Position numbers and translations under genes: made by a program
Shown here: in pieces, positions 1 through 54,073 of the stretch
Layout of the letters: each line of letters opens with the position of its first letter
How positions within the stretch are numbered: the stretch's first letter is position 1
Assembly: GCA_024641305.1 (NCBI GenBank)
Contig: JAHEDI010000023.1
Span: 1-54,073, forward strand
Direction of reading: 5' to 3'
Length of the DNA: 54,073 bases
DNA from: a bacterium
GTDB lineage: Bacteria > Actinomycetota > Acidimicrobiia > Spongiisociales > JAENVV01
Notes under the pieces: generated by a model
What the model was told of the DNA's origin: nothing
Database searches by the model: none
What the model saw: only the letters and a program-made list of their open reading frames with translations

Positions 1-38
1 GGGTTCGAGTTGGTTGGCCGGTGGGCGCTCGATCTGGG

Positions 39-2138
39 TTAGTCCTCCTGCAATAAAGCGGGGATCACCACGAGAGCCGCCAAAGCCGCCGTGATCATGG
101 ACACTTGCATGATCACGGACAACTGGTGATGAATCTTGAGTGGTGACAGCCAGAGGGCGGTAAACGCCACCGCAATGCCGAGCGCGTTGGCGGCGATCGG
201 CCGGCCGGCCCGCTCGATGGCCCGGTTGATGGTGCCCGGTCCTTCCTGACGGGCGAGGTCGATGGCCGCGATGAAGTGAATTGCGTAATCGATCCCGACT
301 CCGACGACGATGCTCGACAACACAGCCGTCATCAGGTTGAGGTGGGTATTGGAAACGGCCAGGAATCCGAGCAGGGTTGAGACGGTGAGGATGATCGGCA
401 CAAGGGAGGCGATCGTTTGGCGAAGTCGTCGATAGGCGAGTCCGAGCATGATCGTCACCAGAACGAAGGCCGCGATGAGCGAAACGACCTGCGACCTGAC
501 AACGAGGCGGGCGATCTCGTCCCACACGATGGGCATTCCTGTGAGCGCGGTGACTTCAGAGGAGGAATCCGCATAGCGTTGCCATTCGGCCAGATCAGCG
601 GTGGAAAAATTCTCAGGGAACATGACGAACCGGAGCCCATCGGCACTCACCATTTTGCCAAGTGGCAGCTCAACTGCCCCGGAAAGCATCCCGGCGAATT
701 GCTCGGGTGGTACCCGACCTTCAAGGTCGGCCAGCGAAAACACTTCGCGGACTCCCGGCAAGGAACGGAGGTCCTTGGAGGCCTCCCGAATGGCTGCCAG
801 CTGGTCCGTCCCTGCGCCCTGGTCATAGGCAAATTCCCCGATGAGCGGAGTTGCCCCGCCGAAAGCAGCCTCGGTTTTGGCAAACGCCAAGCGAACCGGG
901 TCGTCATCCTTGAAGAAGAACAACTGGTCGGAATTCACTTCCAGACCAGGAATGGTGAACGCCCCGAAGGCGATCAGGGCCACGGTGATGAGAATCGCCG
1001 GACGCCTGGTCTTGACCATCGCCTGGAGTCCCTTGGTGACCCAGGGGCCGAGGATGGCTTTCTGATGGTCTGGCTTGATCGTGAGATGGCTCAACAAGGC
1101 GGGAAGGGACAAAAGGGAAATGATTCCGGCGAAGGTGATACCGATTGCCGAGAACGTGCCCAGCTGAGCGATTGGCCTTACTCCGGTGAACAGCAACGAT
1201 AGGAAGCCCGCAGCTGTCGAAACCGATGTGAGGATCATTGGCACCCCGACCTGTTTCAAGGCTGAGGAGACCAGATCGGTGGGGTCACTGGTCCGATGGG
1301 CCTCTTCCTGGAAATGTGTTACGAAGTGGAGACCGTCCGCCGAACCCATCACAATGACAAAAATCGGGACGATCACGGTGACGATGTCTATTTGTTTGCC
1401 GAGACCGAACAGCAGGCCGAACGTCCACAACGAGCCAAGAATGGCTGGCAACATGGCGAGGGCGGAGAGGCGACGATCGCCGATGTTGGCGTAGAAAACG
1501 GCCAGCATCAGCGCGATTACCGCCGGTGGAATGAGTAACAGAAACAGGGAGAGCAGGTCGACGACCGAGGCAAAAATGACCGGGTTGCCGGCCAGAGTGA
1601 GCTCGATCCCATCAGGGGCAGTCAGGTGGGCGAGGTTGCGGGCCGAGCTCATGGTGTCGGCGCCGGGAGTGACGATTACCAGGGTGTCGAGAAAGTCGTT
1701 GCTTAGCAAGAGTCCGGTCGTCGGGTTCGATTGCAGGAGACCATCGACGGCCGGGCCAGGTAGGTTCCGGAGGTCTTCAGGAGTGATTGGCCCACCAGTG
1801 AGCGGGTTGATTCCCGGAAGGATCGAGGCGACCGCCTCCACCCCGTCGGTGGCGGCGATGGCTGATTGGAGCTCGGCGAGTCTGGCCAGTCCTTCTGGAG
1901 TGTTGAACGGCGCATCGTTTCCGGCCGTCGCCACGATTGTGATGGGATCCTTGGCGGTGTATTTCTCTTGAAGGTTGGCGAACACCTCGCCCGTGGCGTT
2001 GCCCTCGAGGATGAAGGACGAAACGTCAGCGTTGAAATCGAGTCGGAAGAGCATGCCGATCGACAGCAAGCTCAAGATGGCGGTTGCTACCAGGATCAGC
2101 TTGGCTCGTTTTACGATGAAACTGGCGATACGATCCAT
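39..2138 (-). CDS. RND superfamily (MMPL-type) exporter
   Basis: Predicted inner-membrane transporter of the RND/MMPL superfamily, driven by the proton gradient; the substrate is unknown and could be lipid-like or a drug. About 699 residues in two similar halves. Each half has one membrane segment, a large extracytoplasmic loop and a cluster of about five segments, with the sterol-sensing-like core (ADGLHFVTHF and GVGIDYAIHF) repeated in each half, as the family requires. The ATG at 2138 is preferred over a TTG at 2153 because GGAGG lies four to five bases upstream of it. It is transcribed leftward, downstream of arsI but separated by a hairpin, so it need not be part of the arsenic unit. The family is clear; the role is not. 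Confidence 0.88.
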   Translation of the reverse strand: MDRIASFIVKRAKLILVATAILSLLSIGMLFRLDFNADVSSFILEGNATGEVFANLQEKYTAKDPITIVATAGNDAPFNTPEGLARLAELQSAIAATDGVEAVASILPGINPLTGGPITPEDLRNLPGPAVDGLLQSNPTTGLLLSNDFLDTLVIVTPGADTMSSARNLAHLTAPDGIELTLAGNPVIFASVVDLLSLFLLLIPPAVIALMLAVFYANIGDRRLSALAMLPAILGSLWTFGLLFGLGKQIDIVTVIVPIFVIVMGSADGLHFVTHFQEEAHRTSDPTDLVSSALKQVGVPMILTSVSTAAGFLSLLFTGVRPIAQLGTFSAIGITFAGIISLLSLPALLSHLTIKPDHQKAILGPWVTKGLQAMVKTRRPAILITVALIAFGAFTIPGLEVNSDQLFFFKDDDPVRLAFAKTEAAFGGATPLIGEFAYDQGAGTDQLAAIREASKDLRSLPGVREVFSLADLEGRVPPEQFAGMLSGAVELPLGKMVSADGLRFVMFPENFSTADLAEWQRYADSSSEVTALTGMPIVWDEIARLVVRSQVVSLIAAFVLVTIMLGLAYRRLRQTIASLVPIILTVSTLLGFLAVSNTHLNLMTAVLSSIVVGVGIDYAIHFIAAIDLARQEGPGTINRAIERAGRPIAANALGIAVAFTALWLSPLKIHHQLSVIMQVSMITAALAALVVIPALLQED

Positions 2139-2178
2139 TCGTCCTCCGGCCAACTGACGATTCGACCCTAACCGAGCC

Positions 2179-2201
2179 TGAGGCCCCGCAGGGGGGCTTC
2201 A
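2179..2201. terminator. GC-rich hairpin between arsI and the RND gene
   Basis: TGAGGCCCC, a three-base loop GCA, and GGGGGGCTTCA can pair with one G-A mismatch. It lies between two leftward genes and could end the arsI transcript. There is no clear U-run on the minus strand, so a rho-independent role is only suggested. Confidence 0.4.
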
Positions 2202-2230
2202 GCAGTGTTTTGTTGACGAGTCGAGGTCGG

Positions 2231-2662
2231 CTAGCAGCAGGCCGCTTCGCTTGGTTCGCAACATTGGTCGGCGGAGCTTTCGATGGTCTTTGAAGCTATC
2301 GGACTGTCGCCGAGTACCGTGTAGAACTCCCATTCCAACCCGTTGGGGTCGGTGACGAACACTTTGTCTTGCTTTGCGTAGCAACACTCGACCCCTTGCT
2401 CCTCATACGTTGTAAGACCGCGCGCGACAAACCCATCGGTGGCGGCATTGACATCGGAAACCGTTTCGACTTCGACGCCAATGTGATTCATCGTCCCTCC
2501 CTGGGAATTCTCGATGAGGACGAGCTTGAGGGGAGGCTCGTCGATTGCGAAGTTGGCGTAACCGGGCCGCTGTTTGGTTACCGGCGTTCCAAAGACCTTC
2601 TCGTAGAAGGCGACCGCCGTGTCGATGTCTGTGACATTGAGGGCTAGCTGTACTCGACTCAT
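2231..2662 (-). CDS. arsI: ArsI/CadI-type vicinal oxygen chelate protein
   Basis: Single-domain glyoxalase-fold (VOC) protein of 143 residues. It closely resembles the ArsI carbon-arsenic lyase/CadI group: the N-terminal beta-alpha-beta start VQLALNVTDIDTAVAFYEKV, the paired cysteines in GVECCYAKQDK near residue 93 that bind trivalent arsenicals in ArsI, and the closing DPNGLEWEFYTV with its metal-ligand glutamate. ArsI cleaves methyl or aromatic groups from trivalent organoarsenicals using Fe(II) and oxygen. Extra cysteines at the C-terminus (QCCEPS, AACC) may add metal binding. GGAGGA precedes the start by six bases. It is divergent from arsR across a palindromic operator, which supports arsenic-responsive control. 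CadI-like cadmium induction is the alternative reading. Confidence 0.85.
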   Translation of the reverse strand: MSRVQLALNVTDIDTAVAFYEKVFGTPVTKQRPGYANFAIDEPPLKLVLIENSQGGTMNHIGVEVETVSDVNAATDGFVARGLTTYEEQGVECCYAKQDKVFVTDPNGLEWEFYTVLGDSPIASKTIESSADQCCEPSEAACC

Positions 2663-2701
2663 GACAATCCTCCTACGTATCGATGTTCATCGATGTATAG
2701 G

Positions 2702-2732
2702 TTGCCACATACATTGATCTGTGTCAATATAT
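2702..2732 (+). promoter_or_regulatory. arsR promoter with ArsR-type operator
   Basis: TTGCCA at 2702-2707 and CAATAT at 2725-2730 are separated by exactly 17 bases, and the arsR ATG lies six bases after the -10, so the transcript probably begins at the start codon. An imperfect palindrome, ATACATTGA (2709-2717) and TCAATATAT (2724-2732) with one mismatch, covers the spacer and the -10. ATTGA-N6-TCAAT is the usual ArsR/SmtB operator shape. A second repeat, ATCGAT-N4-ATCGAT at 2679-2694, lies on the arsI side. Confidence 0.72.
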
Positions 2733-2736
2733 CGGC

Positions 2737-3072
2737 ATGACGAACATCGACGTTTCGTGTTGTGCCCCGCTCGCCGGAGGGTTGGATGAAGGGCAGGCTG
2801 TCGAACTCTCCGAACTCCTCAAGGTCCTTGCCGACCCGGCCCGTCTTCGAATCGTCTCGATGCTGGCCACCGGAGAGTCCGACGAAGTCTGCGTTTGCGA
2901 CATGACCGCGCCGCTCAGCCTGTCACAGCCAACGGTCAGCCACCACATCAAGGTGCTGCGCGAGGCCGGGTTCATCACCTCGGAGCGACGGAGCAAATGG
3001 GTCTATCACCGACTCGTCCCCAAACAACTCGAGGCGGTACGCGCCGCATTATCCGTCGGTTCGCCCGTCTGA
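2737..3072 (+). CDS. arsR: ArsR-family arsenic-responsive repressor
   Basis: Winged-helix repressor of 111 residues that should release DNA when arsenite or antimonite binds. The DNA-recognition region reads SLSQPTVSHHIKVLREAGF (about residues 67-85). Just before it is DEVCVCDMT, matching the ELCVCDL metal-site motif of classical ArsR. A second pair, SCCAP, near residue 8 could give the third sulfur ligand found in other actinobacterial ArsR proteins. No Shine-Dalgarno sequence precedes the ATG, and the promoter spacing predicts a leaderless mRNA. It faces arsI over a 74-bp shared control region. The HELGH membrane protein follows 38 bases downstream and may be co-transcribed. Confidence 0.9.
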   Translation: MTNIDVSCCAPLAGGLDEGQAVELSELLKVLADPARLRIVSMLATGESDEVCVCDMTAPLSLSQPTVSHHIKVLREAGFITSERRSKWVYHRLVPKQLEAVRAALSVGSPV

Positions 3073-3110
3073 ACCGTCAAGCACCCTGGACGAGGCTCCG
3101 ATAAGAGAGT

Positions 3111-3635
3111 ATGCGTCGTACGTTCACGCTCACAGTCCTGGCTGCGGTCATGGTCGGATGGGTTTTTTCCACCGGCCGTGATTTTCTCGTGACGGGAATG
3201 GTCGACCTCGGTATCCACGAATTGGGGCACATGCTGGCAATTCCGCTCGGGCAGACGATCCATTTTCTGGCTGGTTCCGGGGCACAGATTCTGGCTCCGG
3301 CTGGATTGGCAGGCTATTTCTGGTGGAAGGGCGATGAGGGTGCGAGTGGATTGATGCTGGCGTGGTGTTCTACCTCGATCAAGGACGTGGCCATTTACAT
3401 GGCGGACGCCAAGACAAGGTACTTGCCGCTGATCGGCGGGACCCACGACTGGTGGTGGCTGTTCTCGCGGTGGGACAATCTTGACGGAGCAGACGGCATT
3501 GCCGGATTTGTCGGGTTTCTGGGCCTCATGCTCGGGGCCGGGGCCGTCCTATGGCTGGCCCGCCAGTCCTGGACGCTCTGGTCGGCGACCCGCCAACCGG
3601 TGTTTGTGTTCCTTGACGCCGAATCTGGCGACTGA
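3111..3635 (+). CDS. Membrane protein with HELGH metallopeptidase-like motif
   Basis: Protein of 174 residues with an N-terminal hydrophobic segment, the motif GIHELGHMLAIPLG near residue 36, and further hydrophobic segments around 60-75, 100-115 and 135-155. HExxH inside a membrane segment recalls the zinc site of M50 (site-2) proteases, but the usual second motif with the third ligand is not obvious, so peptidase activity is not established. It could be a membrane metal-binding protein instead. It lies 38 bases after arsR on the same strand, suggesting co-transcription. It converges on the RamB-like gene, whose stop lies 16 bases away. Confidence 0.7.
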   Translation: MRRTFTLTVLAAVMVGWVFSTGRDFLVTGMVDLGIHELGHMLAIPLGQTIHFLAGSGAQILAPAGLAGYFWWKGDEGASGLMLAWCSTSIKDVAIYMADAKTRYLPLIGGTHDWWWLFSRWDNLDGADGIAGFVGFLGLMLGAGAVLWLARQSWTLWSATRQPVFVFLDAESGD

Positions 3636-3651
3636 ATGTTCGGTGTGACGC

Positions 3652-5085
3652 CTAGGGGGTGGCCTGATCGACGAACTCGTAGATCTCGGCCATATCAACC
3701 CCCGGAAAACGGCCAGGAGGGAGCGCCGCCAGGACGTGGGTACGAGCTTTCGGCGACGGCCAGACGGCCCCTTCCCAGCGGGCGCTGAGAGCGGCTGGTG
3801 GTCGCCGGCAGCACTCACCATCGGGGCACTTTGAGACCGAGTGATGGTCGGTGTTGCGGCCCCGGAAGTATTGGGCGTCATCGAACGTCGTCCCGACCGT
3901 GATGGCGTGACTTGGCTCGCGATCGGCCTCGATATGGGTACCGCACCAGAAAGTTCCCTGGTCTGTGTCGGTGTACTGATAATGGATGGCGAATTTGTCT
4001 GGCGAACGGAACGCCATGCGAGTTCCCCATTGGCGACAGAGCCGTTGGCCTTCGATGGCGCCGTCGGCATCAGCCGGGAACGGCACGCCGTTGTTCGAAT
4101 ACGCTTTCCAGATGATGCCGTCCCCGTCGGATCTCACGAGATGGATGCGCAGGTCGAGCCGCTCGGTGATGAGGTTCGTCAGTCGATGTCCGGCCATCTC
4201 GTAGCTGACATAGAAGCGCTCCTTGAGATCCTCAACCGATAGGTCGCGGTCCTTTTTGGCTGAGCGAAGAAACGGTACGGCCGCTTCCTCCGGAATGAGA
4301 ACCGCTGACGCGAAGTAGGCGGCTTCGGTGCGTTGGCGAAGAAAATCCGAATAAGAAGTGGGGTCGTCGTGGTCAAGGGCGAAATGGCCGAGCGTCCTGA
4401 GGATGACCGATCGAGCAGCCCTGGTACGGAGCTCATTTCGTTGGGGGATGAAGATTCGACCATTCGTCTGATCGGCGATCGATCGGACTGCGCTCGGGAA
4501 TTCTCGAACCTGGTGAATGCTGAAGCCGAAGTGTTGTGCGAGCTTGAAGAGTTCCCGTTGAGATAGTGCCCCGGCGCCGGTGTATCCCGATGCCTCGAGG
4601 GCTGAAACGGCGAGTCGCTCGATGTCGGGGTAGTAGTTGCCCTTGGCGGCGGCCGCCTGACGGAGCGCAACGTTGGCCGTGCGGGCCTCTTCGGGGGTGG
4701 CGACCGCCGATTGGGATCGTCGCTTGACCTCTTCGTAGAGCCCGATGATGTGCTCGAGTGCCCCGTCGGGTAGGCGAGTTGTTGCTTTGAGGTGGGAAAG
4801 GCCCAGCTCTCCATACATGGGTTCGGTCTGGTAGCGCTCCAGGAGCACTTCCAGCTGGGCACGGCGGTTGGGAAGTTCATCGGACATCATCTCAGCCGGG
4901 CTGACGTTGAGGTTCCTGGCCAATTCACTGATGAGTGAGAGCTTGGGCTCGCGTTTGCCGTTCTCGACCATCGACAGATAGGGGGCCGGTTTGCCGACGA
5001 GCGAACCGAGTTCATCAAGGGTGAGGTTGGCTCGTTTTCGAAAGAACCGCAGCCTTTGACCGAATACCAGGGTGTCCACAATCAT
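3652..5085 (-). CDS. ramB: RamB-like XRE regulator of acetate/glyoxylate genes
   Basis: About 477 residues. The N-terminal Cro/C1-type helix-turn-helix (about 12-66, including LGSLVGKPAPYLSMVENGKR) is followed by an IrrE/ImmA-like region (HFGFSIHQVREFP ... RNELRTRAARSVILRTLGHF) and a C-terminal conserved block containing CRQWG and SKCPDGECCRR. This is the short-chain acyl regulator architecture of RamB and PrpR from corynebacteria and mycobacteria, which control aceA/aceB or the methylcitrate genes. It is divergent from aceB by 110 bp, as expected for a local regulator. Adjacent TTG and ATG starts (5088, 5085) cannot be separated. RamB rather than PrpR is inferred only from the neighbours. 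Confidence 0.82.
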   Translation of the reverse strand: MIVDTLVFGQRLRFFRKRANLTLDELGSLVGKPAPYLSMVENGKREPKLSLISELARNLNVSPAEMMSDELPNRRAQLEVLLERYQTEPMYGELGLSHLKATTRLPDGALEHIIGLYEEVKRRSQSAVATPEEARTANVALRQAAAAKGNYYPDIERLAVSALEASGYTGAGALSQRELFKLAQHFGFSIHQVREFPSAVRSIADQTNGRIFIPQRNELRTRAARSVILRTLGHFALDHDDPTSYSDFLRQRTEAAYFASAVLIPEEAAVPFLRSAKKDRDLSVEDLKERFYVSYEMAGHRLTNLITERLDLRIHLVRSDGDGIIWKAYSNNGVPFPADADGAIEGQRLCRQWGTRMAFRSPDKFAIHYQYTDTDQGTFWCGTHIEADREPSHAITVGTTFDDAQYFRGRNTDHHSVSKCPDGECCRRPPAALSARWEGAVWPSPKARTHVLAALPPGRFPGVDMAEIYEFVDQATP

Positions 5086-5195
5086 CAACTCCGCTCACTT
5101 TTGATAATTAACGTCTTTCTTGTTCGCCCAGAATACGGCTTTGTCCCAAAAAATGCGACAAGATCGTCGTAATTGCTCAACCAGAGGAACGCATT
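5086..5195. promoter_or_regulatory. Divergent control region, ramB-like gene / aceB
   Basis: This AT-richer 110-bp gap separates the regulator from the glyoxylate operon. It contains an inverted repeat TTGTC (5141-5145) and GACAA (5157-5161) across an A-run, a possible operator. AGAGGA lies about seven bases before the aceB ATG as ribosome site. I could not place a convincing -35/-10 pair or a match to the corynebacterial RamB box. Confidence 0.4.
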
Positions 5196-6791
5196 ATGGA
5201 TGTCAGGGGACCCATCGAAGGTCGAGTCAGCGACATTTTGTCCGACGAAGCGGTGGCCTTTCTTGAGGGTCTGCACCGTAGGTTCAACCCTCGTCGACTC
5301 GAACTGCTGGCCGGTCGCTCCGATCGACAGCGACAGATCGACGCTGGCGGGTTGCCCGAATTTCTCGCCGAGACGGGCGCCATCAGAAGTGGTGACTGGC
5401 AGGTGGCGGTGCCCCCGGCGGATCTGATGGACCGACGGGTCGAGATCACCGGCCCGGTCGAACGCAAGATGATGATCAACGCCCTCAACTCGGGCGCCAA
5501 GACCTTCATGGCCGATTTTGAGGACTCCAATACACCGTCGTGGGACAATTTGATGCAGGGCCAGGTCAACGTCTACGACGCCGTCCGGCACACGATACGA
5601 CTCACGGCCGAGGGCGGCAAGGTGTATCAACTCGATGAACGGACGGCGACGCTTCTCATCCGTCCGCGGGGATGGCACCTCGATGAAGCCCACCTGTTCG
5701 TCGATGGCGAACCGATGTCGGGGTCGCTCGTCGATGCCGGTTTGTACCTGTTTCACAATGCTGCCGAATCTCTGGCGCGAGGATCTGGCCCGTACTTGTA
5801 CTTGCCGAAACTTGAAAATCACGTTGAGGCACGCCTCTGGAACGACGTGTTTGTCTTTGCGCAACAACAGCTCGGTATCGCCCAGGGTTCGATTCGGGCG
5901 ACGGTTCTCATCGAAACGGTGCTGGCCGCGTTTGAAATGGATGAGATCCTGTACGAACTTCGTGATCATTCCGCCGGACTCAACGCCGGTCGTTGGGACT
6001 ACATATTTTCGGTCATCAAGAAGTTCCGCAACGATCCGAGTCGACTCCTTCCGGATCGGTCACAGATCAGCATGATGGTCCCGTTCATGCGCTCGTACAC
6101 CGAACTGCTGGTCCAGACCTGCCACAAGCGGGGAGCTCACGCCATGGGTGGAATGTCCGCCTTCATACCGAATCGGCTGGACCCTGACGTCACCGAAACG
6201 GCGTTGGCCAAGGTGTCCGAAGACAAGCGCCGCGAAGCCGGAGATGGCTTCGACGGGACCTGGGTTGCTCATCCAGGCCTTGTGGGAGTTGCTCAAGCCG
6301 AGTTCGATGCGGTCCTTGGGAGCCGTCCCAACCAGATCGACCGGCAACGTCCCGATGTCTCGGTGCAGTCTGCGGACCTGCTCGATACCCGCGTTCCCGG
6401 TGGGACTATCACCCTTGGGGGGATTCGTACCAATGTGAACGTCGGCATCCTGTACCTGGAGTCGTGGCTTTCAGGCAACGGAGCGGCAGCGCTGTACAAC
6501 CTGATGGAGGACGCGGCCACCGCTGAAATCTCCCGCTCACAAATCTGGCAGTGGGTACACACCGGTGCCCATATCAACGATGGGCGGGCGATCACTCCTG
6601 AGTTGGTGCGAGCTATCGCCGATGAGGAGATGAGCACTATCGCCGATCTGGTCGGTGCGAGTCAGTTTGCAGAAGGCCGGTTCGACGAGGCCCGCGCCAT
6701 CTTCGAAGACGTAGCTCTCAGCGACGATTTTGAGGACTTCTTGACCATTCCGGCTTACCAGCAACTGACCAACGAAAAGGAACCAGCATGA
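5196..6791 (+). CDS. aceB: Malate synthase A
   Basis: Condenses glyoxylate with acetyl-CoA to malate, the second step of the glyoxylate shunt, in the cytoplasm. The 531-residue length fits isoform A rather than the 720-residue isoform G usual in many actinobacteria. Visible family blocks include [20 protein letters not shown] followed by ADFEDSN, the [19 protein letters not shown] strand with the metal-site glutamate, [11 protein letters not shown], and AHPGLVGVA near the acid-base region. The ATG at 5196 has an AGAGGA ribosome site. Its TGA overlaps the aceA ATG (ATGA), so the two are translationally coupled. The divergent RamB-like gene suggests induction on acetate or fatty acids. Confidence 0.97.
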
Positions 6792-8074
6792 GCATCGACG
6801 AACGCATCGCCGAGGAAGCGGCCGCCCTCCAACACGATTGGGATACCAATCCCCGGTGGAAAGGTGTCCAGCGTGACTACAGGGCAGAGGACGTCATTCG
6901 TTTGCGCGGCTCGATCCGCAAGGACCACGTGTTGGCTCGTTCTGGCTCGCAACGGCTGTGGGATCTCATGGCGACCCGGCCATATGTCAATAGTTTGGGG
7001 GCACTGTCCGGCGGTCAAGCCGTTCAGATGGTCAAGGCAGGCCTCGAGGCGATCTATCTCTCGGGATGGCAGGTGGCCGGTGACGCCAATTTGGCCGGTG
7101 AGGTCTATCCCGATCAATCCCTGTACCCGGCCAACTCGGCCCCCCAGCTAGTGCGTCGCATCAACAACGCTCTCGAACGTGCCGACCAGGTCGCTTGGAT
7201 GGAGGGCGACCAATCCACTCACTGGAACGTGCCGATCATGGCCGATGGTGAAGCCGGTTTTGGTGGTGCGCTCAACGTGTTCGAACTCACCAAGAACTTC
7301 ATTGCGGCCGGGGCGGCGGGCGTCCACTTCGAAGATCAACTGGCCTCCGAGAAGAAGTGCGGTCATATGGGTGGCAAGGTTCTGGTGCCCACATCCCAAC
7401 ACCTCCGAACCCTGACCGCGGCCAGGCTGGCCGCCGATGTCATGGGTGTTCCCTTGCTGGTCGTGGCGAGAACCGACTCGCTGGCGGCGACTTTGCTCAC
7501 GTCTGATATCGACGAGCGTGATCGCCCGTTCGTCACCGGGGAACGCAGTATCGAGGGGTTCTATCACGTCCGTAACGGCATGGAGTCATCGATCGCCAGA
7601 GCTCTGGCGTACGCTCCGTATTGCGATCTCATTTGGTGCGAAACGGGCAAACCCGATCTCGAAGAGGCTCGGACGTTCGCCGAAGCGATTCACGCCGTGT
7701 ATCCCGGCAAAAAGCTTGCCTACAACTGCTCTCCGTCATTCAACTGGAGTGCCCATCTCGACGATGCGACTATCGCGGTCTTTCAGAAGGAACTCGGGGC
7801 GCTTGGTTATGCCTTCCAGTTCATCACCCTGGCCGGGTTTCACGCTCTCAACGCCACGATGTTCGATCTTGCCAAGGGCTACGCCTCCGACGGGATGACC
7901 TCATACGTCAAACTTCAGGAACACGAGTTCGCCATGGAAGCCGACGGCTACACGGCGACCAAGCATCAGCGGGAGGTGGGGGCGGGGTATTTCGATCTTG
8001 TGGCGAATACGATTTCGGGCGGCCAGGCATCAACATTGGCGTTGGTTGGGTCGACCGAAGAAGAGCAGTTTTAA
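6788..8074 (+). CDS. aceA: Isocitrate lyase
   Basis: Splits isocitrate into succinate and glyoxylate, the first step of the glyoxylate bypass. The 428-residue length is typical of the short bacterial form. The active-site signature [11 protein letters not shown], with its catalytic cysteine, lies near residue 190. [12 protein letters not shown] and YNCSPSFNW are other conserved substrate and magnesium-binding blocks. It overlaps aceB by four bases and is followed by a strong hairpin that probably ends the operon. With aceB it forms a complete shunt, letting the cell grow on acetate or fatty acids; the acyl-CoA dehydrogenase at 42462 is a plausible upstream contributor. Confidence 0.98.
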
Positions 8075-8087
8075 CCGCCAGGATGAT

Positions 8088-8121
8088 GGCGGGCCTCTCC
8101 CGTATGGTGAAGAGGCCCGCC
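8088..8121 (+). terminator. Hairpin after aceBA
   Basis: GGCGGGCCTCT (8088-8098) and AGAGGCCCGCC (8111-8121) form a perfect 11-bp stem with a 12-base loop, 14 bases after the aceA stop. No U-run follows, as in many actinobacterial terminators. It separates the glyoxylate operon from the GAPDH-like gene. Confidence 0.72.
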
Positions 8122-8155
8122 GCTCGGTATGCTTCGCCAAAGGAGGGATACAGGC

Positions 8156-9211
8156 ATGAGCAACATCGTCCACGTCGTCGGTACCGGAACGATCGGTGAG
8201 CCACTGATCGGCCTGCTGGCCAATTACCGGGAAGCCTTTGGAATTGATGAGGTGACGTTCCATAAACGGACGCCGATGATCGAAGAACGGCCCAAGGTTG
8301 CCGATCTTGAACGTCGTGGCGCCATTCTGGCGACCAATGACGATCGTCGTGCCAGTTTCGAAGCCCTCGGGCATTCACCGAAGTTTTCTGCTCAAGAGGC
8401 GATTGAACGAGCCTCCGTTGTCATTGACTGCACTCCGGCCGGCCTAACCAACAAAGAGAAGTTCTATAACGCGGCGCCCGGCCCACTCGGATTCATGGCG
8501 CAAGGGTCCGAATTCGGATTTGGAAAGATGTATGCCCGCGGTGTGAACGATGAAGCGCTCGATCAGGGCAGCGATCGTTTCCTGCAGGTGGTGTCCTGTA
8601 ATACGCACAACATTTCGGCTCTTGTCAAGACCGTTGCGATGGACGGTGCCGAATCACGCCTTGAGAACGGTCGGTTTGTGTTGCTCCGGCGCGCCAATGA
8701 TATCAGTCAGGACGGCTCGTTTGTCCCTGCCCCGACCACCGGTTCACATGGGGACGAGCAGTTCGGCACCCATCATGCCCGCGACGCTCACCACCTGTTC
8801 TCCACGCTCGGCTATGACCTTCCCTTGTTCTCCTCGGCGATGAAGGTGCCAACCCAGTACATGCATTCGATGTGGTTCAGTCTCACCCTCGATCGTGAGA
8901 TCGGCCTTGATGAGGTCATTGACCGATTCACCGACAATCCACGCATTGCCTTGACCCACCATCAGTCGGCCAACAGTGTCTTCTCATTCGGACGCGACCA
9001 CGGCTACTTCGGACGAATCTTGAATCAGGCAGTCATTCCTCGCCAGAGCATTACGGTGCGTGACGGCCATGAAGTCGTCGGCTTTTGCTACACGCCTCAG
9101 GATGGCAACTCACTGCTGTCTTCGATCGCCGCGACGCTGTGGTACCTACATCCCGACGGCTTCGAAGACCGGATCGACGTTCTGCGTCCGTACCTGTTCA
9201 GCGAGGTCTAG
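8156..9211 (+). CDS. Type II (archaeal-type) GAPDH-like dehydrogenase
   Basis: 351 residues from the ATG at 8156, chosen because AAAGGAGGG lies ten bases upstream; an upstream in-frame start at 8129 would put this site inside the gene. A nucleotide-binding GTGTIGEPLI opens the protein. VVIDCTPAGLTNKEKFY and VVSCNTHNISALVKT match the layout of archaeal type II glyceraldehyde-3-phosphate dehydrogenase, including the catalytic cysteine in SCNT. The late block KVPTQYMHSMW also fits. The substrate may be glyceraldehyde-3-phosphate or another aldehyde; it is unusual beside the glyoxylate genes and no other glycolytic gene is near. The family is fairly clear, the reaction is not. Confidence 0.72.
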   Translation: MSNIVHVVGTGTIGEPLIGLLANYREAFGIDEVTFHKRTPMIEERPKVADLERRGAILATNDDRRASFEALGHSPKFSAQEAIERASVVIDCTPAGLTNKEKFYNAAPGPLGFMAQGSEFGFGKMYARGVNDEALDQGSDRFLQVVSCNTHNISALVKTVAMDGAESRLENGRFVLLRRANDISQDGSFVPAPTTGSHGDEQFGTHHARDAHHLFSTLGYDLPLFSSAMKVPTQYMHSMWFSLTLDREIGLDEVIDRFTDNPRIALTHHQSANSVFSFGRDHGYFGRILNQAVIPRQSITVRDGHEVVGFCYTPQDGNSLLSSIAATLWYLHPDGFEDRIDVLRPYLFSEV

Positions 9212-9351
9212 TTCGTATCGGGTAGATCGGCGCTCGGGTCGGCGTCTCGATTGCCGAAGCCGGAAACCGGCGTCATGCTCCGCCAGTCGGTAGTCCCGAT
9301 CCGTCGACGATGCAGTGGCCAACCAGTGAGATTTGCCTGCCCGATGCATGC

Positions 9352-9357
9352 CATACT
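9352..9357 (+). promoter_or_regulatory. -10 element of a probable leaderless start
   Basis: CATACT ends six bases before the ATG at 9364, and no ribosome site is present. That spacing places transcription initiation at the start codon. No good -35 was found. Confidence 0.45.
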
Positions 9358-9363
9358 CTGGAT

Positions 9364-9558
9364 ATGTTCGCACTCGCCCGATACACCGGACCTGTCCTGA
9401 TACTCATGGGAGGGATCTGGTTTGCCCAGGGGGTTGGCTGGCTCCCCGGAAGCTTCATGACCGGGTCGACATTCTGGGCGGTCGTGGGGTCGGGGAGTGT
9501 CCTGGTAGGCGGTTGGCTATCGTGGCTCGGTTGGCGGTCCACCAGCCGGAATTCATGA
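9364..9558 (+). CDS. Small two-segment membrane protein
   Basis: 64 residues with two hydrophobic helices, one around residues 7-24 (GPVLILMGGIWFAQGVG) and one around 38-55, joined by LPGSFMTGSTFW. Short proteins of this layout with a GSFMTG linker recur in actinobacteria and have no assigned function. The ATG at 9364 is preferred over an upstream in-frame ATG at 9310 because hydrophobic, family-like sequence begins there and the -10-like CATACT sits directly before it. It stands alone between the GAPDH-like gene and the PHP operon. Confidence 0.65.
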   Translation: MFALARYTGPVLILMGGIWFAQGVGWLPGSFMTGSTFWAVVGSGSVLVGGWLSWLGWRSTSRNS

Positions 9559-9627
9559 TGGTCTTGCTGACCTGGCGCATACGTCGTACAGGCCTGGTTG
9601 GCCGGTCGGTGAGCTAGCGTGCCGGGG

Positions 9628-9897
9628 ATGGATGGTCACAAGCAACGCCAAGCGCTGACCGCGGCCGAGCGTTCGATCGCGCACCTGGTGGCCGGCAGAC
9701 CCGAAGAAGCGGAACGGGCCGCTCAGCGCGCCGATGAACTCGATCAGATCGGGAGTTTCTCGAACCTGGTCACGGCCGTTGGTGCGGCCGCCGCAGACGT
9801 CCGCGACGCCGGTCGGGTACAAGCCGAACACGTCGAGAACTTGTTGTTAGCGGTCGGAGCCGGGCCGTTGGCCGAGCTGGTTCGACAACTCAGATGA
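9628..9897 (+). CDS. Small alpha-helical protein coupled to PHP phosphatase
   Basis: 89 residues (92 if a GTG at 9619 is used), rich in alanine, glutamate and arginine and predicted mostly helical, with no membrane segment and no domain I recognise. Its TGA overlaps the ATG of the PHP gene (ATGA), so the two are probably translated together and may act together. TAGCGT lies seven bases before the ATG, consistent with a leaderless start. Coding potential is supported by the overlap and by codon use like the neighbours. Confidence 0.6.
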   Translation: MDGHKQRQALTAAERSIAHLVAGRPEEAERAAQRADELDQIGSFSNLVTAVGAAAADVRDAGRVQAEHVENLLLAVGAGPLAELVRQLR

Positions 9898-10781
9898 GCG
9901 ACTACCACCTTCATCTGGCCCCCCATCAGGTCATGGCTGAGCCGGTTATGTTCACGGCCGATCTGGTTGAAGAATATGTCGAAGCTGCTGCCCTCCGGGG
10001 TATCACCGAGATCGCCATCACGGAGCACGTCTACCGATGCAAAGAAGCGCTGCCGATTCTCGGAGAGTTCTGGGACGACCCCACCATCCCCGCCGGGATC
10101 GCCGCTTACACCGCAGGATTTGTGCAGGCCGAGTGCAACTTCCGCCTCGACAACTATGTCGAAGCGGTCATGGCCGCCAAAGATCGGGGTTTGCCGGTAA
10201 AAATCGGACTGGAAGTGGACTTCTTCCCGGAGTCCATCGAAGGCATCATGGACCTCATCGAGGGGTATCCGTTTGATGTGCTCGTCGGCTCGGTCCACTG
10301 GGTGGGCGGTTGGGCGGTCGACTCGCTGCAAACCCAGTCGGAGTTTGATCGGCGCGGGTTGCTTGAAGCGTATGACCAGTATGCCTCGGTCGTAGCTCAA
10401 ATGGCCGGATTGGGGTCTCTCGACATCATCGGTCATGTCGACGTTCCGAAACGGTACGGTCGGTCGCTTCCGCCCGAACACGGCGACATCTTTCAACCGG
10501 TCGTCGAAGCGGCCGCCCTCACCGGGATGGCAGTGGAGATCAACTCGAAGGGACTCACCAAGCCGATCGCCGAGATGTATCCGTCCCAATGGCTCCTGGC
10601 CCGTTTCCAGGCGGCCGGGGTTCCGGTTACGTTATCGTCTGATGCGCACCGACCGGCTGATGCCGGATGGGGTATCGATCGGGCGGCGGCGTTGGCTCGT
10701 GACGCTGGATACGTTACCTACCGTCGATTTGATGCACGGGTCGGATACGACGTAGCGTTGCCTGAACTCAAGGAGGGCTGA
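9894..10781 (+). CDS. PHP-domain phosphatase, histidinol-phosphatase-like
   Basis: 295-residue PHP (polymerase and histidinol phosphatase) metallophosphoesterase. Metal-binding motifs appear in order: DYHLHL at residue 3, ITEHVYR near 42, GLEVDFFPE near 105, GSVHWVGGW near 130, IGHVDVPKRYG near 180 and SSDAHRP near 247. This set matches the HisJ/HisK histidinol-phosphatase branch, which dephosphorylates L-histidinol phosphate in histidine synthesis. No other his gene is in the window, so another small phosphoester substrate is possible. It is coupled to the preceding small gene and followed one base later by the membrane protein gene. Confidence 0.82.
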   Translation: MSDYHLHLAPHQVMAEPVMFTADLVEEYVEAAALRGITEIAITEHVYRCKEALPILGEFWDDPTIPAGIAAYTAGFVQAECNFRLDNYVEAVMAAKDRGLPVKIGLEVDFFPESIEGIMDLIEGYPFDVLVGSVHWVGGWAVDSLQTQSEFDRRGLLEAYDQYASVVAQMAGLGSLDIIGHVDVPKRYGRSLPPEHGDIFQPVVEAAALTGMAVEINSKGLTKPIAEMYPSQWLLARFQAAGVPVTLSSDAHRPADAGWGIDRAAALARDAGYVTYRRFDARVGYDVALPELKEG

Positions 10782-10782
10782 T

Positions 10783-11220
10783 ATGCACGGACTTTTGTTG
10801 TGGATTCACATTTTGGCGGCAGCCGTTTGGATAGGCGCGGCCTCGGCGGTGGTCTACCTGACGCCGAGCATGGCCCAGAATGCGGTCACCGGCAAGGTGT
10901 TCGCCACCCAATGGGTGGCGATGGGTCGCATGCTCTTCACTCCGGCCGCCATCGTTTCGTTGGCCACTGGCATCGGCCTCGTCGTCGACGGTACAACCAG
11001 GTTCTCGGCCACCTTCGTTTCGATCGGTTTCTCGATGGTCATCATTGGGGCACTGATAGGTATCAAGGTCAACGCTCCGGCCGGCCGACAAATTGCCGCC
11101 GCCCACGAGTCGGGTGCCGAAACTGCCGGCCTGTACGCACGTGTCCGAACGATCGGTCTTGTCGAGTTGGCACTGCTGGCATTCACGGTGTATGCCATGG
11201 CGACCAAATTGGGCGCATGA
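10783..11220 (+). CDS. DUF2269/CopD-like integral membrane protein
   Basis: 145 residues with four hydrophobic segments (about 4-22, 45-67, 77-97 and 122-142). The opening LWIHILAAAVWIGAA carries the histidine-tryptophan pattern of CopD-like and DUF2269 membrane proteins, which may bind metal or heme. The function is not known. AAGGAGGG precedes the ATG by six bases. It starts just after the PHP stop and its TGA overlaps the cinA ATG (ATGA), placing it inside a tight operon running to thpR. Confidence 0.75.
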   Translation: MHGLLLWIHILAAAVWIGAASAVVYLTPSMAQNAVTGKVFATQWVAMGRMLFTPAAIVSLATGIGLVVDGTTRFSATFVSIGFSMVIIGALIGIKVNAPAGRQIAAAHESGAETAGLYARVRTIGLVELALLAFTVYAMATKLGA

Positions 11221-12464
11221 TCATCGAGGTGGTGGCGGTCGGTACCGAGCTGCTGCTCGGGCAGATCGTCAACTCCAACGCAGCGTTTCTCGGCCACCAA
11301 TTCGCCGAGAACGGATTCGATTCGCATTACCAGGTGGTCGTTGGGGACAACTTCGACCGTATGGTCGAGACCTTCCGTACAGCCATCGACCGGGCCGACG
11401 CCGTGGTCATTACCGGCGGAATCGGCCCCACCCAGGACGACGTCACCAGGGAAGCCATCGCGGTGGCAACCGGTCGCAAGATGATTCGGGACGAAGAGTA
11501 TGCCGTGGCCATGCGGACCCGTTGGGAGAGCCTCGGTCGGGTAATGCCAGAGAACAACCTTCGCCAGGCTGACCGCCCCGAGGGGGCCGACCCGCTTCCC
11601 AATCGGGCAGGGACCGCTCCGGGGTTGGCTCTTGAGCACCGGGGAACCTGGATCTTTGCCGTGCCGGGCGTCCCTGCCGAGATGGAACTCCTCATAACCG
11701 AGCAAGTGATTCCGCGGTTGCGCCGGGCCGCTGGTGACTCGGTGGTACTCGTATCGCGGGTTATTCGCACCTGGGGGCGGTCGGAATCCCAGGTCGCCGA
11801 GATGCTTGATGACCTCTTCCAGGCGAGCGTCAACCCCTCTGTGGCTTTTTTGGCGTCGGCAGGCGAAATCAAGATTCGGGTGACCGCCAAGGCGGAAACC
11901 GAGGCCGGGGCCGAGTTGTTGATTGCTCCGGTTGAAGCTGCCATCCGTGATCGACTGGGCTCTACGGTCTTCGGTACTGACCGCGACACCATTTACCGGG
12001 TGGTTCAGGCCATGTTGATCCAGAAGGGATGGACGATCGCCACCGCAGAATCCGCCACCGCCGGACTCGTCTCGGCGGCCCTCACCAGGACCCCCGGATC
12101 GTCTGCGGTCGTCGCAGGAGGCATCACCGCCTATACGATCGATGCCAAGGCGGAGCTGCTCGGGGTGTCCAGGGACCTCATGGCATTGGACGGTCTGGTT
12201 TCGGAGCCGACCGCGCTGGCGATGGCTGACGGAGCGCGGTTCCGGTTCGGGACAGATGTCGGCGTGGCCGTAACTGGAGAAGCCGGCCCTGATCCTGCTG
12301 AGACGGACACCGGGACTATGGTGATTGCCGTGGTGACGCCCGAGGGACGAATGGCCCGAACGCTGCGCCTCCCCGGGGATCGTGAGCGGGTCAGAACCTA
12401 CGCTACGACCGCCGCACTACACCTTGTTCGATTGGCGGTCGCGGGGGAGTGGTGGGCTCCGTAG
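11217..12464 (+). CDS. cinA: CinA: NMN amidase / ADP-ribose-type pyrophosphatase
   Basis: 415 residues with both CinA parts. The N-terminal MoaB/MogA-like domain starts IIEVVAVGTELLLGQIVNSN and carries VVITGGIGPTQDD. The C-terminal nicotinamide-nucleotide amidase domain carries TIATAESATAGLVSAALTRT and GVAVTGEAGPDP. It is likely to recycle pyridine nucleotides by deamidating NMN and hydrolysing damaged dinucleotides. In many bacteria cinA lies just upstream of recA, as it does here with only thpR between. The ATG overlaps the previous stop; a much longer open frame upstream lies over the membrane protein in another frame and is rejected. Confidence 0.95.
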   Translation: MIIEVVAVGTELLLGQIVNSNAAFLGHQFAENGFDSHYQVVVGDNFDRMVETFRTAIDRADAVVITGGIGPTQDDVTREAIAVATGRKMIRDEEYAVAMRTRWESLGRVMPENNLRQADRPEGADPLPNRAGTAPGLALEHRGTWIFAVPGVPAEMELLITEQVIPRLRRAAGDSVVLVSRVIRTWGRSESQVAEMLDDLFQASVNPSVAFLASAGEIKIRVTAKAETEAGAELLIAPVEAAIRDRLGSTVFGTDRDTIYRVVQAMLIQKGWTIATAESATAGLVSAALTRTPGSSAVVAGGITAYTIDAKAELLGVSRDLMALDGLVSEPTALAMADGARFRFGTDVGVAVTGEAGPDPAETDTGTMVIAVVTPEGRMARTLRLPGDRERVRTYATTAALHLVRLAVAGEWWAP

Positions 12465-13000
12465 GTCGGGTGTTTGTGGCGGTCGGATTCTCCGATGACA
12501 ATCGCCATGCTCTGGCGGCCTACTTGGGTGAAGTGTTGGAACCGCTGCCCGGCAGGCCGGTGCCCCCACCCAATTGGCATCTTACGATCAGGTATATGGG
12601 AGACATGGCGGACTTGGCCTATGACCGATTCCTGAATGCTCTCGACGAGGTTGACAAGCCGGCTCCGTTCCAAGTGTCTTTGTCGGGTCTCGGGGCATTC
12701 CCCAAGCCGACCAAGGCGACGGTCTTGTGGCTCGGGATTGCCCGCGGAGAGGACGAGCTAATGGCCCTTGGTGCGGCGGCCGAAATGGCGGCCGGCGAGG
12801 TTGGGCTCCCTGGTGAAGACCGACCGTTCCAGCCGCACCTCACCCTGACCCGCATCCAACCGCCGCGGAATGTGTGGCCGTGGCTTGCCGATGTGCCTGA
12901 ACCGCCCATCAGGGTCGAGGTCGCCCGGGTGGGTCTCTATCGGAGTCATCTGGGTGGGGTAACCCCGGCGTATGAACTGCTCGATACGATCGATCTGTGA
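12449..13000 (+). CDS. thpR: RNA 2',3'-cyclic phosphodiesterase (ThpR/LigT)
   Basis: 2H-family phosphoesterase of about 183 residues that opens 2',3'-cyclic phosphates at RNA ends, historically called 2'-5' RNA ligase. Both HxTx catalytic motifs are present: HLTIRYMG near residue 44 and HLTLTRI near 130. Length and order match ThpR. GTG codons at 12449, 12452 and 12470 are possible starts; the last gives MFVAVGF, closest to the family N-terminus, while the first two overlap the end of cinA. It ends the operon before the recA control region. Placement next to recA with cinA is common in actinobacteria. Confidence 0.88.
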   Translation: MVGSVGRVFVAVGFSDDNRHALAAYLGEVLEPLPGRPVPPPNWHLTIRYMGDMADLAYDRFLNALDEVDKPAPFQVSLSGLGAFPKPTKATVLWLGIARGEDELMALGAAAEMAAGEVGLPGEDRPFQPHLTLTRIQPPRNVWPWLADVPEPPIRVEVARVGLYRSHLGGVTPAYELLDTIDL

Positions 13001-13022
13001 GCCAAAAGAAAATCCACCACAT

Positions 13023-13036
13023 CGAACGTCTGTTCG
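13023..13036. promoter_or_regulatory. LexA (SOS) box upstream of recA
   Basis: CGAACGTCTGTTCG is an exact GAAC-N4-GTTC palindrome with flanking C and G, the actinobacterial and Gram-positive LexA box. It lies 107 bp before the recA ATG and 22 bp upstream of the PafBC-type promoter. Confidence 0.9.
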
Positions 13037-13057
13037 TGTAATGTTCGATTCACAAAT

Positions 13058-13080
13058 TTGTCACACCTAAAACGTACCGT
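13058..13080 (+). promoter_or_regulatory. PafBC-type (RecA-NDp) promoter of recA
   Basis: TTGTCACAC, an eight-base spacer and TACCGT fit the mycobacterial LexA-independent damage promoter pattern tTGTCRgtg-N8-TAnnnT in its TTGTCR half, spacer and TAnnnT half; the gtg triplet differs. The same layout is found before the LysM gene at 19866. The predicted transcript would have a leader of about 55 bases to the recA ATG. Confidence 0.72.
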
Positions 13081-13142
13081 CGTCATCACGGGGCCCAGGT
13101 CCGATCGATCCAGGTTCATCCGACAGACTTCTAAGGAGCAGC

Positions 13143-14210
13143 ATGACCGAGAGAGACAAAGCAATCGAAATGGCCATGAGCCAGATCGACCGGCAATTTG
13201 GTAAAGGCGCCATCATGAGGATGGGCGACAAGGCCATCCAGCAGATCGACACCATTTCGACCGGAGCCCTCTCTATCGACCTGGCTCTGGGTATTGGTGG
13301 GGTTCCCCGCGGCCGGGTAGTCGAGATCTACGGCCCCGAGTCGAGCGGTAAGACGACCCTGGCACTTCATATCGTGGCCGAAGCCCAACGCAACGGTGGC
13401 TTGGCAGCCTTTATCGACGCTGAGCATGCTCTTGATCCCATCTACGCTCGCGCGCTGGGCGTCGATGTCGACGAACTGCTCATATCCCAGCCCGATACCG
13501 GCGAGCAGGCCCTTGAGATCACCGACACGCTGGTCCGGTCGGGGGCGCTTGACGTCGTGGTGATCGACTCGGTGGCGGCGCTCGTTCCCCGTGCCGAAAT
13601 CGAAGGCGAAATGGGCGACTCCCATATGGGCCTGCAGGCCCGGCTCATGTCGCAAGCCTTACGGAAACTGACCGGCAACCTTCACAAGAGCCAGACGACC
13701 TGTATCTTCATCAACCAGCTTCGAGAGAAGATTGGTGTCATGTTCGGTTCACCGGAGACCACTCCAGGAGGTCGAGCACTCAAGTTCTACTCCTCGGTCC
13801 GCATAGATGTTCGTCGCATTGAGACCATCAAAGACGGTCAGATGGGTATCGGTAACCGGGTTCGAGCCAAGATTGTCAAGAATAAGTTGGCCCCTCCCTT
13901 CCGCCTCGCCGAATTCGACATCATGTTCGGAGAGGGCATTTCGCGTGAAGGAAGTCTTATAGACGTGGCTGTCGAGCAGGGAATCTGCAAGAAAAGTGGT
14001 GCCTGGTACAGCTTTGATGGTGATCAGATCGGCCAGGGTCGAGAGGCAGCCAAGCGCTTCTTGCGAGAGAATCCGGAAATCGCCATGCAACTTCAGGATC
14101 GGGTGCTTCAAGCGGTAGGCCTGGCAGGTGTCGATGCTGAAGAGGAACCCGAGGCAGCCACTCCTCCCGAAGAAACGACGGTTTCTGCCGAAGAACCCTC
14201 CGCTGACTAG
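13143..14210 (+). CDS. recA: Recombinase RecA
   Basis: 355-residue DNA-strand-exchange ATPase and co-protease for LexA self-cleavage. Walker A reads GPESSGKTT near residue 65. The Walker B region is [10 protein letters not shown], loop L2 includes [12 protein letters not shown], and the acidic tail ends [17 protein letters not shown] precedes the ATG by four bases. It has a LexA box and a PafBC-type promoter upstream, so two damage pathways probably control it, and a strong terminator follows. No recX lies directly downstream, where most actinobacteria have one; the next gene is rny. Confidence 0.99.
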
Positions 14211-14229
14211 GTCACCGGCGCAATTCAAC

Positions 14230-14277
14230 GCGATCGCGGGGCGAGACCACAAAAGATCTCCCCCGCGATCGCTTTCT
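14230..14277 (+). terminator. recA terminator
   Basis: GCGATCGCGGGG (14230-14241) pairs with CCCCGCGATCGC (14261-14272), a perfect 12-bp stem, followed by TTTCT. It lies about 20 bases after the recA stop. Beyond it, 14278-14442 holds no gene; I saw only short palindromes such as TAACC-C-GGTTA and no clear promoter. Confidence 0.88.
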
Positions 14278-14442
14278 AGCGGTTACGATGAGGCTCGGAA
14301 TACAACATTTTGAACCGCAACCGTAGTACTACTGACCAAGAGACATATCCGACATCGAGGGGGTTCGGGGTAACCCGGTTATCGGGGTTAAACCGTTTAT
14401 CTGACGTTGTCAGGTTGGTAGCGCTGCCGAAAGGCAGATCAC

Positions 14443-15981
14443 ATGGATACACCAACGACCGCCATCATTATCGGCGCTTCGACGGCGATAGTTGCCGGGC
14501 TTATCGGCTACTTGTTTGCCCTGATTCGGCGCCGCTCTGAAGGACCCTCGCAAAGTTCTGAGAGTCTCATTGCCGAAGCGCGTCTTGAGGCTCAACGGAC
14601 CTTAACGGCTGCCGAGCAGGAAGCGAGAGCCAAGGCCGAGGCGTATCGCGACCGTGAAGATGTAACGCTCGAGCAGCGTCGGATCGAAGCTAAGTCGTCT
14701 GAGGATCGTCTTGCTCAACGCGAGCAGACACTTGAGCAACGGGCGACGAATCTTGCTCAACGCGAGCAGATGCTTATTGGCCGTGAGGAAGAGATCACCC
14801 TGGTTCGCGGCGAGGCGGAACGTCTTCGTGAAGACGCCCGCCACAACCTGGAACGCCTGGCCGGTTTCGATGCGCAACTTGCCAAGACCGAGCTGCTTGC
14901 TCAGGTGGAAGACGAGGCGCGGCGCGAGGCGATGATTCTCGTGCGTGACATGGAGACCAAAGCCCGCGAGGAGGCTGATCGTCGAGCTAAACGAATTCTG
15001 ACGACTGCTGTTCAACGCCTCGCCTCAGATGTAGTGGCCGAGACCACCACCTCGGTTGTGGCCCTCCCTACCGACGACATGAAAGGCCGGATCATCGGCC
15101 GGGACGGTCGTAACATCCGATCTTTTGAATCGATCACCGGTGTCAATCTCGTGGTCGATGACACCCCCGAGGCGGTTTCGGTGTCGTCCTTCGATCCGGT
15201 TCGGCGCGAAATTGCCCGACACACCCTGGAGATGTTGGTCGATGATGGTCGGATTCACCCGGCGTCGATCGAACAGTTCTTCGAAAAAGCTTCTGCGTTG
15301 ATCGAGCAAAGCATTCGCGACGCCGGCGAGTGGGCACTGCTTGACGTGGGGATCTCAAGAATGCACCCGGAGTTGGTGACGCTCCTTGGTCGCCTCCAAT
15401 ATCGGACGTCGTACGGTCAGAACGTCCTGAAGCACTCGGTGGAAGCTGCCCACGTCTCGGCGATGCTCGCCGCTGAGATTGGCGTTGATCCGATCACGAC
15501 CAAACGCTCGGCGTTGCTTCATGACATCGGCAAAGCGGTCACGCACGAAGTCGAGGGCTCGCATGCGTTGATCGGAGCTGAGATTGCTCGGCGGTTTGGC
15601 GAGGACCCGGCGATCGTCCACGGGATTGAGGCTCATCACAATGAGGTGGAACCCCGGACGCTGCTCGCCATTCTGGTTCAGGCGGCGGATGCCGTATCGG
15701 CAGCCCGACCAGGCGCCCGCCGAGAGACGCTCGAGTCGTATGTCCGGAGGCTGGAACGCCTTGAGACGATTGCGATGGCCTTTGAGGGAGTCGAGAAGGT
15801 CTACGCCATGCAGGCGGGCCGTGAGATACGGGTCGTGGTGGACCCGGGCGTGCTGGATGACCTATTGGCCGGCGATCTTGCTCGTAAGATCTCGCGGCGC
15901 TTCGAGTCTGATCTTGATTATCCCGGTCAGATCCAGGTCACCGTTATTCGGGAGTTCCGGGTAACCGACTACGCTCGCTAG
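14443..15981 (+). CDS. rny: Ribonuclease Y
   Basis: Membrane-anchored endoribonuclease that starts mRNA decay; 512 residues. An N-terminal membrane helix (about 7-26) leads into a long charged coiled coil to about residue 200. Then come a KH RNA-binding domain (MKGRIIGRDGRNIRSFE) and an HD metal-dependent phosphohydrolase domain (RSALLHDIGKAV, with later histidines in EAHHNE). The C-terminal extension is also typical. AAAGG lies about nine bases before the ATG. It is separated from recA by a terminator and followed four bases later by miaB, so it likely leads the rny-miaB-miaA-dapF operon. Confidence 0.97.
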   Translation: MDTPTTAIIIGASTAIVAGLIGYLFALIRRRSEGPSQSSESLIAEARLEAQRTLTAAEQEARAKAEAYRDREDVTLEQRRIEAKSSEDRLAQREQTLEQRATNLAQREQMLIGREEEITLVRGEAERLREDARHNLERLAGFDAQLAKTELLAQVEDEARREAMILVRDMETKAREEADRRAKRILTTAVQRLASDVVAETTTSVVALPTDDMKGRIIGRDGRNIRSFESITGVNLVVDDTPEAVSVSSFDPVRREIARHTLEMLVDDGRIHPASIEQFFEKASALIEQSIRDAGEWALLDVGISRMHPELVTLLGRLQYRTSYGQNVLKHSVEAAHVSAMLAAEIGVDPITTKRSALLHDIGKAVTHEVEGSHALIGAEIARRFGEDPAIVHGIEAHHNEVEPRTLLAILVQAADAVSAARPGARRETLESYVRRLERLETIAMAFEGVEKVYAMQAGREIRVVVDPGVLDDLLAGDLARKISRRFESDLDYPGQIQVTVIREFRVTDYAR

Positions 15982-15985
15982 CCCC

Positions 15986-17365
15986 ATGAGCGAAACCTTG
16001 CTTCCCAATCCGCGCGTCCGAGAACGCCGCATCCCAACCCGGGTGGGCCAAACCTATTTTGTGCGCACGTTCGGATGTCAGATGAATGAGCACGATTCGG
16101 AGAGGATTTCCGGACTGTTCGAGGCCGACGGCATGACGAGGGCGCCGAGTGCCGAAGAGGCCGACGTGGTGTTCATCAACACCTGCACCATCCGCGAGAA
16201 CGCCGATAATAAGCTGTACGGAACTCTTGGGAGCCTGGCCCATCTGAAAGATGACGCCCCCCATCGGGCCCTGATCGTCGGTGGCTGTGCAGCCCAGAAA
16301 GACCGCGAGGTGGTTCGGGAGCGGGCTCCGTGGGTCGATGTGGTCCTCGGCACCCACAATCTCGACCGGGTCGTCGACCTGCTCGACCAGGCCCAGCAGT
16401 GGGGCCCGATTACCGAGATCGTCGATGAGCTACAGGAGATGCCGTCGTCGCTGCCGGTACGACGCGAAGTCGATCACTCTGCCTGGGTGACTATCCAGAT
16501 TGGATGCAACAACACCTGCACATTCTGCATCGTTCCGGCCGTGCGGGGAATCGAGATTTCCCGTCGACCTGGCGACATCATCCGGGAAGTGACCCAACTG
16601 GCGGCCGATGGGGTAGTCGAGGTGACCCTTCTCGGTCAAAACGTCAATACCTATGGTCGTGATCTGGCGATTGATGGCAAGCGTCGGCCGATATTTGCTG
16701 ATCTGCTGCGGAGAGTCGGGGAGGTTGACGGCATCAGGCGGGTTCGATACACGAGTCCACATCCGGCTGATTTCAATGAGGACGTTGCCATTGCAATGGC
16801 CGAAACCGCTGCGGTGTGCGAACAGCTTCACCTGCCCCTCCAGTCGGGGAGTGACCGGATCCTCGCCAGAATGCACCGCGGATACAACCGGGAGCGGTTC
16901 ATGGATCGACTCCGTCTTGCTCGCCTGCACCTACCAGGCCTGACGGTGTCGACTGACATTATCGTCGGGTTCCCTGGCGAAACCGAAGCAGACTTTGACC
17001 TGACGCTTGGAGTGGTCCAGGAGGCGCAGTTCGATTCTGCGTATACCTTCCAGTTTTCTGCAAGGCCAGGGACGGCGGCCGCTGACTATGCCGAGGACTT
17101 TGTTCCCCAGGCGATCGTGACGGAGCGTTTTAATCGGTTGATAGCCCTCCAGGACTCGATTTCGTTTGCCCGCAATCAGAAGGACGTTGGCAGAAGCCTA
17201 TCGGTGCTCATCGACGGACCGTCGAAACGGGATCCCGAAGCGGCAACTGGACGGACCCGGGGGGGCAAGCTTGTGCATGTCGCCGGGATCTATCCGTCGG
17301 GAACGTTCGTCGACGTCGAGATCATCAAGGCCGGCAAGCACAGCCTGATCGGGAGACGGATCTGA
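15986..17365 (+). CDS. miaB: tRNA 2-methylthioadenosine synthase MiaB
   Basis: Radical SAM methylthiotransferase that adds the 2-methylthio group to isopentenyl-A37 of tRNA. About 459 residues in the expected order: N-terminal UPF0004 domain with three cluster cysteines (FGCQMNEHDSERI, NTCTIRENA, GGCAAQ), the radical SAM motif CNNTCTFC near residue 175, and a C-terminal TRAM domain ending in IIKAGKHSLIGRRI. It is directly followed by miaA, which makes its substrate; the miaB TGA overlaps the proposed CTG start of miaA by four bases. Confidence 0.98.
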   Translation: MSETLLPNPRVRERRIPTRVGQTYFVRTFGCQMNEHDSERISGLFEADGMTRAPSAEEADVVFINTCTIRENADNKLYGTLGSLAHLKDDAPHRALIVGGCAAQKDREVVRERAPWVDVVLGTHNLDRVVDLLDQAQQWGPITEIVDELQEMPSSLPVRREVDHSAWVTIQIGCNNTCTFCIVPAVRGIEISRRPGDIIREVTQLAADGVVEVTLLGQNVNTYGRDLAIDGKRRPIFADLLRRVGEVDGIRRVRYTSPHPADFNEDVAIAMAETAAVCEQLHLPLQSGSDRILARMHRGYNRERFMDRLRLARLHLPGLTVSTDIIVGFPGETEADFDLTLGVVQEAQFDSAYTFQFSARPGTAAADYAEDFVPQAIVTERFNRLIALQDSISFARNQKDVGRSLSVLIDGPSKRDPEAATGRTRGGKLVHVAGIYPSGTFVDVEIIKAGKHSLIGRRI

Positions 17366-18276
17366 ACATTATCGCCCTGGTCGGGCCGACGGCCTCGGGC
17401 AAGTCGGATCTGGCGCTCCGGTTGGCGAGGGACTCGGGTGCCTGTCTGCTTTCTGCCGATTCGATGCAGGTGTACCGTGGGATGGATATCGGGACTGCCA
17501 AGCCAACCCTGGCCGAACAGGCCGAGGTTCCCCATCATCTCATCGATCTTGTCGAACCGGAGGAGTCCTTCTCGGCGGCCGACTTCCAGAGTGCGGCCCG
17601 GGCAATATTGGCCGACCATGGTGGCCGCCGGATCATCGTCGTGGGAGGATCAGGTCTCCACGTCCGGGCGCTTCTTGATCCCCTGGAATTCCCGCCCCAT
17701 GACCAGGCCATCCGCCAGGCAATCGACGCCCTGCCGCCTGAGGAGTCACGGGAGCGCTTGCGAGCCGCCGACCGCGACGCAGATGACGTGCTTGACTTGG
17801 CGAACCCCCGCCGTGTTCAACGGGCTCTGGAGATTCTTGAGATAACCGGTCTGACCCCTTCCCAGAGGGCCGCAACGGCCGAGGCGAGGGCAGTGGCCGC
17901 TTATGAACCGTTGCTCCCGTTCGCCGGCTTTGGTATTGACGCCGCAGAAGCGCTCGGTGGCCGGGTGGCCGACCGCACCGATGCAATGGTTGAGGCAGGG
18001 TTTGTCGCAGAAGTGCGGTCATTGGCCGGTCGTCTCGGCGTTACGGCCCGGTCGGCGACTGGATACGCCGAGTTCGGTGCCTATGTAGCCGGGGAGAGCA
18101 GTCTCGCTGAGGCGGTCGGCAAGACCCGGGATGCGACCATGGCGCTCGCCAAACGCCAGCGAACGTTCTTTCGGCGCGATCCCCGCATCGTCTGGCTGGA
18201 TTGGCACGATGACCCCATGGTTCGTTACGACTCATTTCGTGCCCAACTCGATAAGCTGGGCCTATGGAATTCGTGA
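17362..18276 (+). CDS. miaA: tRNA dimethylallyltransferase MiaA, apparent CTG start
   Basis: Transfers a dimethylallyl group to A37 of tRNAs reading UNN codons, the step before MiaB. The P-loop GPTASGKS is encoded at 17383-17406, and SADSMQVYRGMDIGTAKP follows. The first ATG, GTG or TTG in this frame is the TTG at 17422, after the P-loop, so using it would remove the ATP site. No usual start codon was found in frame upstream for about 90 bases. CTG at 17362 overlaps the miaB stop as CTGA, and GGGAG sits six bases before it. This gives 304 residues, close to other MiaA proteins. ATT at 17368 is the alternative. Confidence 0.9.
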   Translation: MNIIALVGPTASGKSDLALRLARDSGACLLSADSMQVYRGMDIGTAKPTLAEQAEVPHHLIDLVEPEESFSAADFQSAARAILADHGGRRIIVVGGSGLHVRALLDPLEFPPHDQAIRQAIDALPPEESRERLRAADRDADDVLDLANPRRVQRALEILEITGLTPSQRAATAEARAVAAYEPLLPFAGFGIDAAEALGGRVADRTDAMVEAGFVAEVRSLAGRLGVTARSATGYAEFGAYVAGESSLAEAVGKTRDATMALAKRQRTFFRRDPRIVWLDWHDDPMVRYDSFRAQLDKLGLWNS

Positions 18277-19010
18277 AGATGCACGGCCTCGGCAACGACT
18301 TCGTTGTTTTCGAAGGACCCGCTTCGTGCAGCGCCGACCAAGTCGCCGCTATTTGTAACCGCCGCACGGGGGTGGGGGCCGACGGGATTCTCATCGTCAC
18401 CGACCTCGACGACAACCAGGTACGCATGGAATATTGGAACGCCGATGGGTCGGTGGCCGAGATGTGCGGGAACGGTTTACGGTGCGTTGCCCGATTCGCC
18501 ATCGACAAGGGATGGCTCGACCCGGCCGGTGGTCGGGTGCTTACCGCAGTCGGCGCACTTGCAGTCGCTCCGGTGGGCGACGGACGGTACCGGGTGCAGA
18601 TCGGCCAGCCGGCGGTCGGCGAGGAGTTCGGTCACGAACTCACGTTCCGGAGGGTTTCTGTTGGGAACCCTCACGCCGTGACGTTCGTGGACGATGTCGG
18701 GGCCGCCCCGGTCGAGACTCTGGGCTCGGACCTCGAACAAGCCACCCCTGGAGGAACGAACGTCGAATTTGCTCAACCGACGGCTGCCGGGATACGGGTG
18801 AGGACCTGGGAGCGAGGAGTTGGCGAGACGAACGCCTGCGGAACTGGTGCGGTAGCTACCGCGGTGGCGGCTCGCGCGGCGGGTTTGGCGGGCGATCGGG
18901 TCACGATTCTGCTGATCGGAGGGCCGCTGGTCGTGGAGTTGGACGGGCCCGATGCGTTTATCACCGGGCCCGCCGAATACGTGTTCTCTGGTATTACGGG
19001 ATTGATCTAA
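18264..19010 (+). CDS. dapF: Diaminopimelate epimerase
   Basis: Converts LL- to meso-diaminopimelate for lysine and peptidoglycan synthesis. About 248 residues with both catalytic cysteines in context: EMCGNGLRC near residue 72 and NACGTGAVA near 192. The opening FVKMHGLGNDFVV is also typical. It overlaps the end of miaA by 13 bases, completing the operon. Its 3' end overlaps the convergent lexA coding end by 17 bp. It is somewhat shorter than the usual 270 residues, without loss of visible key motifs. Confidence 0.97.
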   Translation: MEFVKMHGLGNDFVVFEGPASCSADQVAAICNRRTGVGADGILIVTDLDDNQVRMEYWNADGSVAEMCGNGLRCVARFAIDKGWLDPAGGRVLTAVGALAVAPVGDGRYRVQIGQPAVGEEFGHELTFRRVSVGNPHAVTFVDDVGAAPVETLGSDLEQATPGGTNVEFAQPTAAGIRVRTWERGVGETNACGTGAVATAVAARAAGLAGDRVTILLIGGPLVVELDGPDAFITGPAEYVFSGITGLI

Positions 19011-19632
19011 GGACCGAGACAACCTTTCCAAGTATCTCGACTCCATCGGTGAAGACCATCGGCTCGAGTGCGGAATTCTCCGGGTGCAGGATGACCGCTC
19101 CGTTCTTGCGTTCGAGTCGCTTGATGGTTGCCTCTTCACCGTCGATGAGGGCCGCCACGATCTCTCCGTCCCGAGCGTCGTTCTGCTGGCGGATGACCAC
19201 GAAGTCTCCGTTAAGGATTCCGGCGTTGATCATCGATTCGCCCTTGACCTGAAGCATGAAGAGCGTGCCAGTACCCACGAGGGACTCCGGAAGGGGCATG
19301 ACCTCGTCGATATCTTCCGCGGCGAGAATCGGGCTACCAGCCGCGATCCGACCCAACAAGGGAACGGCTCGTTGTCGCCCGACTGGCATCGAAGATTCCT
19401 CATCCGAGTGTGAGGTGACTTCGATTGCCCGTGGCTTGGTCGGGTCCCGTCGCAGGAAGCCGTACTTGACGAGTGTTGAAAGGTGACTGTGCACCGTCGA
19501 CGGTGAAGACAAGCCGATGGCATCGCCGATTTCGCGAACCGACGGCGGGTACCCCCGTTCGGAGACCGTGGTCTGGATGAATTGGAGCACTTCCTTTTGC
19601 CGGGTGCTCAGCTGTTCCATGTCGCCGCTCAT
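18994..19632 (-). CDS. lexA: LexA repressor
   Basis: SOS repressor of about 212 residues. N-terminal winged helix (LSTRQKEVLQFIQ, IGLSSPSTVHSHLSTLVKYG). The self-cleavage site is the Ala-Gly bond in GRIAAGSPILA. The C-terminal S24-type protease has its serine in KGESMINAGI and its lysine in EATIKRL. The ATG at 19632 is preferred over one at 19650 because AGGA lies eight bases before it and the upstream ATG sits inside a LexA box. Four LexA-type palindromes lie upstream, implying autoregulation. It is divergent from the LysM gene and convergent, with overlap, on dapF. Confidence 0.97.
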   Translation of the reverse strand: MSGDMEQLSTRQKEVLQFIQTTVSERGYPPSVREIGDAIGLSSPSTVHSHLSTLVKYGFLRRDPTKPRAIEVTSHSDEESSMPVGRQRAVPLLGRIAAGSPILAAEDIDEVMPLPESLVGTGTLFMLQVKGESMINAGILNGDFVVIRQQNDARDGEIVAALIDGEEATIKRLERKNGAVILHPENSALEPMVFTDGVEILGKVVSVLRSIP

Positions 19633-19643
19633 GCAGATCCTTT

Positions 19644-19657
19644 CGAACATGTGTTCC
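19644..19657. promoter_or_regulatory. LexA box at the lexA start
   Basis: CGAACATGTGTTCC contains a perfect GAAC-N4-GTTC palindrome 12 bases upstream of the lexA ATG. It could block elongation or initiation of lexA itself. Confidence 0.88.
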
Positions 19658-19688
19658 CGTCACGTTACCGCCATCGCCGACCGAATAC

Positions 19689-19749
19689 AAACATATGTTC
19701 GACTTGACACCAAACGTACGTTCGATATAGTGAGAGCGAACACGTGTTC
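19689..19749 (+). promoter_or_regulatory. Three LexA boxes over a rightward promoter
   Basis: AAACATATGTTC (19689-19700) and AAACGTACGTTC (19712-19723) each differ from the palindrome by one base; GAACACGTGTTC (19738-19749) is perfect. A rightward promoter, TTGACA (19704-19709) with 16 bases to TATAGT (19726-19731), has the second box in its spacer and the perfect box just past its likely start. It points to the LysM gene, giving tight SOS repression. Confidence 0.86.
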
Positions 19750-19865
19750 GGTTGTCTGTCGCTACACGGTTGCGAATGGAGAACCAAAGCAGATGTTCGG
19801 GCTTTCAGAGCGACGGTGCACCAGCAAAGGCACCTGAACCCGGGAAGCGGCGGACCGGTGAGATT

Positions 19866-19888
19866 TTGTCACACCCGGTTCGTAGGTT
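19866..19888 (+). promoter_or_regulatory. PafBC-type (RecA-NDp) promoter of the LysM gene
   Basis: TTGTCACAC, an eight-base spacer and TAGGTT repeat the layout found before recA, including an identical first nine bases. It lies downstream of the SOS promoter and 83 bases before the LysM ATG, giving a second, LexA-independent route of induction. Confidence 0.72.
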
Positions 19889-19971
19889 GTGAATCAGCCA
19901 GTCATGGATGAGCCACAGGAAGCCTCCGGCGAGTCAGGACTCGTTCCTAGAGGCAAGGTAAGGAGACAGCG

Positions 19972-20316
19972 ATGATGACAATAGCCCAAACCCCGAATAG
20001 GCAACCGATGGTGGGTCTCATGGAGCCGATCGTTACACCGATCCGGATCAACGTGAGGCGTCTGATCGTGTTGCTGGCCGTTGTTCTCTTCGCTCTGTCT
20101 TTGATCTTTGTCGCTGGAGCTCAGGCCGGAAGCTCATTGCGCGCAACGTCAACGCACGTCGTAGGGGCAGGTGAAACGTTGTGGGACATTGCAGCGGAGC
20201 ACACGGCACCAGGCGGGGACGTGCGGGCGACCCTGTACGACATTCGACAGATGAACAATCTGTCGAGCAGCTTGCTTGGTCTCGGCCAGGCGCTGACGGT
20301 ACCGGGTGGTCACTGA
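19972..20316 (+). CDS. LysM membrane protein, DivS/ChiZ-like SOS division inhibitor
   Basis: 114 residues: a cytoplasmic N-terminus of about 28, one membrane helix (about 30-50, LIVLLAVVLFALSLIFV), then an extracytoplasmic LysM domain (THVVGAGETLWDIAAEH ... LGLGQALTVPG) that should bind peptidoglycan. In Mycobacterium and Corynebacterium the gene between lexA and nrdR encodes the SOS-induced division suppressor (ChiZ/Rv2719c, DivS), and YneA plays this part in Bacillus. Position, size and control all fit, although sequence similarity to those proteins cannot be tested here. GGAG lies six bases before the ATG. Both SOS and PafBC-type promoters lie upstream. Confidence 0.85.
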   Translation: MMTIAQTPNRQPMVGLMEPIVTPIRINVRRLIVLLAVVLFALSLIFVAGAQAGSSLRATSTHVVGAGETLWDIAAEHTAPGGDVRATLYDIRQMNNLSSSLLGLGQALTVPGGH

Positions 20317-20333
20317 CAAACGGGGACGGAGTA

Positions 20334-20351
20334 ACCCGCCCTGCGGCGGGT
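20334..20351 (+). terminator. Hairpin after the LysM gene
   Basis: ACCCGCC, loop CTGC, GGCGGGT: a perfect 7-bp stem 18 bases after the stop, followed by AAA rather than a U-run. It may end the LysM transcript. Confidence 0.55.
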
Positions 20352-20363
20352 AAACAGGGGCCA

Positions 20364-20416
20364 GGTGGGTCGGTGTGGGTAGACGCATAAGGGGCGTCTA
20401 CCAGCATCGACCCACC
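20364..20416. ncRNA. Nested hairpin between LysM gene and nrdR
   Basis: An outer 9-bp stem, GGTGGGTCG (20364-20372) with CGACCCACC (20408-20416), encloses an inner 9-bp stem, GGTAGACGC (20378-20386) with GCGTCTACC (20394-20402). The loop is ATAAGGG and the internal bulges are five bases each. Flanking GCCA/TGGC could extend it. It is larger than a usual terminator and has no U-run. It might be a structured RNA, a protein-binding site or a bidirectional terminator. Confidence 0.5.
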
Positions 20417-20469
20417 TCGTTGGCTGGCCGATGCAAAGGTCGGTTTGGTCCCGCAACGGTTCCCGGCGG

Positions 20470-20475
20470 TATCCT
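20470..20475 (+). promoter_or_regulatory. -10 element of leaderless nrdR
   Basis: TATCCT ends six bases before the nrdR ATG and no ribosome site is present, so nrdR is probably leaderless and has its own promoter. Confidence 0.6.
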
Positions 20476-20481
20476 GGCCCG

Positions 20482-20937
20482 ATGCAATGTCCATTCTGTG
20501 CATCGGCCGACACGAGGGTCATTGATTCGCGTCCAGCCGAGAACGGCTCGTCGGTGCGCCGGCGGCGTGGTTGTGACTCCTGCGAGAACCGCTTCACAAC
20601 CTATGAGCGCACCGAGTCGGTCCTCATGGTTCGCAAACGTAATGGGTCCTTGCAGCGGTTCGATGCCACCAAACTGCGGCACGGCCTCGAGACGGCGTTG
20701 GCCGAGCGACCCAACTCCGAGGAGATTGTCGGTGCTGTAGTCGAAGATGTCATGGTGGCCGCAAGGCGTCAGGGGCCCATGGTCGATTCCGATGAGATCG
20801 GCCGGGCGGTTCTCAAGGCTCTGCGTCGTCACGACCAGGTCGCCTACCTCCGGTTCGTGTCGGTTTACAAGGATTTCAAGGGTGCCGGGGACTTTGAGGC
20901 GGAGATGGCCACGCTTGAGTCGAGTGACCGCGCCTAG
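20482..20937 (+). CDS. nrdR: NrdR repressor of ribonucleotide reductase genes
   Basis: 151 residues. A zinc ribbon (MQCPFCASADTRV ... RRGCDSCENRFTTYE) is followed by an ATP-cone domain (VRKRNGSLQRFDATKLRHGL) that senses ATP/dATP. It represses nrd operons when dATP is high. The ATG at 20482 gives the family start MQCPFC; earlier in-frame starts are rejected. Its stop overlaps that of the convergent gene in the palindrome CTAG. Location after the LysM gene and near dut groups nucleotide-pool control with the DNA-damage genes. Confidence 0.97.
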   Translation: MQCPFCASADTRVIDSRPAENGSSVRRRRGCDSCENRFTTYERTESVLMVRKRNGSLQRFDATKLRHGLETALAERPNSEEIVGAVVEDVMVAARRQGPMVDSDEIGRAVLKALRRHDQVAYLRFVSVYKDFKGAGDFEAEMATLESSDRA

Positions 20938-22394
20938 GGAGCCCGGTTGAGCAGATCTCCGGCGGCCTGGAGATCTGCCGCATAGGCGAATGCCAGCTCT
21001 GTAATCTCCGTATCGAACTGGTCATAGGCGGTGTCCCTGGCGTTGTGGTTGGCTACTACCCGTTCGATCATATTGTTGGCGGTCGCCGCGGCGACACCAG
21101 CGTCGCTGCTGCGAAGTGCCTCCAGGTACCGGTCGATCATTGGGAGGAGGTCGGCGGCCAGTTGTTCGGTTTCGAGCCGGTGGCTCGTAAGCGAAGGATC
21201 CCGGGGAAGTCGTTCAAGGGCTCGTTCGGCGTCGCTAATCATGGTGGCGAGTTCGAAACCGATCTGACCACTCAGGGTCCGGTCGGCTTCGGCGGGTAGC
21301 GCCGGCAGACGGAACAGCGTATCGGATACGAGGCGGTAGGAAAGGGCGTCACCGAGACGGCTCTCTATGAGACTCCCGCGGTCGGCAGCCGAAGACAAAA
21401 CCGAGGCGGCTTCGCCATAGCCGGCCCAAGACGACAGCCCCGAGGCGGCGGTTGATACGTCACGAGCCGCTCGATCGATGGAGGCGAGCAGTACGGCCGA
21501 TCCCGAGAGAGATTCTGCCGGGCTACTCGGCTCGGCAAGGTATCCGCTGATCAGCGTTAGGTCGTCGACCGTGGCTGCGGCGGCCTGAATAGCTGTACGG
21601 GCTGGGCCGAGCTCAGGGCTGGTGGCCGTCTCGGTCCGAAGATTGGCGCCGACGAATATGGTTAGCGCGATGGCGGCTGCGATGGCGGCGATTTGGCCCC
21701 ACCGCCGGTCGGTCTTTTGGAATCTCGCGGACAAGCTGCTCGGAACCGATGTCCACGATCCTTCCAGGGCATCGAGTCCATCGGTAGCCTGCCAGAGGCG
21801 TTCGATAAGGTTCCCGGTATTCTCTCCGGCGGTCATGGCTCCGATCTCGCTCAAGCGAGGGATGGAGTCAAACAGCCCGAGTCTGGCCGGTCGAATTGAC
21901 TTGAGAACCGGCTCCGCTCGTTCGGGTTCGGCCAGCAGGATCGCCTGGCTCGGCGCGTGAGCGGTCATAACGGGCAGGAATTCGTCTTCGCTCAGCACCT
22001 CGTTGTCGCCGTCGAATCCGAACATTTCGACAAACGGCAAGTTCATCGGTCCCGGAGGGATGTGGGCGGCCTGTGGCAGTCGCCTGACGGGGGATGAAGG
22101 TGTGGCCGGCCGATACGGCCTTCTGGCCGCACCAGGTGTGGCCGGATGCTCAGTGGCCGCCATGGTTGGAGTCAAGGACCGCCGGAGGGCGGCGGCCGGT
22201 TCGGAGGTTTTGATCGTGTTGACTGCTTTGACTGTCGTGACGGCCAAGCGTTGTACCGGGCGCTTCGACCGCTTGCTGCGGTGGCGCCCCGGGGATGAAC
22301 TGAATACGACGGGCCGGATGGAGTGACCCTGCGGGCATGATCCGTCCGTAACCGGGACTGTGGCTCTGCAGCCATTACAGTACAAGTTCGGCAA
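20934..22394 (-). CDS. Unknown zinc-ribbon protein with one membrane helix
   Basis: About 486 residues and not a family I recognise. The N-terminus has a possible zinc knuckle, CNGC with CPQGH 11 residues later. Residues to about 235 are proline- and arginine-rich and probably disordered or loosely folded. One membrane helix (IAAIAAAIALTIFVGA) follows near residue 240, then a mostly helical, alanine-rich C-terminal half predicted outside the membrane. TTG at 22394 has GGAG seven bases upstream; GTG at 22433 has none and would run almost into dut. It may link a cytoplasmic sensor to an outer helical domain, which is inference only. Confidence 0.68.
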   Translation of the reverse strand: MPNLYCNGCRATVPVTDGSCPQGHSIRPVVFSSSPGRHRSKRSKRPVQRLAVTTVKAVNTIKTSEPAAALRRSLTPTMAATEHPATPGAARRPYRPATPSSPVRRLPQAAHIPPGPMNLPFVEMFGFDGDNEVLSEDEFLPVMTAHAPSQAILLAEPERAEPVLKSIRPARLGLFDSIPRLSEIGAMTAGENTGNLIERLWQATDGLDALEGSWTSVPSSLSARFQKTDRRWGQIAAIAAAIALTIFVGANLRTETATSPELGPARTAIQAAAATVDDLTLISGYLAEPSSPAESLSGSAVLLASIDRAARDVSTAASGLSSWAGYGEAASVLSSAADRGSLIESRLGDALSYRLVSDTLFRLPALPAEADRTLSGQIGFELATMISDAERALERLPRDPSLTSHRLETEQLAADLLPMIDRYLEALRSSDAGVAAATANNMIERVVANHNARDTAYDQFDTEITELAFAYAADLQAAGDLLNRAP

Positions 22395-22446
22395 GTAACT
22401 TCTCCATGGGTAATCCGCCCGGATTAGCCCCACGAATGGTTATGAC

Positions 22447-22875
22447 ATGCAGATTAGCTTCAAAAAGCTGGATACTGAACTACCAACGCCTCGCCACGCC
22501 CATGAGGGTGACGGTGGCGTGGATCTTTATGCCCGAGAACCGGCCTCTCTGGCTCCTGGTGGGCGCGCCAAAGTATCGACCGGAATCGCCGTGGCCATCC
22601 CGGTTGGCTACGCCGGGCTGGTCGTGCCCCGCAGTGGACTCGCCGCCAGGCACGGGGTGGGGGTGACCAATGGTCCGGGTCTGATCGATGCCGGCTACCG
22701 GGGCGAAGTGGCTGTCCTGCTTGTCAACCACGGATCGGAGCCGGTTGAGATTGCCCGCGGCGATCGGGTTGCCCAGCTGATGGTCGTCCCGGTTGTCGTC
22801 CAGGAATTGATCGAGGTCGACGAGCTTCCGGAATCGTTCCGGGCGGCTGGCGGGTTCGGCTCGACCGGCCGCTGA
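22447..22875 (+). CDS. dut: dUTP diphosphatase (trimeric dUTPase)
   Basis: 142-residue dUTPase that hydrolyses dUTP to dUMP, keeping uracil out of DNA and feeding thymidylate synthesis. All five family motifs are visible in order: [37 protein letters not shown] and the C-terminal GGFGSTG that closes over the active site. No strong ribosome site is seen before the ATG. It is divergent from the zinc-ribbon gene and lies just before the tRNA cluster. Confidence 0.97.
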
Positions 22876-22902
22876 CGCGATCTCGTCGCGAGGGCGCCTG
22901 AC

Positions 22903-22930
22903 TTTACGAGGCGTGCCGTTGGGCTAACAT
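22903..22930 (+). promoter_or_regulatory. Promoter of the tRNA cluster
   Basis: TTTACG (22903-22908) with 16 bases to TAACAT (22925-22930), 12 bases before the first tRNA. Position is right; the -35 match is moderate. Confidence 0.5.
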
Positions 22931-22942
22931 GTCGGCGGACAG

Positions 22943-23018
22943 GCGGAAGTAGCTCAGCTGGTAGAGCGCAACCTTGCCAAGGTTGAGGTCGCGGGTTCGA
23001 ATCCCGTCTTCCGCTCCA
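22943..23018 (+). tRNA. tRNA-Gly(GCC)
   Basis: Full cloverleaf: acceptor GCGGAAG/CTTCCGC, anticodon arm CAACC-TTGCCAA-GGTTG giving anticodon GCC, T-arm GCGGG-TTCGAAT-CCCGT. The 3' CCA is encoded (23016-23018). Confidence 0.97.
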
Positions 23019-23078
23019 CGTCGACCGGCTGATATTGATAGGGTCGATGTGAAAACGAGGTCTCATCGGCCTCCACAT

Positions 23079-23149
23079 GGCGACGTGGCCGAGTGGTTAG
23101 GCAGAGGTCTGCAAAACCTCGTACCCCGGTTCAATTCCGGGCGTCGCCT
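23079..23149 (+). tRNA. tRNA-Cys(GCA)
   Basis: Cloverleaf of 71 bases: acceptor GGCGACG/CGTCGCC, anticodon arm GAGGT-CTGCAAA-ACCTC with anticodon GCA, T-arm CCCGG-TTCAATT-CCGGG. CCA is not encoded. Confidence 0.97.
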
Positions 23150-23180
23150 CTCCGATTTTGGTCGGAAATGTAAGTCCCCA

Positions 23181-23252
23181 GGGCCGTTAGCTCAGGGGGA
23201 GAGCGCTTCCCTGACACGGAAGAGGTCGCTGGTTCAAATCCAGCACGGCCCA
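23181..23252 (+). tRNA. tRNA-Val(GAC), integration target
   Basis: Cloverleaf of 72 bases: acceptor GGGCCGT/ACGGCCC, anticodon arm CTTCC-CTGACAC-GGAAG with anticodon GAC. CCA is not encoded. Bases from 23206 onward are identical to a second copy at 30581, so its 3' half was supplied by the integrated element and the tRNA stays functional. Confidence 0.97.
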
Positions 23253-23307
23253 CAGCAAGAAACCCCGCTCCCAGAGCGGGGTTTCTTGGTATTCGGGGGA
23301 GTGGCAC
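23206..23307. repeat. attL: 102-bp direct repeat
   Basis: Exactly repeated at 30581-30682. It runs from the anticodon arm of tRNA-Val through its terminator and about 20 further bases. Bases before it are tRNA 5' half; bases after it are element DNA. Confidence 0.93.
23257..23287 (+). terminator. tRNA-Val terminator
   Basis: AAGAAACCCCGCT (23257-23269) and AGCGGGGTTTCTT (23275-23287) pair perfectly over 13 bp with a 5-base loop. The right arm supplies the U-rich tail. An identical copy lies in the repeat at 30632-30662. Confidence 0.9.
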
Positions 23308-23326
23308 CGACCGTGTTTTTTGGGTT

Positions 23327-23359
23327 TAGTCCACACCTAGTCCACACTTAGTCCGCGAA
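23327..23359 (+). repeat. Three 11-bp repeats, probable left arm sites
   Basis: TAGTCCACACC, TAGTCCACACT and TAGTCCGCGAA follow one another without gaps, ending four bases before the integrase stop. The same units occur at the other end of the element (30435-30467). Exact 11-bp phasing suggests cooperative integrase or excisionase binding. Confidence 0.78.
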
Positions 23360-23362
23360 CTG

Positions 23363-24496
23363 TTATCGCTTTGGGTTCACGGACGCCAAATTCGGGGCAC
23401 CGGAACCAGTCGTTCGTAGGCCGGAGATGAGGTCGTCGAGAGTGTCAGCGGCGGCCTCGTCGAGGCCATCCCAGAGGTGGCCGTAGGTGTCGAGGGTCGT
23501 GGCGATCTTGGCATGACCGAGCCGTGACTGGATCACCTTCGGGTGGGCGCCTTGAGCGATGAGCATGGCAGCGTGTGTATGTCGCAAGTCGTGGAATCGC
23601 ATCGGCTCGCCAACCGTGGAGCGGACGACTGGTACCCAATGGCGTCGCCGCCAGTTGGTGCGACGAAGGGCCAGGCCTTCGGTCGAGGTGAAAAGCAGTC
23701 CGTCGCCGGCAGAGTAGCGGCCAACATGCTCGACCAGTTCTGCCACCAGGAAAGACGGGAGGCTTATCCGTCGCCGAGAAGCGTCCGTCTTGGGCGTGGT
23801 GAATGAAAGCTCCCCACGGACGTCTGAGAGCGAGCGAGACACCGTGAGCGCCCGGCCATTTACATCTAGTGCGAATCGATCGAGTGCGACCAGCTCACCC
23901 CAACGTGCGCCGGTGTAGGCGGCTGTAAGAATCAAGACTCGGAAACGAGGAGCCACCGCCGCTGTGAGCGCTTCCACCTGGGCAGGCTGGAGGGTTCGCA
24001 TCTCTTTCCGAGCCGCCTTCGGTAGTTCGACGGATCGCAGCTGAGCCGGACTTCGGTTCAGTCGTCGCCGACGCACCGCTTGATCGAGGATCATCGACGC
24101 CAGTTGGTAGGCCTTCCCGATCGTCGCAGGGGCGAGGCCGTCGGCCGTCAAGTCTGTTATCCATCTGTCGAAGTGTTCGGGGGTGAGCTTTGCCAGGGAG
24201 AGCTTGCCAAAGTGCGGCAGGACGAGGTTACGCACGACGCTCTCGTCTCGGACCCGGGTTGATTCTTTTACAGATCGTCGCGAGTCCAACACGTGGCTGG
24301 CCCATTCCTCAAAGCTGATCGAACCCGATCGCGGATCAACCCACTCACCACGTAAAACGTCTACCGCTTGGGTGTCGAGCCACCGTTGGGCATCAACTTT
24401 GCGGGCGAACGCCTTCGATACTTCTCGGCGGTCGGGACCTCGGTATCGGGCAAGGTAAGGTTTTGGCTGTCCGGGTCGTTTGCTGATCGTTGCCAT
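23363..24496 (-). CDS. Tyrosine-recombinase integrase
   Basis: 377-residue site-specific recombinase expected to integrate and excise the element. The short N-terminal arm-binding domain (about 1-55, YRGPDRREVSKAFARK) is followed by a SAM-like core-binding domain (about 65-150) and the catalytic domain. Catalytic residues: Arg in TGARWGEL, HDLRH with His and Arg, His in LGHAKI, and Tyr in TLDTYGHLW. AAAGGA precedes the ATG by about seven bases. Its 3' end faces attL next to the arm repeats. It is full length with no visible break, so it may still be active. Confidence 0.95.
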   Translation of the reverse strand: MATISKRPGQPKPYLARYRGPDRREVSKAFARKVDAQRWLDTQAVDVLRGEWVDPRSGSISFEEWASHVLDSRRSVKESTRVRDESVVRNLVLPHFGKLSLAKLTPEHFDRWITDLTADGLAPATIGKAYQLASMILDQAVRRRRLNRSPAQLRSVELPKAARKEMRTLQPAQVEALTAAVAPRFRVLILTAAYTGARWGELVALDRFALDVNGRALTVSRSLSDVRGELSFTTPKTDASRRRISLPSFLVAELVEHVGRYSAGDGLLFTSTEGLALRRTNWRRRHWVPVVRSTVGEPMRFHDLRHTHAAMLIAQGAHPKVIQSRLGHAKIATTLDTYGHLWDGLDEAAADTLDDLISGLRTTGSGAPNLASVNPKR

Positions 24497-24667
24497 TGCT
24501 TGGTCCTTTCTTTTGTGACCTGTACATGCGCTGCTCTTGCATCGTGTCCGAAGTCGTGCCGCTTTCGGGTATGTCCATTTCCGGTGGCGACGCCTCCACT
24601 CGACTCGGGTCTCTTCGACTGACCACCTCTCTTTGTTCGTTTCCCACTGGAGTGCGAGCTCGCCTTC

Positions 24668-24868
24668 TCAACCTACGCCACCGCCCACTTCCTCGAGTCG
24701 GTCGTTGATCCATTGGTCGATGTCGCTTTTGCGGTAGCGGAGGTGTCGGCCAGCTCGGAAGCCGGGCGGTCCTTGGGGGCGGTGACGCCAGGCGTAGAGG
24801 GTGGCGAGGGGCACGTTGAGGTAGTCGGCGAGTTGTTGGGCTGAGAGCAGCGGGTCGAGATTGTTCAT
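24668..24868 (-). CDS. Excisionase-family small HTH protein
   Basis: 66 residues of the AlpA/MerR-like excisionase type: LLSAQQLADYLNVPLATLYAWR is the helix-turn-helix, then a wing (GPPGFRAGRHLRYRKSDIDQWI). Such proteins bend DNA to direct an integrase toward excision, or control its gene. The ATG at 24868 is preferred over TTG at 24874. It lies 171 bp upstream of the integrase on the same strand, the usual order. The 24869-25054 stretch holds no gene, only CTGTCA-rich AT-richer sequence that may be its promoter. Confidence 0.85.
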   Translation of the reverse strand: MNNLDPLLSAQQLADYLNVPLATLYAWRHRPQGPPGFRAGRHLRYRKSDIDQWINDRLEEVGGGVG

Positions 24869-25033
24869 CCCCAAACTGTCTGACGGGACCCTGTCAGCAG
24901 AGTGTTATTTGAGTGTCATTTACCCTGTCATTTGGTTGCCTTTTTGACTGTTTCGCCTGGTCAGCGACCCTTTTTGGAAATCTTCAAATCCGAGCCCCGG
25001 CGGCGCGTGGTGGTCGGGTTGAAAGGGTTACGG

Positions 25034-25053
25034 AAACTCTGTCGAAAGTGTTT
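25034..25053. repeat. Direct repeat left of the IS
   Basis: AAACTCTGTCGAAAGTGTTT matches 26414-26433 at 19 of 20 positions. The IS lies between the two copies. Confidence 0.75.
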
Positions 25054-25054
25054 G

Positions 25055-26408
25055 TTCCGGGGTGATGTGTGACACCGTGTACTGGGATCTTATGTGACAC
25101 TTCTTCGTTGTCGTGGGGGTTGTCGGTCTCCTTTGGGTTGGTAGTAGCGGTCGGGATCGATGGTGAGGGCCTGGATGAGGGCGTCACCGTGGTAGATGTG
25201 GACGAGCCGGTCGACTTCGATGACCCGCACGTGGGCTTGTGCGTAACGGTTCCCGACGTGGATGAGTTTGCCTCCGAATCCGATATTGCCGGTGTCGCCG
25301 ACTTTGCGGATGTAGGCGTCGGGCGGATAGGTGGGTTCGGTCATCTCGTCGGGTCCCGGGAGCCGGATCACATCGGGGTCGGCGGGTGCGACGCCGTAGC
25401 GTTCGGCGGGCGTGTCGTCGCCGATGCCTTGGTGGGGGCGCTGGCGGTTGTAGTGGAACCGGAACCCGTCGAGGAGCTCTTGGAGATGGTCAAGCGTCTT
25501 CGGCTGGGCCCTCATCGGTGAGCCATTCCTTGACGGTGCGGTGGAACCGTTCGAGTTTCCCTAACGTTTGGGGGTGATAGGGCGCCGAGTTGATCAGCTC
25601 GATCCCCAGATCCTTCAATGACACTTCGAAGGCGACTTCGGTGCCATGAAGGCGACCGGTGAAGATCAGCCCGTTGTCAGAGAGCACCTGGCGGGGCAGC
25701 CCATAACGCGACGCAGCCACTTCGAAGGCGTCCCACGCCAGGTCACCGGTCGCGGCCGGGCCAGCCTCAGCAGCCAACAGATACCTTGAGTGGTCATCGA
25801 TCACGTCAACGACCCACACCTCGGTGTTATCGGCCAGGACGATACGGGTGGCGTCGATCTGCCACAGATCATTGGCGATCTCACGCTCGAACCGTTTCTT
25901 AGCGGTTCCGCGCCGCGGCGGGCGGGCCGCGACCAGCCCGTTACGGACCAGCACCTGATGAACCGTCGACACCACCGGCGGATCGACCCCGGCCCGGGTC
26001 AGTTCGGCACGGATCCTCCTTGCACCCCAGCGGGGATGCTCCTTACGCATCTCAACGATCCGAACCTCGAGATCGGCGCGGATCTGGTTACCGGGATGGT
26101 CCGGCCGGCGGGACCGGTCCTCTAACCCGGGCAGACCTTCAGCGAGATACCGGCTCCGATACCGGTAATACGTTTGCCGCGAGATCTCGTATCTCCGGCA
26201 AATCTCGGCCACCGGCAACCCGGTGCGCTCTGCCTCCATCAACACTTCCAAACGTAACTCTGCCATCGTTACCACCTTCAACACCACCGCCGACCTCCTC
26301 GCCAAAGCACAAGGTCAGCATGCAGCAGCTAATTCGGTGGTGTCACACATCTATCCGGAACACTGTCACACATGTGTCCGGAACGATCTGTCACCGATCT
26401 CCCCGGAA
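25055..26408 (-). mobile_element. IS481-type insertion sequence
   Basis: About 1.35 kb with imperfect terminal inverted repeats: TTCCGGGGTGATGTGTGACA at 25055-25074 and the complement of 26389-26408, matching at 17 of 20 positions. Extra TGTGACA and TGTCACA copies lie just inside both ends, typical of transposase binding sites. It carries one transposase in two frames. No short target duplication is clear at the ends, but a 20-bp near-identical direct repeat lies just outside. Confidence 0.8.
25090..26305 (-). pseudogene. IS481-family DDE transposase, frameshifted
   Basis: The N-terminal part (26305 to 25490) has a helix-turn-helix (MEAERTGLPVAEICRRYEIS) and the rve DDE core: Asp in WQIDATRI, Asp in VLSDNGLIF, Glu in GKLERFH. 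It stops soon after TVKEWLTDEGPA. The C-terminal part (25515 to 25090) continues in another frame with TLDHLQELLDGFRFHYNRQRPHQGI, which normally follows directly. The break lies near 25495-25515. Programmed frameshifting is not typical of IS481 and I saw no slippery run, so a mutation is the simpler reading. Confidence 0.86.
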
Positions 26409-26413
26409 TGAAC

Positions 26414-26433
26414 AAACTCTGTCGAAAGGGTTT
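26414..26433. repeat. Direct repeat right of the IS
   Basis: AAACTCTGTCGAAAGGGTTT, the partner of 25034-25053. It is too long for an ordinary IS481 target duplication and may be an older pair of binding sites split by the IS. Confidence 0.75.
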
Positions 26434-26441
26434 TTGACACT

Positions 26442-27116
26442 TTGTTGACAGGGTTGTCGTGTCTAGTAGCCGACATGGAACCGGTTCGTAGCGTCGAGCA
26501 CCGTCAAAACCGACACCCCACCACAGGGCTAGTCCTGGTTGGGACGAGCCTTCGAAATCACCGCATCCACGGTGTTCCGGTGACGCTTCCGGCTCGGGAT
26601 CGGGTACTAACCCGGCCAACGTCTCATAACCATTCTGGAGTCCCAACCGCCCTCGAAGACCAGATCACTCGATTCGAAGCAACCAGTATCGGACAACAGA
26701 CTGATCGTTTTAGCCGATCCGAGCCCATCCAGGTTCGTACCTTCTCGACCGATCTTCCTGTCCTCCACACGCATCTGCAACGAGTTGCGTCCGGTTTACC
26801 GGTTTACCGGTCGGGGTGGCCGGTGTTGAGTTTGGCGAAGGTTGGCTGGTCGCAGCTGCTAGCTATTAGCCCCAACCCGAACGCCCCTAGATACGGCGGA
26901 GCCATCGACCGAGCGCTCGTACCCGACGAAGCCGCCAGACTCGAGGCCTATCTCCGGCCACTCGTCGAGGAAGGCCGCACCGGACGCATTCGCCACGCTA
27001 ACGCCTACGTCACGCCAACGCGAGCGGAGCCTGAACGAACCACGCCGATCAGCAATTCTGTTGCAACAACGAGCATTCGTCCAGTGTCCGACATCCTCAC
27101 GTACGCGAGTAGTTAG
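26442..27116 (+). other. Doubtful open frame, possible gene remnant
   Basis: An open frame of 224 codons after the IS. Most of it does not read like a natural protein, but residues about 145-200 (PRYGGAIDRALVPDEAARL ... RTGRIRHANAYV) do. This suggests a remnant of a gene lost when the IS entered. No ribosome site was found at the start. Its end meets the stop of the convergent lipoprotein gene. I cannot assign a family. Confidence 0.25.
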
Positions 27117-27907
27117 AAGTCGACCAAGCAGGAGATGCTTGCGACTTCGCCTGTGTCGATGGCGATGCCTACTCGAGTACGATCCGCACGACCGGGGAGG
27201 TCGGCTGCGTACTCGTCGACGGTTACCACGTCTTGGCAGAGGATCTGTACATTCGCGGCGATCGGAAAGCTGATTCCTCCGTCGAGCACCAAGATGTCGT
27301 CGGCCAGGCTGATGGGGCGGCGAAGCAGAGTTGCGGTTGGGTCTCCTTGGCGGTATTCGGCGATGTCGAACCATGCGATGGTGTCGTCGGCAGCTAGGGC
27401 ACCGTAGATGAAGCAGTCGTTAGGGATATTGTTGAACCTCACCTGTTCGAGGGTGGGGTTCTCAAGGCCGGTGATTGCTTCCCAGTCGTCACGTCGCACC
27501 AATTCGATGCATGCGTTACCTCCCGGTGTCCGAGCGGGAACCTCGAGCCGGACGCCGTCTTTGAAGACAACACTCGCGGGGCCGACCGTCGTCCCGGCAA
27601 CAGCACCGGGGGTAATCGCAACATCTGGTGGATCTATCGACCATGCCGAACCGAAGTCGACATCGATGACTCGCCCGTAGAACGTTTCGATCTCAAGCGG
27701 GGCCAGCGAGGAAGCGGCGGTGCTCGCCGGCGATTGCGGGGTCACTGTTGTCGAACCACTACCGGCCTGCGAGGCTGGTTCGGTGATGGACGGCGACAGC
27801 GTGGTGGTGGTCGCCCGCGAGGAGGACAGCACGGTAGATCCGTCACTGTTGTCGCAAGACGCCAGGACGATTATGAGTAGACCCATTGCAACCAGGCTTC
27901 GAGTCAT
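27113..27907 (-). CDS. Predicted lipoprotein, element cargo
   Basis: 264 residues from the ATG at 27907, where AGGAGG lies four bases upstream. A lipoprotein signal peptide ends in the lipobox VLASC (cysteine near residue 18), followed by a Ser/Thr/Pro-rich linker to about 70 and then an outer domain with four cysteines (NACIEL, NDCFIYG, ILCQDV, ISCLVDF) that could form two disulfides. The domain is not one I know. It is transcribed toward the left inside the element, and a longer upstream reading frame lacks the signal peptide at its N-terminus. Confidence 0.7.
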   Translation of the reverse strand: MTRSLVAMGLLIIVLASCDNSDGSTVLSSSRATTTTLSPSITEPASQAGSGSTTVTPQSPASTAASSLAPLEIETFYGRVIDVDFGSAWSIDPPDVAITPGAVAGTTVGPASVVFKDGVRLEVPARTPGGNACIELVRRDDWEAITGLENPTLEQVRFNNIPNDCFIYGALAADDTIAWFDIAEYRQGDPTATLLRRPISLADDILVLDGGISFPIAANVQILCQDVVTVDEYAADLPGRADRTRVGIAIDTGEVASISCLVDF

Positions 27908-28110
27908 GTCCCTCCTAGAGTTCAACACTAGGACGCAACTCGCGCGCCGCCGGTTCCCGCCCCGATCGCCCCTGGTCCGTGACGATAACGAGCGCATCGC
28001 CAACGCCGATGGTCTTGGTGGCGATGGCTCATCGTTGATCGCCGCCACTGCGATCGTGATGAGCGCCTTGGATCGATCTCGAGACTCCGGACTCGGATAT
28101 ATCCAAGGTG

Positions 28111-28896
28111 ATGCGCCAGAATGTCGATATGTGGAAGAAGTGGTTGATCGGATTCGTCGTTAGTGTGGGTGTGTTGGTTATCGCCGGGATGGCCGTATTC
28201 GGGCGAGGAGGCATCGACCCGTACTCGTTTACTGTGATCCGCGATGGCTGCCCTCATACGCTCTGGTCTTTTTCGGCAGTGGATTGGGCGCCGTTTGTTC
28301 AACACGATGGTCGGAACTACTACGAGCAGACCATCCGAGCTGATGAGCCGCAACTCACCGGTGCGTTGCTGGAGGAAACAGTCGGGACGGTTCAGTGCAT
28401 TCTTGGCGATCAAGTCCAAGACACTGGCTATCAGATCCGCGACGACGACTCCGCCTACCTCGCACCCGGCACCCAACTAAAGACGGTACGCGGTTTCGAC
28501 CCGCGCTTCCGCCTGGCGGCGGACACCGAAGACGGACTGGTTCTTTATGAGACCTGGCCGGAGGGTCTGGTCGGGACCGGACGGGACGTCTTCGGGGATC
28601 TCGACACCCGGGCGTCCGGAATCGCTGTCAACGCTGATGTATCCGATGGGGAGACCACGGTCGGTCGCATCGACGATCCCGAAACGGCGCGTACCCTCGT
28701 GACCGAACTCCTCGAGGGTTCTCTCACATCAGACCGCCACGATGGCGTCGGAGATCGTTACTTCCTGGAGATCGAGTTCGAAGGCGCACCACCTGTGAAC
28801 CTTGTGCTCTTCGTCGACGCGCGACGCATCCACCCTGACCTCGTCGTATCCCAACAGTTCGTCGACGCCATCCTCGCCGCAGTCGATGGGAACTAA
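28111..28896 (+). CDS. Predicted membrane-anchored exported protein, element cargo
   Basis: 261 residues. One N-terminal membrane helix (about 10-30, WLIGFVVSVGVLVIAGMAVF) leaves the rest outside. The outer part has cysteines in RDGCPHTLW and TVQCILG, and acidic stretches later, with no family I recognise. Starts at 28111 and 28129 are both possible; TATATC lies about seven bases before the first, hinting at a leaderless start. It is divergent from the lipoprotein at 27113 over about 200 bp. The 28897-29133 stretch after it holds nothing I can identify. Confidence 0.62.
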   Translation: MRQNVDMWKKWLIGFVVSVGVLVIAGMAVFGRGGIDPYSFTVIRDGCPHTLWSFSAVDWAPFVQHDGRNYYEQTIRADEPQLTGALLEETVGTVQCILGDQVQDTGYQIRDDDSAYLAPGTQLKTVRGFDPRFRLAADTEDGLVLYETWPEGLVGTGRDVFGDLDTRASGIAVNADVSDGETTVGRIDDPETARTLVTELLEGSLTSDRHDGVGDRYFLEIEFEGAPPVNLVLFVDARRIHPDLVVSQQFVDAILAAVDGN

Positions 28897-29133
28897 CAGC
28901 GAAGCAACCCCGATAGGTTGGTCTCTCGGCCCACCAACACTGCATACCCAGATCACCATAATCGCGTCCCAAAACGCCTACTTCGAGGAGTGCTCCGTAC
29001 CGGCACCCCGAGGATCAGTGGGTGATAGTGCGATTGCACTCCCGAGAATTGTCCCTGAACTGAGCGATCGGCACCTCCAGGAGCGGTTTCCTATCGGGTG
29101 TCGGGCATTGAGTGTGGGCTTGGTGCTTCGCCG

Positions 29134-30210
29134 CTATCGCAGGTCTTCTTCAACGATGGCGTCCCAAGTGTCGTTGTGAACACTCTTGACGGTGAAGGGT
29201 GGGGCTGGCAGCAGCCCACGTTCGACCGTTACCACATACACGTAGGGTCGGTAGACTGTGAGGCAGACGCCTTGAGGTGGTCCTTCCAAGAGCTTCGGAT
29301 CCACGACGACGGCCTGGAGCAGGCCTTCTTCCGCAACGATCCCATCGAATCGTGATTCGTCGCAGCTGCCACCGCCGAGGCCTATCTCGAAAGCGACCAC
29401 GATTTCGGTTTCCCAGTCAGGCTCGGGGACAGGGGTTTCGAGTCGGAGTTCGGTCCACAGGTCTTGCAGCGTGTCGCTGTTCGTGATGATTCGTGGTGTG
29501 TGACCGATGGACTGGCCGGTTTCTGCGAGGTATCGCCAACCGTCGCCGGTGAGCTGCTGGGGGCCTGCTTCGCCGATTTGATCACCGATGAGCCCGGCAA
29601 CACAGAGCGGATATTCGCCCGAGAGGGGACCGAGCGCTGTCCGGTTTTCGTCGGTGACCTTCCCTACCCAGATGCTGATGGTGCCGGTCCTCTCGTCGGT
29701 CTGGTAGGTGGCCATTCCTTCCGGGAGGCGGTCTGCGACCTCGACGGCCAGAGCGTTCAGCTCGGCGGCGGAATAGTCGAGCTCCACCGCCACAATCCCC
29801 TCACCAGGGAACGCGACTTCGAGGTCTCGTTGCCTCTCAAGGATGTTGGTGTCGACGAATCCGACGTGGATCCAGTTGTGGCGGGCCCGATTGGTCCACA
29901 CCGCCTCGAACCCTTCGAGGGTCGCCGCGTACACGCCGACCTCCAGCTTCAGATACTGCAGGTCGCGGTACACGGGCTCATCCCGATACCAGTCGTCGGG
30001 GGCTTCCCGCCACACAAGCGGATCACAAATCGGAGCCAGCACGCTGGCATTCGAAGTCGGTGGGTCGGTGGGTCGAGTCGCCCCGGGCGGAATCGTCTGA
30101 GAACCCTGGGCTGGGGCGGTCGTTGGCACTTCGGTGAGTTGTTCGCTGGGCGAACATCCGGTCCACACAACCACCAAAACAATGATCAACGCAAAATCCC
30201 GAACCACCAC
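29134..30210 (-). CDS. Predicted lipoprotein, element cargo
   Basis: About 358 residues from GTG at 30210. The N-terminus VVRDFALIIVLVVVWTGC is a lipoprotein signal with a somewhat unusual lipobox (Trp at -3). A Pro/Thr-rich linker is followed by a long outer region that includes FPGEGIVAVELDYSAAELNALA and a C-terminal cysteine-containing part (GGGSCDESRFDG, GVCLTVYRPYVYV). The late portion looks like a small protective or inhibitor-type beta domain, but I cannot name it. Longer in-frame starts exist upstream, without a signal peptide at the N-terminus. Confidence 0.62.
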   Translation of the reverse strand: MVVRDFALIIVLVVVWTGCSPSEQLTEVPTTAPAQGSQTIPPGATRPTDPPTSNASVLAPICDPLVWREAPDDWYRDEPVYRDLQYLKLEVGVYAATLEGFEAVWTNRARHNWIHVGFVDTNILERQRDLEVAFPGEGIVAVELDYSAAELNALAVEVADRLPEGMATYQTDERTGTISIWVGKVTDENRTALGPLSGEYPLCVAGLIGDQIGEAGPQQLTGDGWRYLAETGQSIGHTPRIITNSDTLQDLWTELRLETPVPEPDWETEIVVAFEIGLGGGSCDESRFDGIVAEEGLLQAVVVDPKLLEGPPQGVCLTVYRPYVYVVTVERGLLPAPPFTVKSVHNDTWDAIVEEDLR

Positions 30211-30434
30211 CGTTGAAACGACCTCCGACCCGATACCGTTCCCAAGCCAGCCAACGGCGATCCACTGATGAACCATATCAGCCCGTCGCGGCGGAGGAAC
30301 CCAAAACGACAATGATCGCCGCGTCGGTCAGCCTGGGCGGAACCGGCTGTTCGAGCCGGGCGCCTCGGGTGCGGACGGTGGCCGGTCCCAGGGTGGCGAT
30401 GAAAGCAACCATATCGGCGCGTCGGCACCGGTTT

Positions 30435-30467
30435 TAGTCCGCGTTTAGTCCGCGTTTAGTCCGCGAA
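30435..30467 (+). repeat. Three 11-bp repeats, probable right arm sites
   Basis: TAGTCCGCGTT, TAGTCCGCGTT and TAGTCCGCGAA in tandem, 114 bp before attR. They match the left-end units in sequence, period and orientation. Confidence 0.78.
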
Positions 30468-30508
30468 ACGGTGAAAACTGCTGCACAGCAACCAGAGTCG
30501 ATGAGGCT

Positions 30509-30537
30509 CGAAACCCCTTGCGCCACAAGGGATTTCG
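30509..30537. terminator. Hairpin just inside attR
   Basis: CGAAA-C-CCCTTG and CAAGGG-A-TTTCG pair around a 5-base loop with one mismatch. It could stop transcription entering or leaving the element. Confidence 0.5.
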
Positions 30538-30580
30538 GCAGATTGGTCCACTACCGTCAGGTCTCCCGAAACCCCCTGTT

Positions 30581-30682
30581 CTTCCCTGACACGGAAGAGG
30601 TCGCTGGTTCAAATCCAGCACGGCCCACAGCAAGAAACCCCGCTCCCAGAGCGGGGTTTCTTGGTATTCGGGGGAGTGGCAC
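30581..30682. repeat. attR: 102-bp direct repeat
   Basis: Exact copy of 23206-23307. It carries the displaced original 3' half of tRNA-Val(GAC) and its terminator, without a 5' half, so it makes no tRNA. Confidence 0.93.
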
Positions 30683-30972
30683 GCCAAACCAACACCCTCT
30701 ACCTGACCAACCACCAACACGCCGACGAACAGTGCACCCACCTCACCCACACCGATCACCGTGATGCGATCGAAAGCCTCGTCGCCGCCCTCAACCGAGG
30801 CTCAACCCAGACCGCCGCCATCGACCGTCCCGGGCTGGTACCAACCGGCGACATCGATCCGTTCGGCCCGCCCCCACCGAGCACAGATGTCGCCGCCCGG
30901 GTCGCCTGGCAGATCGCCAAACGCCAAAACCAGCGGCAAGCCCCCGATCTCGACCGCGCTATCGGCCGCTAA
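30683..30972 (+). pseudogene. C-terminal fragment, probably a MobF-type relaxase/helicase
   Basis: The frame starts directly at the edge of attR with RQTNTLYLTNHQHADEQ and continues through AALNRGSTQTAAID to a stop at 30972. Short tails of this form (NTLYL, then a Ser/Gln-rich block ending TAAID) occur at the end of actinobacterial TrwC/TraA-like relaxase-helicases. There is no start codon or catalytic part left. The assignment is from memory of the family and is tentative; a conjugative gene tail would mean an older element lies outside attR. Confidence 0.45.
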
Positions 30973-31101
30973 CCACAACCACGAAAGATGGTCACCGGGT
31001 CTGGTATCACGCGACAGTTGCCGGTTCCCGGACGCCGATGGGTGCTCGATATCGCTCGGGGCGGTGGTGATATGGCGGGACCTCCTGCCAGACTGTGCGA
31101 C

Positions 31102-31523
31102 ATGTCGTGTGAGACCGCCGATGCTGCCCTCGATCTTGTCGTTCGAGATCACGAGGATCTGTCGAATCCATTTCAGGCAGCGATCATTGACTGCGGGGAT
31201 GGGTGCGCCGAGGCCTGCAACATGCTGAGCCTCCGCGTAGCTCGGCGACTCTTGGACGGGGATCTCGCCTTCGAGGCTGCCGACGCGGTTATGAACTGGG
31301 TGGGGTCATACATGGTTGATGTGCGCAAACGATTGGGTACGAGGCTATGCCTGACCCTGCGCACTCGATCGATGATGCAGTTGATTCTGGCGAGTACCGC
31401 CACAGCGGTGATGACCCAGACATCGATCCGATGGAGAGTACACGATTCCAGGACTCTCCCAGATCCTCGCCGACTCCGCTTGCAGGACGTGGAGAACAAG
31501 TCCTACACGGGGCGCCACCCTGA
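31102..31523 (+). pseudogene. Frameshifted small protein of unknown function
   Basis: One frame gives a natural-looking helical protein (CETADAALDLVVRDHEDLSN ... NWVGSYMVDVRKRLG) up to about 31335. The next frame then continues with YEAMPDPAHSIDDAVDSGEY to a stop at 31523. A one-base loss near 31336 explains this. The single-frame continuation to 31767 is Arg/Ser-rich and runs through a tandem repeat, so it is unlikely to be native. The family is unknown. Confidence 0.4.
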
Positions 31524-31580
31524 TCTGGTGATTCACGCAGATCACCAGACACAGAGCGAGAACGAGCAAACCGCCCAGCA

Positions 31581-31634
31581 GCGCCGAGCGGCACCGAGCG
31601 GCACCGAGCGGCACCGAGCGGCACCGAGCGGCAC
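31581..31634. repeat. 10-bp tandem repeat
   Basis: GCACCGAGCG occurs four times in a row (31591-31630), preceded by a one-mismatch copy and followed by GCAC. It is slippage-prone, non-coding or pseudogene sequence. Around it, 31524-31923 contains no gene I can support. Confidence 0.85.
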
Positions 31635-31923
31635 TTCCCGCTTGGGTCCCTACAGCGCAGCGACCGTTGCGGGCTGGGGACACAGGAGGAGAAGGCTTGT
31701 TGGGAGTGGCTCAGAACACACGACGAACGGGTCAACTCGTTCGTCGACCTCACCAGCTTCTAGGTGATGCGCGATAGGCGTCTCCGAGAAGCCCTGGCAT
31801 TCGACCAGGACTCACAGCGGCGGGCTTCAACGAGCTTCGACTATGACGATCGGGCGGTCACCCAATGGACTGAGAGCCCGAACCGAACTGCTCCGCCGTC
31901 GACATCGGGGTGTAAACGGTAGG

Positions 31924-32538
31924 TTACCCGGTCGTCGTCGTCGTCACTCCGTCCTGGTCGCCAACCGAACCGGCCGGGCGGCTGAGCGCTGCACGAACGT
32001 CATTGATCAGCGACTCCTCAGCGACCCGGGCGCCGGAGGTTCCGAGATCTGACGCCTGGGAACTGTTCACCTCGTAGGCAGCGTTCACGGTGCTGGCGCT
32101 GATGTCGCCGAGGGTCACTTCTTCCTGAGTGAACACGATGAGCGATTGTCCCGGCTGGAACGACTCCGGGGCGATCCCATCGCGAACCACGTACGACGTT
32201 TGTCCTACATCGCCACCGAGAACCCGGACCCAGATCTGCTCACCGATGGCTGCGCTCCCTTTGATCACCTCATCGACGGTCACGGAAACGGGCACGAACG
32301 CGAACACGGTACCGTCGGACAGCCTGTACTCAACGGGTCCTTCCACCTCCTTCACCGTCACGCGCAGTATCGCCGCGTTGTTGCTCGCCGAGGCGACAAC
32401 ACCCTGGGGCGAGGAGTCGATTGGATAGCTCGAGCCCATTTCAACCGTGACGCCTGGACCGCTGTCAAGACCACACGCACTGAGAACGAGTGCCGCGGCC
32501 AACACCAAGACGTATTCGGTGACTCTTCGGTTCTTCAT
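31924..32538 (-). CDS. Predicted lipoprotein downstream of metzincin gene
   Basis: 204 residues. Signal peptide with lipobox LVLSAC (cysteine near residue 22), then a beta-rich outer domain (AILRVTVKEVEGPVEYRL, VPVSVTVDEVIKGSA, SLIVFTQEEVTLG) and a Thr-rich end. The repeated VTVxEV pattern resembles small domains found in other exported proteins, but no function follows. AAAGG lies about eleven bases before the ATG. It starts 18 bases after the metalloprotease-like gene on the same strand, so the two probably form one transcript and may act together at the cell surface. Confidence 0.72.
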   Translation of the reverse strand: MKNRRVTEYVLVLAAALVLSACGLDSGPGVTVEMGSSYPIDSSPQGVVASASNNAAILRVTVKEVEGPVEYRLSDGTVFAFVPVSVTVDEVIKGSAAIGEQIWVRVLGGDVGQTSYVVRDGIAPESFQPGQSLIVFTQEEVTLGDISASTVNAAYEVNSSQASDLGTSGARVAEESLINDVRAALSRPAGSVGDQDGVTTTTTG

Positions 32539-32556
32539 CGAGCTTCGCCGCCTTTC

Positions 32557-33153
32557 TCAGTAGAGGGTTGCTGCCCCGGCCTCGTCATCCGAATTGGTAT
32601 CCCATTTCTTGGTCCAATCGGGGTTCATGGCCGCGGCTTGCTCCGCAGCTGTCATCGTTCCGCAATACAGGGGGTGCAGTAGGCCGAGAATGTGCCCCAT
32701 TTCATGCATGACGACCGTGTGAACGTCCGCCTGCGATCCCGAGACCATCGTCCCCGAAAAGTTCCAGGAGTAGTCCGTGTTCTGGTACTGCCGGGCCTTC
32801 GTGATCTGGCTGCCGGAAATCGTCAAGATCGTGTACCCGGGAACGTTTTGCCAGCCATTCGCCGAGAAGTCGACGTTGGAGATGACATACGCGGAACTGG
32901 TGGTCACGGTTCGCGAGGGTGTCGAGTAACTCCAGGTACTCCCCGCGATACCGTTCCAGTCGATGCGTGCGTTGTTGACCGTGCTGTCCCATCCGGTTGG
33001 AACGGTCGATGCCTTTCGTGGAATGAGGGTGGATCCCGCCCATCGAACGTTGTTGCCGCCCGTGGCCTGGATGCAGAAGGCGGTCGCCGGTGAGGGGATC
33101 AGAGCACTTGCGACTACGAGAACCAGTCCGAGGATCCACGTGCGTGACTTCAT
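32557..33153 (-). CDS. Secreted metzincin-like metalloprotease
   Basis: 198 residues. Sec signal peptide (about 1-25, cleavage near PATA-FC). The zinc site is VVMHEMGHILGLLHP near residue 145, matching HExxHxxGxxH of matrixin and related metzincins, and a possible Met-turn, AAAMNPDW, follows. The catalytic domain is short and ends soon after. The substrate is unknown. The N-terminal half (NNARIDWNGIAGSTWSYST) is typical of small exported proteins of this group. It is followed by a lipoprotein gene in the same direction. Confidence 0.85.
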   Translation of the reverse strand: MKSRTWILGLVLVVASALIPSPATAFCIQATGGNNVRWAGSTLIPRKASTVPTGWDSTVNNARIDWNGIAGSTWSYSTPSRTVTTSSAYVISNVDFSANGWQNVPGYTILTISGSQITKARQYQNTDYSWNFSGTMVSGSQADVHTVVMHEMGHILGLLHPLYCGTMTAAEQAAAMNPDWTKKWDTNSDDEAGAATLY

Positions 33154-33571
33154 CGCGGGATGATACGTTTCGTGGGGGGGGTGTCAAGTGCCTCTCCCGA
33201 CGGGTGGGGCTCGTTTCCGGCTGGCACCTGCGTCAGCTCGACCTCGGCGGCGAGTCGATGGATTCGGTCGTTGAGAAGTTGGTCGGTGAGTCGGCGACGG
33301 TCGATGGTTTCGACGGCATGGATGACGGTGGCGTGCGGGCGGCCGACGGCGGTGCCGATATCTTGGTTGGGTGAGTTGAGTTCTGGCGCGGAGCAGGTAG
33401 ATGACGAGCTGGCGGTCGGCGGCGATGGGTTGGCGGCGACTGTGGGTGGTTATCGGCTGCGCAGATGTCGTATTCACGGGCGACGGCGGCAAGAATGAGT
33501 GTCAGGTCCACAGGTAGCTCCGATCGGGAGCACGGAGCCGGCGTTCGGTCGCTAGTTCGGTTTCGAGCCAT
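33150..33571 (-). pseudogene. Broken DnaA domain IV (Bac_DnaA_C) gene
   Basis: Three frames read in order give a recognisable DnaA C-terminal domain: VDLTLILAAVAREYDICAAD near 33450-33511, then RQLVIYLLRARTQLTQ near 33375-33420, then DIGTAVGRPHATVIHAVETI near 33310-33370, followed by DRRRLTDQLLNDRIHRLAAE. The last frame ends in a stop that overlaps the metzincin start as ATGA. At least two frameshifts make it non-functional. The ATPase part is absent, so this was probably a small DnaA-like DNA-binding protein of a plasmid or integrative element, not the chromosomal initiator. Confidence 0.7.
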
Positions 33572-33799
33572 TCAGGTTCGGCGGTGACGGGCCGCTGGAT
33601 CGAACGTCATATCGCGGATTCGGTCACGTGCGAGCTGGCCATGATGGCGGGCGCGAACAGCAATGCCAGCGTTTGGGCGATCGTGGTCGAAGGCTACCGT
33701 GCTGACCTTGATAGCGTTGCGGCGGTGCTCAGCGCCACAGAAGTCGACCTAAGTTACTCGGACGGCCGCTAGCTGCTCACGACCACCAGGTTCGACTAA

Positions 33800-34159
33800 T
33801 TGTCCGATGCTCGCTCGGTCCTGCGTGGAGCTTCGGGGCTTCTCAGCTTTGCCTCAGGCGCAGTGGCCATTTCCCGTCTATCGGTTCGCCCGCTGGCCCT
33901 CGGCCAGGTAATTCGAATCCATGCAGACGGCCGCTCGGAAACGCATGCGCTGGTTGGCACAGTTTTCGAGTTTGAGTCGGTTTTCGGAGCCGGTTCAATC
34001 ACGACGACTTCGGATGGTATCCGCGTGCGTCAACTTCTGGCTATTGCTCAGAAGGCAATCGTTGCAGGCGAGGCGAACGAAGACCTAGCGCACGCTCTTA
34101 GATTGTTGGGGAACATCCGCGAAGGTTCGCAAACCTATCGGAGGCGGAGCTCTTGGTGA
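33800..34159 (+). CDS. Hypothetical protein
   Basis: 119 codons from a TTG start, containing regular-looking stretches (VIRIHADGRSETHALVGTVF, RVRQLLAIAQKAIVAGEANEDLAHAL) but no domain I know and no ribosome site. Its codon use is less GC-biased at third positions than the neighbours. It may be a remnant of accessory DNA. The flanking 33572-33799 and 34160-34366 stretches hold no gene I can support. Confidence 0.3.
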   Translation: MSDARSVLRGASGLLSFASGAVAISRLSVRPLALGQVIRIHADGRSETHALVGTVFEFESVFGAGSITTTSDGIRVRQLLAIAQKAIVAGEANEDLAHALRLLGNIREGSQTYRRRSSW

Positions 34160-34366
34160 GCGACATCCTTCGCAACTGGTAGAGGCGGAGTGGGCCGTGC
34201 TCGCGTCGAAGGATTGACCTGTGCCTATGTGGATGAGTATCTATGCATGCGTGGATACACAGTCGATTCATCAGATTGGCGATCGTTGCAGGCGTGGGCG
34301 AGAGAAATGCGTTGAGCCGTGGCTCTGAACCCGATACGCTGCGTTTATCACGGGAGGAATACGTCG

Positions 34367-34744
34367 ATGAGCAAAATGCCTGCCCGCATCGCCGCGTTTG
34401 GCGGGGCGGTGTTTGTTGCTTTCGGATTGTGGGCCATGATCGGCCCTTCGTCCTTTTTCGACCAGCTGGCGCAGTTCGAGCCGTACAACCAGCACTTCAT
34501 CCAGGACATCGGCGCGTTCCAACTGGGACTCGGGGCAGTACTGCTCCTCGCACTGCGCCATTCCGATTCGCTCGCTTCAGGGCTCCTCGGGGCAGGAACG
34601 GGTTCTGCGGCTCACGTTGTATCGCATGCCATTGGCGCCGATCTCGGTGGTACCCCGGCTGTCGATATTCCGTTTTTTGCTGTGCTATCGGCGGTTTTGC
34701 TGGTGGGTGGCGTCATGCGGCTTCGCCACCGCCTCTTTGACTGA
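34367..34744 (+). CDS. Small integral membrane protein
   Basis: 125 residues with four hydrophobic segments (about 8-27, 47-65, 73-92 and 100-117) and short loops (SSFFDQLAQFEPYNQHFIQDIGAF). The layout resembles small four-helix DUF4345-type membrane proteins, but I cannot assign it firmly. GGAGGAA precedes the ATG at 34367 by eight bases; an in-frame upstream ATG at 34319 has no such site. It stands alone between decayed mobile-element DNA and the lipoprotein hydrolase. Confidence 0.65.
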   Translation: MSKMPARIAAFGGAVFVAFGLWAMIGPSSFFDQLAQFEPYNQHFIQDIGAFQLGLGAVLLLALRHSDSLASGLLGAGTGSAAHVVSHAIGADLGGTPAVDIPFFAVLSAVLLVGGVMRLRHRLFD

Positions 34745-34781
34745 GCGAATCGGCTATTCAGTGAGCCCACGTCTCATGCGG

Positions 34782-34831
34782 GAACTGTTATCGCTCTGGG
34801 TTCACAGATACCAAATTGGGGCACCAGAACC
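34782..34831 (-). pseudogene. Fossil of an integrase 3' end
   Basis: These 50 bases match 23357-23407, the end of the tRNA-Val integrase gene and its stop, at 45 of 51 aligned positions. All substitutions are transitions, and there is one single-base gap that breaks the frame. Nothing else of the integrase remains nearby. It points to a former related element to the right of the present one. Confidence 0.65.
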
Positions 34832-35053
34832 TTCCACTCAACACAGATCATCTCAGACCCTGTTCGAGAGATGGGAAAACCGCGATCGACAACGGTGAAT
34901 GTTTCCGCCATCGTCCGTGGAATGAGTGGACGCTGGGCTCTGCTGGTGATACCTTGCGCGCAGAGGCGGAGGCGCCCGCAACGAACGTTGCTCGCCTTCC
35001 ACTAGCTGCGGCTCCGTGCCTCGCGACCGTCGACACGTCGATAGGGGTCGTCC

Positions 35054-36046
35054 ATGTCACCGAGGCCGCGGTTCGTCATCATCATCCTGGGTCTTTTGGT
35101 CGGGGCATGCGGGTCCCAAACCGCACCGCTCTCTGCCGGTTCGTCGACGCCTCCGGCGACGCAGCCCGACGCGGTAACGACCACCGTGAACGCAGCTACT
35201 ACGACGGCCGCCGTGGACACCACCATGACTGTCGTGCAGACCGGGCCGCTGTACCAGGTGGATATCGGTGGTCGGATCATGGTGATGGAGTGTCGCGGAC
35301 AAGTTTCGACACCGACCGTGGTCGTCGACGCGTGGTCTTCGAACGGGGTCCGGGCGCTCGTTGAAGCCGTCTCGGACTTTGCCAGGGTATGCACCTATGA
35401 CCATGCCGGAACTCGTCGGAGCGGGCCGCCGCCTGAGCTGCCCCGCACCGCTCAGGCCTATGCAGACGATCTGCATGCGTTGCTTTCCGGATCGGGCGTT
35501 GAAGGACCGTATATCCTGGTCCCTTGGTCGCTCACGACATGGACCACGATTCTCTATGCCTGGACTTACCCCGAGGACCTCGCTGGCGTTGTCATGATTG
35601 ACCCGCGCGGTCCCGGGGTGAGTTCGGGAGACCTGGCTGCGCTCCCTGAGCCAATGCCGGATGAGCCCCTGGCAGTGACCGACGTTCGCAACTTCCTGCT
35701 TGAACTGATCTCCAACCCGGGAGAAAACGACGATGAAGGGCTCGATTGGCATGCGAGCGAGGAACTGGCCCGAGCCGCCATCGACGAAGACGGACCGTTG
35801 TTTGGAGACCGTCCGACCATCGTCCTGAGTGCCACCGACACGTTCGAAGATTGGAGAACCCTTGACCTTCCGCCGGAGATTCTCGACTTGTTCTGGCAGG
35901 TGTGGATCGACGAGCAGCAACGACTTGCCGCCGAGTCGAGTCGGGGGGAATGGCGTGTGGTCCCTGACAGTCGCCATGCCATCCAGGTGGATCAATTGGG
36001 TGCCGTTGTCGACGCCGTCAGGGAGGTGGTATCGGCCGCTGGGTAG
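35054..36046 (+). CDS. Lipoprotein alpha/beta hydrolase
   Basis: 330 residues. The lipoprotein signal ends LLVGAC (cysteine near residue 19). A Thr/Ala/Pro-rich linker to about 65 precedes an alpha/beta-hydrolase fold: VCTYDHAGTRRSGPPP before the nucleophile elbow, the likely Ser in LVPWSLTTW (a variant of GxSxG), and the His in DSRHAIQVDQ near the C-terminus. The substrate is unknown. Many short exported hydrolases have this form. The long acidic and Thr-rich linker suggests the enzyme sits away from the membrane. Confidence 0.8.
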   Translation: MSPRPRFVIIILGLLVGACGSQTAPLSAGSSTPPATQPDAVTTTVNAATTTAAVDTTMTVVQTGPLYQVDIGGRIMVMECRGQVSTPTVVVDAWSSNGVRALVEAVSDFARVCTYDHAGTRRSGPPPELPRTAQAYADDLHALLSGSGVEGPYILVPWSLTTWTTILYAWTYPEDLAGVVMIDPRGPGVSSGDLAALPEPMPDEPLAVTDVRNFLLELISNPGENDDEGLDWHASEELARAAIDEDGPLFGDRPTIVLSATDTFEDWRTLDLPPEILDLFWQVWIDEQQRLAAESSRGEWRVVPDSRHAIQVDQLGAVVDAVREVVSAAG

Positions 36047-36124
36047 GAAGCGGAAGCGCCAGCTGAACGCCCCTTACGGTTGTGTGATCCAGACGATCAA
36101 ATCACTAGGAAAGGACTACCAACA

Positions 36125-36559
36125 ATGGCCCGCGTTTCAACGTACCTCAACTTCATGGGCACGACTGAAGAGGCGTTTGAGTTCTACCGCCGTGTATTCG
36201 GGGGAGAATTCACGTTCATCACACGCATGAGTGATGTCCCGCCGATGCAAGGTCAGTCACCGCTCACGGAGTCTGAACAGCAAATGATCATGCACATCGA
36301 ATTGCCAACGCTGGGCGATCACAGCCTCATGGGGACAGACGCGCTTGAGTCGATGGGTCATACCCTGACCTTCGGGAACAATTTCTCGATCAACCTCGAG
36401 CCAGACACGCGCGCCGAGGCCGACCGTCTATACGCCGGGCTTGTGGAGGGTGGGGAAGCGACCACCCCACTTACTGACATGTTCTGGGGCAGCTATTTCG
36501 GCTTGCTGACTGACCGGTTCGGTGTGCAATGGATGTTCAATTGCGCGGAAAACACCTAG
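36125..36559 (+). CDS. PhnB-like VOC-fold protein
   Basis: 144 residues from the ATG at 36125, with AGGAAAGGA upstream. VSTYLNFMGTTEEAFEFYRR and FGVQWMFNC bound a glyoxalase-fold domain of the PhnB/YjdN type. Members of this group are mostly without proven enzymatic activity. An upstream in-frame ATG at 36080 adds residues unlike the family. It follows the hydrolase by about 80 bp and may be transcribed separately. The 36560-36808 stretch after it is without a recognised gene. Confidence 0.85.
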   Translation: MARVSTYLNFMGTTEEAFEFYRRVFGGEFTFITRMSDVPPMQGQSPLTESEQQMIMHIELPTLGDHSLMGTDALESMGHTLTFGNNFSINLEPDTRAEADRLYAGLVEGGEATTPLTDMFWGSYFGLLTDRFGVQWMFNCAENT

Positions 36560-36808
36560 CCATGGCGCTCGGGAAACCGAATCGTGGTCGCGATTACCCG
36601 GGTCGAGCGGGCGTCAGGGATGCGTATTCAGGCACTTATACAGTCGTTCAAGCTTGCCGGTAGGCGATCGCCCTGTTGTCTTTGACTCCAGCCACCATAA
36701 GGACCTGGCCCCAGAGAGGGGCACCTAGTTTCTTAGGTCTTGATCATCTGAAGGCTTCCCGAGACAAGTCCACGGTGGATGTCGTTCAAACTTAAGGTGC
36801 ACTCTCAC

Positions 36809-37246
36809 TCAGGATTTGGCTGGACCGATGGGTGGTCGCTGTTTGCGATACGAGTTCTTTCGCTTGATCAGACCGTTGCGGACTGTGAGAAAGTCACACC
36901 CGTTCACTTCAAGGCGACTCCCGTCGGCCAGCGTGCCGGTCAACGTCCACTCCGAAACACAATATTCGGGGTTGATCACATGGTGATGCCCACTTCCCCA
37001 GTGGGCGTCGGGCATTCTCTCGAACACCGACGCGAAAGCCATTCGTACTTCGGCCCCTCCTGCAAATCGCTGTCCTTCGACATCGGGTCCCCCGGAAGCT
37101 TCGAAGACCCCGTCCTTGGAAAATAGCTGCATCAAGGCCTCCAGGTCATGGTTGTTCCATGCATTAATATGCTTGACCATCAAGGCCATCAGGGCTTCGT
37201 CGGGTTCTGACACGGGTACCTCACTTGTCGCTTCGTGCAAGAGCAT
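36809..37246 (-). CDS. SnoaL-like (NTF2-fold) protein
   Basis: 145 residues or 134 if the GTG at 37213 (GAGG six bases upstream) is used. The opening VKHINAWNNHDLEALMQLFSKDGVFE and the later VNGCDFLTVRNGLIKRKNSY are typical of the SnoaL/NTF2-like polyketide cyclase superfamily. Functions range from isomerases to binding proteins, so no reaction is assigned. It is on the same strand as, and downstream of, the oxidase gene at 37311, with a 64-bp gap. Confidence 0.82.
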   Translation of the reverse strand: MLLHEATSEVPVSEPDEALMALMVKHINAWNNHDLEALMQLFSKDGVFEASGGPDVEGQRFAGGAEVRMAFASVFERMPDAHWGSGHHHVINPEYCVSEWTLTGTLADGSRLEVNGCDFLTVRNGLIKRKNSYRKQRPPIGPAKS

Positions 37247-37310
37247 TGTCGTTCGATGGGGTGGCGTCGTTGCTTTGCGAACGCCAGGCTGGGAATGAGC
37301 GGGAACCCGA

Positions 37311-38516
37311 CTACTCGAAAAGTGGGCGGAGGTGGTCGTTCAGGAACACGCCGGTAGGGTCGAATTGGCGCCGCACCTCGAGGAAATCTTCATACCGAGG
37401 GAACAACCGGGCCAGGCGATCGGCCGTCATGAAGTGGAGTTTGCCCCAGTGAGGACGGCCACCGAATTCGGCGAAGAGACTGTCGCAGGCTCGGAGGTAT
37501 GGCCAGTAGTCGACCCCGGGTTCGCCTGAAATTGAGACAACCAGGTTGTCGCGGTGGTAATTCGGGCTCATCCAGGCGTCTTCGGCCGCCACCACCCGGA
37601 TTTCGAGTGGGTACATGCTCAGCGGATGCCAGCGGAGCATGAGGCGGCGCATTTCCACCAGGATGTCGCGCCACCGTTCCAATGGGAGGAAGTATTCCAC
37701 CTCATGGAAGTTCGGGTCGTAGACCATGGGGTATATCCGGTACGAACGATCCATCCGCTCATGGGATCCGAGCTTGACGTCAGCTCCGGCGTCGACCTCG
37801 AGATACCGTTTCACGACGCAGTCGTCGGCGCCGGCCCCGTCAAGGTTGTACAGCCTGGCGGAGTCCTCCGTCGGCATCCAGAACAGTCCGTAATGCCGGT
37901 ACACGTCGATATCGCGTTCGAACGTTTCGAGCACTTCGGCGAACGGCACGATATCGGTCCGGGCGTGGAGGTGATAGGCGGGGACGACTTTAATGGTCAG
38001 TTCGGTCATGATGCCGAGCATCCCGATCGAGGTCTGCAGGGCTGCCAGAAGGTCGGGATTTGCTTGACGGGTCACATCGACCAGTTGTCCGTTCCCGTCG
38101 ACCAGTCGGGCTCCCTCGAGTGTTGCCGAGAAGGAGGGGAAGCGGCGGCCTGATCCGTGTGTGGCGGTGGCAATGGAGCCAGCAATCGCCTGAGTGTCGA
38201 TGTCACCCTGGTTCGCCAGAGCCAAGCCGTGCTTCCACAACGGCTCGCCGAAATCGCCGATGGTCGTCTTGGGAAGCACCCGCACCAGTCGGTGGTCGGC
38301 GTCGATGTCGACGATGCCCCGCATCGCCGACAGGTCGAGGAGGACATCGGTTTCGACGATCGGCGTGAACGAATGCGCCGTGCCAACCGTTCGGACCCTG
38401 GATCCAGCAACGAGTGCCTTGGCTACGTGTCGTTGAATTTCGGATTCGGTCGAAACCGCCGCAACGTCGCGGGGTTCGAAGGACTGATTGCCTACCCAGT
38501 TGGACCACACCGTCAT
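37311..38516 (-). CDS. FAD-linked sugar-lactone/alditol oxidase
   Basis: 401-residue flavoprotein of the vanillyl-alcohol oxidase family, closest in layout to D-arabinono-1,4-lactone, L-gulono-1,4-lactone and alditol oxidases. The FAD-binding part includes SRVRTVGTAHSFTPIV, GDIDTQAIAGSIATATHGSG and LGIMTELTIKVVPAY. The C-terminal substrate domain carries GRPHWGKLHF, the HWGK flavin/active-site motif of this group. Exact substrate cannot be told from the sequence. A SnoaL-like gene follows on the same strand. Confidence 0.92.
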   Translation of the reverse strand: MTVWSNWVGNQSFEPRDVAAVSTESEIQRHVAKALVAGSRVRTVGTAHSFTPIVETDVLLDLSAMRGIVDIDADHRLVRVLPKTTIGDFGEPLWKHGLALANQGDIDTQAIAGSIATATHGSGRRFPSFSATLEGARLVDGNGQLVDVTRQANPDLLAALQTSIGMLGIMTELTIKVVPAYHLHARTDIVPFAEVLETFERDIDVYRHYGLFWMPTEDSARLYNLDGAGADDCVVKRYLEVDAGADVKLGSHERMDRSYRIYPMVYDPNFHEVEYFLPLERWRDILVEMRRLMLRWHPLSMYPLEIRVVAAEDAWMSPNYHRDNLVVSISGEPGVDYWPYLRACDSLFAEFGGRPHWGKLHFMTADRLARLFPRYEDFLEVRRQFDPTGVFLNDHLRPLFE

Positions 38517-38732
38517 GGATCGAGCCTACCTCGACAGTCATGTTGCAAGCGGTCGAGAAGCTCCGGCTAGTTGTTCGATTGCCTGGTGTCCCAGAGCTGG
38601 ACCGGTGGTGTACCGAGGCGAGAGTCTGGCCGCCAAACCGTCGTTATGCCTAGGTTTGGATGTCTGGGCCCCAACGGGCAACCGGTCCAACGCTTCCAAC
38701 TCACAGGAATACGAAGAACCCATGGTGAAGAT

Positions 38733-39011
38733 AAGACTGCCCTGCGTGAGGGTCGCATTCGGGGCGCCGGCCTCGATGTGTTCGAAACCGAAATGCCCGA
38801 GCCCAACCCGGGTCCGCGGCCCGGCCTTTACGATCTCCCGAATGTCGTGTTGACCCCACATATCGGTTCGGCCGCTCGCGAAACGCGCGACTAGATGGCT
38901 TTGCGAACCGTGCACAACATTGAACGTTTCTTGCAGGGGAAGCGTCCGTTCGACATTCTCAATCCCGAGGTTTACGGTGAAGCTGCCCGCCAGGACGAGG
39001 CGATCGGATAG
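38733..39011 (+). pseudogene. Remnant of a D-2-hydroxyacid dehydrogenase
   Basis: Only the C-terminal part remains: [33 protein letters not shown] (with the active-site histidine region) and, after an in-frame TAG at 38892-38894, MALRTVHNIERFLQGKRP to a stop at 39011. The NAD-binding core and N-terminus are missing. Upstream sequence in this frame does not resemble the family. It is a decayed gene rather than a recoded one, as no recoding signal is visible. Confidence 0.82.
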
Positions 39012-39200
39012 CCGGTCGCTGATCCCAACCGCGAGCCGTCTCAGCCCGAGTTCGAGCTTTAGTTAGGCGATGGCCGCTTGTGACCTTCGCCCCCTTCTAC
39101 CAGGCCGAGATCAATGGTCCGATGTCAATAGTCGGGGAGTCCCAACCGATGGGATTCGAGGCGCCCATCCGTCTCGAAAACCCTCGACAAAGGAGGAACC

Positions 39201-39959
39201 ATGCCAGACATGAACGGCAAGGTGGCGTTGGTCACCGGGGCCGGGAGCGGTATCGGAAGGGCGACGGCCTACGCCTTCGCCAGATACGGAGCCAAGGTTG
39301 CAGTCGCCGACCTTGACAAGTTGGGTGGTGTCGCCACCGAAGAGCACATCAACTCCACGGGTGGGGAAGCGATCTTCATCGAGGTTGACGTTTCCCAAGA
39401 GATGCAGGTCAAGGACATGATCGATCAGACCGTGGCCGAATTCGGACGCCTCGACTATGCCCACAACAATGCGGGAATCGACGGCGAGCAAGCTTTGCTT
39501 GCCGATCAGACAACCGAAAACTGGAACCGCGTGATTGCCGTGAATCTGTCGGGTGTCTTTTTCGGCATGAAGTATGAGATCCCCGCAATGCTCAAGCAGG
39601 GTAAGGGCGCCATTGTCAATACGGCGTCGGTCGCCGGTCTGAAGGGATTCGGCAACATCGCCCCGTATGTCGCCTCCAAGCACGGCGTCGCCGGGCTCAC
39701 GAAGTCGGCAGTTGCTGACTACGGAACATCGGGTATCCGGTTCAACGCCCTGTGTCCAGGCGTGATCAACACTCCCATGGTGGCCGGCTTCATGAAGGAG
39801 AATCCCGAGCTGATCGACGCTGTCATCGGTAACACACCGATGGCCCGGGTTGGCGAACCTTCCGAAATGGCTGAAGTCGTAGTGTGGCTCTGCTCGGATG
39901 AGGCGTCCTACGTGAACGGCCATACGTTCGCAGCCGATGGGGGGTTGATGGCGATCTAG
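39201..39959 (+). CDS. SDR-family oxidoreductase
   Basis: 252-residue classical short-chain dehydrogenase/reductase. The cofactor loop is VTGAGSGIGRATA, and ADLD at the second strand suggests NAD(H) preference. NNAG is in AHNNAGIDG, the catalytic Ser lies in TASVAGL, and the Tyr and Lys are in YVASKHG. The later motif is CPGVINTPM. The substrate is unknown. AAAGGAGG precedes the ATG by five bases. It converges on the cyclase gene with a 45-bp gap. Confidence 0.95.
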   Translation: MPDMNGKVALVTGAGSGIGRATAYAFARYGAKVAVADLDKLGGVATEEHINSTGGEAIFIEVDVSQEMQVKDMIDQTVAEFGRLDYAHNNAGIDGEQALLADQTTENWNRVIAVNLSGVFFGMKYEIPAMLKQGKGAIVNTASVAGLKGFGNIAPYVASKHGVAGLTKSAVADYGTSGIRFNALCPGVINTPMVAGFMKENPELIDAVIGNTPMARVGEPSEMAEVVVWLCSDEASYVNGHTFAADGGLMAI

Positions 39960-40004
39960 GGCGCCAATTCAAACCAACTTAGATTGCGCCGGGCGGACCG
40001 ACCG

Positions 40005-41963
40005 TCAGTCTTGGTCGCTGATTGAAACCAGCCGGTAGGCCGCCACTGGTTCAGTCTTGCCTTTGGCGTCGATCGGACGGACTTGTTCGGCAGTAACGAC
40101 ATGTCGTACCAGGTCGTAGGTGGTCGCTCCCATCAGGATGTCTCCAGGTTCGGTGGCAGTTTCGAGGCGGGCCGCCACATTCACGGCATCTCCGATAGCC
40201 GTGTAGTTGCGCAGCTCGTCGCTGCCGATGTTGCCGACCAACGCTGAACCGGTATTGACTCCGATTCGAAACTGAGGCCAGTCGGGCCGATCCCGAATCA
40301 ATTCGCCGATGGCTTGCTGCATCCGATGGGCCGCCCGGACGGCGCGTACGGCGTGGTCCGGTTGGAGAATCGGCGTGTTAAAAACGGCCATGACGGCGTC
40401 ACCTACGAACTTGTCGACGGTTCCGCCTTCGTCGAGCAGAATCGGCACAACTGTCGTGAAGTATCGGTTGAGCAGGTCGACGACGTCGCTGGGGTGTTGG
40501 ACGCCCTCGGTGTATGAAGTGAATCCCCGCAGGTCGGCGAAGAGCACGGTGATTTCCACCATGACGCCACCCAGTTCTGCATTCTTCGGGTCGTTAAGGA
40601 GTCGGGTGGCGATCGTCGGTGACACGTAGCGGCCAAACAGGCCCCGCAGATCGCGATAGACGACCAAATTCCCCAGGGCCATGCCGAGGTGGTCAGCGAA
40701 CGACTGCACGAGGTCTTGATCCCTCCCGCTTGCTGTGCCCGGAGCCACATGGAGCGTACCGAACCGTCGGTCGTGAAAGGTCACCTGGCAGGCTTCGCTT
40801 GCCCCAGATTCATCCGAGCTGGGAACGAACCGGACATCGAGTCCCATGGCCCCACCCAGCGCCTCGGCTGCCAGGTCACCGAGTTGGGCTTCCGTAATGT
40901 CATCGAGTGGTTGTCTTGAAATGGTCGCCATGGCGGCCAGCACACCGGATTGGCGTCGTTCGGTTGCCACCGCCGTGGCGGCGTCTTCGAGAATCTCAGT
41001 TTGGCCGGTCGAAAGGCCGAATTGCTCGCCAAGGCTTCGGGCGGCGAGTTGGGTATCGGATGAAGACGCAGTTGCTGCAACAGCCGAGACCAACTGTTCC
41101 AGGGCGCTGCGAAATTCAGATTTGATTTCTTCAACGGTGCTGGCGAGCGCCACCGACGAGAACAAGGCTCCGGGTCGTCCCTCTCTCCGGAATTGGACAT
41201 ACGAAGCGTATGCGACATATCCATAGCTGACGAGGATGACGAGATGCCACGTCCACCACGAAAGCTGCCATGGTCGAGCGAGGCCGACGAGAACCACCAC
41301 CTCAGCCAGCAACACCAGTGAGGTAACCAAAGCCATCGCTACCGCCGAGGGCCGGGACCGGTAGACGAGGTAGTAGCGGAAGGCCGCCACCAGAAACAGG
41401 GCCACACCGATGACTTCGAGCGGTAAGAAGAAGTCAGAAAGCCCCGATTCCTCGAGCGAAACTCCGAGCGGAGCGATGTCGTTCACGCTGAGATACAGCC
41501 ACGCTGCAGCAATCGCCAAAACTCCGATCGACAGGTGCGTTCGAGAGCGGACGATCGCCGCCGAGCGTGACTCGGACCACTCGAGGGAAGACAACGTAGC
41601 GAGGATGGCTGCCACGAATAAGCCGGCGGGCATAGCGAGCGAAAATCCGAGGTTGGCGCCCGCGGCGAGCAGCTTGGGAGTTGCCAACGCATGGACCGCA
41701 AAGAACGCCGCGCTCACCGAATACGACAACGACATAAGGAACAGTCGGGCGTCGTTGCGGGCTTGCGCTTCTCGTCCGATGCGGGTGGCGAGCATGAGGT
41801 TGGCGAAAGCCACGATGGCGACCAACCAGAAATGGGTTGGGTTGTGTTGCCACTTTGCGTCGACCGCCGGGGCGGCGAGTAAGACGGAGACGAAGGCCGG
41901 AGCCAACGCCATGTGCAGGACCCATACAACGGTGCCTGGCCATGCGATTGAACGGTTTACCAA
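40005..41963 (-). CDS. Membrane-bound class III adenylate cyclase with GAF-like domain
   Basis: About 652 residues. Roughly eight N-terminal membrane helices (to about residue 265) are followed by a GAF-like region (about 290-435) and a C-terminal class III cyclase domain. Metal aspartates lie in VLFADLRGFTSYTE and KFVGDAVMAVFN; the adenine-selecting Lys is in VDKFVGD, and AIGDAVNVAARLE carries the Asp, Asn and Arg. All key residues are present, so it is probably an active cAMP producer. TTG at 41963 is chosen because GGAGG lies six bases upstream; the frame is open to 42029. The input signal is unknown. Confidence 0.9.
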   Translation of the reverse strand: MVNRSIAWPGTVVWVLHMALAPAFVSVLLAAPAVDAKWQHNPTHFWLVAIVAFANLMLATRIGREAQARNDARLFLMSLSYSVSAAFFAVHALATPKLLAAGANLGFSLAMPAGLFVAAILATLSSLEWSESRSAAIVRSRTHLSIGVLAIAAAWLYLSVNDIAPLGVSLEESGLSDFFLPLEVIGVALFLVAAFRYYLVYRSRPSAVAMALVTSLVLLAEVVVLVGLARPWQLSWWTWHLVILVSYGYVAYASYVQFRREGRPGALFSSVALASTVEEIKSEFRSALEQLVSAVAATASSSDTQLAARSLGEQFGLSTGQTEILEDAATAVATERRQSGVLAAMATISRQPLDDITEAQLGDLAAEALGGAMGLDVRFVPSSDESGASEACQVTFHDRRFGTLHVAPGTASGRDQDLVQSFADHLGMALGNLVVYRDLRGLFGRYVSPTIATRLLNDPKNAELGGVMVEITVLFADLRGFTSYTEGVQHPSDVVDLLNRYFTTVVPILLDEGGTVDKFVGDAVMAVFNTPILQPDHAVRAVRAAHRMQQAIGELIRDRPDWPQFRIGVNTGSALVGNIGSDELRNYTAIGDAVNVAARLETATEPGDILMGATTYDLVRHVVTAEQVRPIDAKGKTEPVAAYRLVSISDQD

Positions 41964-42034
41964 CAGGAACCTCCAGCGGCTAACCGTAGCCAAATTCGAC
42001 TTTCTTCGCGAGAAGGTGTCGAAGCCCAAAGCAA

Positions 42035-42056
42035 GGCCCGCGCCGTGGCGGGGGCC
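42035..42056 (-). terminator. Hairpin after the 71-residue gene
   Basis: GGCCCGC and GCGGGGGCC can pair. Read on the minus strand the stem is followed by TTGCTTT, so it probably ends the transcript of the small gene at 42078, before the cyclase gene on the same strand. Confidence 0.55.
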
Positions 42057-42077
42057 GCTTCACGAGACTGCGATCTC

Positions 42078-42293
42078 TTAGCCGCCCAGCAGGCCTCCCA
42101 GGCCTTTCTTGACGTTGTCCATCAAGCCGCCCTCACCGGCGCCGGCACCGCCGCCCAGGAGACCGTCGAGTTGTGAGGCGATGGGCCCTGGGAGCTTGTC
42201 CTTGACGAAACCGATGACCATACCGACAATTTCTTCTGCCTTGTCGGCGGGCAAGCCGGTCTTTTCGGTGATCATCGAGATGAGTTGTTCCAT
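42078..42293 (-). CDS. Small glycine-rich-tailed protein
   Basis: 71 residues: a helical N-terminal half (EQLISMITEKTGLPADKAEEIVGMVIGFVKDKL) and a glycine-rich end (LLGGGAGAGEGG). The first half resembles short DUF2267-type or DUF937-like helical segments, but no function is known. AGGAG lies six bases before the ATG. A longer in-frame reading upstream to 42950 lies antisense to the acyl-CoA dehydrogenase and is rejected. The 42294-42461 stretch upstream is without another gene. Confidence 0.7.
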   Translation of the reverse strand: MEQLISMITEKTGLPADKAEEIVGMVIGFVKDKLPGPIASQLDGLLGGGAGAGEGGLMDNVKKGLGGLLGG

Positions 42294-42449
42294 AGCATCT
42301 CCTGTCTGGTGGCCGGTCTCTTCGAGCTCCTGACACGAATCGTAGCGGCCAGCCTGTCCCCGCAACGAGTGCGCATCCACCCTGGGCGATGTCGAGGTTG
42401 GATGCACACTCGTTCCAGGGATGGGGCGATCCGACTGGCCGTGAATCGC

Positions 42450-42455
42450 TAACTT
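42450..42455 (+). promoter_or_regulatory. -10 element of a probable leaderless start
   Basis: TAACTT ends six bases before the acyl-CoA dehydrogenase ATG, with no ribosome site. No clear -35. Confidence 0.5.
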
Positions 42456-42461
42456 GGACGT

Positions 42462-43691
42462 ATGGACTTCGACATGCCGCCCGGAGATGACCCACGCCGG
42501 GTTTCGGTGAAAGCGTGGTTGACCAATCACCCCCACCCGAGTGGTCGTGAGATGTATGAAGCCGGCTACGTTGTTCCGCATTGGCCCGCCCCGTGGGGCG
42601 TCGACGCCGACCCGATGCACCAGGTCATCATCGACGAAGAGTTCAATCGAGCCGGCCTCAAGCGTCCCGACAACGCCATCGGGATTGGTTGGGCAGCCCC
42701 GGTGATCCTCCTGGCGGGAACCGATGAGCAACAAGCTCGCTATCTCCCGGGGATTTTCAGTGGTGAGGAGTACTGGTGCCAGCTTTTCAGCGAGCCGGAC
42801 TCGGGCAGCGACCTGGCGAGCCTGTCGACTAGAGCGGTGCGCGATGGGGATGAGTACGTCGTAACCGGATCGAAAACCTGGTCGAGTTTCGCCCACAAAT
42901 CGAAGTACGGCATCTTGCTGGCCCGAACCGACGCCGACACACCGAAACACAAAGGTATCTCATACTTCATCATGCCGATGGACGCCTCCGGTCTCACGAT
43001 GCAGCCGATCATCGACATGTCGACTGCCCATTCGTTTAATCAAGTGTTCTTCGATGAGGTGCGCATTCCGGCCGCCAATCGAGTGGGGGAGGAGGGCGAC
43101 GGTTGGCGGTTGGCAGTTGCCACGCTGGCGAACGAGCGGGCCTCGCTATCGTCGGGAGGGTCATTGTGGGGGATCGGGCCGACCGCCCGGACTCTCGTTG
43201 ACCTTGTCGGGCGGGTCGGCGGCGCCCTCAATCCGCTGCTCCGGGATCGCCTTGCTCAGATCTATTGCGAATCCGAGGTGCTTCGGTTGTTACAACTGCG
43301 AATGTTGAGCGCCAGGCTGCAGGGCAAGACCCCGGGATCTGAGGCATCGGTCCAGAAGATCTTGTCCGATGAACATGGCCAACACGTCATGGAGTTCGCC
43401 AAAGACTTCGCCGGTACCGCCGGACTTTTGGAAGGTTCGGGTCCGGCGGGACCGGTCCCCAAACTCCAACAGGACGGCTTGACCGAGATCAACTTCCCGC
43501 GTGGGGCCGCGAGTCAGTTCCCCGACGTTGATCCGATTTGGCATTACGGGTTCGTGTTCCAACCTGCGTTGACGCTGGGCGGTGGGACGTTTGCCATTCA
43601 ACGCAACATTGTCGCCGAACAAGTGCTCGGGTTGCCGCGCGAACCTGACGTTGAAGCGGGGCAGACGTGGTCTGAGACCCGGCGCCCTTAA
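42462..43691 (+). CDS. Acyl-CoA dehydrogenase
   Basis: 409-residue flavoenzyme that should introduce the alpha-beta double bond in an acyl-CoA. QLFSEPDSGSDLASLSTRA is the family signature for FAD and acyl-CoA contacts, VTGSKTWSSFA the middle beta domain, and the C-terminal helical part ends with TFAIQRNIVAEQVLGLPRE. The long, modified N-terminus resembles the FadE28/FadE29-like branch active on steroid or branched side chains, so the substrate need not be a simple fatty acid. It probably has a leaderless mRNA. Its TAA overlaps the convergent zincin stop in TTAA. Confidence 0.93.
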   Translation: MDFDMPPGDDPRRVSVKAWLTNHPHPSGREMYEAGYVVPHWPAPWGVDADPMHQVIIDEEFNRAGLKRPDNAIGIGWAAPVILLAGTDEQQARYLPGIFSGEEYWCQLFSEPDSGSDLASLSTRAVRDGDEYVVTGSKTWSSFAHKSKYGILLARTDADTPKHKGISYFIMPMDASGLTMQPIIDMSTAHSFNQVFFDEVRIPAANRVGEEGDGWRLAVATLANERASLSSGGSLWGIGPTARTLVDLVGRVGGALNPLLRDRLAQIYCESEVLRLLQLRMLSARLQGKTPGSEASVQKILSDEHGQHVMEFAKDFAGTAGLLEGSGPAGPVPKLQQDGLTEINFPRGAASQFPDVDPIWHYGFVFQPALTLGGGTFAIQRNIVAEQVLGLPREPDVEAGQTWSETRRP

Positions 43692-44041
43692 TCCCAGCCG
43701 AGTTCGTGGAGGCGTTGTTCGTCCATGCCCAGGTGATGGGCAATTTCGTGCAGGACGGTCACCCGAATTTCGTGGCGGAGTGCTTCAGGGTCGAGTCCCA
43801 ACGCCACGTGGGGTTCTTTGAAGATGGTGATCGTGTCAGGCAACACCGCTGAATAATCGTTGCCGCGGTCGAGGAGGGACACCCCGTCATACAGGCCGAG
43901 TAGGCCGTCGCCGTGCGGATCCTGGTCAGACGTCGGGCGATCGGCGATGGCAAAGATCACGTTGTCCATCGTGTCGGTCACCCATTGGGGGAGGCTTGCC
44001 AGGGCATCGCCAACTGCTTTGTCAAACTCGTCATCGGTCAT
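43688..44041 (-). CDS. Zincin-like metallopeptidase (Zincin_1 family)
   Basis: 117 residues. The C-terminal motif VLHEIAHHLGMDEQRLHELGW is the HExxHxxGxxxxRL signature of the small DUF1025/Zincin_1 family common in actinobacteria. The N-terminal half (ALASLPQWVTDTMDNVIFAI) is also typical. The peptide substrate is unknown. It is cytoplasmic, with no signal peptide. Its stop overlaps that of the acyl-CoA dehydrogenase. Confidence 0.92.
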   Translation of the reverse strand: MTDDEFDKAVGDALASLPQWVTDTMDNVIFAIADRPTSDQDPHGDGLLGLYDGVSLLDRGNDYSAVLPDTITIFKEPHVALGLDPEALRHEIRVTVLHEIAHHLGMDEQRLHELGWD

Positions 44042-44123
44042 TCTGCGTCACCGTCCGTATCGACCAGCGATCGTAGCCCAACCGGCTATCCGCCGATTTG
44101 TCATCGACATTTGAGGAGCAAAC

Positions 44124-44178
44124 TTGACCGTTTATCAACAATTGTTTATCGTAAAACAATATACAATTTCCGATAAAC
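44124..44178 (+). promoter_or_regulatory. Promoter with GTTTATC repeats before DUF2975/HTH pair
   Basis: TTGACC (44124-44129) with 17 bases to TATCGT (44147-44152). GTTTATC at 44130-44136, GTTTATCG at 44144-44151 and the inverted CGATAAAC at 44171-44178 are likely operator half-sites for the HTH protein encoded by the second gene. The region is much richer in AT than its surroundings. Confidence 0.62.
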
Positions 44179-44196
44179 AGATAGGAGTAACGAGAC

Positions 44197-44748
44197 ATGA
44201 ATATGAAGGTGATTCGTCTGTCGAAGATTGCGTTCGACATCATGTTCTTCGTTGGATTGATTGGCATCGTGCTGGTTGCGGGTTTGACGGTCTTGTCGCC
44301 GATCATCGTGGATGCGATCCGGGAGTCGAATGGATTGGCAACCAGTGGTAACTTTTTTGGAGTCCCCGTGTCGTTCGATCTGTCGAAGATGGATAGTGGA
44401 ACGGTCGCCCAGGTCGCCTACGCCGCCGGGTTCGGGATTGTCGTGTCCATGGGCGTCGGCACGTACATCGCCCACCAGATCCGGCGTGCCCTTCGGGCGG
44501 TCCTGGGTGGGACCGCTTTCCGTGACGAGAACTATGAGCGCCTCCGCAAGGTGGCCTACGCAGCCTTCGTGCTCGTGCCGATGGGATGGATCACCAGCTC
44601 TTGGATCTCGACGGTCGTTGACGGGTCCTTCGCCCTGGAGATCGACATCCCGTTTGCGACGATCGCCGGCGGTCTGCTGGCCCTGGCGGTCGCCGAGATC
44701 TACAAGGCCGGTATCACCCTTCAGGACGAGTCAGAACTGACGGTGTGA
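44197..44748 (+). CDS. DUF2975 membrane protein
   Basis: 183 residues with four membrane helices (about 10-35, 65-88, 118-140 and 150-170). The part QIRRALRAVLGGTAFRDENYERLRK is a typical inner loop of DUF2975. These proteins are nearly always encoded beside a small YozG-like HTH protein and may modulate it, but the role is not known. AGGAG lies nine bases before the ATG. The final TGA shares an A with the ATG of the next gene, so the pair is coupled. Confidence 0.88.
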   Translation: MNMKVIRLSKIAFDIMFFVGLIGIVLVAGLTVLSPIIVDAIRESNGLATSGNFFGVPVSFDLSKMDSGTVAQVAYAAGFGIVVSMGVGTYIAHQIRRALRAVLGGTAFRDENYERLRKVAYAAFVLVPMGWITSSWISTVVDGSFALEIDIPFATIAGGLLALAVAEIYKAGITLQDESELTV

Positions 44749-44957
44749 TGATGGGAATCGAAGTGAACCTCGATCGTGTCTTGCTTGATCGAAAGATGAC
44801 TCTCACGGACTTGTCCGAATCGGTTGGCGTAACTCTGGCGAACCTTTCCATTCTCAAGACCGGGAAAGCCAAAGCGGTCCGTTTCACCACCTTGGAGGCC
44901 ATTTGTCGGACCCTCGATTGCCAGCCAGGCGACATCCTCCAATACGTGGACGGCTGA
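44748..44957 (+). CDS. YozG-like Cro/C1-type transcriptional regulator
   Basis: 69 residues, almost all helix-turn-helix: LDRVLLDRKMTLTDLSESVGVTLANLSILKTGKA with the ending TLDCQPGDILQYV, typical of the small YozG family that partners with DUF2975. It probably binds the GTTTATC repeats upstream of the operon and so represses itself. Start by TGATG overlap with the preceding stop; an ATG at 44751 is a close alternative. A terminator follows. Confidence 0.9.
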   Translation: MMGIEVNLDRVLLDRKMTLTDLSESVGVTLANLSILKTGKAKAVRFTTLEAICRTLDCQPGDILQYVDG

Positions 44958-44966
44958 TCCGCCACT

Positions 44967-44997
44967 AAAAAGGGCCGATCCTCGGATCGGTCCTTTT
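44967..44997. terminator. Bidirectional terminator after the HTH gene
   Basis: AAAAAGGGCCGATCC and GGATCGGTCCTTTT pair around a 2-base gap with one mismatch; the T-run on one side and A-run on the other let it work both ways. It lies ten bases after the stop. Confidence 0.88.
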
Positions 44998-45082
44998 CCC
45001 ATTGACCGACGCTGGGCGCTGTTTCGCACCCACCACAGAACGTTCTACACTGCCCATTCACAGCCCGACCCAAAACTGGCTG

Positions 45083-45154
45083 GGGCGATTAGCTCAGCGG
45101 GAGAGCGCTGCCTTCACACGGCAGAGGTCACTGGTTCGATCCCAGTATCGCCCA
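45083..45154 (+). tRNA. tRNA-Val(CAC)
   Basis: 72-base cloverleaf: acceptor GGGCGAT/ATCGCCC, anticodon arm CTGCC-TTCACAC-GGCAG with anticodon CAC. CCA is not encoded. Accessory DNA starts just after it. Confidence 0.96.
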
Positions 45155-45225
45155 CTCCGAGATCCCTTGTGTTTGTTGGGGCTTCTAGGTCAGTCCCCTC
45201 CCTTGATCCCTGTTTTGGGATCGTC

Positions 45226-45247
45226 GCGTCCACATGGCGTCCACACG
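45226..45247. repeat. Two 11-bp repeats beside tRNA-Val(CAC)
   Basis: GCGTCCACATG and GCGTCCACACG in tandem. They share the core GTCCACA and the 11-bp period with the arm repeats of the tRNA-Val(GAC) element, and may be arm sites of a lost element. Confidence 0.5.
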
Positions 45248-45266
45248 AGATGGGTCCCGGGGCGGG

Positions 45267-45645
45267 TTGAGGGTGTCGGCCACGATTCGGCGCTACGCGC
45301 TCCGCAAAGAAACGCTTTCTTCGATGGTTGAGCTGGGCTCGTTGACACCGGCAGCGGCAGGATTCCTCTGGGCTGTGATGCAGACGAACATGAGTGTTCT
45401 CATCTCGGGTCCGCCCGGGGCAGGGAAGACCTCCATGCTCACGGCGGCACCGTCGACACACTGTCTGCGGTGTTGCGAAGAAGTGCGTGAACTGCACGTT
45501 CCTATCACGCACGGGTCCTACTACGAGTCTCGTCCGGCTGCCCTCGATGGATCAGCGGAGATAAGCCTTCGAGACCTCGTCAAGGTCGTTCTTGCGATGC
45601 GCCCGGATCGCATTGTCGTCGGCGAGGTACGAGGCTCGGAAGCGC
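45267..45645 (+). pseudogene. Fragment of a CpaF/TadA-type secretion ATPase
   Basis: About 125 codons of a VirB11-like ATPase: RRYALRKETLSSMVELGSL, Walker A GPPGAGKTSML, the acidic region VREL, and Walker B-like MRPDRIVVGEVRGSEA. The N-terminal domain, the downstream half and a start codon are missing. After 45645 the frame loses similarity, and ITGLPFAVELAVA appears in another frame, so there was a deletion and a shift. CpaF/TadA powers tad-type pili or DNA transfer; here it is only a relic. Confidence 0.75.
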
Positions 45646-45800
45646 CGCGTCGAAGAGATAACCGGGCTTCCGTTTGCGGTAGAACTGGCCGTTGCATGAG
45701 AGTCCGCGTGCGTCATCCAGTCGGCCAGTAGCGCCGAAAGCCGGTTCCCGGATGCTCTGAGTCGGTCGATGGGGCTCGCCTGGTCGTCTTTATGTTCTAC

Positions 45801-46202
45801 TCAGAGCCGGATGCCGGCCAACTGCTTGAGGTCCGGTTCGGCGCTGTCGAACTCATGAATGGCGGTGTGCTCGCTCAGTTCGCGGATCCCTAGTGGGGAG
45901 CCGGAGACGAGGCCGGACATGGCATCAGCCTCCAGGCGTCGCGCAGGACGCGAATTCCCCCAGGGCACCGAAGGTGTCTCCTGGCGCAGAGGACCCGTCG
46001 ACGGATCCGTGAGACGGCGTCGGGATGCACCGAGAGGGCGGCAGTCTCGCGGTGCAGGCTCCCATCGGCGAACTCGACGACCCAGAAGCTCCGAGGATTG
46101 TTCGCATAGCGGAGGCCCAGACCGTCGAAGACAGCGACAAGGTCGTCCTCTGGCAGGGGGATCCGTCGACGGGCGGCCGGCGTCAGCTGTTAGGGACTCC
46201 AT
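45801..46202 (-). other. Decayed minus-strand coding fragments
   Basis: Two natural-looking stretches occur in different frames: EDDLVAVFDGLGLRYANNPR followed by SFWVVEFADGSLHRE (about 46045-46155), and SGSPLGIRELSEHTAIHEFD (about 45840-45905). They may be one gene broken by frameshifts. I cannot name the family. The 46203-46364 stretch beyond has nothing recognisable. Confidence 0.3.
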
Positions 46203-46364
46203 AGTCCGAGATATCCCGCGATACTTCGGAGAAGAGTCCTGACACTAAACGCAGTGTCCGTTACCCAGCAACACGCCTTGCCTACCCCTCGACGGGCGCC
46301 GCTATCGCCGGATCCGAGGAATGGCCGAGACCCGATATCGTGCGGGGGCGAGCGTCTCGCTGAC

Positions 46365-47177
46365 TCAGGTTGCCGGCGCCTTATTGGACAAGGTTGCGGG
46401 ACCTCTAATCAAAACGGTCGTTGCGGATACTGCGAGCATCAGGGCAACGAAGATGCTGAACGTAGTCAGTTCGCCGTCCGTGTTCTCAGGTAGGAGCGGC
46501 ATGAAGACGAAGGCCACGTTCGAGGCGAAGTGAAGGAGAATCGCCAATCCGACTGCGCCGCCGGATGCGTTGAAGACCGCAGCCACTATCACGCTCAACG
46601 AAACGACAAAGAGGCCGAAAAGCCAGAACGGAGTATCGAGGGGCACGCCAGTATCGATGAGAGCAGCCGGGTAGTGCCATATCCAATGAACCCCTCCCAC
46701 GATGAGCGCCGCAGTAAGAGCCGAGTGGCGGGTCTGCAGGCCGGGTAGTGCGTATCCACGCCATCCATACTCCTCACCAAACGCAATAAATAGCAGAGGA
46801 AGTACGACGATCAGCCCGTCCGATGGCATTCCGAACTCGTAGGCGTCTCCGGTGACGATGGCCCCAATGCCCATGGCTACGAACGCTAACACGGGTATCG
46901 CAAGTGCCGACACCACAACAAGCCTCGCTGAGATTGGCTCGCTGCCACCAAAACGCAGGAGCCGCCGGATACCTGGTCCACCCTCGGTAACCCCTGCCAT
47001 CACGACCGCAACCGTGGAGGGGACAATGACGGCCAGAATCGCAGCGTCGGGGTTATCCAACCGGTAGCCGATGACGTACACCACCGCTGCACTCGCTAGC
47101 AGTGTGATGACGAAGAAGACCCAGACGTGGGTGAGGCTTCGAGTGCCCCCGTGTTCAACCGAATGCGAAACCCTCAT
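46365..47177 (-). CDS. CPBP-family intramembrane protease
   Basis: 270 residues from the ATG at 47177, with about eight membrane helices. The CPBP (Rce1-like) motifs are present: EEYGWRGYALPGLQ near residue 140, HWIWHYPAAL near 170, and the histidine in LLHFASNVAF near 230. Members process or protect peptides at the membrane, and some give bacteriocin immunity; the role here is unknown. The longer frame to 47558 has no family sequence before residue 1. A second CPBP gene of opposite strand lies about 870 bp away. Confidence 0.88.
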   Translation of the reverse strand: MRVSHSVEHGGTRSLTHVWVFFVITLLASAAVVYVIGYRLDNPDAAILAVIVPSTVAVVMAGVTEGGPGIRRLLRFGGSEPISARLVVVSALAIPVLAFVAMGIGAIVTGDAYEFGMPSDGLIVVLPLLFIAFGEEYGWRGYALPGLQTRHSALTAALIVGGVHWIWHYPAALIDTGVPLDTPFWLFGLFVVSLSVIVAAVFNASGGAVGLAILLHFASNVAFVFMPLLPENTDGELTTFSIFVALMLAVSATTVLIRGPATLSNKAPAT

Positions 47178-47739
47178 GAGTCCTAAACCTCCAACAGCGA
47201 CTCTGTACGTGCGGCCAGGGGAAAAGCCGCCGATACAGCAGCCGCACGGTAGCGGCGTGGGTATCGACACCGCAATCGCAGCATCTGGATTGGTTCCTAC
47301 GATGGTCATTGCCATCCCTCCCTCACCAGCAGATAGGTGTGGCACGCATTTGCAGGGAGGGTGGACCAGAGACCCCCTGGCCTGGGGTGACAGGGCCGGT
47401 GACGGTCTCCCACCCGACCGCTGAAGTGCAGTTCCCTGGGCCTGCCGGCTAGTCAATCGAAAGGTAACCCAACCATCGAGGTGGCAGCCGGTCTCGTGAG
47501 CCAAGCCGAACCCCAAGAAACAATCCAACCGCAGGTCCCGGCCGAGGGTGACAGCCACTCACCACGATCAGCGCACCAACCCATCCTCCCTGCCCCGAGA
47601 CGGTGAGCGACATGCGCCATGGTCGGAGGTACCCCAACGCATCCTCCCTGCCGGTTATGGCCCTTCATACGGCGGATCCTGCTCTCCTGTTCATCGCCGA
47701 TGTGAACCATCTGGCTCTATTTCCTCATCGTTGTCGTGA

Positions 47740-47990
47740 ATTGTGCTGCATCTACAAGGGGAAGCCGAGGAGGTTCCAGTAGTAGCGCACCACAGCAGGT
47801 ACGGCGCAGTCAGCGCGAGGAGTGTGAGTAGATGCGGCCTCCCATCGTGAACCAGCGACTCTTCCAGGCCTAACTGCGGCAAGGACAAGCGCGCAAGCTC
47901 GCGACCGCTCCGAGCGAGATGAACCCGGTCGCGAGGAACGGGATGAGCGTGGGGCCGTAGGCCACGGTTCATCATTTGAGTGGCGGAGGT
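47740..47990 (-). other. Membrane-protein remnant between two CPBP genes
   Basis: Within the 47178-48045 stretch, which otherwise has no supported gene, the minus strand reads MAYGPTLIPFLATGFISLGA and then, in another frame, LLTLLALTAPYLLW. This resembles a small membrane protein broken by a stop and a shift. No family is assigned. Confidence 0.3.
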
Positions 47991-48045
47991 TTCGGGCGAG
48001 TCCTACGATCTTCTCTTGTCGACCTTAGGTTATGGGAGGACGAGA

Positions 48046-48915
48046 ATGGTTGGTGACACCCCTAGTCAGCGCGTGACGAGAAGTCGTATGACGAGGTTCT
48101 TCATTATCACGTTCTCTTTTTCGTGGATGCTGTGGCTTCTGCCGGTATTGCGATCGACGTTTCTTCCTGGCCTTTCTGAGATTGTCGGTCTGCTCGGTGT
48201 GTTTGCACCGTTCGGTCCCGGGGTTGCGGCCTTCTGGTTGGTTCGACGTGCTGCTGGCGGGGAGCGAGTTCGGGTTTTGTGGCTCCGCGGCTGGACGCTG
48301 GACTTTGACAAGAGGTGGCTCGTTCCAGCTCTCGGTTTGGGACCGCTGGTCGGGCTACTCAGCGTGGTCGGGGTTATGGCGTTCGGCGGCGAGATCCGCT
48401 GGGACGACGCTGTAGCTCCCGCGATGATCCTCCCGGTATTCGTTCTGATCTACTTCGCCAATGCTTTGCCCGAGGAGTATGGATGGCGTGGATTCGCTCT
48501 GGATCCTCTTCAGCAGCGGTATACCGCGTTGGGGGCCAGTCTTATGCTGGGACTGATCTGGGGTCTGTGGCACCTTCCGCTCGTGTTCATCGAGGGGACG
48601 ACGCAGGCTTCCATTCCCTTCTACGAGTTTGTTCTGCAGACGATGGTCCTGGCAGTCTTGTACACGTGGCTATACAACAACACCGGTGGGAGTGTGCTTG
48701 TCGCGGCGTTGTTCCATGCTTCTGCGAATATCGCGGGGGCGGCGATCCCGACTTGGACGACGGAGTTGGGGCGCTCCGTCAACTTCGTGTTGCTGCTGGT
48801 TATCGCGGGGGTGGTTGTCTTGCGCTACGGATGGCGACAGTTGCGGATAGGGGTTCATGACGCCGACGTGATCGACCACCGGGCGAACCTCCAGGATGAC
48901 AGGGACCCGACGTGA
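48046..48915 (+). CDS. CPBP-family intramembrane protease
   Basis: 289 residues with seven or eight membrane helices. Motifs: PEEYGWRGFALDPLQ near residue 145, GLIWGLWHLPLVF near 175 and ALFHASANIAGA near 230, which supply the glutamates and histidines of the active site. The ATG at 48046 is preferred over an earlier start at 47980 because GGAGG lies six bases before it and the family N-terminus begins soon after. It may be involved in peptide maturation or immunity. The gene at 46365 is a divergent relative. The 48916-49171 stretch after it is empty. Confidence 0.9.
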   Translation: MVGDTPSQRVTRSRMTRFFIITFSFSWMLWLLPVLRSTFLPGLSEIVGLLGVFAPFGPGVAAFWLVRRAAGGERVRVLWLRGWTLDFDKRWLVPALGLGPLVGLLSVVGVMAFGGEIRWDDAVAPAMILPVFVLIYFANALPEEYGWRGFALDPLQQRYTALGASLMLGLIWGLWHLPLVFIEGTTQASIPFYEFVLQTMVLAVLYTWLYNNTGGSVLVAALFHASANIAGAAIPTWTTELGRSVNFVLLLVIAGVVVLRYGWRQLRIGVHDADVIDHRANLQDDRDPT

Positions 48916-49171
48916 TCGGGACCGGTCAGATTCGAGACAATCCGGCGCAGGCCCACGTTCGCGCATAACGGCCCTCCCGCGATCGCCTCTGGACGGCAAT
49001 ACCTGTCACGCGGTGGGGCACTTGGCCCGGTTTGCTACCCGAACGGGTACCGAGTGGGCGGTGGCCTCTTGGACCTGGTCGCGATCGGTTCCGGCGGAGG
49101 TCGCTGACGTCGGTTGTCGGGGTTCGGATTGCTTCGAATCGAAGTGGTGGGGCATGGGCTTCGACCGGCGG

Positions 49172-49978
49172 TCAGCGGGCTAGGTGGCGGAGGATGGCCT
49201 CGGTTTGGTGGTCGGCGGGGAGCAGGGTTTCGAGGCGGAGTTCATCGAGGGTGATGTCGTAGGCGGCGCCGATGGTGGCGATGGTGGTGAGGAGTCGCAT
49301 TTCGCCCGCAGGCGTTTGCAGGTGGATGGGGACTAGTAGGTCGGACCCGCTGGGCAGTTCGGGTCGGTGGGGGAGTTCATCGATGTCGGGGTAGGATCGG
49401 AGCTCGTCGAAAAGCTGCAGCAGATCGGTGTCGCCGGGTCGTTCTTTGAGTTCTCGCTCGAAGCGGTGCACGAGCGTGGTTGCGGCGTCTCTCCAGTTGT
49501 CGATGTGGGGTCGGAGTCCTTCCGCGTGCAGGAAGAGTCGGAGGATGTTGCCTTGGAAGAGGGACGATGTCTCGGGTGGGATGAGCATTTCGGTCAGGGC
49601 TGTCGCCGCTGGGTTGGCCATGACGAGGTTCCACGCCCGGTCGACGATATAGGCGGGGAAGGGTTGGTGGGCCGCCAGGAGTGTTTCGAGGATGTGACGG
49701 ACCTGTGACATCGCCGGCTCGTCAAGACCATGTTCGGTGTATACGTCGGCGTAGCCGGCAGCCTTGAGCCAGGTGTTGCGTTCTCGCAGCGGGACATCGA
49801 GTTCGGTCGCCAAGTGGATGATCATCTCGCGGCTGGGTTTGGCTCGTCCGGTTTCGAGGTAGCTCAGATGCCGCTGCGACACCTCAGCTGCGACCGAGAG
49901 TTCGAGTTGGCTCATCCGCCTCGCCGTGCGCCATCGATTCAGGATCTCACCAGCGGTCGGACCCATCGTGGTTGTCAT
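49172..49978 (-). CDS. MmyB-type XRE transcriptional regulator
   Basis: 268 residues. N-terminal Cro/C1 helix-turn-helix (MSQLELSVAAEVSQRHLSYLE followed by TGRAKPS) and a C-terminal MmyB-like ligand-binding domain (FPAYIVDRAWNLVMANPAA, then LRLFLHAEGLRPHI). MmyB proteins are common in actinobacteria and often sense a lipid- or polyketide-like small molecule. AAGGAG precedes the ATG by six bases. It is divergent from the membrane/SRPBCC pair, 123 bp away, which it probably controls. Confidence 0.92.
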   Translation of the reverse strand: MTTTMGPTAGEILNRWRTARRMSQLELSVAAEVSQRHLSYLETGRAKPSREMIIHLATELDVPLRERNTWLKAAGYADVYTEHGLDEPAMSQVRHILETLLAAHQPFPAYIVDRAWNLVMANPAATALTEMLIPPETSSLFQGNILRLFLHAEGLRPHIDNWRDAATTLVHRFERELKERPGDTDLLQLFDELRSYPDIDELPHRPELPSGSDLLVPIHLQTPAGEMRLLTTIATIGAAYDITLDELRLETLLPADHQTEAILRHLAR

Positions 49979-50101
49979 TGCGTCTCCTTGCCGACGTGGA
50001 CAGGATACCCAGACTGCCGCTTCGGTTCGATGACCTCACAGGTTATTGATTCACCGCAGCTGGGGAGAGATAGTACGACGACACGACAAAGGAGTAACCA
50101 A

Positions 50102-50524
50102 ATGACAGTGTCATCGACGAAGACTGAGGCCATGTCTGCGCCACAGCGAACCTTTCTCGGCAGAAGGCTCGCGGAGAACGCGAAGGTGTCCGGTGTGACC
50201 GGGCTTGTCCTAGTGGTTGGGGCAGCCGGGCTCGACGGCTGGATGGGGGTGAATCGGTGGGTACTGGCGGGTGTCGGGGCCGGGTTGGTGGCGTATGGAG
50301 TCGCGCTGGTGATCTGGGCCCAGTCCCCGAAGTGGCTGCGACGTGGTGGCCTGCTTGCGGTCGCCGGTGACGCCATGTGGGTGATCGGCGCCGTGGCCCT
50401 GATCGCCTTCACCGACGAGATGGCGGCGGCCGGAGAGGTAGCCCTCGCCGGCGTGACCGCGGTGGTGGCGTGGTTCGTGGCGGCCCAGACGGTCGGACTC
50501 GTCAAGCTCGGGAAGGCGGCCTGA
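50102..50524 (+). CDS. Small four-helix membrane protein in MmyB-linked operon
   Basis: 140 residues with four hydrophobic segments (about 30-45, 48-68, 75-97 and 108-130). The sequence MGVNRWVLAGVGAGLVAYG is typical of small actinobacterial membrane proteins of unknown role. AAAGGAG lies seven bases before the ATG; a reading open from 49730 overlaps the regulator gene and is rejected. The SRPBCC gene starts three bases after its stop, so both are translated from one mRNA. Confidence 0.8.
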   Translation: MTVSSTKTEAMSAPQRTFLGRRLAENAKVSGVTGLVLVVGAAGLDGWMGVNRWVLAGVGAGLVAYGVALVIWAQSPKWLRRGGLLAVAGDAMWVIGAVALIAFTDEMAAAGEVALAGVTAVVAWFVAAQTVGLVKLGKAA

Positions 50525-50527
50525 ACC

Positions 50528-51004
50528 ATGCCCAAATTCAGTATCGAGACCTCACGTGTCGTCGACGCTCCCCTGGATGTGGTCTGGTCGGTTGTCTCGG
50601 ATGCCGGCGGCTACCACACCGTGGTCGACACCCTGGCGCAAACCGAGATCATCTCCGGGCAGGGCGACGGCATGGTTCGGCACTGTGTCGACACCAAAGG
50701 GCGGGAATGGAACGAAACCTGCACCATGTGGAACGAGCACGCCTCATTCCGGATGACCGTGGATCTCGCCAGTTATCCGGCGAGCTTCCGAGCCATGTTC
50801 AAAAGGGTCGAGGGCACCTGGTCGGTCACGCCCACCGAGACCGGAACGCTGATCACGATACGGTTCGACGGAGAGACAAAGCTGGGGCCGCTCGGCGCAC
50901 TGGCCGTCGCCGCCATGGGCCGAGACGGCGTCCTTAGTGGGATCCTGGACGGCTACCAAGCCCAGATCAGCCACCGCCTCGCCACCGACCAGACCAACAG
51001 TTGA
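50528..51004 (+). CDS. SRPBCC-family (polyketide cyclase/START-like) protein
   Basis: 158 residues. The helix-grip fold is recognised from SIETSRVVDAPLDVVWSVVSD at the start and the later pattern FKRVEGTWSVTPTETGTLIT followed by IRFD. These proteins bind hydrophobic ligands in a deep pocket, and some are aromatase/cyclases; neither is shown here. It follows the membrane gene by three bases and forms a unit with the MmyB regulator, so a ligand bound by the regulator could be its substrate. Confidence 0.88.
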   Translation: MPKFSIETSRVVDAPLDVVWSVVSDAGGYHTVVDTLAQTEIISGQGDGMVRHCVDTKGREWNETCTMWNEHASFRMTVDLASYPASFRAMFKRVEGTWSVTPTETGTLITIRFDGETKLGPLGALAVAAMGRDGVLSGILDGYQAQISHRLATDQTNS

Positions 51005-51166
51005 CAAGGTGTGGTTCGAACACCGCTCTAGTGTGCGCCATGGCTATAGGCGCCTGCACGAGGGTCGGCGAGTGCTAGACGCAGTAACGAGCGTAGAGTC
51101 GGGTCGGGTGCCGGTTGGGTGCTCGTCGTGGCGGACCAACCACCGAATCCAAACGGGGAGGGACGA

Positions 51167-52033
51167 ATGCGGTCTGAAGGTCTGAAGATGTCATTGGTCG
51201 ACGGCCGGACGGTGGCCTGGGCCGAGTACGGAGTGCCGGAGGGGAGGAGTGTCCTGTTGTTTCACGGCGGCAACGACTCCCGATTGGCCGGGCGACTGCT
51301 AGCTGACGCCGCCACTCAAGCGAACGTCCGTCTCATATGTCCCGACCGGCCCGGATACGGGGGGTCGACCTTCTCGGACGGCCGCACCTTCCTGGACTGG
51401 GCGACCGACGTCGGGAGCTTCACCGATCAGCTCGGGATTTCCGAATACGGGGTCGTGGGCCATTCGGGCGGAGGCCCCCATGCCATCGCATGTGCATACG
51501 CCAATCCCGAGCGTGTCCATTCGCTGGTGACCGTGTCGTCGCCGGCACCGCCCGCCGCCCCCAATCGAGGGCTTCACCCGGCGTTCCGGCTGATGAACCT
51601 ACTCTTCAAATCACCGTCGCTGTACCGGCCGATGGCGAAGAACCAGCTCAAGCAGATGGCCACCTCTCCGGACCGCTGGCTGTCGGTGTGGGGTCGAATG
51701 CAGCCGGCCGACGGTGAACTCTTCCGCCAACAGCCCGAGATAGCGGCCGAGATCGTTGCGGAGATGACCGAAGGTGCCCGACAGGGCGTCTCTGGGATCG
51801 TCCGTGAAGCGAGCCTCTATCACACGGACTGGGGATTCGACCTACGCGACGTGCCCACGAGCTCTCAGATATGGCATGGTCGCCGCGATCGGCAGGCAGC
51901 CTTGGGATGGAGCACATTTCTCGCCGAGGAACTACCTAACGCGAGTCTCCACATCGACGAGCACGGAGGACATTTCTCCACGCTCATCAACAACGCTGAC
52001 GAAATCCTCACCGGCATACCGTCCGGTTCGTAG
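51167..52033 (+). CDS. Alpha/beta-fold hydrolase
   Basis: 288 residues from ATG 51167 (GGGAGGG six bases upstream). Complete catalytic set: oxyanion region LLFHGGNDSR, nucleophile Ser in GHSGGGPHA near residue 100, Asp in WHGRRDRQAA, His in HGGHFST. It has no signal peptide, so it is cytoplasmic. The substrate is unknown; the layout fits epoxide hydrolase or small-ester hydrolase relatives. An in-frame earlier start at 51119 has no site. It follows the SRPBCC gene by about 160 bp and may be separate. Confidence 0.93.
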   Translation: MRSEGLKMSLVDGRTVAWAEYGVPEGRSVLLFHGGNDSRLAGRLLADAATQANVRLICPDRPGYGGSTFSDGRTFLDWATDVGSFTDQLGISEYGVVGHSGGGPHAIACAYANPERVHSLVTVSSPAPPAAPNRGLHPAFRLMNLLFKSPSLYRPMAKNQLKQMATSPDRWLSVWGRMQPADGELFRQQPEIAAEIVAEMTEGARQGVSGIVREASLYHTDWGFDLRDVPTSSQIWHGRRDRQAALGWSTFLAEELPNASLHIDEHGGHFSTLINNADEILTGIPSGS

Positions 52034-52566
52034 CAGGCGCCAGGCCTGCAACCCCATCAGCAACCGAACCACTACGGTACACACGTCATCGGCGCCTCGG
52101 CCGCCGGTGAAGACCAGCCGGGGTAATAGAAGCCGCATCGCCGCATCTGTGACGGTGCAGAGATCAACCGCTCCGACCGTCCCAAGCTCCTCGATGTTGT
52201 GGTCGAGCCAACCCGCCATCACGCCTTCCTGCTTCGCTCCAGGGCTCAAGAAGGCGACGCCGACTATCAGCGGCTGGTGGCCGACGGCCACGCCCACGCA
52301 TGGGACAAGGATCGAACATGCAGCGGCCAACCGTGACCGCTCGGAATCGGCTCTACGTACATGATCGGCCCACGGAATCACCAGATCGGGTGCACGAACG
52401 AGCATCCCGCCGAGTGCGCTAGATCGGCACGTATCGGATCGGTGTGAAAGACATCGGGAGCCCTCGCCACAGACCTTTTCTTTTCCGCCAACGAGACGGC
52501 CACCCCAGCCCGAATCCTCACGGCTTTAGCTATAGTCCTCCCACTTACGTATAACGATATTGTGAT
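52034..52566. other. Intergenic stretch without a supported gene
   Basis: Both strands are open for long distances (a 157-codon minus frame ends at 51932), but the readings overlap the hydrolase, have no ribosome site and no family-like sequence. I see no gene. Near 52530-52565 the sequence is AT-rich and could hold the promoter of the toxin-antitoxin pair. Confidence 0.35.
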
Positions 52567-52764
52567 GTGGAGATTCACCGGTCGGCACGCAAGCACGGAA
52601 TGACCGAGGCCACCATCCTCCACGGCCTTGACAATGCCATCACCGTCATCGACCTCGAACCCGAAGCTCGAACTCGCCGACGACGCCCACCTGGTGATCC
52701 ACGCCATGCCTCTCCGCCCAACCTTCTACGACCGCTCCCGCAAACGAGGGAGGACAAGCCATGA
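52567..52764 (+). pseudogene. Broken toxin of a type II toxin-antitoxin pair
   Basis: The N-terminus EIHRSARKHGMTEATILHGL is read from a GTG, but the typical end, HLVIHAMPLRPTFYD, is in another frame (about 52678-52725). The central strand region is missing as well as the frame. Small actinobacterial toxins of this form (HAMPLRP-F-Y near the end) are usually encoded just before a ribbon-helix-helix antitoxin, as here. It is inactive in its present state. Confidence 0.6.
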
Positions 52765-53042
52765 CCGAACCGAAGACCCATCGCACGCACAGCGGTCGCA
52801 CCCTGACCGACGACGAGATCGACCCTCTCTCTACCGAAGTTGCCGAGACCGACTACGACGTCGAAACTCTCACGACCCGCCGTCGGGGTCGACCCCGGAT
52901 GGGATCGGGTCCGGCCGACGTCGTACCGGTCCGTATCGACCCCGAGTTGCGGGCGGCGATCGAGGCGCGCGCCTAGGTCGAACACACCACCACGAGCGAG
53001 ATCATCCGCGAGGCGATCCGCCGATTCCTCGAGGTCGCCTGA
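52761..53042 (+). pseudogene. RHH antitoxin with an internal amber codon
   Basis: The frame reads a flexible N-terminus (RTLTDDEIDPLSTEVAETDY), an arginine-rich DNA-contact region (RRRGRPRMGSG), VPVRIDPELRAAIEARA, then TAG at 52974-52976. After it TSEIIREAIRRFLEVA continues in the same frame to a stop at 53042. The last part is the second helix of a ribbon-helix-helix, so the full antitoxin needs the stop to be absent. GGGAGG lies upstream of the ATG. Toxin and antitoxin are both broken. Confidence 0.68.
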
Positions 53043-53572
53043 CCGAGGTCAACTCCGCTCGATCGCGCGTCCATCGCGCGTTCGCAGCCATTCACGCCCG
53101 TCGGCATGCGTCGCCGCAACGCCCTCACCTGGGGTTATGGTCCACAGGAGTCCGTCTCAATCCATGCCAGGAGCCTTCGGGACGCAGAGGTCAGGCAGAC
53201 AGTGGGTATTCGCCTGCTGGGGCGCCAAGCGGGTCACGGTTTGAGTCGCTCCTCCGACATCATCGCTAACTACTCGTGGCCGGGACTCGGCGATGATCGG
53301 CCAGCCGAGTGGTAGGTGACGATGATCGCCGTCGCTCCATGAAGAGGCCAGCGACCGATCAACGCCACCGACTTGCCTGTCGCGTCCACATCGTGTGCAC
53401 ATGACGATGAGAATCAGCCAGGAGGAACAGCTCTTCTACGGACGGGACGGGATGATGTGGCGTCAAAAGCTTCGTCAGCAGGTCGGTAGGTCGGGCAAGA
53501 CCGGGTACGAGGGAGGCCACGCTGGGCGTGAGCGGTCCTTTCAAATGGGACCTCGACCCAAAGTGTATCCGG
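53043..53572. other. Intergenic stretch with 11-bp repeat-like sites
   Basis: No supported gene. GCGTCCACATC (53382-53392) followed by GTGTGCACATG resembles the tandem 11-bp repeats at 45226-45247. It may mark the far end of an old element that started at tRNA-Val(CAC). No tRNA 3' copy is visible here. Confidence 0.35.
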
Positions 53573-54073
53573 CTATCCGCCGCCGGCCGCCTCGATCATG
53601 GAAGTCAGGAGGGCCGTGACATCTTCCCAGGTCGTGGCATCGGTCATGTCTACGCGCTCGCCTTCGAGAAAGAGCGTCGGCGTTCCGGTGACCTGTTTGT
53701 CGTTTGCCCGCAATTGCACCTGCTTCACCCAACTGTTGTGGGTGCCGTCGGCCATGCAGGTTTGGAACGTGACCATGTCGGCAACCCCGGCATCCCGGGC
53801 AAACCCGACCAACTGCTCATCGGTGAAGCCATCGCCCTCCGTGACGGGTTGGTTCTCGTACACCAGGTCGTGGAACGCCTCGAAATTGCCCTGATCCTGA
53901 GAGCAGCCGGCCGCGTTCGCCGATCGCAATGAGGAGTCGTTTCGCAGGTTTCGATCCAGGAAGGACAGGATGTGATAAACGATCTTGACTTTGCCGTCGG
54001 CCGCCAACTGCCGGAGGGTCGGTCCGACCATTTGCTCCAGATCCTTGCAGGCGGGGCACTGGAAGTCCTCATA
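53573..54073 (-). CDS. DsbA-like thioredoxin-fold protein, cut by window edge
   Basis: The C-terminal 166 residues of a DsbA/thioredoxin_4-type protein. The first complete codons read YEDFQCPACKDLEQ, giving a CPAC active-site pair. The helical insert (NRNLRND ... AFHDLVYENQP) and the cis-proline region TGTPTLFLEGERV follow. Related actinobacterial proteins are secreted or membrane-anchored disulfide oxidoreductases; the N-terminal anchor would lie beyond the window. It is intact as far as visible. Confidence 0.92.
   Translation of the reverse strand, partial: YEDFQCPACKDLEQMVGPTLRQLAADGKVKIVYHILSFLDRNLRNDSSLRSANAAGCSQDQGNFEAFHDLVYENQPVTEGDGFTDEQLVGFARDAGVADMVTFQTCMADGTHNSWVKQVQLRANDKQVTGTPTLFLEGERVDMTDATTWEDVTALLTSMIEAAGGG

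Follow-up and report, generated by a model that had tools for sequence, protein, structure and literature searches.

The integrative element seated in the tRNA-Val(GAC) gene of the window (the whole stretch of 54,073 nt that was analysed) appeared to be stacked onto the remains of a relative. About 48 bp of the 102 bp repeated exactly at its two ends most likely correspond to the usual recombination site, and the other 54 bp, tRNA terminator included, to the terminal sequence of an older relative. With a probability of roughly 70%, judged from sequence comparison, the element integrated by its core of about 48 bp into a tRNA gene that an older relative had already re-ended, and the left-end relic of that relative remains. 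The insertion would be a well-made but ordinary case of stacking, by tandem accretion, an already known process.

The direct repeat (102 nt, 100% identity) was recovered in two copies as originally predicted, with 7375 bp between them, and identity broke off abruptly on both sides (at 23205/30580 and 23308/30683). An exact match of 102 bp cannot be of chance origin, and a search of the own genome (a draft of 93 contigs) gave no third copy. Copy 1 starts at position 26 of the tRNA, the first base of the anticodon stem (CTTCC-CTGACAC-GGAAG), and reaches 54 bp beyond the tRNA 3' end, through a terminator-like hairpin (Table 1) and a 19-bp block behind it (GTATTCGGGGGAGTGGCAC). The first 60 nt 3' of the tRNA displayed an MFE of -32.5. 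As in tRNA-seated islands, an intact tRNA lies at one end and a 3' tRNA fragment in the same orientation at the other, with a tyrosine integrase gene inside the element and adjoining the tRNA, which bears out the predicted insertion of an integrative element into a tRNA gene. The 5' part of this tRNA would be native and its 3' part, from 23206 onward, supplied by the element. The proposal that the element end provides both the tRNA 3' half and the terminator was likewise supported.

Table 1. Features of the element and of its insertion site, in window coordinates.
Feature	Position	Strand	Remarks
tRNA-Val(GAC), intact	23181..23253	+	same tRNA, with one repeat copy, in G002, G003 and G004
Repeat copy 1 (attL side)	23206..23307	+	48-bp tRNA core 23206-23253, hairpin 23256-23288, block 23289-23307
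Terminator-like hairpin CAAGAAACCCCGCTCCCAGAGCGGGGTTTCTTG	23256..23288	+	33-nt inverted repeat
Left arm, three TTAGTCCRC-type direct repeats, 11-bp period, putative integrase arm sites	23325..23357	+	
Tyrosine integrase, 377 aa	23363..24496	-	PF00589 3.7e-16; phrog_1 3.7e-73
Excisionase-like HTH_17 protein, 68 aa	24668..24874	-	PF12728 1.2e-12; phrog_66; TIGR01764 just below cut-off
IS481-family transposase, two overlapping frames	25090..26305	-	NF033577 above cut-off; rve_3 in second ORF
Cargo, three ORFs	27113..30312		27113-28048 -, 28108-28896 +, 29134-30312 -
Right arm, three TTTAGTCCGCG direct repeats	30433..30465	+	same arrangement in G001, 91%
Second hairpin GAAACCCCTTGCGCCACAAGGGATTTCGG, inside right end	30510..30538	+	kept in G001
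Repeat copy 2 (attR side)	30581..30682	+	48-bp tRNA fragment and 54 bp of left-end-type sequence
Accreted DNA right of copy 2	30683..36822	.	missing from G002 at the same site
87% copy of 23354-23407, one base deleted	34779..34831	+	last arm base pairs and integrase gene 3' end

Residues of the catalytic motif were present in the integrase (R198, HDLR 302-305, H328, Y338), whose gene is oriented with its 3' end towards the tRNA. The putative arm-site repeats (TTTAGTCCRCR) are 11 bp long and are confined, within the window, to the inner side of the element ends, three at each; the six occurrences of TAGTCC[AG]C in the 54 kb are the three inside the left end and the three inside the right end. 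Such a layout is the one expected for arm-type sites of a lambda-type integrase. The split in the IS481 transposase indicates a frameshifted copy or a programmed frameshift. The three cargo ORFs, with N-termini that looked lipoprotein- or secretion-like by eye, had no match in Pfam, PHROGs or NCBIfam. No conjugation or replication genes were found among the scanned ORFs, where matches were restricted to the integrase, the excisionase-like protein and IS481. Phage structural, packaging and capsid-hijack genes were likewise absent from the element, for which the PHROGs scan returned the integrase and the excisionase only. A tandem 10-bp repeat (CCGAGCGGCA, about five copies) lies in the accreted DNA at 31574-31633.

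Relatives of the integrase (E <= 1e-40) were encoded in 56 of the 138 genomes of the host's order, and a class-wide search at E <= 1e-75 gave few outside it, nearly all matches being within the order. Where a tRNA adjoins, mostly 70-160 bp separate its 3' end from that of the integrase. The adjoining isotypes were Val, Ala, Ile, Pro, Asn, Thr, Glu, Arg, Met, Lys and Phe, while about one third of the loci had no ARAGORN-recognised tRNA next to the integrase. A hairpin with a score of at least 12 was found within 10 bp of the tRNA in 24 of 38 distinct left ends, compared to 2% of shuffles. Arm-like direct repeats follow the hairpin in the left ends, and similar repeats precede the distal att. 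These comparisons outline what would be a large family, with a regular attP layout and terminators behind many tRNA genes in one order. Integrase matches in phages and viral contigs were all below 60% identity and those in plasmids comprised two records at 60-80%, so that no phage or plasmid source was identified; the arm-site pattern had no match in viral contigs.

Further traces of the family were observed in the own genome and beyond. Behind tRNA-Val(CAC) (45083-45155), the window holds a left-end relic of the same family (45161-45280). This relic matches L141 and L080 at their left ends (82-94%) and has GCGTCCACA-type arm repeats and no recognisable integrase. On contig C57 of the own genome, tRNA-Val(TAC) bears a family-type left end (L005); three tRNA-Val genes of this genome have thus been targets. 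An identical tRNA-Ala left end (L029/L138) is shared by a record entitled Acidobacteria bacterium B15T1B8 and by G121, a genome of the window's order, which may reflect a wrong title or a contaminating contig.

The extent of the att core could be read from members with both ends on one contig, of which there were only about ten. In those with well-defined cores, the exact run usually opens at tRNA position 26-33, in keeping with the anticodon-centred class (PMC4383910). The run stops at the last tRNA base in solo relatives, which have no left end behind the distal att (L123, 44 bp; L139, 43 bp; L165, 50 bp), as well as in L145 (43 bp, with a flank of only 6 bp) and in L155 (48 bp), where the displaced left end lies 58 bp further on. 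Runs well beyond the tRNA were found only in the relative genome G001 (+15), L133 (+19), L030 (+14) and the window (+54, an exceptional length). Left-end-like DNA was found behind the distal att in G001 (87% over 145 bp), L133 (84% over 111 bp), L030 (86% over 36 bp) and the window (54 of 54 bp), and extended well beyond any terminator in G001 and L133. The match in L166 was imperfect (51 bp at 90%, +4). L193, at tRNA-SeC, the sole both-ended element among a further 20 loci, has a run of 29 bp that starts at tRNA position 65 and may therefore belong to a different class.

The same left-end sequence was detected behind other tRNA genes. The cassette of hairpin, block and arms (23254-23362) recurs behind tRNA-Ile in G001 (86% over 102 bp) and in part, partly decayed, in G003 (92% over 48 bp); neither locus retains an integrase. 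The tRNA-Ile genes of G004 and the own genome are followed by different DNA, which indicates that the cassette is element-borne. The 14-mer CGGGGGAGTGGCAC after the hairpin was also found in the left end of L157, a Val(TAC) element from another family of the order, the match of the 19-bp block to L157 being weak on its own (E 0.035 in 1.6 Mb). The proposal of an unusually long att site was not supported, since the segment shared in relatives without a second left end (43-50 bp) stops exactly with the tRNA, and the additional 54 bp occur as left-end sequence behind other tRNA genes. The integrase-less left-end scars at tRNA-Ile of G001 and G003 (L067, L068) carry a hairpin almost the same as the one behind tRNA-Val, which suggests replacement of tRNA terminators by elements.

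A tandem arrangement was clear in G001, which carries, in a separate assembly, two repeat copies 4066 bp apart in the same layout, with ends 93% (left) and 91% (right) identical to those of the window. Cargo differs in this element (L062, G001:C114, 8580-12645), and its integrase is reduced to the last 30 residues. The cargo ORFs appeared by eye to be amidohydrolase-like and carboxymuconolactone decarboxylase-like, the ends being kept and the inside exchanged. Behind the second copy of G001, another element left end leads via arm-like repeats into an integrase 3' end. In G001, and likewise in L133, the distal att is clearly followed at once by the end of another related element, while the same test in the window gave only the 54 bp and a 53-bp integrase scrap 4.1 kb away.

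The repeat, the ends, the arm-like repeats, the family layout, the cassette at other tRNA genes and the G001 tandem were all obtained by comparing sequences, and the following history would account for them. A small integrative element A (23206-30682) would use its tyrosine integrase for recombination in the anticodon loop of tRNA-Val(GAC). The attP of A, in the layout of the family, would comprise, in order, the right arm repeats, the 48-bp core (from the anticodon arm to the tRNA 3' end), the terminator hairpin, the block, the left arms and the integrase 3' end, and on insertion A would replace both the 3' half of the tRNA and its terminator with its own. Earlier, a relative (element B) would have re-ended the same tRNA, placing directly behind it a hairpin and block matching those of A. 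These would now be part of copy 2; on a target that B had re-ended beforehand, the exact repeat would come to 102 bp instead of about 48 bp. Since the crossover must fall in the tRNA core common to all members, the 54 bp of copy 2 would have been chromosomal before A, and they most likely represent a relic of B. The match in copy 2 halts after 54 bp, ahead of the arm sites, so that B is deduced from a short relic. B would have decayed to this relic and, probably, to the integrase fragment at 34779-34831. Earlier occupation is supported by this 3'-end fragment, 87% identical to 23354-23407, which is probably a second relic of B, or else of another relative; lying 4.1 kb off, it may also belong to a separate event. 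No other integrase stretch was found in the window (tblastn with 57 family integrases, E 1e-3). From these comparisons we infer the crossover point, the activity and the insertion order.

The identity of the two copies could also have arisen secondarily, the copies diverging after an old insertion and being equalised later by homologous recombination or gene conversion. Such homogenisation seemed unlikely as an explanation, although it can act alongside the stacking of A onto B, so that the confidences placed in the two overlap. Over the 54 bp beyond the tRNA, the window copies showed no difference, the G001 copies three, and the window compared to G001 copy 1 four; at positions 2, 4 and 45, the two window copies share a base that neither G001 copy has. 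This contrast (0/54 within the own genome, G000, vs 4/54 to G001) would be expected of equalised copies, but the same pattern is predicted by recent integration from a conspecific pool, and homogenisation leaves the left-end DNA on the host side unexplained. If the separation of the window copies were as old as that of the two genomes, the chance of finding no difference would be about 0.02-0.05, which makes recent integration or homogenisation likely, not strongly proven. The earlier suggestion of recent integration or continuing exchange agrees with this comparison to the orthologous G001 copy.

The same site in other relatives bears on whether the att site proper is long, with the terminator and about 20 bases being native tRNA-Val flank that attP captured entirely in a past host. 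This appeared quite improbable; such a capture, for example through a slightly imprecise excision, would let attB and attP share 102 bp without a second element. G002 has a single copy, followed after about 95 bp by the homologue of window 36823 onward, and lacks 23308-36822 (13.5 kb) at this near-empty site; behind its hairpin an approximate, scar-like block (GGGCGAGTGGTGCC) is kept. One copy each was found at tRNA-Val of G003 and G004, with a near-identical hairpin in the former, a similar one in the latter and no other sign of an element in either. A hairpin in genomes without an element there, and a hairpin with an approximate block at the single copy of G002, are compatible with native flank. 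However, the 19-bp block is absent behind the hairpin in G003 and G004, it occurs in left ends elsewhere (L157 at Val-TAC, the tRNA-Ile scars of G001 and partly those of G003), and the hairpins of solo siblings are not common to the host side. As the hairpin alone also lies behind tRNA-Val in G003 and G004, this block is the only real discriminator. The candidates for an empty site in relatives were these single-copy sites, that of G002 still bearing a scar-like block. The stretch missing from G002 exceeds the 7.4 kb between the repeats.

A misjoin of two contigs at the repeat, conceivable in a draft of 93 contigs when many relatives' contigs end inside such elements, is highly improbable, since the independent assembly of G001 has the same two-copy layout and order of right arm, att and left end, with right arms 91% identical, and the flanks of the copies differ exactly as integration predicts; the assembly error envisaged in the original prediction is argued against by the same layout.

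Stacking onto the end of an older relative, the preferred reading, has counterparts in known systems. An anticodon-centred crossover is a recognised subsite, Islander class A (PMC4383910), which the element resembles in its intact tRNA and 3' fragment, the integrase between them and the repeat from the anticodon arm, and from which it differs in a common segment that goes 54 bp beyond the tRNA. Elements that accrete and leave decayed relics are amply documented (PMC5704250; PMC3218068). Tandem accretion and CIMEs (PMC5704250), as well as Streptomyces AICEs (PMC9513070), similarly involve serial insertions at one tRNA and relics that keep att ends without an integrase; unlike those, the element showed no conjugation or replication genes among the ORFs scanned, and its resident would survive as a 54-bp end with a possible integrase scrap. 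Tycheposons (PMC10872708) are alike in layout alone (tRNA seat, tyrosine recombinase, cargo without recognised transfer genes), their host group being different. AICEs (PMC3218068) share the tyrosine integrase adjoining a tRNA and the excisionase-like gene, but no translocase or replication protein was found among the window ORFs scanned. As flanking repeats of 2-94 nt are described for Streptomyces AICEs and of 93 nt for an ICE in tRNA-Thr (PMC9513070), 102 bp stands at the long end and is not a new kind. In the literature, no direct description of att sites including a tRNA terminator was found. Longer flanking repeats are known for SLP1 and phage HP1.

A broader scheme is doubtful at present: an order-wide family of small elements may carry a terminator in its attP, each insertion overwriting the native tRNA terminator. 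The new terminator would persist as a scar after loss of the element and lengthen the homology offered to the next one, which would favour repeated stacking at the same genes.

Overall, the mechanism is ordinary and the family-wide anatomy neat. The size of an att site cannot always be read from the flanking repeat, which grows by the common element end where relatives are stacked. The integrase family is a natural data set for the turnover of tRNA terminators.
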